Shown here: piece by piece, positions 1 through 32,371 of the stretch
How positions within the stretch are numbered: the stretch's first letter is position 1
Layout of the letters: every line of letters starts with the position of its first letter
Assembly: GCA_012840975.1 (NCBI GenBank)
Contig: DUVP01000033.1
Coordinates: 1-32,371 of the forward strand
Source of the DNA: Mogibacterium sp.
GTDB taxonomy: Bacteria; Bacillota; Clostridia; Peptostreptococcales; Anaerovoracaceae
Reading direction: 5' to 3'
Length of the DNA stretch: 32,371 bases
Translations under genes and position numbers: made by a program
Notes under the pieces: generated by a model
The model's database searches: none
Seen by the model: the letters and a program-made list of their open reading frames with translations, nothing else
What the model was told of the DNA's origin: nothing

Positions 1-672
1 CAGTGGATTAAGATCATGGGCACAGGTGCAATTATGAATCCCGGTGCCGAGCCGGGAGCGGCCATTATCAGGGAGGAAGAATTGCAGGCGGCCTGTGACA
101 TGGCGAAGTATGTTAATCGCCCTGTAGCTGTGCATTGTCACGGAGCAGAGGGAATCAAGATGTGCATCCGATGCGGTGTCAGGACGATAGAACATTCTTC
201 GATATTGGATGATGAATGTATACGTATGTATAAAGAGCAGGAACAGACATATATGATACCAACACTATCGGCTCCATTCTCGTTTATTGAGATGCCGGGA
301 GTAGTTCCGCAATTCGCTAAGGAAAAAGCGAATAGGATTGTTGATATCCTTACAGAAGGTATGAAGGCGGCTTATGAGGCGGGACTCAAAATAGGCTGGG
401 GGACAGATGCCGGCGTATATGAGGGTAGCCACGGAAATGGCATTTATGAGTTCAGGCTCAGAGTTAACAAGCTTGAAATGAAACCAATTGATACTCTGCT
501 ACAGGCTACCAAGTACAATGCCGAAATTCTATGCATCGACGATAAAGTAGGAACTATCAAAGAAGGTAAATGGGCTGATATTGCCGTATTCGACGGTGCA
601 CCGGACAAGGATATCGAAGATCTTAATAAAATTGCCTGTGTCTTCAAAAAGGGCAAGCTGGTCACTGTCTAA
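1..672 (+). CDS. Metal-dependent amidohydrolase, 3' part (imidazolonepropionase/prolidase-like)
   Basis: The 5' end lies outside the window; the frame is open from base 1 and the first ATG (position 16) is internal. The visible 223 residues carry the C-terminal half of an amidohydrolase TIM barrel. They include QWIKIM, whose Lys is the expected carboxylated metal-bridging residue, then VHCHG and RTIEHSS (metal-binding His) and GTDAG (catalytic Asp). The C-terminal KVGTIKEGKWADIAVFDG segment is the small beta-sandwich typical of the family. Members of this subgroup hydrolyse cyclic amides or Xaa-Pro/acyl dipeptides in the cytoplasm; the substrate cannot be told from sequence. A strong terminator follows at 751, so this is the last gene of its transcript. 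Family assignment is firm, specific activity unknown. Confidence 0.85.
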   Translation, partial: QWIKIMGTGAIMNPGAEPGAAIIREEELQAACDMAKYVNRPVAVHCHGAEGIKMCIRCGVRTIEHSSILDDECIRMYKEQEQTYMIPTLSAPFSFIEMPGVVPQFAKEKANRIVDILTEGMKAAYEAGLKIGWGTDAGVYEGSHGNGIYEFRLRVNKLEMKPIDTLLQATKYNAEILCIDDKVGTIKEGKWADIAVFDGAPDKDIEDLNKIACVFKKGKLVTV

Positions 673-750
673 GATCAATCTGCTTGGTTTGGCAATAAGA
701 TTGCGAGAGAGGCGGCGATGCTAAGGTCGCCGGTTCCACCAATGGTTTGT

Positions 751-797
751 TATGCGAACTTCTGTAGTAATACAGGGGTTCGCATATTTCTTTTTTG
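751..797 (+). terminator. Rho-independent terminator after the amidohydrolase
   Basis: TATGCGAAC (751-759) pairs with GTTCGCATA (778-786), and an inner CTGTA/TACAG stem (762-766/771-775) extends it. A T-rich run, TTTCTTTTTT, follows. Upstream (about 710-742) a GC-rich stretch with GGCGA/TCGCC arms forms a second small hairpin of unknown role. Confidence 0.85.
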
Positions 798-803
798 TGT
801 TCT

Positions 804-833
804 GTTCTTTCTATATCAGGTTCTGTAACATAA
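804..833. repeat. 30-bp direct repeat, copy 1
   Basis: Thirty bases starting GTTCTTTCTATATC and ending GTAACATAA are identical to 970-999, with start points 166 bp apart. Similarity continues imperfectly on both sides: TGTGT upstream, and a CGA..GG-like stretch downstream. Both copies lie upstream of the XRE regulator at 1020, so they are candidate operator sites or the product of a local duplication. Confidence 0.9.
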
Positions 834-969
834 CATGCGAGGGGATGTGGGTGTAACACTTAACGATATTTTCTGGGAGAAAAAAATGATGATGCAGAAG
901 AGAAGTAATTTAGATGAGCAACCGGACGTGTCTGTCTTGTGAAAATAGCATTTTCTCGTTTTGTGTCGT

Positions 970-999
970 GTTCTTTCTATATCAGGTTCTGTAACATAA
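970..999. repeat. 30-bp direct repeat, copy 2
   Basis: Identical to 804-833. It ends about 20 bp before the XRE start codon, just upstream of the AAAGGAGGG ribosome binding site, so protein bound here would sit on the regulator's own leader or promoter. The internal GTTCTGTAAC is a partial palindrome (GTT-CTGT-AAC). Confidence 0.9.
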
Positions 1000-1019
1000 A
1001 ACTCGAAAGGAGGGTAAAA

Positions 1020-1697
1020 ATGGATCAGCAAAAGATTGGAGCATTCCTGAAAACGCTTAGAAAAGAAAAAGGAATGACACAGGAGCAGCTTGCAGAGCAG
1101 TTCAATGTTGCCGGTCGCACTGTATCCAGATGGGAAACAGGAGTCAATATGCCGGATTTAAGCCTGCTTGTAGAATTAGCTGAGTTTTATCATCTTGATG
1201 TTACAGAAATCATTGATGGAGAAAGGAAAGGCACGAAAATGGATCAGGAAATGAAAGAAACTTTGACGAAGGTTGCGGAATACAGCGACTCGGAGAAGAA
1301 GGTTTTGAAAAAGAACTACAGAAAAATCATTGCATGGATATTGAGCGGATTCGGTGTATTCATCATCATAACGGCAATGACGATATTTCCGAGTGAGAGC
1401 AGCTGGGGTGCGATATATTCAACAATCGGAAGCATTATAATAACATGCGGTGTGTTTCAATTGCTCAAGGGGTACAGGTATCGGTTTATTTGTGCAATAG
1501 CAAGCTTCATAATACTGCTTTGCGGATTGATAACGATAGATTACATAGCGGTAAAGGTTGGAGGACAGGTGCCGAGATTCGCTTATATGAAGTCCTGGAC
1601 ATCAATTGCACCGGGAGATATTGTTTATAAAGCGCCATTTTATACCGTCGTAAGACACAATGTCGATACGGAAAACGAGTATATCGAGATAAAATAA
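1020..1697 (+). CDS. Membrane-anchored XRE-family transcriptional regulator
   Basis: 225 aa. The N-terminal 60 residues are a Cro/C1-type helix-turn-helix (GAFLKTLRKEKGMTQEQLAEQFNVAGRTVSRWE, split between helices 1-3, residues about 6-40). A charged linker follows, then three hydrophobic segments (about residues 104-125, 128-150 and 153-175) and a short extracytoplasmic or cytoplasmic tail. This layout, a DNA-binding head tethered to membrane helices, is common in Firmicutes and is thought to sense envelope or peptide signals. I chose the ATG at 1020 because AAAGGAGGG lies 6-7 bp upstream and the HTH begins at once; the in-frame ATG at 939 would add 27 unrelated residues reading through the repeat. 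It probably autoregulates through the 30-bp repeats. Target genes unknown. Confidence 0.88.
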   Translation: MDQQKIGAFLKTLRKEKGMTQEQLAEQFNVAGRTVSRWETGVNMPDLSLLVELAEFYHLDVTEIIDGERKGTKMDQEMKETLTKVAEYSDSEKKVLKKNYRKIIAWILSGFGVFIIITAMTIFPSESSWGAIYSTIGSIIITCGVFQLLKGYRYRFICAIASFIILLCGLITIDYIAVKVGGQVPRFAYMKSWTSIAPGDIVYKAPFYTVVRHNVDTENEYIEIK

Positions 1698-1752
1698 TAC
1701 GCTTCAACGGACGATCGGGATTTATAGCGTGTTATGGAGAGAGTATGATACA

Positions 1753-1789
1753 ATTCAGTTGCCTTCATTTTGTCGGCAGCTGAATTTTT
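1753..1789 (+). terminator. Rho-independent terminator after the XRE regulator
   Basis: ATTCAGTTGCC (1753-1763) pairs with GGCAGCTGAAT (1775-1785) with one G-T wobble, followed by TTTTT. It separates the regulator from the YbaK gene, which must therefore have its own promoter in 1790-1866 (AT-rich; no consensus promoter picked). Confidence 0.85.
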
Positions 1790-1866
1790 GTTATAAAGTC
1801 CGACAAAGTGATTCTACTGAATAAAGAAAAAATATCGATACGTATTAGTAATAAAGGTAAAGAGAA

Positions 1867-2343
1867 ATGTATGAACAGGAAAAGCGTGCCCGCGAATACC
1901 TGGAGAAGCTGGGGCTTGCGGACAGGATAATCGATTTTCACAACACGGATATAACAATAGAGAGCACTTCGCTTGCTACAGGAATAGAACCGGACAGGAT
2001 CTGCAAAGGGCTGGCTTTCAAGGGAAAGGGTGGCACCGGCATAGTGGTTATTGCTTCAGGAAATTCGCAGGTTTCCAACCGGAAATTTCAGAACGTGATG
2101 GGAATACGACCATCTATGATTTCAGCTGAGAATGTAGAGGATATCGTCGGTCATAAGGCCGGAACGATTAATCCGTTTTGTCTTAATGAGACGGCAAGAT
2201 TATATTTGGACACATCGATTCTGAAGCACAAGGGAAAGACCGTTTTCCCGGGAATCGGCGGAGAGGATTCAGTCGTAGAATTGACGATTGAGGAGCTTGA
2301 AAAGATTACCGACCCGGTTTGCTGGGTTTCCGTGACGAAATGA
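1867..2343 (+). CDS. ybaK: YbaK/EbsC-type aminoacyl-tRNA deacylase
   Basis: 158 aa, the full length of the YbaK/ProX family. This cytoplasmic domain, related to the INS editing domain of prolyl-tRNA synthetase, hydrolyses mischarged tRNA, classically Cys-tRNA(Pro). Family signatures are RICKGLAFKG, with the invariant catalytic-site Lys at residue 47; the glycine-rich strand around 55-65; ASGNSQVSNRK; and GIGGEDSVVELTIEEL near the end. The start has a modest ribosome site (AAAGGTAAAGAG) just upstream. It stands alone between terminators. Confidence is high for the family; strict specificity for Cys-tRNA(Pro) is inferred from homologues. Confidence 0.92.
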   Translation: MYEQEKRAREYLEKLGLADRIIDFHNTDITIESTSLATGIEPDRICKGLAFKGKGGTGIVVIASGNSQVSNRKFQNVMGIRPSMISAENVEDIVGHKAGTINPFCLNETARLYLDTSILKHKGKTVFPGIGGEDSVVELTIEELEKITDPVCWVSVTK

Positions 2344-2424
2344 TGTGCGGGAAGATTGATATGAAAGAATAAATTAGTATTTATAGATTTAAAAATTCGC
2401 GTAATTTACAGCACCTATAATAAA

Positions 2425-2503
2425 GGCTCTATAGCTTTGTTTGATGTCAAAACGAAAAATGAGTGGTCTTCTTACAAAAGAAAGACCACTTTTAACGTTA
2501 TAA
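2425..2503. mobile_element. Solo ISL3-type element end (remnant)
   Basis: From GGCTCTATAGCTTTG onward this matches the left end of the composite element at 8579: GGCTCTATAAC..., then CTTTGTTTGGGGTCAAAA, then a GAGWGGTCTTCT hairpin. The outer and inner boxes of the intact end are fused here by deletion of about 33 bp. No transposase and no opposite end are visible nearby, so this is a fossil of an earlier insertion. Confidence 0.65.
2462..2494. terminator. Hairpin terminator inside the element remnant
   Basis: AGTGGTCTT (2462-2470) pairs with AAGACCACT (2482-2490), followed by TTTT. It corresponds to the hairpin at the transposase 3' side of the intact end (about 8650-8685). It may now serve as terminator for ybaK. 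Confidence 0.6.
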
Positions 2504-2626
2504 TCATAGTTTGTAATAAATTTGAGTTTGGAATTAAGAGATTACACATAATCGAGTGATATTCATTTCTTATAAGGCGGTCAATAATTATAGAAAACAT
2601 CTATCGATAATTTCGAACAACGTAAT

Positions 2627-2669
2627 GCATAAAAAATATCGTTGTGTTAGCATAAAAAACGGTCGTTGT
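2627..2669. repeat. Imperfect tandem repeat upstream of the transporter gene
   Basis: GCATAAAAAATATCGTTGT (2627-2645) is followed at a 23-bp period by a near copy, GCATAAAAAACGGTCGTTGT (2650-2669). ACAACG at 2617-2622 is the inverse of the CGTTGT in each unit. The repeats end about 30 bp before the transporter start, a position that suits a regulator binding site. The rest of 2344-2698 is AT-rich and holds only the element remnant. Confidence 0.6.
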
Positions 2670-2698
2670 TTTATTAAAGAATTTCAGACGGAGACTGT

Positions 2699-3733
2699 AT
2701 GGTGATTTTTTCGGGTTTCATTATAGGAACAATATTAGGCTATATGCTCAAAAGGAGCCGAATATGCTTCATGGGGACGATAAGAGATGTTTATCTTGAG
2801 AAAAGAAGCTATAATCTAGCTCTCGTTGCTCTTACGATTTTTAGTGAAGCTATAGTCTACAATCTTTCGGTTATTGCAGGGTTGGTTCCGGATGGTTTTA
2901 TATCTTGTTTTTCACCTGTCGCAGTATCGATAGGAAGTCTGATGTTTGGATTTGGAGCGGTTATGGCAGGCGGATGCCTTACCATGACTTTGGTTAAAAT
3001 GGGAGATGGAAGACTTACCGGGCTGATATCTTTCACAACCTTTGTAATAGTCGGATATTTCTTTTCAGCGGGCGGAGGAAGATTTCTAGCCGGCAAACTA
3101 AGACATACATATGAGCTGTTTGACAGCGCATTAATAGCAGACAGTAGAATAAGACTCATACTTTCTGCTGTAGCGGCATTGTTAGCATATACAACAATTT
3201 GGCAACATAACAAGAAGAGGAAAAGCAGAAATAATTTTTATTATAGTAAAGTGTCCGCAGAAATCTGGTTTATTCTGATAGGGGTGTTGTTTGGAGTGAC
3301 GTTTCCTATAAGTCAGCATTTCGGAAGAGCAGGCGGGTTCGCAATCACTACACCGATCCTGTCGTACCCATACACTCTTTTTAGACCGGAGCAGATTGTC
3401 GGAGGATGCAATATTTCTGACCAAAGATTTGGCTTCGGAAGCATGTTGGTTTTAGGTATAGTATTCGGATCATTCATTACATCTGTAATCAGCAGAGAGT
3501 TCAATTTTGTTATACCAAGAAGAAAACAAGCAGTAAAGACAATCATAGGCAGTGCGATGATGGCTTTCGGAGCAATTGTCGCAGGTGGATGCATGGTCAG
3601 TAACGGACTTGTTGGTACTTCACAGTTTTATATAAGATCGTGGATTGGTCTGATATTTATATCTATGGGAGGATGGTTGGCGGCATATATTTTTTTCATA
3701 GAAAAAAATAAAACAAGACAATATCGCAAATAA
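2699..3733 (+). CDS. YeeE/YedE-family sulfur- or selenium-compound transporter
   Basis: 344 aa, polytopic inner-membrane protein with roughly nine or ten hydrophobic segments. It has the internal two-fold repeat and the three Cys motifs of the sulfur-transport (YeeE/YedE) family: KRSRICFMG near residue 24, FGAVMAGGCLT near residue 95-100, and FGAIVAGGCMVSNG near residue 290-300. In the thiosulfate transporter TsuA/YeeE, equivalent cysteines line the substrate path; YedE relatives are linked with selenium metabolism. No TusA/YedF-like partner lies next to it, so sulfur versus selenium cannot be decided here. The selenoproteins in this window make selenium plausible but unproven. The start at 2699 has CGGAGA upstream. 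The small protein at 3759 follows after 25 bp and is probably co-transcribed. Confidence 0.8.
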   Translation: MVIFSGFIIGTILGYMLKRSRICFMGTIRDVYLEKRSYNLALVALTIFSEAIVYNLSVIAGLVPDGFISCFSPVAVSIGSLMFGFGAVMAGGCLTMTLVKMGDGRLTGLISFTTFVIVGYFFSAGGGRFLAGKLRHTYELFDSALIADSRIRLILSAVAALLAYTTIWQHNKKRKSRNNFYYSKVSAEIWFILIGVLFGVTFPISQHFGRAGGFAITTPILSYPYTLFRPEQIVGGCNISDQRFGFGSMLVLGIVFGSFITSVISREFNFVIPRRKQAVKTIIGSAMMAFGAIVAGGCMVSNGLVGTSQFYIRSWIGLIFISMGGWLAAYIFFIEKNKTRQYRK

Positions 3734-3758
3734 TATACACTCATAAAAGGAAAGAGAT

Positions 3759-4376
3759 ATGATGACAAGCAAACAAAAAAACAAAGAAAATAAGAACAAT
3801 AAAAATCTATCCGATAAGAAGAGCGGTAAGTTTCCAATCATCATTGCAACTATGCTTATTCTCTCGGTAGCAGCATTAGCATATGCTAATGCAAAGACAA
3901 ATATTGTAAAGAATAGCACGGAGAATGACAAGAAAACAACTGCTGCAACAGAGATTAAACAAGAGAATAAAAAGGAAGAGTCAGTAGAAGAATCAGTAAC
4001 GAATACTGAGCAGAACAAATCCGAAGATATAAAGAAAACGGAGAAGAAAGCTGCTACCGGAAATAATAAAGGAAAGAAATGGGTACCGCCTGTATATAAG
4101 AATGTTGAGCATCCCGCTATTGTGTACTATGTTGCAACAGTACAAGGAAACGGAAGCAGTACGGAGAGATTTTCAGGCTCAGGATCGACGCAAGGAGAAG
4201 CTGATAATAATGCAATGAATAAGTTCCTACAAGCACAAAAGGACTACATCAGGAAGAATAAGCTTCCGGGATGTGACGGCACGTATGGACAGGGAAGAGT
4301 TATTGAACGTCAGACAGTCGTAGAAAAAGAGGCGTGGACAGAGAAAGTACTGGTCAAGGAGGGTTATTGGAAATAG
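3759..4376 (+). CDS. Small membrane-anchored or secreted protein, unknown function
   Basis: 205 aa. A Lys/Asn-rich cytoplasmic head (1-24) precedes one hydrophobic helix (about 25-42) ending in AYANA, either a signal anchor or a signal-peptidase site. A low-complexity Lys/Glu/Thr-rich stalk (about 45-105) leads to a compact C-terminal domain of about 90 residues (YYVATVQGNGSSTERFSGSG... to KEGYWK) with alternating polar/aromatic residues suggestive of beta structure. I do not recognise this domain. The ribosome site GGAAAGAG precedes two adjacent ATGs (3759 and 3762); either could be used. It lies directly behind the transporter without a terminator between them, so an accessory or surface role linked to the transporter is possible. 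It is followed by a strong terminator. Confidence 0.75.
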   Translation: MMTSKQKNKENKNNKNLSDKKSGKFPIIIATMLILSVAALAYANAKTNIVKNSTENDKKTTAATEIKQENKKEESVEESVTNTEQNKSEDIKKTEKKAATGNNKGKKWVPPVYKNVEHPAIVYYVATVQGNGSSTERFSGSGSTQGEADNNAMNKFLQAQKDYIRKNKLPGCDGTYGQGRVIERQTVVEKEAWTEKVLVKEGYWK

Positions 4377-4402
4377 CCGATGGATTAGAAACAAGCCTAC
4401 AT

Positions 4403-4456
4403 ATTGAAAATTTCTATATTAATGACATTTAATGTAGAGATTTTCAATTTTTTTTA
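4403..4456 (+). terminator. Rho-independent terminator
   Basis: A long, nearly perfect stem (ATTGAAAATTTCTATATTAA side from 4403, returning to ATTTTCAAT at 4440-4448) is followed by an uninterrupted run of eight T. It ends the transporter/small-protein transcript. Confidence 0.88.
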
Positions 4457-4483
4457 ACATATTGAGCTGTTAGAATAAACATC

Positions 4484-4607
4484 GTGTGTGCAAATAAAAC
4501 ATTGCACACAAATAAAGAGCTTCCGAACATTCGGTATGCAGTTGTGCAAAGACTCTATCTCTTGTTCGGAGACTTAAATATAAAACATCAAGAAACGGAG
4601 GATACAT
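4484..4607 (+). other. Structured 5' leader of the 1070-aa surface protein
   Basis: TGTGTGCAA (4485-4493) pairs with TTGCACACA (4502-4510). TCCGAACA (4522-4529) pairs with TGTTCGGA (4563-4570) around an internal loop containing GTTGTGCAA, which could compete for the first hairpin. An ACGGAGGA ribosome site lies just before the ATG. It matches no riboswitch class I know; it may be an mRNA stabiliser or a regulatory leader. Confidence 0.4.
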
Positions 4608-7600
4608 ATGAGAAAAAGCAAGGGATTATTTAAGTTCAGAATAATCACAGTTCTTCTACTTTCCGTAACTATGATGGTTACGAGTGTTCTTGGCACAATG
4701 ACAGTACATGCATTGCCAAAGGCAGATCAGCCAGAGCTGATTTATGAGACAGCTAAGGTTACGCTTGCGGGAATGCCGGTACAGGATTATAAGACTAAGC
4801 AACCTGTAGAAGATGAAATTAAGTTTAATGTTTGGAACGCTACCCTTCAACAGTTTGAAGGATATGCTACTTCTAAAAATGGAGTGCTTGAGGATGTAGA
4901 ACTTGTCAAAAATCATCACTACATATTCTTCTGTGAATCAGGTTGGTATGAAGGCGTTAATCTTAATCAGCCGAATAACCAAGGTAAACATGCTTATCTT
5001 GTTCTTGACGAGACAGGCAATCTGCCTCTTGACGACAGAAACAAAGACGAAACAAAGAGATTGGAAGCAATCTATGTTAAGCAAAGAAGTTCCGAAGAGG
5101 AAAAACCGGAAGACGACAAGAGAGTGGCGGTCAGTTTAGATCTTATAGAAGATTACAACGGAGATCTTAGCGATGTGAAAGTTGTTTTTACCTCCGACTA
5201 CGAAACTATTACAGTACTGCCGGATGAAGATTTTGGATTCTATACTGCTAACGTCAATCTAATAGAGGATATGGTTTATACCGTATCTGTAGATAGTGAG
5301 GATTATTATGCAGATCCGTTTCCGTTGACCGTTAAGGATCACTCGGAGCGTACAGACCCTAAAGCTAAGCTGCCGTATCTGCATTTCTCTTGTGGATTTA
5401 CCGAGCATTTTTACGTTATGGATAAAGAGGATGCACATAAGAATGATACGCCTATCGAATCCGCCTCAAAAAATACTAAAGTAGAAGGAACAAGGTTCTT
5501 CAATACAAACAACAAGTATATCCTGAATGAAAGGGTTCTTGAGAATGTTACAATTCCCGACCTTGATGGACAGGATTACTCTGTAATCGACATTGACACG
5601 GTGAATCTATACAGATCAGAGTTGTCAAAGCTGAATGGAGACTTCACGGTTACATACAAGATTCCGGAAGGCAAAACTGTAGAAAAAGTTTACTATATAA
5701 ATAAGAGTAATGAACTTGTACAAGTGGATGCCACACAAGAGGGAGCCTCTGTTAAATTCAACATGCCGGCGATAGGTGTGTATAACAATGTTATCTTGTA
5801 TAAGTCTAATGTTCCGGAACCTGTGGAATATACTGTATCGTTTGATGCTAACGGCGGAAGCGGAGAAATGTCAGCGGCAACCGTTGAAGAAGGTAATACA
5901 TACAAACTTCCTAAAAACACATTTACAGCACCTGAGAACAAGGAATTCAAGAGCTGGCTTATTGGTGAAGAAGAGAAGAATGTCGGTGAGGAAATTATCG
6001 TAAATGGCAACGTAACTATTAAGGCCGTTTGGCAGGATAAAACAGAACCTCCGGCAGAAGCTGAACTATATTTATTGATGGTGGAGTCCGGAGAGTTTGA
6101 TGTAGACGGCGATGATTCTTCCGATGAAATAGAAGAGGGCAAAACAGTAAATATCTATGCAGATCCTGCACCTAACGGAAAACAGTTCAAGTCGTGGGAA
6201 GTTCTAAACGGAACCGGTGTGGAATTTGCTGATAAAAATGCTGTGAATACAACCTTCGTAATGCCTGCAAGCGATGTGAGAATTAAAGCTACATATGAAG
6301 ACAAAACAGAACCTTCGACAGACCCTGAAAATCCACCGGCAGAAGAGTTCAACGCTGCTATAAGCACAGGAGTCTGGACCGGACCTAACACAATAGAGAT
6401 TCAGCTTACCTCACCGGTAACATCTTTGGGAGAAGATGCAATTTCAAAGGTTTTCCTTAAGACTTGTGATGGATCTGAAAAAATCAATTTAACATCAGCT
6501 GACAGTGTAACTGTAGAAAACGGCAATCTTAATGTAATCCTTGGTAATAACAAAGATTATAGAGATTTTGAGAAATATTGCACTGTCGGACTTGAAGCCG
6601 GAGCTGTAAAAAATGCCGATGGAGTACCGTTAACTAAAGACACTGAAGGACCGGTATCTGTTAATAATGATTTGAAAAAAATTCAAGTAAGTAAGATCAC
6701 ATATGATAATACAGAAGTTCCTTATGATACAACTAGTATGGACGTAGTAATAGAAGGTAAGAACTTTGTGTTTGATACAGCAAACTCTTCCAATAACAGA
6801 CTTAATGTAAAGCTGTCAATTGATGAAGAGCCTGACTTTGATTCTAAAGTTAAAATAGATATAGTCAGCGATACGAAAGCTCATGTAAAAATTACAGAAA
6901 TACCTGAAAATGACACAAAAAATGACCAAGATATTGCAGTTATGGTTTTCCAGGGCTGGACACTAAGGAATGCTCACAGCAACGGACCGGTAATCAGAAA
7001 GACAAAGCCTGTACCTATAGAAAATGCTTTGCTTGCTGTAAACGGAGAGGAATTAACAGACAAAACATACTCTTATGATGGTAATGAAAAAGAGCCGGAA
7101 GTAATAGTTACAAACGCAAAAGGTGATGAACTTAAAGAGGGTAAAGACTACAATGTCAAATATTCTGACAATATAAACATTGGAACTGCGAAGGTTACTG
7201 TCAGCGGAGTTGGCAACTACAGCGGAACAATTGATAAGACATTTGTCATCAATCCTGCCAAAGTGAAAGTAGACATTAAGCTCTACGGTCACGATGATAT
7301 TCATGGCACCTGGAATGAATCTCCTGCACAGGAAGGCGTTACAGTAAAATATAGGGTCGAATACAAGAGATCGACATGGAAAAAATATACCGAGCTTTCA
7401 CCGGGTACGACTGCAACTTCTCGCAAAAAGGCCAATCTGGCGGACGGAGCAAGATATAGGTTTAAGGTCACTCCTTATGTCGAGATAGATGATATTAAGT
7501 ATTACGGTGATCCGGGATATTCGTCATATATCTATACTCTTAAGAAGATTGCCGCTCCGAGGGTTTCAAAATCATCCAGGAACTATGTAAGGTTGAGATG

Positions 7601-7820
7601 GAGAAACATTCCGGGTGAGTCAGGTTACCAGATAGCAAGATCGAGATATAAAACAAAACGCTTTAGAACAGTTAAGAGAGTTTCAAGCAAGTATTCAGCA
7701 ACCAGACTAAAGACTCCTAGAAACAGAAGATATTACTATAAAATCAGAGCGTATAAGACTGTTGACGGTAGGAGAATTTATGCACCTTGGTCAAAAGTAA
7801 GATCCTATAGGCTAAGATAG
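4608..7820 (+). CDS. Large secreted surface protein with InlB-like, MBG-like and fibronectin-III-like repeats
   Basis: 1070 aa. A classical signal peptide (basic MRKSKGLFKFR, hydrophobic core to about residue 30, likely cleavage after VHA at residue 35) sends it across the membrane. Domains read in order: an N-terminal beta-rich region (40-400); a Listeria-Bacteroides/InlB-B type repeat at about 407-475 (VSFDANGGSGEM...WLIGEE...VTIKAVW); a related repeat at about 484-565; an Ig-like region (about 580-800); a repeat of the SYDGNEKEPEV...NYSGT...FVINPA type (about 807-885); and two fibronectin-III-like modules (about 887-1070). There is no LPXTG, SLH or choline-binding motif. The last about 90 residues are very rich in Arg/Lys/Tyr, so charge-based retention on the wall is likely. 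Probably an adhesin or matrix protein; ligand unknown. Confidence 0.85.
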   Translation: MRKSKGLFKFRIITVLLLSVTMMVTSVLGTMTVHALPKADQPELIYETAKVTLAGMPVQDYKTKQPVEDEIKFNVWNATLQQFEGYATSKNGVLEDVELVKNHHYIFFCESGWYEGVNLNQPNNQGKHAYLVLDETGNLPLDDRNKDETKRLEAIYVKQRSSEEEKPEDDKRVAVSLDLIEDYNGDLSDVKVVFTSDYETITVLPDEDFGFYTANVNLIEDMVYTVSVDSEDYYADPFPLTVKDHSERTDPKAKLPYLHFSCGFTEHFYVMDKEDAHKNDTPIESASKNTKVEGTRFFNTNNKYILNERVLENVTIPDLDGQDYSVIDIDTVNLYRSELSKLNGDFTVTYKIPEGKTVEKVYYINKSNELVQVDATQEGASVKFNMPAIGVYNNVILYKSNVPEPVEYTVSFDANGGSGEMSAATVEEGNTYKLPKNTFTAPENKEFKSWLIGEEEKNVGEEIIVNGNVTIKAVWQDKTEPPAEAELYLLMVESGEFDVDGDDSSDEIEEGKTVNIYADPAPNGKQFKSWEVLNGTGVEFADKNAVNTTFVMPASDVRIKATYEDKTEPSTDPENPPAEEFNAAISTGVWTGPNTIEIQLTSPVTSLGEDAISKVFLKTCDGSEKINLTSADSVTVENGNLNVILGNNKDYRDFEKYCTVGLEAGAVKNADGVPLTKDTEGPVSVNNDLKKIQVSKITYDNTEVPYDTTSMDVVIEGKNFVFDTANSSNNRLNVKLSIDEEPDFDSKVKIDIVSDTKAHVKITEIPENDTKNDQDIAVMVFQGWTLRNAHSNGPVIRKTKPVPIENALLAVNGEELTDKTYSYDGNEKEPEVIVTNAKGDELKEGKDYNVKYSDNINIGTAKVTVSGVGNYSGTIDKTFVINPAKVKVDIKLYGHDDIHGTWNESPAQEGVTVKYRVEYKRSTWKKYTELSPGTTATSRKKANLADGARYRFKVTPYVEIDDIKYYGDPGYSSYIYTLKKIAAPRVSKSSRNYVRLRWRNIPGESGYQIARSRYKTKRFRTVKRVSSKYSATRLKTPRNRRYYYKIRAYKTVDGRRIYAPWSKVRSYRLR

Positions 7821-7862
7821 AAATAAATTCGAGAGCGTAAGACCTCTTAAAAACAATTAAAT

Positions 7863-7897
7863 TTGAGGAAATCAGACGTTAAAGCTGATTTCCTCAA
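7863..7897. terminator. Strong hairpin downstream of the surface protein gene
   Basis: TTGAGGAAATCAG (7863-7875) and CTGATTTCCTCAA (7885-7897) form a perfect 13-bp stem. The following tract, CTTTCTTTAG, is only moderately T-rich, but a terminator is the simplest reading. Confidence 0.75.
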
Positions 7898-8009
7898 CTT
7901 TCTTTAGAGGCATTTAATTTTTTCAGCTAATTTCACTAACTCTTGCTCACTAGCTCCTTCGAAAGAGGATGCTTTTTGATGAAGATAAAGGAGCAATAAA
8001 GTAAAAGCA

Positions 8010-8038
8010 TTGACGGGGAGGCATAACTGCACTATTAT
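8010..8038 (+). promoter_or_regulatory. Sigma-70-type promoter of the small lipoprotein gene
   Basis: TTGACG (8010-8015), a 17-bp spacer, then TATTAT (8033-8038), about 43 bp before the start codon and upstream of a GGAGGA ribosome site. Close to consensus; not experimentally supported. Confidence 0.6.
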
Positions 8039-8081
8039 TTAAGAAATTATTGTTGACCTTAGATTATACGGAGGAGTTAAA

Positions 8082-8495
8082 ATGAGAAGGTTTTTAGCGC
8101 TGATAGTGATATTTACGATATGCTTTATTTTCACGGCATGTGGAGAGGAAAAAGATAATAGTTCCGAAGCCGATGCAACGGAAACTGAAGCTGTAGAGCC
8201 GGACGCAACAGCTGACGGTGTGACACCGGAATTCAAGGCAGAGTTGGACAGTCTGGAAGCTTTTGTCGATGAATATATCGCCTTTATGGATAATTATATG
8301 AAGTTGGAAGATGAGGAGATGATACAGAAAATGTCCGATTTTTCATCTTACTCGGATAAGTTTACAAAATTTTTAGGGAAAATAGATGCGATAGATGAAG
8401 AAAGCCTGTCGCCTGAAGACCTGGCATATTATGATAAGGTATATAACAGAATGTTGAAGAAGCTTAACGATTTGTCAGCAAGGATGGATGAGTAG
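8082..8495 (+). CDS. Small lipoprotein
   Basis: 137 aa. The N-terminus MRRFLALIVIFTICFIFTAC is a type II signal peptide with the lipobox FTAC, so Cys20 should be lipidated and the protein anchored on the outer face of the membrane. A 35-residue acidic, Asp/Glu/Ala-rich linker precedes a predicted all-helical domain (about 48-137; EFKAELDSLEAFVDEYIAFM...). That domain resembles small extracytoplasmic helical domains found on many Clostridia lipoproteins. Function unknown. It has a promoter at 8010, the ribosome site GGAGGAG and its own terminator at 8537, so it is monocistronic. The mobile element at 8579 inserted just behind that terminator. Confidence 0.8.
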   Translation: MRRFLALIVIFTICFIFTACGEEKDNSSEADATETEAVEPDATADGVTPEFKAELDSLEAFVDEYIAFMDNYMKLEDEEMIQKMSDFSSYSDKFTKFLGKIDAIDEESLSPEDLAYYDKVYNRMLKKLNDLSARMDE

Positions 8496-8536
8496 CATCT
8501 ACCGAACTTAAAAGAAATTAGAGCAATAAATGATCG

Positions 8537-8565
8537 AAAGCACCTCCTTTGAAGGTGCTTTTCTG
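8537..8565 (+). terminator. Rho-independent terminator of the lipoprotein gene
   Basis: AAAGCACCT (8537-8545) pairs with AGGTGCTTT (8553-8561), ending in TTTT. It lies immediately before the target duplication at 8571. Confidence 0.88.
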
Positions 8566-8570
8566 ATTCT

Positions 8571-8578
8571 AAAATTAA
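8571..8578. repeat. Target-site duplication, left copy (AAAATTAA)
   Basis: AAAATTAA abuts the GG that starts the left terminal repeat. The same 8 bp abut the right end at 11220-11227. Eight base pairs is the duplication length of the ISL3 family. Confidence 0.75.
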
Positions 8579-8635
8579 GGCTCTATAACTTTTTTTGGGG
8601 TTTAGCAAAATGACGCTGTAACTTTGTTTGGGGTC
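8579..8635. repeat. Left terminal repeat with two binding boxes
   Basis: The outer box CTATAACTTTTTTTGGGGT (from 8582) and inner box CTGTAACTTTGTTTGGGGT (from 8616) are direct repeats of each other. The pair is mirrored at the right end. Confidence 0.75.
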
Positions 8636-8693
8636 AAAATAGAAAATTGAGAGGTCTTCTGAGTGTGTGAGAAGATCTCTTTTAAAGTATAAA

Positions 8694-9437
8694 TTACAAC
8701 TTTATGCTTGAGTTATTGTTAAGAGAATAGAGAGCTCTTTTCCTGAATCTTTCAAAATCCTTGTAACCCTTCCCATTTCTTTTAATAAGTTTAAGTCTGG
8801 AGTTAACAGACTCTACAGAACCGTTGGATATTCTTTTTCCATTATGACGATCGAAGCTGTTAACAATTTCTTTCCTCCATTTACGAAGAGACCTTTTTAC
8901 AGGCTGAAATTCACTAATGCCACTAGCGGATAATTCAATAATAAATTGATCCAGCCTGTAAGCAGCATTTTTGCTGTCCGAAGCTTTGTTAAAATAGGCA
9001 TAATTTTCTTTGTGGTAATAAGCTACTTCTAATTCGGGATGAATAGAAAGTAGTCTTTTAATAAGATCTGTTGCTTGAATATATCTACCTCCGGTTATGG
9101 CATCGCATCTTACAAGATTAAAAGCATGATTGATAAGTTTAATAACATGGAAACTATCCACACAAATTTTTGCTTGTATTTGACTGCATAAGTTTCATCG
9201 ATACAAATACATTCGGGCATCGGTATAGCATTTATTCCATCGTGATTGTCGAAAATACGGACAATGGTTGTCATAGAAACTTTCATAAGATTTGCTACTG
9301 TAGAAAATGTCATAGATGGAGATTTAAGCAGTTGCATAGTATGCAGAATGGTGTACTTCGAAATTCTTGTACCGGATTCTGTAAATGGGATTGGCTCTGA
9401 AAAAGATTTGTTGCAAATTAAAAATTAACATGAAGCG
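8694..9437 (-). pseudogene. Decayed ISL3-family transposase, copy A (C-terminal part plus remnant of the N-terminal part)
   Basis: Read on the minus strand, the upstream part (9437 to about 9165) has a zinc-ribbon tail ICNKSFSEPIPF, the HTH-containing SPSMTFSTVANLMKV segment and the DDE-domain start CICIDETYAVKYKQ. The sequence then jumps out of frame into ICVDSFHVIKLINHAFN, a deletion of about 60-70 codons. It runs to the conserved C-terminal RISNGSVESVNSRLKLIKRNGKGYK (split between residues about 110 and 135 of the 155-aa open frame) and stops at 8694. Compared with copy B it also lacks the first about 35 codons and the right terminal repeat. Inactive. Confidence 0.8.
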
Positions 9438-9546
9438 ATGTAAACTTTGGTTGCGTAATTGCAATCTAAAATATGATGAATTCTCTCAGATGGTGTGTAA
9501 AATAAGAATGGATTTTAATTACAAAAATGATGAAAGGATAATGCTT

Positions 9547-9996
9547 ATGTCAATTGGCGAGAAGTTGTATAAATTGCGGAAACGTGAAAGTATTTCTCAA
9601 GAAATGTTAGCTGATTCGATTAATGTGTCAAGGCAGACAATATCAAAATGGGAGCAAGATTCCGTGACACCGGATACAGCGAATCTTGTGAAAATATGCA
9701 ATTATTTTAAAGTACCTATTGAATATTTTGCTGTTGAAAACTATGAGATTTCTGAATTCTTTAAAAAAAAGCATATAAATAATGGATTAATGCTTATAAT
9801 AGGTCTGGTTATATTGCTTGGATCGGTTCTCAGTACATATCTTATGCAGATAAATGAGTACAAGTTATACGGACAATTTTTCGATAATGCCCTGAATTAC
9901 CTGCAGGTATTTCCACTTAACCTTGTGTTCGCAATAGGCACAACAGTATCGATTTTCGGTGTGTATAGAATTGTAAAAAGGAGAAAGAAAAAATGA
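9547..9996 (+). CDS. XRE-family regulator with membrane helices (element cargo)
   Basis: 149 aa. Residues 1-60 form a Cro/C1-type helix-turn-helix (IGEKLYKLRKRESISQEMLA, then INVSRQTISKWEQD). Two hydrophobic segments follow (about 80-100 and 115-140) and a basic RIVKRRKKK tail. I chose the ATG at 9547 because AAAGGA lies about 9 bp upstream and the HTH starts here; frames reaching back to 9385 run through transposase debris. Its stop overlaps the start of the secreted-protein gene (ATGA at 9993), so the two are translationally coupled. The pairing suggests that the regulator controls, or senses at the membrane, the product of its neighbour. The only other XRE regulator in the window (1020) has a similar head-plus-membrane layout. 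Confidence 0.85.
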   Translation: MSIGEKLYKLRKRESISQEMLADSINVSRQTISKWEQDSVTPDTANLVKICNYFKVPIEYFAVENYEISEFFKKKHINNGLMLIIGLVILLGSVLSTYLMQINEYKLYGQFFDNALNYLQVFPLNLVFAIGTTVSIFGVYRIVKRRKKK

Positions 9997-10589
9997 AGAA
10001 GAATACACCTGCTATTATAAGTGTGCTGGTAGCAATCATGGTCTTAGCATCCATACCTTTTAACGTATTTGCTGCAGAAGTGCCTACTCCGGCACTCGAT
10101 AGTGATGTTATTAATGAAGACTTAACTATAGGGGATCTCACAGAAGATGAGTTAGGAAATTCGGAAGAAACACGTGCTGACGGTCATTACTACTGGAAGG
10201 TTACGAGCAAAAAAGTAGCAAGTTATCCATACGGAGGATGGCGTAAGGGTCCGTCAGGTAAAGGTCCTGCAAAGATATCGTTGACGAATTCTCAAGGCTA
10301 TAATTATAGTGTGACAAATACTATTAGTGGCTCATATACTAGTGTTGCAACCATTGAATCTGCACTAAATGTAACAATAGGTAAGGCTAAAACATACTCG
10401 GCAAGCTATAGTGTAAATGTTCCGAAAGGAAATAGATATCAAATAATATATAGACCTCAGTTTAAACGCTACAAGGTAGTGCAAACTCAGTACTACAGGA
10501 TAGATGGTTATTCGACGAAGACAGGAAAGACAAAGACGTGTTATGTAAAGATATTTTCAAATTGGGATTATAGTTGGAATAAAATATAG
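9993..10589 (+). CDS. Small secreted protein, bacteriocin-like or beta-structured, unknown function (element cargo)
   Basis: 198 aa with a signal peptide (MKKNTPAIIS..., likely cleavage at VFA-A, residue 27-28). An acidic 30-residue pro-like segment precedes a mature Tyr/Ser/Thr/Lys-rich domain beginning about residue 63 (DGHYYWKVTSKKV). The stretch from about 115 to 165 (SVTNTISGSY..., KGNRYQIIYRPQFKRYKVVQ) alternates polar and hydrophobic residues, suggesting beta strands. Similar small secreted proteins are, from memory, widespread and uncharacterised in Firmicutes; a bacteriocin or pore-former is possible but not shown. No immunity or export gene accompanies it, unless the XRE/membrane protein serves that role. 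It is coupled to the XRE gene by a 4-bp overlap and ends 16 bp before transposase copy B. Confidence 0.75.
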   Translation: MKKNTPAIISVLVAIMVLASIPFNVFAAEVPTPALDSDVINEDLTIGDLTEDELGNSEETRADGHYYWKVTSKKVASYPYGGWRKGPSGKGPAKISLTNSQGYNYSVTNTISGSYTSVATIESALNVTIGKAKTYSASYSVNVPKGNRYQIIYRPQFKRYKVVQTQYYRIDGYSTKTGKTKTCYVKIFSNWDYSWNKI

Positions 10590-10605
10590 TTGACAGAGAA
10601 CCGGC

Positions 10606-11093
10606 AAATATCCCACATATCCATAGAAACATATTGCACTTTTTCACATTCCGGACGAGGAATTGCAGAAAGATAGCATGCAATGTCTTTTTTGTTTCTG
10701 TTGGGAAGAAGATCAAAGATCTGACAGGTATGCATGTCTACAAGAACGCAAGCATAGGCTCTTTGCTTGTATTTGACCGCATAAATTTCATCGATACAAA
10801 TACATTCGGGCATCGGTATAGCATTCATTCCGGCATGATTGTCAAAAATACGGACAATGGTTGTCGTAGAAACTTTCATAAGATTTGCTACTGTAGAAAA
10901 TGTCATAGATGGAGATTTAAGCAGTTGTATAATACGCATAATGGTGTACTTCGAAATTCTTGCACTGGATCCTGTAAATGGGCTTGGCTCTTAAAGTGAT
11001 AAGGGCAAACTGTGTATACTCTGCAGATGAAATCTCAATATCCTGTATATCTTCTGGTTCTAAATTAAATAACTTTGTGATAATATCCTTCAT
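10606..11093 (-). pseudogene. Decayed ISL3-family transposase, copy B (N-terminal and middle part)
   Basis: On the minus strand an ATG at 11093 opens MKDIITKLFNLEPEDIQDIE, a typical ISL3 N-terminus. It continues to QFALITL and then joins directly to PFTGSSARISKYTIM in another frame, so the zinc ribbon is missing. The DDE start CICIDEIYAVKYKQRAYACV (partial) and the middle SMDMWD follow. Homology stops there, at about 10606, at the border with the cargo. This copy retains the region that copy A has lost, and lacks the C-terminal third that A retains. Confidence 0.8.
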
Positions 11094-11161
11094 GTATTTT
11101 CCTGTTCTGTAATTTTTTGTTGCAAATTGAAATTAACATGAAACAGGGAAAATGAAAATCG

Positions 11162-11219
11162 CTGTGACCCCAAACAAAGTTATAGGTATATACCGCACAC
11201 CAAAAAAAGTTATAGGTCC
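11162..11219. repeat. Right terminal repeat with two binding boxes
   Basis: ACCCCAAACAAAGTTATAGG (inner) and ACCAAAAAAAGTTATAGGTCC-type (outer, split here as ACCAAAAAAAGTTATAGG plus TCC) mirror the left end. The element stops at 11219, next to AAAATTAA. Confidence 0.75.
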
Positions 11220-11227
11220 AAAATTAA
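11220..11227. repeat. Target-site duplication, right copy (AAAATTAA)
   Basis: Identical to 8571-8578 and directly adjacent to the right terminal repeat. Confidence 0.75.
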
Positions 11228-11270
11228 TAGACTTATCAAATAACTTTGGATAGCCCATTAATAAGCTTAA

Positions 11271-11299
11271 TTGACAGAAATCTTAAATCTAAGTATAAT
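11271..11299 (+). promoter_or_regulatory. Consensus sigma-70 promoter upstream of the fic gene
   Basis: TTGACA (11271-11276), exactly 17 bp, then TATAAT (11294-11299): a perfect vegetative promoter. The start codon is about 90 bp downstream. It lies 52 bp outside the mobile element and so belongs to the host side. Confidence 0.8.
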
Positions 11300-11389
11300 T
11301 ATTAATATATTTTACACTTAAACTTAAAATTAATCATATATAAGTGTATTTTAAAAAGATAATAGTTGGTATTATGGGGAAAAGAATAG

Positions 11390-12532
11390 ATGAAGATAAA
11401 AAAGCAATTCTATAAATTATCAAAAGAGGAATTTGATAAATATTTAGATGGTTTAAAGAAGGCACCGGACACTTTATTCTTCTTAGAAAAAGCTAAGGAG
11501 CCATACTTTTATTGTCTTATGAGAGATACACTGAGTGTTTTGAATGAATTGCTATTAAAAAAAGAGGAGTTTGAAAGACTGTATCAATCTTTCTCCGGAT
11601 TTGGACAAAGACAATTGCTACAGTCATTTTTTATAGATGAAATTGAGTCTACTAACAAGATAGAGAATATTTACTCTACAAAGCATGATATTTTTTCCGT
11701 TATGAAACAAGTTAAAGGTGTTAAGGATAAAAAGATTGTGTCAGTTGTTAATTCATATCAACACATTCTGCAATCAGACAGCCATAACCTGAAAACCCTC
11801 GACGATATAGGGAAATTATACGATACACTTATCCTACCTTCATTAGCGCCTGAGGACAAGCCTGATGGAAAATATTTTCGAAAAGGAGATGTTTATATTT
11901 CTGATGGAATTACTCATATTCACAGAGGAGTAAGCGGCGAAGAAAACATTAATTTGGCTATGAGAGAATTTCTTGAACTATATAATTCAGATTTAGAAAT
12001 AATGGAGAAAATGATTCTCTGTCATTTTATTTTTGAAACAACACATCCTTATTATGATGGGAATGGACGCATGGGAAGATTCTTGTTTTCGTACGGTTTG
12101 TATCAGAAAACCAAGAGCGTTTTTACGTTTAAAATTGCAATGGCATTTTCAAGAAACAAGAAAAAATATTATTCTGCCTTCAAAAATGCGAGCAAAGATC
12201 ACGAATTCGGATGTCTCAACGGTTTCGTTGAAGATATTGCACAGTTGTTAATAGATGAGTTGGATATAACAATAAAAGATATTACTTTAAAAAAGGATAA
12301 AATAGAGACTTTAAAAAAACCTTTTAAGTTTAAAAAATCGGAAGATCAAATTTATAATTTATTGACAGAAGGCAGTATTCTGTCGGATTTCGGATTGAGC
12401 AATACTGAAATTCAGGAAGAGACAAATTTATCAAAAGCAACGGTTGATAAAGCAATTAAGCACTTCAAAAATCTCGGAATATTAGAAAGTACAAGATTCG
12501 GTTATTACGTATTTCATAAAATAATAAAGTAA
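11390..12532 (+). CDS. Fic-domain protein (class II, probable AMPylator) with C-terminal winged helix
   Basis: 380 aa. The Fic core motif HPYYDGNGRMGR (residues 219-230) is complete, with catalytic His219 and the Arg residues that hold ATP phosphates; such proteins usually transfer AMP to a target hydroxyl. An inhibitory-helix motif of the (S/T)xxxE(G/N) kind is visible as TNKIEN (88-93), N-terminal to the core, placing it in class II, which controls itself with Glu92. The C-terminal 60 residues (NTEIQEETNLSKATVDKAIKHF) form a winged helix that may bind DNA or targets. The ribosome site is weak (GGGGAAAAG). No separate antitoxin gene is adjacent. It is driven by the consensus promoter at 11271. 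It sits directly upstream of an operon encoding a de-ADP-ribosylating enzyme, which may or may not be related. Confidence 0.9.
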   Translation: MKIKKQFYKLSKEEFDKYLDGLKKAPDTLFFLEKAKEPYFYCLMRDTLSVLNELLLKKEEFERLYQSFSGFGQRQLLQSFFIDEIESTNKIENIYSTKHDIFSVMKQVKGVKDKKIVSVVNSYQHILQSDSHNLKTLDDIGKLYDTLILPSLAPEDKPDGKYFRKGDVYISDGITHIHRGVSGEENINLAMREFLELYNSDLEIMEKMILCHFIFETTHPYYDGNGRMGRFLFSYGLYQKTKSVFTFKIAMAFSRNKKKYYSAFKNASKDHEFGCLNGFVEDIAQLLIDELDITIKDITLKKDKIETLKKPFKFKKSEDQIYNLLTEGSILSDFGLSNTEIQEETNLSKATVDKAIKHFKNLGILESTRFGYYVFHKIIK

Positions 12533-12607
12533 TAAAAGTAATAGGAGAATGCTCGTATAGGATAGTTTATATACATTCACTACAAAGTAAGATAAGATTA
12601 CTACATA

Positions 12608-12638
12608 GACAGATTCTGTCATTCTGATTGCTTATAAT
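12608..12638 (+). promoter_or_regulatory. Promoter/operator of the WYL operon
   Basis: GACAGATTCTGTC (12608-12620) is a palindrome around a central T. It lies where the -35 box would be for TATAAT at 12633-12638. A dyad over the -35 region next to a gene for a WYL-type repressor is a natural autoregulatory operator. The start codon is about 75 bp downstream. Confidence 0.55.
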
Positions 12639-12713
12639 ATAGGCATAGAGTGACACAATATGGAAATGTTAATTATACCGATTAAATGTAACAAATAATT
12701 AACGGAGAGTTAT

Positions 12714-13685
12714 ATGGACATAATGAAGAGCGAAAAGACAAATCGAATACTGGATATTTACACCAAGCTGATGAGCGGATGTTTAATCAATAAATGTGAA
12801 GAGGCTGTTAAGTATGGTGTAAATGAGAGAAGTATTCAGCGTGACATTGATGATATCCGCAACTATTTGAGTGATGTCGCATTGGAGCAGGGGTACATGA
12901 ATTCAGTCATATATGATCGAGAACAGAAAGGGTATCGACTCGAGCAGATTTACAAAATAAGGCTTACCAACAGTGAGGTGCTTGCTGTATGTAAGATTTT
13001 ATTGGATAGTCGGGCTTTTACAAAAAAAGAAATGAAAAGTCTCCTTGACCGCCTGGTGGATTGCTGTGCTCCCAAAGTCAATCAGAAGATTGTAAGCGAT
13101 CTTATAAAGAATGAGGCATTTCACTATGTGGAACCTCGACATAGAACAGATTTTATAGATATAATGTGGGAAATTGGTATGGCAATCAGCACATGTAAAT
13201 ATATCGAGATCGGATATGAGAGACTTAAAGACAGGAAAAGCGTTATCCGCAAACTAAAGCCGGTCGCAATTATGTTTTCCGAATATTATTTTTATCTGAC
13301 GGCATTTATGGATGACGACGATGAATCTCGTGAGAATTTTGATGTTATTAATGATTCATTTCCGACAATATATCGGATTGACAGGATTACAAAGCTGAAG
13401 ACGCTGGATGAGCAATTCAGTATTCCGTATGTAAGTCGATTTGAGGAGGGAGAATTCCGTAAACGGGTACAGTTCATGTATGGCGGCAAATTGCAGAGAG
13501 TTAAATTCAGATATACCGGCATGGATATAGATGCTGTCCTCGACCGTCTTCCTACAGCGGAGATTACAGATGAGGATGATGAAGGATATATTGTCAGTGC
13601 AGAGGTTTTTGGTAAAGGAATAAATATGTGGCTTAGGAGTCAGGGAGATTATGTCAGCGTAATTGAAGGAGGGTTAGATAAATGA
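12714..13685 (+). CDS. WYL-domain transcriptional regulator
   Basis: 323 aa. An N-terminal winged helix-turn-helix of the HTH_11 kind (residues about 9-60, with NERSIQRDIDDIRNYL as the recognition part) is followed by the YDREQKGYRL wing. A linker region leads to a WYL domain (about 163-235) in which the name motif reads F-Y-L (YYFYLTAF, 191-198); YRIDRITKL at 220 closes it. A C-terminal extension (245-323, VQFMYGGKLQRVKFRYTG) is the usual WCX region. WYL proteins bind nucleic acid or nucleotide ligands and often repress defence operons (BrxR and CapW are characterised examples). The stop overlaps the next start (ATGA at 13682), so it heads a tightly coupled four-gene operon. Ribosome site GGAGAG. 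Confidence 0.92.
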   Translation: MDIMKSEKTNRILDIYTKLMSGCLINKCEEAVKYGVNERSIQRDIDDIRNYLSDVALEQGYMNSVIYDREQKGYRLEQIYKIRLTNSEVLAVCKILLDSRAFTKKEMKSLLDRLVDCCAPKVNQKIVSDLIKNEAFHYVEPRHRTDFIDIMWEIGMAISTCKYIEIGYERLKDRKSVIRKLKPVAIMFSEYYFYLTAFMDDDDESRENFDVINDSFPTIYRIDRITKLKTLDEQFSIPYVSRFEEGEFRKRVQFMYGGKLQRVKFRYTGMDIDAVLDRLPTAEITDEDDEGYIVSAEVFGKGINMWLRSQGDYVSVIEGGLDK

Positions 13686-15055
13686 TAGGGGCAATTATAG
13701 GTGATATTGTCGGCTCTCGCTTTGAAAGGGTGAATCACAAATCAAAGGAATTCGAATTGTTCGATAGAAAGTGCCGACCTACAGATGACAGCGTGATGAC
13801 TCTTGCAATTGCAAAAGCGATACTTGAATGTAAGGGAAATTTTGAGAACTTATCACAAAAAGCTATATCCAATATGCAAGAGTTCGGAAGAATATATAAG
13901 AAAGCCGGTTATGGCAGATCTTTTATAAAGTGGATATGGGCAGATGATCCTCAGCCATATAACAGCTACGGAAACGGTTCAGCAATGAGAGTCAGTCCTT
14001 GTGGATATGCTGCGACAAGTATAGAGGAAGCAAAAGAACTTTCCGCAATGGTTACTAAAGTAACACATAATCATCCGGAAGGGATGAAAGGAGCGGAGGC
14101 TGTTGCTGTCGCCATTTATCTTGCAAAAACCGGCAAGAGTAAAGAAGATATTAAGCAGTATATTCAGGATAATTATTACAATATCGATTTCACTATTGAT
14201 CAGATTCGGCTCGAATATGAATTTGATGTTTCATGTCAAGGCTCGGTACCGGTGGCGTTGGAAGCTTTTTTTGAATCTACGGACTTTGAGGACGCAATCA
14301 GGAATGCAATATCAGTCGGTGGAGACAGTGATACGATTGCTGCAATGACGGGGTCTATTGCTGAAGCTTTCTATGGTGTACCGGAGGAGACCATTGATTC
14401 TGCGATTGATTTTCTCGATGGTCGAGAAATGGAAATTTTGTACTATTTTGAAAAAGAATACCCGTCAAAAGCTTTCGACGAGGATGGAGAAACAACAATT
14501 AGCATATTTTGTGTGCTCGATAAATCTGTCGATAAAGTTATCCCTGCCGAGACAACTATAACTATAGACGGAGATTTAGACGGCGATGTTGTCCATGCTT
14601 GGGTAGACAATGTCGATATGATACCTGATTTCAGTTCTTTTGATAAGTCCGATCGCATAGAAGAAACAAAAGAGTTTTTGGAAAAGGCAGGTTCCGATGT
14701 AGTAAAAACCGCCAAAAAAGCAGGAGAAGGTATTTTTGCTGCTGCAAAATTTACAATAGACAGTATAAATAAGGCAAAAGATAAGGTAGTAGATAACTTG
14801 GAAAATTGCTATGAGCTTTGTGCAGATAACCCTGAAGATACAGAGAGAATAATGCGTGCTGTTAAGTTGCTTAATGCAGCAGGTTACGACACAAGAGTAA
14901 AAGTTACATCAGGAACAATGCGCGGATATGTCTTTGCAAAAGGATTAGAGTTTAGTAAAGCAGTAACAGTATTAGAATCTGAAGAAGGAATTTCATTGAA
15001 AGATAAACCTATGGATAAGAAAAAAGCAGATAAAATAAAGAAAAATGCAAAATAG
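13682..15055 (+). CDS. ADP-ribosylglycohydrolase (DraG/ARH family) with C-terminal extension
   Basis: 457 aa. Residues 1-255 are a complete ADP-ribosylglycohydrolase: GDIVGSRFE (7-15), RPTDDSVMTLA with the TDD metal ligands at 34-36, GNGSAMRVSP (98-106), THNHPEG (128-134), and GGDSDTIAAMTGSIAEA with D215, D217 and T218 completing the di-magnesium site. Such enzymes remove ADP-ribose from proteins, nucleic acids or small molecules. Residues about 260-457 are extra. There is an acidic beta-like part (265-320), then an amphipathic, Lys/Ala-rich helical part (about 330-365), then a small domain with AVKLLNAAGYDTRVKVTSGTM-like sequence (about 397-420), and a Lys-rich tail. I do not recognise this extension. 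No ADP-ribosyltransferase is visible nearby, so the substrate is open. Start overlaps the WYL stop by 4 bp. Confidence 0.9.
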   Translation: MIGAIIGDIVGSRFERVNHKSKEFELFDRKCRPTDDSVMTLAIAKAILECKGNFENLSQKAISNMQEFGRIYKKAGYGRSFIKWIWADDPQPYNSYGNGSAMRVSPCGYAATSIEEAKELSAMVTKVTHNHPEGMKGAEAVAVAIYLAKTGKSKEDIKQYIQDNYYNIDFTIDQIRLEYEFDVSCQGSVPVALEAFFESTDFEDAIRNAISVGGDSDTIAAMTGSIAEAFYGVPEETIDSAIDFLDGREMEILYYFEKEYPSKAFDEDGETTISIFCVLDKSVDKVIPAETTITIDGDLDGDVVHAWVDNVDMIPDFSSFDKSDRIEETKEFLEKAGSDVVKTAKKAGEGIFAAAKFTIDSINKAKDKVVDNLENCYELCADNPEDTERIMRAVKLLNAAGYDTRVKVTSGTMRGYVFAKGLEFSKAVTVLESEEGISLKDKPMDKKKADKIKKNAK

Positions 15056-15066
15056 GAGATTAAGAT

Positions 15067-16074
15067 ATGTCCTACAAAATTGGATCATTTAATGTAAGAA
15101 ATTTGTCATTTGTGGCAGGAGCAAGTCGTGATTTGGATACGATAGCAGATATCATCAAGGAGTTTGATATTATAGCTCTTCAAGAGGTATTAAGTGCAGG
15201 TAAAATACTGTGGGGGACGGATTCAGAAAAACCCTCCGTACAGGCAGAGTCTTACGAATATTCTCTGAAGAGTCGTCTGGGAAACAACTGGGATATGTGT
15301 TGGCTCGATCCTCAAGTGAAGGGAAAAGACTATGGGAATTTTAATGCTGATCAAAGAGGAGAAGGATACTCTTTCCTGTGGCGTAAAGATAAGTTTAAAT
15401 GTCCAGTGAATGCCTATGGTAAAGAAGTCAGACCGAGAATATATACACAATATAAAGTGGACAGATCAAATGGAGAAATGAGGCTTATCAGAGATCCGGG
15501 CTATGGAAGATTTCAACTTATAAATTTGCCAAATGTTGAGATACGCCTTATCACCACACATATAGTATATAAAAAGCCTAGTGAAGAAAATCTTTCAAAG
15601 GTAGTAGATTTCGGAGCATATATAATGAGAAGGAATGAATTTAATATTTTGGCACGTAGTATTTATACTTCAATAAGCGAAAACTATAACGATATAAGTT
15701 GTATCGTTCCTTACACCATTATACTTGGAGATTACAACTTGAATTTAGAAGAAAGCGGCGTCGGCTCCCCAAATGTTCCAGCTGTTATGGTGATAGATTC
15801 GCAGAAGAATATTGTGGAGACATCAGGAGTTTACGAGAATAAAGGTTTTTATAAAATATATACCAAGCAAGTAGATTTGACCACCATAAATAAGGACGCT
15901 GACAATTATGCTAGCAATTATGATCATTTCACATATGATGCTCGGACACGGGAAAATATCGTACGAGGGAAACCATATAGATTGGATGTAGTAGAAAAAG
16001 TCGGAGGACATAAGATGTATAAGGAAAAGGTATCTGACCATGTTCCGATAATGTTAGAAATTGATCTTAAATAA
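15067..16074 (+). CDS. Endonuclease/exonuclease/phosphatase (DNase I-fold) family protein
   Basis: 335 aa, cytoplasmic (no signal peptide). The metal-dependent phosphodiesterase core is complete: SFNVRN (Asn9), IIALQEV (Glu40, metal ligand), TTHIV (His165), GDYNL (Asp222, Asn224) and the terminal SDHVPI (Asp324, His325). NYDHF (Asp286-His287) adds another family position. This fold cleaves DNA, RNA, inositol phosphates or nucleotide conjugates; the substrate cannot be assigned. All catalytic positions are present, so it should be active. It follows the glycohydrolase by 11 bp, with AGGAG before the start, and precedes the 761-aa gene by 14 bp, so the three are co-expressed. In this context it may be the effector (nuclease) or a nucleotide-clearing enzyme. 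Confidence 0.88.
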   Translation: MSYKIGSFNVRNLSFVAGASRDLDTIADIIKEFDIIALQEVLSAGKILWGTDSEKPSVQAESYEYSLKSRLGNNWDMCWLDPQVKGKDYGNFNADQRGEGYSFLWRKDKFKCPVNAYGKEVRPRIYTQYKVDRSNGEMRLIRDPGYGRFQLINLPNVEIRLITTHIVYKKPSEENLSKVVDFGAYIMRRNEFNILARSIYTSISENYNDISCIVPYTIILGDYNLNLEESGVGSPNVPAVMVIDSQKNIVETSGVYENKGFYKIYTKQVDLTTINKDADNYASNYDHFTYDARTRENIVRGKPYRLDVVEKVGGHKMYKEKVSDHVPIMLEIDLK

Positions 16075-16088
16075 GGAGGATAACGAAA

Positions 16089-18374
16089 ATGAAAGATAAT
16101 ACGCATGAAATGCAGGAACAGTTAAAAGCTGCTTATGCTTTAAATATGTGTACTGTTTCGGTGTCTCAGATTGTAGATTACAACGATGAGTATATCCTGG
16201 AGCAGGAGTATGAAGCAATTTTAAATAACTTGAATTTGGAGCAAATACCAAAGGATGAAGCCTTATTAAATATTCTTGTAAAGCTTCTGAATGTAATTAC
16301 ATTCTTCAGGATTGATAAGGTAAAGAGAGCACAGATAGAAAAGAAGTATCAGCGAACTATGAAGAATGCTATATGGTCAGCGGTTCCGAATATTGGTGTA
16401 ATTGTTGCCGGCGAGCCACTTACTGTCGTTTTATCTCTTGCCACGCAGGTAGGGATTGGATACATGAATTATCGCAGAACTAAGGCAAATGCTTTAGCTG
16501 ATAAAGAGGATTCTGAGATTGAGCTGAGAATTACCGCAATGGAGCAATTTAACGCCCTGCGTCGTGAATTATTTACAACAGCATGGAGACTTGCTGATGA
16601 GTATAAATTCCCTGACAGATATCGCTTAACGGAGCGCCAGATAACACAATATAATGAAATCCTTATGGATACTGATGAAATCAGGAAATATGAGCGTTTG
16701 ACGGCTGTTCAGGATAAATTTGAGGCTTATCTGCCGTTCTGGTATTTTATAGGACATTCTGCAAAATATATATCTGAAGATCAAACCAACGGAATTGATT
16801 CTGAAACACGAAATTATTACAGAGATCAGGCAAAGAAGCATTTTGAGAAATTTGATGGCTTGAATTCTTTCAATATTCTCAGAGAAGATGAATTAACAGC
16901 TTCCTTTGCACTTGAATATATAGATTTGCTTCTTCTGGAAGAAAAACCGGATAAGGAAAAAATTGCTGATCTCATCAAAACTGCAGTAAAAATGGCAGGC
17001 AATGCAAATGATATTCTCGAATTGTGTGCCATTTCTTATTTAAAAATTGGACAGACAGAAGAGGCAGAAAAAATACTAAGAATACTCGTAAACGAAGATT
17101 ACAATACCGCTACCAATGCAAAGCTATTAAGTCGTATCTATGTGAGCCAATATCTTGAGGATACAAACTTTCTTGCAAAGGCACAGTATGACATTCTTGC
17201 TTCGAGAGTAACATCTGCATGGCTGTTCCCAATGCCGGATTATATAAATAGTAACCGTCTTCTTCAGGATAAGGAATTGCGAAATCAATATCTTTCCGAT
17301 CAGAGATTTGATCTCCAAAAGGAATATAGAGAGGTTATCAATCAATTTATCGAAAAGTATATAATTTTGTTCAATAGGATTATACCTGTTCCTGATAAAA
17401 ATGCACCAAGTGAATACTTCCGAAATACAGAGTCTTCTATAAGAAAAAGACGTCAGGATGTATATGATGCATTGCAAAGTGATGCAAGAAATGAGTATCA
17501 AAGGTCAATTCGTGAGTCAGGTTACAGATTTAGGTATGTGGAATTGATAAATGAGATGCTTCGGGCACTCGATACATTGAGGCTATTCCGTGAGAATGAT
17601 TTAAAGGAAGATATGATTCAACTTATACGGGATAATCTTGGAGAAGCAAGTGGCAATCTGAAAGAAATACAGGAAAAACTCAATCATGATGATTTTTCAA
17701 TAATGGATTATGAAAAAATTCAAAAGAGCTTTTCATTCCAAAGGCTGACCAAGGAGTTCTTTGATAAGCTCACGGAAAGCATTATGGACGAAATAGAAAA
17801 AGCTGAATCCCTGGATATTCTTGATGATATTGACCTGGATTTAGCAACATTTTGTATGGAACAAAGTATTGAAGAGAGGAATCTCAATGCTAACATAAAA
17901 ATTAATAGCTCTGAAACTGACGATGAAAATGATTATATTTCTCAGGATATTTTGGGTGAAGATGAACAGGATGAACGTTTCAATAGAAGAAGTTTTGAAA
18001 AAATGCTTACGACTGTAAAAGAGGCTTCTGATTCTATTATAGAGGATAGCGAAAAAGCAGAAATTTTGATTCGTGGAAGCCAAGAATTTGAACTTTATTT
18101 CAAAAATGTCAAGCTTAAAGGAGATGCTTTCAAATCAAAAACATTAGCAGTCATTGATGACAAAACGCGTACAGATTTGGATCTGTTTATTACAAGTGAT
18201 GGCATTGTACCGGTAAAGCGTAGCAAGGTGGATAAACTTCGTGAATTTGATAAACTCGAATATCAGGGAAAGAGCATAAAACTTGGGTGGCCGGAAGAAT
18301 ATTCAAATCGTGCGGTAAATGTTGGAAATTTGTATAATCTGTTAGAGAGACTTGGAAAAATTAGAAAAATATAA
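16089..18374 (+). CDS. Large uncharacterised protein, last gene of the WYL operon
   Basis: 761 aa, not recognised. The N-terminal 90 residues are helical and polar. Residues 94-128 (NAIWSAVPNIGVIVAGEPLT then VVLSLATQVGIGYMNYRR) form a hydrophobic, glycine-spaced stretch that could insert in a membrane or pack as a hairpin. A long helical region follows, with a TPR-like part (about 280-350; SYLKIGQTEEAEKILRILVN) and charged helices up to about 600. An acidic linker (about 610-640) precedes a C-terminal globular domain (about 665-761) that contains DKTRTDLDLFITSDGIVPVK and LGWPEEYSNRAVNVGNLYNL. There is no nuclease, NTPase or protease motif I can see. The ribosome site AAGGAGG is strong. A bidirectional terminator at 18430 closes the operon. 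Possibly the sensor or membrane effector of the system. Confidence 0.85.
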   Translation: MKDNTHEMQEQLKAAYALNMCTVSVSQIVDYNDEYILEQEYEAILNNLNLEQIPKDEALLNILVKLLNVITFFRIDKVKRAQIEKKYQRTMKNAIWSAVPNIGVIVAGEPLTVVLSLATQVGIGYMNYRRTKANALADKEDSEIELRITAMEQFNALRRELFTTAWRLADEYKFPDRYRLTERQITQYNEILMDTDEIRKYERLTAVQDKFEAYLPFWYFIGHSAKYISEDQTNGIDSETRNYYRDQAKKHFEKFDGLNSFNILREDELTASFALEYIDLLLLEEKPDKEKIADLIKTAVKMAGNANDILELCAISYLKIGQTEEAEKILRILVNEDYNTATNAKLLSRIYVSQYLEDTNFLAKAQYDILASRVTSAWLFPMPDYINSNRLLQDKELRNQYLSDQRFDLQKEYREVINQFIEKYIILFNRIIPVPDKNAPSEYFRNTESSIRKRRQDVYDALQSDARNEYQRSIRESGYRFRYVELINEMLRALDTLRLFRENDLKEDMIQLIRDNLGEASGNLKEIQEKLNHDDFSIMDYEKIQKSFSFQRLTKEFFDKLTESIMDEIEKAESLDILDDIDLDLATFCMEQSIEERNLNANIKINSSETDDENDYISQDILGEDEQDERFNRRSFEKMLTTVKEASDSIIEDSEKAEILIRGSQEFELYFKNVKLKGDAFKSKTLAVIDDKTRTDLDLFITSDGIVPVKRSKVDKLREFDKLEYQGKSIKLGWPEEYSNRAVNVGNLYNLLERLGKIRKI

Positions 18375-18429
18375 GAAGTTAATTGCAATATTTGAATAGA
18401 TTTAGGTAAATATATACAATATTAAAAGA

Positions 18430-18459
18430 AATGGTCTTCTCAAAGCTGAGAAGACCATT
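18430..18459. terminator. Bidirectional terminator between convergent genes
   Basis: AATGGTCTTCTC (18430-18441) and GAGAAGACCATT (18448-18459) form a perfect 12-bp stem. It lies between the end of the 761-aa gene and the end of the nitroreductase gene, so it can stop both transcripts. Confidence 0.8.
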
Positions 18460-18465
18460 CGATTA

Positions 18466-19041
18466 TCAATTAATAATAACATCCTCCAGTTTGCGCTTTG
18501 GTACGTAGTGAACACCGTCTTCGCGATAGTAGGCAAAAGGATCTCCTTCGTCGATTTCTTTCATGCGGATATCTTCGCAGGATTCACCGATAGCGATTAC
18601 AAGCTGTATAAAGTATCTGTCACCCAGACCGAGAGCAGCATTGAGTTCCGATTCTTTATAGTTGCCGATCATGCACCCCGCAAGACCCATTTCCGTTGCA
18701 CGAAGTGTGATAGTTTGTGCAGCAATTCCTACATCGATAAGATATTTGCTGTTGTCTTTGCATAGTTCGTGGTCAAGGCAAATAACAATATATGCGGCAG
18801 GCTCTTCTCCCGGGAAAGGCAATCCCAACTCTTTAAGATGAGCACCGAGTTTAGTCAGGCTCTTTACAGTCGCTACCTGTTCATCTTCATATACAAGATA
18901 GTATTTAAGCGGCTGCAAATTTACACCTGAAGCGGATTGACGGGCAAGGTCGACCATATCTTTCAGTTCGTCTTCTGTTACTTTTCTCTCTTTGTTATAA
19001 CCTCTGCACGAGCGATTTTTAATTACAAGATTTTTTAACAT
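18466..19041 (-). CDS. Nitroreductase-family flavoprotein
   Basis: 191 aa, cytoplasmic FMN-binding oxidoreductase. Signatures are NRSCRGYNKERKVTEDEL at the N-terminus (Arg and Ser contacts to FMN phosphate), ARQSASGVNLQPLKYYLV (the SAxNxQP FMN loop), DVGIAAQTITLRATEMGLAGC in the middle, and LVIAIGES near the end. The family reduces nitro groups, quinones or enones with NAD(P)H; the physiological substrate is unknown. The gene is transcribed alone on the minus strand; an AAGGAG site precedes its ATG at 19041. It is the only intact minus-strand gene in the window. Confidence 0.9.
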   Translation of the reverse strand: MLKNLVIKNRSCRGYNKERKVTEDELKDMVDLARQSASGVNLQPLKYYLVYEDEQVATVKSLTKLGAHLKELGLPFPGEEPAAYIVICLDHELCKDNSKYLIDVGIAAQTITLRATEMGLAGCMIGNYKESELNAALGLGDRYFIQLVIAIGESCEDIRMKEIDEGDPFAYYREDGVHYVPKRKLEDVIIN

Positions 19042-19344
19042 GATTCAAATCTCCTTAAACTTTTGCATAAGAAAAACCATCAGAATATTGAGCAAAACTC
19101 AAAATGAATTAAATAAAATTTGTTGAAAAAAGATATCATTTTGATTGACTTACAATATCAATATAGGTTATTAACAGCGTTCAAGTCAAATGAAAAAAAG
19201 TTATTTAACTCACTAAAAATTCTGTTGTGAAACTTTCAGAATTCAATCAAGAAAAAGCATTGCATGTGTGGTATAAAGAAGTTAAGCAGACGTGTTTTCT
19301 GCTTGGTTACGGCTATTTCTCTAAATATAGAAGGAGGTAAAAAA
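19042..19344. promoter_or_regulatory. Divergent intergenic region
   Basis: About 300 bp between the divergent nitroreductase and cyclodeaminase genes. It is AT-rich and must hold both promoters, but I cannot pick a convincing pair of boxes. A hairpin AAGCAGA (19284-19290)/TCTGCTT (19298-19304) lies in the leader of the cyclodeaminase gene, and an ATTCTG/CAGAAT dyad lies near 19219-19245. Confidence 0.4.
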
Positions 19345-20397
19345 ATGTATAAGGCAACCCAAAGTCAGTTCGAAGCTTTTGAGAAACAACACGAGTATTT
19401 CAAGACAAAACTTAACCTGGGTAAAGAGGTGCTTTGGCTTACCAAGGAAGAGTGCATTCAGTGCGGACCGACGATTGAAGAAACTCTGGAGATCGTCAAG
19501 AAAACCATGATCGAGCACGGAAAAAATGAATATGAGATGCCTGCCAAAGTCGGTATCCATCCATATGACGATGTTTTCTTCCATGCGATGCCTGCTTATG
19601 TACCGGGAAGCATTGCTGCCGGTATTAAGTGGATTGAGTGTTATCCGAGAAATCCGGTACAATATAACCTCCCACAAACTACCGGACTTCAAATTATGAA
19701 TGATATTCCGACCGGCGTTCCTGTTGCTATCATGGACTGCACATGGCTTACCGCTATGAGAACACCTGCAGTCACATCGCTGGCAGCAGAGGCTCTGCAC
19801 CCTGACGCTGAATATTTCGGTATGTTCGGATGCGGTGTTCAGGGGCGTGAGCATGTGAGATATATTGTAAAGACCTTGAAGAAGCTCAAAAAAATATATG
19901 TAAGCGATGTACGTGAGGAAGTGGCGGATAAGCTGATTGCAGACATCATGCCGGAGATCGGAATTGAAATTGTCAAAGGTACACCTCAGGAAATCGCGAA
20001 AAAATGTGATGTGATGAGCTCGGCAACAATTATCCTCAGAGAACCTCTTGGTGTTGTAAAGGACGAATGGATCAGCCCGGGTCAGACGATTATTCCTTGT
20101 GACATGAATACATTCTTTGACCTTAAAGCGCAGTACAGAGCGGACAAGTACATTGTCGACAGTATTGATGAGCATCAGCTGTTTGCTGATATGGGGTACT
20201 TCCCTGCAGATAAGGGCTTGCCGAAAGTATATGCTCAGACAGGCGAAATTCTCGGAGGTCTCAAGCCGGGCAGAGAATCCAAAGATGAATTGATTGTGTG
20301 CAGTAATATCGGAATTTCCGTCAATGACATTGCCATGGGACAGGCGATTCTCTCCAATGCACTGGAGAAAGGTGTCGGTAAGATGCTGCCGCTGTAA
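19345..20397 (+). CDS. Ornithine cyclodeaminase/mu-crystallin family protein
   Basis: 350 aa. The N-terminal dimerisation and substrate region has MPAKVGIHP and GIKWIECYPRNP (substrate-binding Lys). A Rossmann fold follows, with MFGCGVQGREHVRYI (about residues 168-182) binding NAD(P). MDCTWLTAMRTPAVTSLAAEAL is the family's interdomain signature. Members convert ornithine to proline with ammonia release, or act as ketimine reductases or amino-acid dehydrogenases. In an amino-acid fermenter, supplying proline or recycling imines is plausible, but the exact reaction is not determined. I chose the ATG at 19345, which has AGAAGGAGG 8 bp upstream; the in-frame ATG at 19264 would add a 27-residue stretch without family character. 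A terminator follows at 20444. Confidence 0.88.
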   Translation: MYKATQSQFEAFEKQHEYFKTKLNLGKEVLWLTKEECIQCGPTIEETLEIVKKTMIEHGKNEYEMPAKVGIHPYDDVFFHAMPAYVPGSIAAGIKWIECYPRNPVQYNLPQTTGLQIMNDIPTGVPVAIMDCTWLTAMRTPAVTSLAAEALHPDAEYFGMFGCGVQGREHVRYIVKTLKKLKKIYVSDVREEVADKLIADIMPEIGIEIVKGTPQEIAKKCDVMSSATIILREPLGVVKDEWISPGQTIIPCDMNTFFDLKAQYRADKYIVDSIDEHQLFADMGYFPADKGLPKVYAQTGEILGGLKPGRESKDELIVCSNIGISVNDIAMGQAILSNALEKGVGKMLPL

Positions 20398-20443
20398 TAC
20401 AAAAATCACAGTAAGAAAAACAAAGCAAATATAGTTAAGCTTG

Positions 20444-20477
20444 AAAAAGAACCGGTCTGCGAATCGGTTCTTTTTTT
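20444..20477 (+). terminator. Rho-independent terminator after the cyclodeaminase gene
   Basis: AAAAAGAACCG (20444-20454) pairs with CGGTTCTTTTT (20465-20475) and continues into a seven-T run. Confidence 0.9.
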
Positions 20478-20512
20478 GGAGGATAATTCAAAACTCAATA
20501 GAGTTTTCCTCC
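20478..20512 (+). other. Hairpin immediately after the terminator
   Basis: GGAGG (20478-20482) pairs with CCTCC (20508-20512), and inside it AAAACTC (20490-20496) pairs with GAGTTTT (20501-20507). It may be a second pause or processing stem, or part of the leader of the YgjV-like gene. Role unknown. Confidence 0.45.
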
Positions 20513-20597
20513 TAAATGTATTGAAACTTGATACTAAATGGAGAAAAATGGCTCTTTGGCTGTATAAACTCCTATATAAATGGTATATTTGTCCAAT

Positions 20598-21125
20598 ATG
20601 GACATTAAAAATCTTTTGATACAGGCCATCGGCTTCATAGGGACATTTTTCTTCTTTATGTCATTTCAATGCAAGACAAACAAGAACCTTTTTAGGGTGC
20701 AGTTTTTGTCATACCTTTTCTATACTACACATTTTATTCTTTTAGGTGCAATCACAGGAGGTCTGAGCTATATCTTAAATATGCTGAGATCCTTTTTTCT
20801 TGGAAGCGACTGGGAGTTCGGGAAAAGCGATAAGATGTGCTTTATCCTCTGCTCTTTGCAGATAGTGGCAATGGCTTTTACCTGGGCAGGCTGGATCTCT
20901 CTTTTGCCGGTAATCGCAAATATAGCTTCAACGGTCGCAGGATATACGCATAATGGAAGAAAAATACGAATCGCCGGTATGTTTATAAATTCTCCGCTCT
21001 GGATCATATATGCCGTTCTGGTCGGATCCTGGGCCGCTATTGCTGATGAAGTCATAAGCGAAATTTCGATGATAGTATCGATTATAAGATACGGATGGAA
21101 AAACCTGGATAAAGTAGAGAAATGA
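20598..21125 (+). CDS. YgjV-like inner-membrane protein
   Basis: About 175 aa with five or six membrane segments and the pattern of the Imp-YgjV family: an opening helix QAIGFIGTFFFFMSFQCK, then NKNLFRVQFLSYLFYTTHF, a Gly-Gly turn with a short loop, LLPVIANIASTVAGYTHNGRKIR, and SPLWIIYAVLVGSW. Function of the family is unknown; its topology recalls small transporters. Neither candidate start (20580 or 20598) has a good ribosome site. I prefer 20598 because family members begin about ten residues before the GFIG helix. The stop overlaps the next start (ATGA), so it is translated together with the thioredoxin-like protein. Confidence 0.82.
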   Translation: MDIKNLLIQAIGFIGTFFFFMSFQCKTNKNLFRVQFLSYLFYTTHFILLGAITGGLSYILNMLRSFFLGSDWEFGKSDKMCFILCSLQIVAMAFTWAGWISLLPVIANIASTVAGYTHNGRKIRIAGMFINSPLWIIYAVLVGSWAAIADEVISEISMIVSIIRYGWKNLDKVEK

Positions 21126-21460
21126 AACATATGCAGCAAAAAACCGTAAAAATAACAAAATTTAGTCAATTAAATAACGAACTGAAAAACAATATTGCTG
21201 TTGTTCTGTTTTTCTCTTCATCCGATTGCAGTGTGTGTAATGCTGATTTGCCAAGGGTGGAAATTTTAGCTAAGGAGTTGATTCTTCCCTTGATTCACAT
21301 CGCTGCCGATAAAGCTCCGGAAATACGCGGACAACTTGGAATTTTTGCTGTTCCGACGGTTTTGCTGTATTTGAATGAGAGGGAATATCACAGGCAATCC
21401 GTATTTATAGATTTTCGTGAATTAAGAAAAAGAATGGAAGAAATAACCTGCCGATATTGA
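21122..21460 (+). CDS. Thioredoxin-like protein with a CSVC active site
   Basis: 112 aa, one thioredoxin fold. The redox motif is DCSVC in SSSDCSVCNADLPRVE (about residues 34-40), in place of the classical WCGPC. The cis-Pro loop is FAVPTVLLY. It should exchange disulfides in the cytoplasm (no signal peptide), or act close to the membrane if it partners the YgjV-like protein it overlaps by 4 bp. Translation may begin at 21122 or at the ATG three codons later. It is distinct from the glycine-reductase thioredoxin at 26783, which has CVPC. The next about 190 bp, before the riboswitch, are AT-rich with no gene. Confidence 0.82.
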   Translation: MKHMQQKTVKITKFSQLNNELKNNIAVVLFFSSSDCSVCNADLPRVEILAKELILPLIHIAADKAPEIRGQLGIFAVPTVLLYLNEREYHRQSVFIDFRELRKRMEEITCRY

Positions 21461-21654
21461 TAAATGTTTTGAAAAACGCTCAAACTATACTTAAAAAGTT
21501 ATTTAACAAATTTAATAGATTTCATCAATACGTGAAAACTGTGTTATAAAAAAAACACATAAAAATACACGATATATGTTGAAAAAAACAATATAAACTG
21601 GTAAATTTTAAGAAGATAAACAAAATTCGTACAATATCGAATATTAGGGTTAGA

Positions 21655-21814
21655 ATCCTTCCGAGAGAGAACGAGTTAGAGATTGTATTTGTAAAGGCGT
21701 ACGGTTTCAAAACAAATGTCTTTAAGATACGGTTGAAGAGTCGCTGAAGAGGCAAACCCCTTGAGATTAGCAATTCAAGGAACGAAACTTTCAAGCAAAA
21801 GGATCGGAGAGGAT
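21655..21814 (+). ncRNA. Glycine riboswitch aptamer (singlet)
   Basis: P1 is formed by ATCCTTCCGA (21655-21664) with TCGGAGAGGAT (21804-21814), one bulged A. The GAGAGA segment follows P1. The conserved core GCTGAAGAGGCAAA (21743-21756) leads into a perfect hairpin CCTTGA/TCAAGG (21759-21764/21775-21780). Then comes the highly conserved GAAACTTTCAAGCAAAAGGA (21784-21803), the family consensus with small changes. Only one full aptamer is visible; the following about 30 bases could form the short ghost stem seen with singlets. A terminator hairpin sits 35 bp downstream, so glycine binding probably controls read-through into grdX and the whole grd operon. A promoter is expected in about 21560-21640; TTGAAA at 21579 is a weak candidate. 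Confidence 0.88.
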
Positions 21815-21848
21815 ACCTATTTCTGAATCATGGAGGTTGATGAGACAG

Positions 21849-21893
21849 AGAGAATGCTGTTCATATTTATTGTGTGAGGCATTCTCTTTTTTT
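21849..21893 (+). terminator. Riboswitch expression-platform terminator
   Basis: AGAGAATGC (21849-21857) pairs perfectly with GCATTCTCT (21879-21887), followed by T7 and ATATATA. It lies between the glycine aptamer and grdX, the normal place for a transcriptional switch. Confidence 0.88.
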
Positions 21894-21911
21894 ATATATA
21901 GGAGACCGGCT

Positions 21912-22307
21912 TTGGACTATTACATCTTAACTAATAATAAACTTGTACTTGAGACCTACAGCAAGACACATAACGTACGCTTTGTCGAATGCGGATTAAA
22001 AGAAATCCTTTCCACTGCCGGAAAGTTTATAGAAGATGGCGATATTTTACTGACACATCCTATGTACGGAAGTGTTAAACCTAATGAGACTCCGTATAGA
22101 TCGATGTTGTTGCAACCGGCCGGCAGGAATCCGGGATCGGGATTTCCTCCTATAGATTTTGAGTCTGCCAGACTCGTTCAGTCAGCAATCGAAGCGACAG
22201 AAAAATTTTTGTTTAAGAAAGAATTCACAGATCCCCAACTGATAGATGACTTGCAGGTTGTCGACCTGAGTCTTCTCAGTAGTGCGATTGCTTCGGCTGA
22301 TATGTAA
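21912..22307 (+). CDS. grdX: GrdX, glycine reductase operon protein
   Basis: 131 aa with TTG start. The typical features are DYYILTNNKLVLETY at the N-terminus, VRFVECGLKEIL, and the signature ILLTHPMYGSVKPNETPYRSM. GrdX is found only at the head of grd operons; its function is not established. The open frame extends back to an ATG at 21837, but that region is the riboswitch terminator. TTG at 21912, with TAGGAGA 8-9 bp upstream, gives the length and N-terminus of the family. An intercistronic hairpin (TTCGGA/TCCGAA, 22324-22362) separates it from grdE. Expression should depend on the glycine riboswitch. Confidence 0.88.
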   Translation: MDYYILTNNKLVLETYSKTHNVRFVECGLKEILSTAGKFIEDGDILLTHPMYGSVKPNETPYRSMLLQPAGRNPGSGFPPIDFESARLVQSAIEATEKFLFKKEFTDPQLIDDLQVVDLSLLSSAIASADM

Positions 22308-22406
22308 TTCTTCTTAATATATATTCGGAATATGCTCCCCTCATACATGTAGTGGGTCCGAAAGAAATAATTATATTTATATAACCCCGAAAGGAGGCGA
22401 TTAAAA

Positions 22407-23687
22407 ATGAGATTGGAACTCGGAAAAATCAATATCACTGATATCCAATTCGCTGAAGAGTCCAAAATCGACAATGGTGTCCTTTATGTCAATGCAGAGG
22501 AACTTAAACCACTTGTGCTTGAGGACGAGAAAATCAAAGACGTTTACTTTGATATCGCAAGACCAGGTGAATCCGTAAGAATCACACCGGTCAAAGACGT
22601 TATCGAACCTCGTGTAAAGGTCGAAGGAAAGGGTGGAGTTTTCCCGGGATGGATAGCCAAGGTAGATACCGTTGGATCCGGAAAAACTTATGCTCTCAAG
22701 GGAATGGCTGTTGTAACTGCCGGAAAAATCGTAGGTTTCCAGGAGGGAATCATCGATATGACAGGTTTGGGAGCAGAATATACACCGTTCTCAAAGACTT
22801 TGAACCTGGTCATGGTATGTGAGCCTATAGAAGGCGTTAAGCAGCATGATTATGAGCCGGCTGTAAGAAAAGCAGGATTTAGAGTAGCTGCAAGAATCGG
22901 TGAACTCGCAAGAGAACTTGTTCCTGATGAAACAGTAGTGTATGAGACACAGACTTTCAAAGAAGGAATAGATAAGTATCCTGATCTGCCAAGAGTCGGT
23001 TATGTATGCATGCTTCAGAGCCAGGGATTGCTCCATGACACATATGTTTACGGAGTAGACGTTAAGCAGATAATACCTACAATTATAAGTCCTACAGAAG
23101 TAATGGACGGTGCAATTGTATCCGGTAACTGTGTATCCGCTTGCGACAAGAACCCGACATATGTACATCAGAACAACCCTGTAGTAGAAGACCTCTTTGC
23201 ACAGCACGGTAAGACTTTGAATTTCGTAAGCATGATTATAACAAATGAGAACGTGTACCTGGCTGATAAGCAGAGATCTTCAGACATGACTGCAAAGATC
23301 TGCAGAATGCTTGACCTTGACGGAGTAATTATCACTCAGGAAGGATTCGGTAATCCTGATACAGACCTCATCATGAACTGTAAGAAGATTGAGGCGGAAG
23401 GAATCAAGACAGTAATCGTAACCGATGAGTATGCAGGCAGAGACGGAAAGTCCCAGTCCCTGGCGGATGCAGATGTTGCAGCTAATGCTGTAGTAACAGG
23501 CGGAAATGCAAACCAGCTTGTTATACTCCCTAAGCTTGACAAAGTAATCGGAACACTTGACTATGTCAACGTAATTGCCGGTGCAAGCGACCACACGCTG
23601 AGAGAAGACGGATCACTTGAAGTTGAGCTTCAGGTAATCACAGGCGCAACAAACGAAACCGGTTTCGGAAGACTCAGTGCAAGATAA
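22407..23687 (+). CDS. grdE: Glycine reductase component B, subunits alpha/beta precursor (GrdE)
   Basis: 426 aa proprotein of the substrate-binding component B. In characterised GrdE the chain is cut between Asn and Cys and the new N-terminal Cys becomes a pyruvoyl group, which forms a Schiff base with glycine. The site is visible here as SGNCVSACDKN, with Asn241-Cys242, the same number as in the Eubacterium (Peptoclostridium) acidaminophilum protein. The two products would be about 26 and 20 kDa. The ribosome site AAAGGAGGCGA is very strong. It forms the working component with the selenoprotein GrdB 26 bp downstream. Sarcosine and betaine paralogues (GrdG, GrdI) are similar; glycine is preferred because of the riboswitch, grdX and the complete A/C/Trx set around it. 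Confidence 0.92.
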   Translation: MRLELGKINITDIQFAEESKIDNGVLYVNAEELKPLVLEDEKIKDVYFDIARPGESVRITPVKDVIEPRVKVEGKGGVFPGWIAKVDTVGSGKTYALKGMAVVTAGKIVGFQEGIIDMTGLGAEYTPFSKTLNLVMVCEPIEGVKQHDYEPAVRKAGFRVAARIGELARELVPDETVVYETQTFKEGIDKYPDLPRVGYVCMLQSQGLLHDTYVYGVDVKQIIPTIISPTEVMDGAIVSGNCVSACDKNPTYVHQNNPVVEDLFAQHGKTLNFVSMIITNENVYLADKQRSSDMTAKICRMLDLDGVIITQEGFGNPDTDLIMNCKKIEAEGIKTVIVTDEYAGRDGKSQSLADADVAANAVVTGGNANQLVILPKLDKVIGTLDYVNVIAGASDHTLREDGSLEVELQVITGATNETGFGRLSAR

Positions 23688-23713
23688 GAATCAGGGAAAG
23701 GAGGAAATAAGAA

Positions 23714-25027
23714 ATGTCTAAAATTAAAGTAGTTCACTACATTAACCAGTTCTTTGCCGGAATAGGCGGAGAAGAAAAAGCCGATACCCCGGCAGAACTT
23801 CATAAAGGCGAAGTTATCGGACCCGGAATGGCATTCCAGAAGGGATTCGGAGAAGAAGCGGAGATCATCGCAACTATAGTGTGCGGAGACTCTTACTTCA
23901 ACGAAAACATAGACAAGGCTAAGGCGGAGATCCTGGAATGGGTTAAGGACCTTGCACCTGATTTGTTTGTTGCAGGACCGGCATTCAATGCAGGACGTTA
24001 CGGAGTAGCATGCGGAACTATTGCAACAGCAGTTCAGGAAGAGCTTGGAATCAAGTCGATGACAGGAATGTATGTTGAAAACCCCGGTGCAGACATGTAC
24101 AAGAACAAGGTTTACATTCTTGAGACAAGAGACAGTGCAGCAGGCATGAGACAGGCTGTTAAGAGCATGACGGCTTTCGCTCTCAAATACGGTAAAGGAG
24201 AGAAGATCGGTGCTTCCGTTGAAGACGGATATATGAATCAGGGAATTCGTGTAAACTTCTTCGAGAAGGAAAGAGGCTCCGCAAGAGCTGTAAAGATGCT
24301 TATTGCCAAGTTGAACGATAAACCGTTTACAACAGAGTATCCGATGCCTGTATTTGACAAAGTAGATCCGATGCCTGCAGTCAAGGATATGGCACATGCC
24401 AAGATAGCAATCGTAACTTCGGGAGGCATCGTAGCCAAGGGTAACCCTGATCATATCGAAAGCTCCAGTGCTTCCAAGTTTGGCGAATATGATATCGAAG
24501 GTCTTTGTGATCTTGATGAGAGCACACATGAAACGGCTCATGGAGGATTTGACCCTGTTTATGCAAACTATGACTCGGATAGAGTAATCCCTGTAGACGT
24601 TCTGTGCGATCTCGAAAAAGAAGGTGTTATCGGCAAGCTTCACACTAAATTCTACTCAACAGTTGGTAACGGAACAGCTGTAGCTTCATCCAAGAAATAC
24701 GGTGCAGAGATTGCAAAACTGCTCAAAGCCGACGGAGTTGATGCCGTGATACTTACCTCGACGTGAGGAACCTGTACTCGTTGCGGTGCAACGATGGTTA
24801 AGGAAATCGAGAGAGCCGGCTTCCCTGTAGCTCATATTTGCACAGTTACACCTATTTCAATGACAGTAGGAGCTAACAGAATTATCCCTGCTATTGCTAT
24901 ACCTCACCCTCTGGGCAACCCTGCACTTGATAAGGATGAGGAGAAAGCTCTTCGTCGTAAGATCGTTATGAATGCACTTAATGCACTTCAGACAGATATT
25001 GACGGACAGAAGGTATTTGAAGGTTAA
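23714..25027 (+). CDS. grdB: Glycine reductase component B gamma subunit, selenoprotein (GrdB)
   Basis: 437 aa when the in-frame TGA at 24764-24766 is read as selenocysteine (residue 351). The sequence around it is LTS-T-U-GTCTRCGATMV, the UxxCxxC motif of GrdB. After it the frame stays open to 25027 with the conserved PISMTVGANRIIPAIAIPHP and the family end. GrdB's selenocysteine attacks the carboxymethyl group of the glycine Schiff base and hands it to the selenocysteine of protein A. A 6-bp hairpin directly downstream (24779-24793) is a good SECIS. The start has AAAGGAGGAAATAAG upstream. Automated callers would end the gene at 24766 and begin a false small gene at 24794. Confidence 0.93.
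24779..24793 (+). promoter_or_regulatory. SECIS element in grdB
   Basis: CGTTGC-GGT-GCAACG forms a perfect 6-bp stem with a loop beginning with G, starting 19 nt after the TGA. That distance and loop fit the bacterial SECIS rule for binding SelB. Confidence 0.7.
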
Positions 25028-25106
25028 ACCTGTTAAGTATTTTCAAGCTTATTACACAAAATAAATGCTTGAAGTATTTGAAAAAAAGTAAGGAAAGGAG
25101 AAAAAA

Positions 25107-25577
25107 ATGGCTATTCTTGATGGAAAGAAAGCTATCGTCATCGGAGACCGTGATGGTATTCCGGGACCTGCGATAGCTGAATGTGTCGAAACAGCAGGCG
25201 CAGAAGTCGTATTCTTCTCGACTGAGTGCTTTGTCTGAACGGCAGCCGGAGCCATGGATTTGGAGAATCAGAAGAGAGTCAAAGAATTCTACGATGAGTA
25301 CGGTGTAGACAACCTGGTAGTAATCGTAGGAGCAGCAGAAGGCGAGTCCGCCGGTCTTGCTGCAGAAACAGTAGGTCTCGGAGATCCGACATTTGCAGGT
25401 GTTCTGGCAGGGGTTTCGTTGAAACTCCCATGTTATCATATATGCGAGCCTGAGATTAAAGATGAAGTCGATGCAGATGTATATGATGAGCAGGTAGGTA
25501 TGATGGAAATGGTGCTTGATGTTGACGATATCGTCGAAGAGATGCAAGCTATTCGCGATGAAGTAGCAGAAGCATAA
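25107..25577 (+). CDS. grdA: Glycine reductase protein A, selenoprotein (GrdA)
   Basis: 156 aa with an in-frame TGA at 25236-25238 read as selenocysteine 44. The context [16 protein letters not shown] is the diagnostic GrdA motif, and Cys41 plus Sec44 form the selenide-sulfide pair. GrdA is the small acidic carrier. It takes the carboxymethyl group from component B as a Se-carboxymethyl-selenocysteine, delivers it as a ketene equivalent to component C, and is then re-reduced by thioredoxin. AGGAAAGGAG precedes the ATG at 25107. A weak SECIS-like stem CCA/TGG (25252-25263, G in loop position 2) starts the right distance from the TGA. Without recoding only the part after 25254 would be called. 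GrdA is shared by glycine, sarcosine and betaine reductases. Confidence 0.93.
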
Positions 25578-25599
25578 AGAAATAAGTACGGGATTGAAC

Positions 25600-25629
25600 G
25601 CCTGAGGTATAAATATATATGCCTCAGGC
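25600..25629 (+). other. Intercistronic hairpin between grdA and trxB
   Basis: GCCTGAGG (25600-25607) pairs with CCTCAGGC (25622-25629) around an AT-rich loop. There is no T-run, so it is more likely an mRNA stability or processing stem than a terminator. It could set a higher level of the selenoprotein messages than of trxB onward. Confidence 0.6.
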
Positions 25630-25674
25630 AATCAAATCCCATATCCCCAATTTATAATCATGGAGGTGGTCGAC

Positions 25675-26628
25675 ATGAAAACATATGACATAGCTATAAT
25701 CGGAGGAGGTCCTGCAGGACTCGCAGCAGGATTATATTCAGGCAGAGCAAAAATGGACACTCTGATTCTTGAGAAACAGAAATACGGTGGACAAATCGTA
25801 ACTACAGACGAGCTTGAGAACTATCCCGGCTCAATTAAAGAGGAAACAGGACCTTCTTTGATCGGACGTATGGTAGATCAGGCAGATAAGTTTGGTTGTA
25901 CTAGAATTGAAGATACTGTCACCGACGTAGAACTTGAAGGTGATGTTAAAATACTTAAAGGAAATAAAGGCGAATACCGTGCGAAAGCGGTAATAATTAC
26001 AAGTGGAGCTACACCTACTAACATAGGATGTCCGGGAGAAAAAGAATTTACGGGTAAGGGAGTATCGTACTGCGCTACATGCGACGCTGCTTTCTTCGAG
26101 GATTTTGAAGTATATGTAGTAGGTGGCGGAGATGCTGCTGTAGAAGAAGCGATTTACCTGACAAAATTTGCCCGCAAGGTAACAATAATCCACAGAAGAG
26201 ATGCACTCAGAGCTGCAAGAAGCATTCAGGATAAAGCATTTGCGAATGACAAAATCGAGTTTATGTGGAATACGACTGTTGAAGAAATCAAAGGAGACGG
26301 TATTGTTACCGGTATGATAGTCAAAGATACTAAATCAGGTGAAACAAGAGAAGTCTTTGCAGACGAAGAAGACGGAACATTCGGTATCTTTGTATTTATC
26401 GGATTCAAGCCGATTTCAGCTATTTTCGAAGGAAAAGTTGATATGGAAAACGGCTATATTCTGACCGATGAGAATATGCACACCAATATCCCGGGAGTTT
26501 TTGCAGCAGGGGATATCCGTAAGAAGTCTCTCAGACAGGTAGTAACAGCTGCAGCTGACGGAGCTATAGCTGCTACAGAAGCAGGCAGATACATCGAAGA
26601 AATGGAAGGTACTGCATACAAGTACTAA
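25675..26628 (+). CDS. trxB: Thioredoxin reductase
   Basis: 317 aa, FAD enzyme. The FAD fold is YDIAIIGGGPAGLAAGLYSG at the start, the redox pair is SYCATCDAAFF (Cys133, Cys136), and the NAD(P)H fold is VVGGGDAAVEEAIYL with IIHRRDALRA. The FAD signature near the end is TNIPGVFAAGDIR. It transfers electrons from NAD(P)H to the CVPC thioredoxin encoded next, which reduces selenoprotein A. The ATG at 25675, with GGAGGTGG 7-8 bp before it, is the start. The in-frame ATG at 25660 overlaps that ribosome site and is rejected. Part of the grd operon. Confidence 0.95.
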   Translation: MKTYDIAIIGGGPAGLAAGLYSGRAKMDTLILEKQKYGGQIVTTDELENYPGSIKEETGPSLIGRMVDQADKFGCTRIEDTVTDVELEGDVKILKGNKGEYRAKAVIITSGATPTNIGCPGEKEFTGKGVSYCATCDAAFFEDFEVYVVGGGDAAVEEAIYLTKFARKVTIIHRRDALRAARSIQDKAFANDKIEFMWNTTVEEIKGDGIVTGMIVKDTKSGETREVFADEEDGTFGIFVFIGFKPISAIFEGKVDMENGYILTDENMHTNIPGVFAAGDIRKKSLRQVVTAAADGAIAATEAGRYIEEMEGTAYKY

Positions 26629-26782
26629 AGATAGAGATTAACAATAAAAGCTAATAAGAATATTAAAAAAATTAATACCAATAAATAGAACACTGATAAA
26701 GTGTAATATTAAGATGTAATAATTAAGTAAGCATTTGTAAAAGTTAAAAGGATTGAGATAACAGAAAAGGAGGACAAGAATA

Positions 26783-27100
26783 ATGTTAGAAGTTGATAAG
26801 AAAACATTTGAAGAAGAAGTTCTTCAGGCAGAAGGATATGTAGTAGTAGATTTTTACGGTGACGGATGCGTACCGTGCCAGGCTCTTATGCCACATGTAC
26901 ACGCACTTGCTGATGAGTATGGTGATAAGCTTAAATTCGTCGGACTTAACACATCGAAGGCAAGAAGAGTTGCTATCGGCCAGAAGGTAATGGGATTGCC
27001 TGTTGTTGCTGTCTACAAAGATGGCGAAAAGATAGAGGAGCTGGTTAAAGATGATGCAACACCTGAAGCTGTAAAAGCAATGGTAGAGAAGTACATTTAA
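26783..27100 (+). CDS. trxA: Thioredoxin of the glycine reductase system
   Basis: 105 aa. The active site is GDGCVPCQALMP (Cys29-Val-Pro-Cys32), the GCVPC variant characteristic of thioredoxins from amino-acid-fermenting anaerobes that use glycine reductase, in place of WCGPC. The cis-Pro loop is MGLPVVAVY. It accepts electrons from TrxB and reduces the oxidised selenide-sulfide of GrdA. AAAAGGAGGAC precedes the ATG. The 154-bp gap before it is very AT-rich and could hold an internal promoter, but no clear boxes are seen. Confidence 0.95.
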   Translation: MLEVDKKTFEEEVLQAEGYVVVDFYGDGCVPCQALMPHVHALADEYGDKLKFVGLNTSKARRVAIGQKVMGLPVVAVYKDGEKIEELVKDDATPEAVKAMVEKYI

Positions 27101-27146
27101 TTGGAAGCTATATATCAACTGATAGGAAGGGTATAGGAGAACTACT

Positions 27147-28691
27147 ATGAGTGAATATGCAGTAATAAAAGGAGCCAGCTACACACTGGCGTACACGCCT
27201 GATATGATTATCCAGGACGGAGCTACACAGGTTACAGAAAGGATAGTAAACCCTGAGAGCGAATATCTGAAGAAGCTTCCGGAGCACATCAGAAGTTATG
27301 AGGATGTACTTAGCTATGCACCTAATCAGGTATACATCGGTAATATGAAACCTCAAGATCTTGATGAAATAGAATTTCCTTGGTATGACAAGAAAGCACC
27401 GGTAAATGGCAGATGGGGCAAATGCGGTGAAATAATGCCTCAAGACGAGTTCTACGGACTGATGCAGATTTCAGACGCATTCGACCTTGTTGAACTTGAA
27501 GCAGGATTTGCAGCATCGGTAAAGGAAAAACTGGCAAAGCACGAACTGTTTACAGAAAAGCACATCGCTGTACTTGATAAAAACGCCAAGTTTACAGAGG
27601 AAGCTCTTCAGGCTGTAGTTGATGACGGCGGCTGTGGACTTTATTCAGATGGCAAACTTGTCGGAGCAGTTAAGAAGGCTCATGATGTTGACGTGAACCT
27701 GTCAGCACACGTTATGCTTGAGAACATTGCAAACAAGGCAACAAGCGTTCTTTCTCTGCTTCATCTGATAAAAGCTACCGGAATAAATCCGGATGAAGTC
27801 GATTACGTAATCGATTGCGGTGAGGAAGCATGTGGTGATATGAACCAGAGAGGCGGAGGAAACTTTGCTAAAGCGGCAGCTGAGGTTGCAGGGTTTATGA
27901 ATGCAACAGGTTCCGACGTAAGAAGCTTCTGTGCAGCTCCTGCACACGCATTGCTCAGTGCAGCGTCACTGGTTAAAGCAGGTACATTCAAGAACGTTGT
28001 TGTTACAGCCGGTGGCTGTACAGCAAAGCTCGGAATGAACGGTAAGAGCCACGTAGATAAGGGACTTCCTATTCTTGAAGACGTTCTCGCAGGGTTTTCT
28101 GTTCTGATAAGTGAGAACAACGGTACTGATCCGATTATCCGTACAGATATAGTCGGAAAGCACAATGTCGGTACAGGTTCATCTCCGCAGGCGGTTATAA
28201 GCTCGCTTGTTACAGATGCTCTTGATAGAGCAGGACTGAAGATTACAGATGTTGATAAATTCGCAGCTGAAATGCAGAACCCTGATATTACAAAGCCGGC
28301 CGGAGCCGGAGACGTGCCTGAGGCTAACTACAAGATGATAGGAGCTCTCGGAGTAAAGAAAGGTGATCTCGAAAGAAAAGAACTTCCTGAATTCATAGTC
28401 AAACACGGAATGAAGGGATGGGCACCTACTCAGGGACATATTCCGTCGGGAGCACCATACCTGGGACCATGTAGAGAAATGATTGTCAACGGAGATATCA
28501 GCAGGGCAATGATAATAGGAAAGGGAAGTCTTTTCCTTGGAAGACTGACCAACCTTTTCGACGGAGTATCATTTGTTATCGAAGCTAATAAGGGAGAATC
28601 TACAGAAACAAGTGCGGTATCTGAAGAAGAAGTAAGAGGAATGATCGCTAATGCAATGAAGGACTTTGCTGCAAGTCTCCTGGCAGAATAA
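27147..28691 (+). CDS. grdC: Glycine reductase component C, beta subunit (GrdC)
   Basis: 514 aa, full length. It belongs to the thiolase-like/FabH-like fold. Visible signatures are DYVIDCGEEACGDMNQRGGGN, split around residues 220-238, and FCAAPAHALLSAASLV and VVTAGGCTAKLGMNGKSH in the middle. The C-terminus has THIPS-like GHIPSGAPYLGPC and MIIGKGSLFLGRLTNLFDG. With GrdD it accepts the acetyl (ketene) unit from carboxymethylated protein A, forms an acetyl-thioester and passes it on for phosphorolysis. AGGGTATAGGAGA lies upstream of the ATG, 46 bp after trxA. grdD follows after 12 bp. Confidence 0.94.
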   Translation: MSEYAVIKGASYTLAYTPDMIIQDGATQVTERIVNPESEYLKKLPEHIRSYEDVLSYAPNQVYIGNMKPQDLDEIEFPWYDKKAPVNGRWGKCGEIMPQDEFYGLMQISDAFDLVELEAGFAASVKEKLAKHELFTEKHIAVLDKNAKFTEEALQAVVDDGGCGLYSDGKLVGAVKKAHDVDVNLSAHVMLENIANKATSVLSLLHLIKATGINPDEVDYVIDCGEEACGDMNQRGGGNFAKAAAEVAGFMNATGSDVRSFCAAPAHALLSAASLVKAGTFKNVVVTAGGCTAKLGMNGKSHVDKGLPILEDVLAGFSVLISENNGTDPIIRTDIVGKHNVGTGSSPQAVISSLVTDALDRAGLKITDVDKFAAEMQNPDITKPAGAGDVPEANYKMIGALGVKKGDLERKELPEFIVKHGMKGWAPTQGHIPSGAPYLGPCREMIVNGDISRAMIIGKGSLFLGRLTNLFDGVSFVIEANKGESTETSAVSEEEVRGMIANAMKDFAASLLAE

Positions 28692-28703
28692 AGGAGGAAT
28701 ATT

Positions 28704-29861
28704 ATGGCTCAGAATTTACAGAAATTGATCGCTGAGACATTCCTTGAAATGGCAGAGGGCGTCCGGAGCGGAAGTTATGGCAAGCGACCTAAGATTGCAC
28801 TTACCGGCATGGGAAGCGAACTCGGAGAAGAAAACTCCATGGAAGCGGCAAAAATGGCTGCAAAAGAGGGTATCGATGTTTTCTATATAGGAACTCTCGA
28901 GGCTGAAGGCGTTACAACTGTTAAGGTTGCTGACGACGAAGAAGGACATGCCAAGATGGAAGAACTTCTCGGAAGCGGTGAGGTAGATGCTGCTGTTACA
29001 ATGCACTATCCGTTTCCGATAGGTGTATCCACCGTAGGCAGAGTCATAACTCCGGCTAAAGGAAAAGAGATGTTCATTGCCACCACAACAGGTACTTCAA
29101 GTGCCGACAGGATTGAAGGAATGATCAAGAATGCTGTGTATGGCATTATTGCCGCTAAGACATGCGGCGTCGCTGAACCTACAGTTGGAATTATCAACAT
29201 AGATGGAGCGAGACAGACAGAAAAAGCGTTGAAAGAACTTGCTGAGGGCGGCTATCCAATTAACTTTGCAGAGTCCGGAAGATCGGACGGAGGCTGTGTT
29301 ATGAGAGGAAACGACCTGCTTCAGGGAACACCTGACGTAATCGTTACCGATCCGCTTACAGGCAACGTGCTTATCAAGATGCTGGCGGCATATCAGACCG
29401 GTGGCAGTTATGAAGCAGTCGGCTATGGATACGGTCCGGGAGTCGGTGAAGGTTATGACAGAATCGTCATGATTATTTCAAGAGCATCAGGGGCTCCGGT
29501 TGTTGCAGGTGCTATCCGTTATGCAGCAGATCTTGTAAAAGGAAAGTATTTCGAAGTAGCAGCTAAAGAATTTGCGGCTGTCAAAAAAGCGGGTCTCGAC
29601 AAAATCCTCGAAGCTCGTAAAGCAGCAGCAAAGCCGGCAGCTGCAGCTGAGGAAGAAGTAAAAGCTCCTCCTTCAGAGGTCGTTACAGGTGAAATTCCTG
29701 GAATAGAAGTAATGGATCTCGAAGACGGAGTAGTTGCCCTTTGGAAGAAGGGTATCTATGCCGAAAGCGGAATGGGATGTACAGGACCTATAATTCGTGT
29801 CAATGAAGCAAATCTTGAAAAAGCAAGAGTTATACTGACTGAAGCAGGCTTCATATCCTGA
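28704..29861 (+). CDS. grdD: Glycine reductase component C, alpha subunit (GrdD)
   Basis: 385 aa, PlsX/phosphotransacetylase-like fold. It begins LQKLIAETFLEMAEGV and carries GMGSELGEEN near residue 35-44. The C-terminal GMGCTGPIIRVNEAN holds Cys359, the thiol that in the E. acidaminophilum enzyme carries the acetyl group before phosphate attack. The product is acetyl phosphate, which acetate kinase uses to make ATP, so this is the energy-conserving step. An Ala/Lys/Glu-rich linker (about 308-330) separates the main domain from this C-terminal part. AAAGGAGGAA precedes the start, 12 bp after grdC. A strong hairpin at 29885 ends the operon. Confidence 0.94.
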   Translation: MAQNLQKLIAETFLEMAEGVRSGSYGKRPKIALTGMGSELGEENSMEAAKMAAKEGIDVFYIGTLEAEGVTTVKVADDEEGHAKMEELLGSGEVDAAVTMHYPFPIGVSTVGRVITPAKGKEMFIATTTGTSSADRIEGMIKNAVYGIIAAKTCGVAEPTVGIINIDGARQTEKALKELAEGGYPINFAESGRSDGGCVMRGNDLLQGTPDVIVTDPLTGNVLIKMLAAYQTGGSYEAVGYGYGPGVGEGYDRIVMIISRASGAPVVAGAIRYAADLVKGKYFEVAAKEFAAVKKAGLDKILEARKAAAKPAAAAEEEVKAPPSEVVTGEIPGIEVMDLEDGVVALWKKGIYAESGMGCTGPIIRVNEANLEKARVILTEAGFIS

Positions 29862-29884
29862 TACCGCGAATGTCGATCAAAAAT

Positions 29885-29912
29885 TGAAGACGGTGCATTT
29901 GCACCGTCTTCA
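29885..29912. terminator. Terminator of the grd operon
   Basis: TGAAGACGGTGC (29885-29896) and GCACCGTCTTCA (29901-29912) form a perfect 12-bp stem with a 4-nt loop. The trailing tract TTAATTTC is only moderately T-rich; it may work in both directions. Confidence 0.82.
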
Positions 29913-30054
29913 TTAATTTCAAACTCTTCAAAGTAAAAATCTAAAGTTATAAAACCTTTAGAAATATTGACTTTTGAAGCATTTTTGATTAACATTTTAA
30001 GAAATGTAAATTCTAAGTTTAGATGGGCACAAATCCATGGAAAGAAGGATGCAT

Positions 30055-31710
30055 ATGAAAAAGTATGAATATATACCGGAACGAGACTTTCAGGATTTAA
30101 GGGAATTGATAAATCGTTCTGTAGACAGGTTCGGGCCTAAGACAGCATTTATTTACAAAAGCAAAGACCGTAAAACCAAGACGGAAATATCGTTTTCAAA
30201 ATTTGGAGAGGATATAGATACGGTCTCTGCTTTTTTGATTGAGGAAGGATTGAAAGGCGAAAAGATTGCGGTAATAGGTCCAAACTCTTATGAATGGGTT
30301 GTGCTGTATTATGCCGTAATGAACAATGTGGGAATTTTGGTACCTCTTGATAAAGGGCTGCCGGATGACGAAATTGCAAATTCACTCAAACTCAGCTCGT
30401 GTGATTTTATTGTTTACGACGAAGAGTTTAAAGAGAATATAGAAAACATTCAAAAGAACTACGGTGTTAAATTAAAAAAGGCCATCTCGATGGATGTGCT
30501 TAAGCAGGATAAACTTCCGGCTTATAAACCGCTTGTAGAAAAGCACAAGAAGGACTTTAAGGTCATAGATAAACATGAGACAGCACTTATAGCCTTTACA
30601 TCAGGCACAACCAGTCAGGCAAAAGCAGCTCTGCTTTCACACAGAAATATAGCATCAAATGTAGGCGTATTGGATATGGTAGAGCGAATGACACCGGAAG
30701 ATAACGGATATATTTTCCTTCCTCTTCATCACCTGTTCGGATCGACCGGAGTGGCATTTCTTATCAGCCAGGGAATAACCAGTGCTTTTTGCAGCGGGAT
30801 TAAATATTTTCAAAGAGAGCTGAAAGAATATCAGGTAAGTACTTTCTTCTGCGTTCCGCTGATAATTGAATCGATGGTCAATAAGGTGCTAAAGACCGCA
30901 GACCAGCAGGGCAAACGCAAAAAACTTGAGATGGGAAGAAAAATAGTTCGTTTTTTCCTCAAGTTCGGCATAGACCTTCGACCGATTATATTTAAGGAAG
31001 TAAGGGATGGTCTGGGAGGAAATCTCAGGCACCTGGTTAGCGGAGCAGCCCCTCTCAGTATGGAAATTAACTCATATATCTGGGATTTCGGTATTTTCGG
31101 ATATCAGGGTTATGGGCTGACAGAGACATCTCCTGTAATTGCCGCGGAAAATCCTACCACAACCAAGCCGGGTACTGTCGGTCTTGCGATGCCGCTCGTT
31201 GATGTTAAGCTTCATGAACCTAACGAGGAAGGCATAGGTGAGCTTCTGGTCAAAGGGCCGAATGTCATGAAAGGTTATATGAATAATGATGAGCTGAATA
31301 AAGAGGTCTTTATAGACGGTTACTTCAACACAGGTGACCTCGCAAGCATTGATGAAGAAGGCTTCATTACGATACATGGAAGATTAAAGAATGTTGTAGT
31401 CCTCAAAAACGGTAAGAATATATACCCTGAAGAAATTGAAGTTTTAATTGACAAGCTTCCGTATGCATTGGAAAATGTCGTGTTAGGACAGGAGCAGGGA
31501 GACGACTACAGACTCATTGCCGCTATTGTGTACGATGAAAGTCAATTCAAAGAAGGAGACGATATACAGGCTATTATAGATGCGGATATTGAAAAAATAA
31601 ATGAACATATGCCTGCATATAAGAGAATCAAAGAGGTCTTTATTACTACCGAGCCGTTTGAGAAAACCACTACAGGAAAGGTAAAAAGAGCAACAGTCAC
31701 GATAGGTTAG
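30055..31710 (+). CDS. AMP-dependent acyl-CoA synthetase/ligase
   Basis: 551 aa, ANL superfamily. The ATP-binding loop is AFTSGTTSQAKAALLSH; the usual TGxPKG is changed to TSQAKA, leaving the Lys in place. The adenylate motif is GYQGYGLTETSPV. FNTGDLASIDEEGFITIHGR holds the ribose-binding Asp, KNGKNIYPEEIE is the hinge, and KTTTGKVKR gives the catalytic C-terminal Lys. It activates a carboxylic acid (probably medium- or long-chain, or an aryl/branched Stickland acid) to the CoA thioester via an acyl-AMP. I start at 30055, with AAGGA 5-6 bp upstream; ATG 30037 overlaps that site. It is separated from grdD by a terminator, so it is an independent transcript. The next gene encodes a hydroxyacyl-CoA dehydratase-type protein, suggesting CoA-ester metabolism. 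Confidence 0.9.
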   Translation: MKKYEYIPERDFQDLRELINRSVDRFGPKTAFIYKSKDRKTKTEISFSKFGEDIDTVSAFLIEEGLKGEKIAVIGPNSYEWVVLYYAVMNNVGILVPLDKGLPDDEIANSLKLSSCDFIVYDEEFKENIENIQKNYGVKLKKAISMDVLKQDKLPAYKPLVEKHKKDFKVIDKHETALIAFTSGTTSQAKAALLSHRNIASNVGVLDMVERMTPEDNGYIFLPLHHLFGSTGVAFLISQGITSAFCSGIKYFQRELKEYQVSTFFCVPLIIESMVNKVLKTADQQGKRKKLEMGRKIVRFFLKFGIDLRPIIFKEVRDGLGGNLRHLVSGAAPLSMEINSYIWDFGIFGYQGYGLTETSPVIAAENPTTTKPGTVGLAMPLVDVKLHEPNEEGIGELLVKGPNVMKGYMNNDELNKEVFIDGYFNTGDLASIDEEGFITIHGRLKNVVVLKNGKNIYPEEIEVLIDKLPYALENVVLGQEQGDDYRLIAAIVYDESQFKEGDDIQAIIDADIEKINEHMPAYKRIKEVFITTEPFEKTTTGKVKRATVTIG

Positions 31711-31844
31711 GGAATTTTTACTTGTGAAGGCAAATAAAAAAGGATTGCTCTGTATAATAGGAAAGACCTATAAGTATCTAATTTGCATAAAAACAATCAA
31801 TTTTTAATTATATTCGACAAAGATTAAAATTAAATATGTAGGAA

Positions 31845-31892
31845 AGCCCGGCATAAAAAGATGAAACTCCTTTTAAAATGTCGGGCTGTATT
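31845..31892 (+). terminator. Terminator or leader hairpin before the dehydratase-like gene
   Basis: AGCCCGGCAT (31845-31854) pairs with ATGTCGGGCT (31878-31887) with one wobble; an inner AAAAG/CTTTT can extend it. GTATTTTA follows. It ends about 30 bp before the next start, so it could be either a terminator for the synthetase or an attenuator. Confidence 0.65.
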
Positions 31893-31917
31893 TTAGAGAA
31901 AAAGAGGAGATGGTATT

Positions 31918-32371
31918 ATGGCAGACAATCAAAAAATGTGGGCAGATCTCGGGATGGATCTGGAACAGCATGACATTCTGTGCGAAGTGCTTCCCGGAGC
32001 CATTGGTGATGTTTTCCTGACTCAGAAGAACAGACCTGAGGCAATGGACTATTTTGATATGGTTCTGGCTGATGTTCACGGGCTGAGACCGAGTGAACTC
32101 GTTGAATTCAGAAAAAATGGCGGGAAAGTTTTCGGTACTTTCTGTGCTTATGTACCGGATGAAGTTATTTTTGCAGCAGGCGGAATTGCAACAGGACTTT
32201 GCGCAGGCTCGCAGTTCTGGGTACCGGGCGGAGAGAAGTATCTTCCGACCAACACATGTCCGCTTATCAAGGCTATGTTGGGTGCAAGGTTTGAGAAGAC
32301 TTGTCCGTTCTACAGACTGGCTGATATGTACGTTGGGGAAAATACATGTGACGGAAAGAAGAAGGCATATG
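31918..32371 (+). CDS. 2-hydroxyacyl-CoA dehydratase D-component / double-cubane cluster protein, 5' part
   Basis: The first 151 residues are visible; the gene runs off the window. The fold of the HgdB/FldC/BcrC-like family is recognisable. There is an opening helix, then GKVFGTFCAYVPDEVIFAAG (the Cys is a cluster ligand in the family), ATGLCAGS, LPTNTCPLIKAMLGARF, and CPFYRLADMYVGENTCDGKKKAY. These proteins bind a [4Fe-4S] or double-cubane cluster and, with an ATP-driven activator, carry out difficult reductions such as dehydration of 2-hydroxyacyl-CoA in amino-acid fermentation. The early MADNQKMWADLGMDLEQHD and compact N-terminus point more to the double-cubane branch than to the classic dehydratase subunit. 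The ribosome site is AAGAGGAGA. Confidence 0.82.
   Translation, partial: MADNQKMWADLGMDLEQHDILCEVLPGAIGDVFLTQKNRPEAMDYFDMVLADVHGLRPSELVEFRKNGGKVFGTFCAYVPDEVIFAAGGIATGLCAGSQFWVPGGEKYLPTNTCPLIKAMLGARFEKTCPFYRLADMYVGENTCDGKKKAY

Follow-up and report, generated by a model that had tools for sequence, protein, structure and literature searches.

The window analysed here, a contig of 32,371 nucleotides from Mogibacterium sp. (DUVP01000033.1), holds four closely packed genes on its forward strand: a WYL transcription regulator of 323 amino acids (12714–13685) with a weakly matched N-terminal HTH, a WYL domain and a C-terminal extension; an ADP-ribosylglycohydrolase (ARH) of 457 amino acids (13682–15055); an EEP (DNase I-like) enzyme of 335 amino acids (15067–16074) that matches Pfam Exo_endo_phos at 3e-7; and a protein of 761 amino acids (16089–18374) with only sub-threshold Pfam matches, which we name TPX. 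The open reading frame coordinates agree with the 4-bp overlap and the gaps of 11 and 14 bp that the original prediction had described. Ahead of the genes, on the same strand, lies the palindrome GACAGATTCTGTC (12608–12620), of the form GACA-N5-TGTC, a predicted DriD-like WYL-binding site, and 12 bp past it the -10 element TATAAT (12633–12638). If TATAAT is taken as -12 to -7, the palindrome covers about -37 to -25 and occupies the -35 place. Behind the genes, a hairpin with 13-bp arms (18430–18459, assigned to neither strand) had been read as the shared terminator of the operon. This is doubtful because the T-run exists only on the minus strand, behind a nitroreductase gene, and the hairpin is mainly the terminator of that facing gene. 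As predicted, a Fic gene lies upstream (Pfam 6e-12); it was rejected as a member of the system, having BLAST relatives in only two other TPX loci, both weak. The mobile element said to lie directly upstream exists as an ISL3 transposase fragment (8694–9161), at a distance of about 3.5 kb.

The regulator scores above the Pfam cut-off for WYL (2.2e-5), its N-terminal region matches HTH_11 below threshold (E 0.077), and a PADLOC WYL model spans its residues 8–238 (4e-14). Among PDB sequences the WYL profile matches PafBC, BrxR (1.7e-5), CapW (0.0025) and DriD (7tzv), and the longest matched stretch is with DriD, where the alignment runs across residues 151–323 and takes in both the WYL and the WCX domain. 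In ten aligned rows R221 is nearly invariant and R224 invariant, making them a candidate arginine pair for binding single-stranded DNA (ssDNA). The same R-x-x-R spacing is found in PafBC and SiwR of mycobacteria, which the consulted portions of the literature present as ssDNA-triggered WYL activators, SiwR controlling an adjacent operon via a palindrome; PafBC differs from the present case in being a heterodimer with a -26 motif, and the target genes of both are unrelated to those found here. DriD of Caulobacter crescentus is, in the consulted part of PMC12340889, an ssDNA-triggered WYL activator with the consensus ATACGAC(N7)GTCGTAT (a test oligonucleotide contains GACAGTAACTGTC) and a G at -14 that is called conserved in its promoters; the promoter of the endonuclease BapE, according to the part consulted, also holds DriD sites. 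By our own derivation, of gaps from 10 to 14 bp only 12 bp gives every one of the three printed DriD promoters a G at -14. The two regulators share a WYL domain with a C-terminal extension, a palindromic GAC-N7-GTC site that spans -35 with a constant spacing to the -10 element, that derived spacing itself and, with bapE, a link to an endonuclease gene. They differ in that DriD belongs to another phylum, that the profile similarity to its core is only 22.8 bits, and that DriD targets are scattered whereas the WYL family of the window is mostly tied to one local operon. Because the box matches the DriD site and the derived DriD spacing, our analysis makes activation by the regulator likelier than repression. 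Its earlier description as a WYL repressor is therefore doubtful, since the site sits where a DriD-type activator binds.

The palindromic operator of the original prediction is real, and its form, GACA-N5-TGTC followed by N12 and a -10 box, is conserved in promoters of relatives. Within the window, the box followed 12 bp later by a -10 box has a single match (0.02 expected) and the bare palindrome form has three (0.41 expected). The strict box stands in 6 of the 9 promoters accompanied by a WYL relative (identity 45% or more) and in 0 of the 49 others (p = 2e-6), a comparison that is partly circular because the N12-TANNNT part was taken from the first promoters and WYL loci were scanned from more start points. 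A second set does not share this circularity: there the box lies near 10 of 19 WYL genes, against a mean of 0.03 and a maximum of 1/19 in shuffles. Six whole genomes contain 13 matches to the strict form, of which 7 coincide with the studied operons or lie no more than about 10 kb from them, and 20 matches to a backwards-read control pattern, so that the case for the box rests on where the matches lie and not on how many there are; in G405, G407 and G408 (2.1, 3.3 and 2.6 Mb) the one match in each is the promoter of the studied operon. The box is absent from 3 of the 9 WYL-accompanied promoters above, from 9 of the 19 in the second set and, in its strict form, from 52 of the 58 loci scanned. 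Since most EEP-TPX loci also show no related WYL gene, this control is optional. None of the 58 loci has a LexA box upstream, and thus nothing connects the loci without WYL to DNA damage.

An EEP gene is present in 48 of the 62 loci with a TPX relative, a count favoured by an EEP profile built from TPX neighbours, and lies directly upstream of TPX in 39 of the 45 found by BLAST. Among 393 genomes of the order, 6 contain EEP and the same 6 contain TPX, and the distances of the two correlate over 46 pairs (r = 0.36; none of 2000 permutations exceeded 0.20). In 14 TPX loci, for example L025, L032 and L034, no EEP was found. A related WYL gene accompanies TPX in 14 of the 62 loci and ARH in only 3; all four genes occur, besides the window, in just one, that of Butyrivibrio sp. 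LC3010 (L007), where their order is identical. Given the EEP-TPX counts and the shared genomes, and since WYL and ARH are far rarer, we take EEP and TPX to be the core. Comparison of sequences across loci is what establishes this pairing, and likewise the box with its spacing and its tie to the WYL family. The four genes had been proposed as one system, with homologues of the 761-residue protein expected beside the same three partners; because 61 of the 62 other loci do not have the full set (some are cut by contig ends), these homologues lie largely outside such a neighbourhood, and on the locus counts a four-gene unit was rejected. A housekeeping operon was also rejected, full TPX being present in only 3 of the 47 genomes of the genus, the window's own included.

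The EEP enzyme has its best PDB profile matches in DNase gamma (9.4e-9) and DNase I (1.2e-7). Its catalytic residues are present, as had been claimed: N9, E40, H165, D222, N224, D286, H287, S323, D324 and H325, positions with known roles in DNase I, are kept in 90–100% of 43 EEP rows. Conserved active-site positions and best sequence matches ally it with DNase I, DNase gamma and the membrane nuclease MnuA and suggest a DNA nuclease; unlike these, the chain in the window opens directly with the enzyme domain (by eye) and has TPX as partner, and it scores 31.4 bits against the MnuA cut-off of 185 (NF045851). TPX has drawn no family from Pfam, NCBIfam, PADLOC or the PDB, in agreement with the expectation that it was unmatched. 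Its best Pfam match, TPR_19 at 0.011, is below threshold, and no Pfam family appears in more than 2 of 51 TPX rows. The protein is better conserved up to about residue 430 and fast-changing from 430 to 761, with a weak TPR at about 295–349 and a conserved hydrophobic stretch at about 99–125. The claim that it touches the membrane is borderline: the stretch is there, and the best 19-residue hydropathy of the protein is 1.62 (residues 99–117). A C-terminal PH-like domain, seen by eye only, was dropped as Pfam support was absent.

ARH matches PF03747 (ADP_ribosyl_GH) over residues 1–233 at 3.8e-36 (125.7 bits against a cut-off of 26.2) and shows, by eye, the Asp-Asp and Asp-Ser-Asp motifs of the DraG/ARH family; it departs from that family in an extra C-terminal region, matched to no family, and in falling short of the DraG and Tri1 equivalog cut-offs. 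ARH and EEP-TPX are also found apart. On L144, a 7.4-kb contig, a WYL gene is followed by an ARH 62% identical to that of the window, with EEP and TPX absent, and in L119 the box precedes another ARH gene.

The impression of an accessory island holds: this is an undescribed accessory module, patchy in the genus and probably mobile, with serine-recombinase genes in several TPX loci (Pfam-checked for one in L069). They lie just upstream in L069 and L047, and one viral-labelled contig carries the EEP-TPX pair behind two of them. Phage or plasmid cargo was rejected, TPX being in no phage or plasmid record (tblastn to 1e-5) and EEP in no plasmid. No empty site could be read, since L105 and L106, the loci with the closest cyclodeaminase orthologues, show neither the window's nitroreductase nor its operon genes. 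A defence role is plausible. No PADLOC model matches the window's EEP or TPX up to E 0.1, and one of the 43 EEP rows matches a model weakly (E 0.0073). The scan took in 143 of the 616 neighbour ORFs that reach 100 amino acids (the nearest 150 minus nine omitted by no set rule, and two others besides; excluded from the 616 are the window, L008, L036, L061 and L069). PADLOC matched 91 families at 1e-8; all but one of the 25 listed, restriction and DISARM-like families among them, matched a single ORF. As this one scan had no matched control, it is weak either way on enrichment in defence islands, and of the predicted nearness to known defence genes there remain scattered matches, few of them adjoining. 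An S1/P1-type nuclease considered for a neighbour in L065 had no Pfam match and was discarded. Among open-licence PMC papers we found no description of the gene set.

We propose, with a probability of roughly 45%, to read the operon as a nuclease module, both mobile and inducible, with an EEP and TPX core and a DriD-type WYL switch. EEP and TPX travel as a pair. Most likely, a WYL dimer loaded with ssDNA, the ligand that we infer, from damage or phage replication would bind GACA-N5-TGTC across -35 and recruit RNA polymerase to a promoter without a good -35 element, raising the level of WYL itself and of ARH-EEP-TPX. EEP would then cut DNA, with TPX as scaffold or gate and its variable C-terminal half perhaps setting the target or trigger. 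Invading DNA, DNA damaged beyond repair, or the cell itself would thereby be destroyed, and ARH would be a lineage-specific add-on that removes ADP-ribose marks.

How could the operon be controlled in the opposite sense? The regulator could be a repressor of the CapW/BrxR kind, keeping the operon off until, in the course of an infection, a ligand relieves the repression. CBASS and BREX loci are, in the consulted parts of PMC9122588 and PMC9122601, headed by WYL repressors, and these, like the regulator studied here, stand first in an accessory operon and have a palindromic site. In the same parts of these sources, however, CapW sites overlap the -10 element and the studied BrxR site is just downstream of the promoter, whereas the window's box straddles -35 at a fixed 12 bp, as with DriD, and is neither over nor after -10; the partner genes of CapW and BrxR are also absent from the operon. 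BrxR and CapW do stand among the PDB matches, and a box across -35 could also exclude sigma factor, but on balance we regard repression as unlikely.

Nor need the substrate be DNA, since EEP enzymes include phosphodiesterases and phosphatases that act on messengers, sugar phosphates and lipids. An enzyme of this kind, with a nucleotide messenger, a sugar phosphate or a lipid as its substrate and positioned at the membrane by TPX, would suit the conserved hydrophobic stretch, the GGDEF gene that adjoins related WYL genes elsewhere and a weak match to the mannosyl-6-phosphatase 4c1r (0.0013); among solved relatives, DNases are nonetheless closer by several orders of magnitude, and the 14 PDB sequences listed up to E 0.01 include no sphingomyelinase, so we doubt this reading, though somewhat less than we doubt repression. 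The tight two-gene order, the patchy spread and the recombinase genes just upstream in L069 and L047 could be expected of a toxin and antidote maintained by their own mobile element. Usual antidotes are far smaller than TPX, at about 760 amino acids, and TPX genes stand without a found EEP in L025, L032 and L034, which makes such a pair improbable. That all four genes act together in ADP-ribose or NAD stress or defence, as first proposed, we consider very improbable: the identical set in Butyrivibrio, the WYL-ARH pair of L144 and the box before ARH in L119 speak for it, and the rarity of ARH beside TPX, the single further full set and the separate occurrence of ARH and EEP-TPX speak against it.

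If our reading is right, the module may be a nuclease, so far undescribed, that damage or phage triggers, and EEP-TPX a named pair in which one protein has a conserved active site and the other no matched family. More tentatively still, the module may be an undescribed mobile nuclease system that senses ssDNA made by phage or damage and in which a new TPR-type partner holds the DNase I-like enzyme. Its DriD-type WYL activator and box would then be a plug-in switch of accessory modules in Clostridia, heading many unrelated ones (GGDEF, dynamin, TIR, patatin, RtcB), and would add a layer of inducible immunity or repair that ssDNA triggers independently of SOS. If WYL answers to ssDNA, mobile stress and defence modules could be switched by the same signal without LexA. 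The prediction is that, in Clostridia, a family of WYL-headed accessory modules can be recognised by promoters with the 13-bp box and its -10 element.

Two further observations, each from a single locus, count in favour of the proposed nuclease module: an FtsK gene lies behind the box in L014, and L051 holds a Y-family polymerase gene together with a weakly YolD-like gene.

Our analysis indicates, on sequence grounds, that the unit here is probably a pair of genes on the plus strand of the window, one for a DNase I-like enzyme (EEP, 15067-16074) and one for a 761-aa protein (TPX, 16089-18374). The original prediction had made one unit of four genes, adding a WYL regulator (12714-13685) and an ADP-ribosylglycohydrolase (ARH, 13682-15055). 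The open reading frames re-derived from the window agree exactly with those four, spacing included, and Pfam finds WYL, ADP_ribosyl_GH and Exo_endo_phos in their products, with sub-threshold matches only for TPX. A TPX profile made from six aligned sequences (rows), the window's included, gave in one scan of a genome contig collection 88 matching stretches, 65 with an encoded relative and 62 distinct loci, which by record title are mostly Bacillota, with three Bacteroidota, two Spirochaetota (three TPX rows) and five distant ones from other groups. By BLAST, 45 of these loci contain a relative of the window's EEP, which lies directly upstream of TPX in 39 (no more than 50 bp away in 35), upstream beyond intervening genes in five and directly downstream in one, and an EEP profile adds L019, L039 and L063, bringing the count to 48 of 62. 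No EEP was found by BLAST or profile in the other 14: TPX is cut, or begins at the edge of a contig, in L010, L055 and L059; a single locus accounts for L032, L036 and L061, which are near-copies; L064-L068 form a distant TPX group; and L025, L029 and L034 remain. When 393 genomes of the order were searched, the same six and none else were matched by the profile for EEP (E ≤1e-20) and by that for TPX (E ≤1e-10), a co-occurrence biased in its own favour by an EEP profile derived from TPX neighbours. Over 46 EEP-TPX pairs the distance correlation is r = 0.36, compared with at most 0.20 in 2000 permutations, which supports a common history with some reshuffling.

How do the other two genes relate to this pair? 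A WYL gene of the window's family is present in 14 of the 62 TPX loci by profile, sometimes several genes off (11 by BLAST), and ARH in three (L007, L008, L009). All four genes occur together only in L007 and the window among the 62 loci searched, some others being cut by contig ends, and it is on this count that the four-gene unit gives way to the EEP-TPX pair. A 7.4-kb contig (L144) carries WYL and an ARH that shares 62% identity with the window's, but neither EEP nor TPX. The operon thus has the look of a mosaic in which a WYL-ARH part is joined to an EEP-TPX part. In 11 loci the neighbour of TPX is a DUF697-like hydrophobic gene belonging to one family (L011, L012, L013, L014, L016, L041, L052, L056, L059, L060, L062); the Pfam DUF697 cut-off is passed by that of L062 and not by that of L013, and those of L059, L060 and L062 have an extra N-terminal stretch. 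Macro-domain-like genes (by eye, one BLAST cluster) lie in the fetched flanks of L015, L026, L040 and L054, and their presence near four TPX loci, as distinct from enrichment, may be another ADP-ribose link.

In EEP, residues N9, E40, H165, D222, N224, D286, H287, S323, D324 and H325 are conserved at 90-100% over 43 rows; in the PDB it comes closest to DNase gamma and DNase I, and its sole NCBIfam name, MnuA nuclease, scores far below the cut-off. TPX is best conserved over residues 60-230 (median identity to the window 57-61%, with scoring begun at residue 60, residues 1-60 not being scorable there), falling to 38-41% over 230-430 and 17-27% beyond 430. A glycine-rich stretch of the protein is hydrophobic to a borderline degree, and the TPX profile found no relative in the PDB (best match 0.027). 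The five distant relatives, from Syntrophaceae, Hydrogenedentes, Achromatium, Pyramidobacter and Planctomycetaceae (L064 to L068), look exported, with a signal-peptide-like start by eye and no EEP found in their loci; that of L067 ends in Sel1 repeats.

The palindromic operator first proposed is a real palindrome, recurring with fixed spacing in relatives' promoters. It reads GACAGATTCTGTC at window 12608, and identical letters precede the first gene of the L007 operon. The strict form of this box, GACA-N5-TGTC-N12-TANNNT, with TANNNT as the -10, was found ahead of the operon in 6 of 9 loci where the WYL protein shares 45% identity or more with that of the window, and in none of the 49 other loci (p = 2e-6). 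Because the form had been derived from some of the same promoters and WYL loci were given more start points, we ran a second test. When the 393 genomes were searched with a WYL profile, 22 places in 18 genomes matched; 19 loci, two of them fragments, were left once the window, the operon of L011 and half of a broken gene had been set aside. The strict form is present in 10 of the 19 (in one, L126, 3' of the WYL gene and 5' of the next), against 0.03 on average and never more than 1 of 19 in 200 dinucleotide shuffles. In six whole genomes the box form has 13 matches, 7 at or within ~10 kb of these operons, and a backwards-read control pattern has 20, so that it is the placing that counts and not the number. 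With its 12-bp gap the box occurs once in the window's own genome.

The WYL protein was originally taken for a repressor. As described in PMC12340889, Caulobacter DriD (PDB entry 7tzv) is a homodimeric WYL protein that binds ssDNA and acts as a transcriptional activator; its sites, of consensus ATACGAC(N7)GTCGTAT, overlap the -35 at a single distance from the -10, and a test oligo includes GACAGTAACTGTC. For the three promoters printed there, only 12 bp of five gaps tried places a G at -14 in all, the base called conserved for DriD promoters; this gap is our derivation and not a statement of the paper. With it, the DriD layout is that of the window, a site over the -35 and 12 bp to the -10. 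In contrast, PMC9122588 and PMC9122601 report CapW sites overlapping the -10 and place the studied BrxR site downstream, thus at or beyond the -10, unlike the window's box near the -35. Because of this position and spacing, the analogy favours activation by the WYL protein, and a DriD-type activator seems more likely than a repressor. SiwR and PafBC are likewise ssDNA-triggered activators, and altering a pair of arginines reportedly abolishes their binding of ssDNA; the candidate counterpart in the window's WYL is R221 (nearly invariant in 10 WYL rows) with R224 (invariant). The WYL profile aligns to DriD along residues 151-323 (E 1.9e-4); its match to PafBC is shorter but stronger. By analogy, we infer that the ligand of the window's WYL may be ssDNA.

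The same switch occurs elsewhere. A small GGDEF-type gene (recognised by Pfam in L147 and by eye in the other four) stands between the box and a WYL gene of the window's family in L147 to L151, with dynamin, patatin and TIR genes adjoining in L148. An island in L119 (G404:C41, 2354-17263) with RF-1-type (PrfH-like), MoxR-like, VWA and RtcB genes has the box before a second ARH gene, plus three large genes of dynamin-like type and a WYL gene of the family. In L014 the box is found in front of two further genes, one for FtsK and one for a 207-aa protein, and EEP-TPX-WYL in L051 is immediately preceded by genes for a Y-family polymerase and for a weakly YolD-like protein. These contexts are compatible with DNA damage or conflict; a LexA box was not found upstream of 58 TPX loci. 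In a Spirochaete genome (G409; L083, L086) the strict box precedes rmuC (Pfam 5.7e-67) and a sigma-70-type factor gene. As for defence, neither EEP nor TPX of the window is matched by PADLOC, which gives one weak match over 43 EEP rows and, for 143 neighbour ORFs taken with no matched control, only scattered defence matches among the matches listed. We counted these results against a defence reading, though sequence cannot separate defence, suicide and repair. Overall, the original prediction of an undescribed, accessory, operator-controlled operon stands; what falls is its extent, and its repressor is the less likely form of control.

Of 47 genomes assigned to the genus, 3 carry a full TPX, counting that of the window (contig C25 of a 1.44-Mb assembly of 37 contigs, completeness 80.7%). 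EEP-TPX remnants at a contig end (L107, L108) are on a contig common to two genus bins at 99.3% identity, perhaps through mis-binning. TPX relatives 73-76% identical to the window's, in records titled Butyrivibrio, Solobacterium (a MAG) and uncultured Clostridiales, form one strongly supported clade of five rows in a quick tree. Serine-recombinase genes occur in several TPX loci (by eye; by Pfam for one in L069), immediately 5' of the pair in L069 and L047, and TPX was not found in the phage or plasmid collections searched.

Since the hairpin 3' of TPX has its T-run on the minus strand alone, it mainly serves the facing nitroreductase gene, which makes it a doubtful terminator for the operon, as it had been taken to be. 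Further upstream, an ISL3 transposase fragment (8694-9161, minus strand, Pfam 4.8e-28) is flanked by inverted repeats of 21-29 bp (8573-8636 and 11165-11225, ~2.5 kb apart) resembling the ends of a decayed element. A 239-bp direct repeat, 92% identical (9169-9407 and 10762-11000), encloses an HTH-membrane gene and a 198-aa gene, and both copies contain GACAATGGTTGTC, a further WYL-type palindrome, which is separated by 13 bp from a weak -10. A perfect TTGACA-17-TATAAT promoter (11271-11299) lies ~90 bp 5' of the Fic gene, and the right flank (22407-24766) holds glycine/sarcosine/betaine reductase genes, including the selenoprotein B family.
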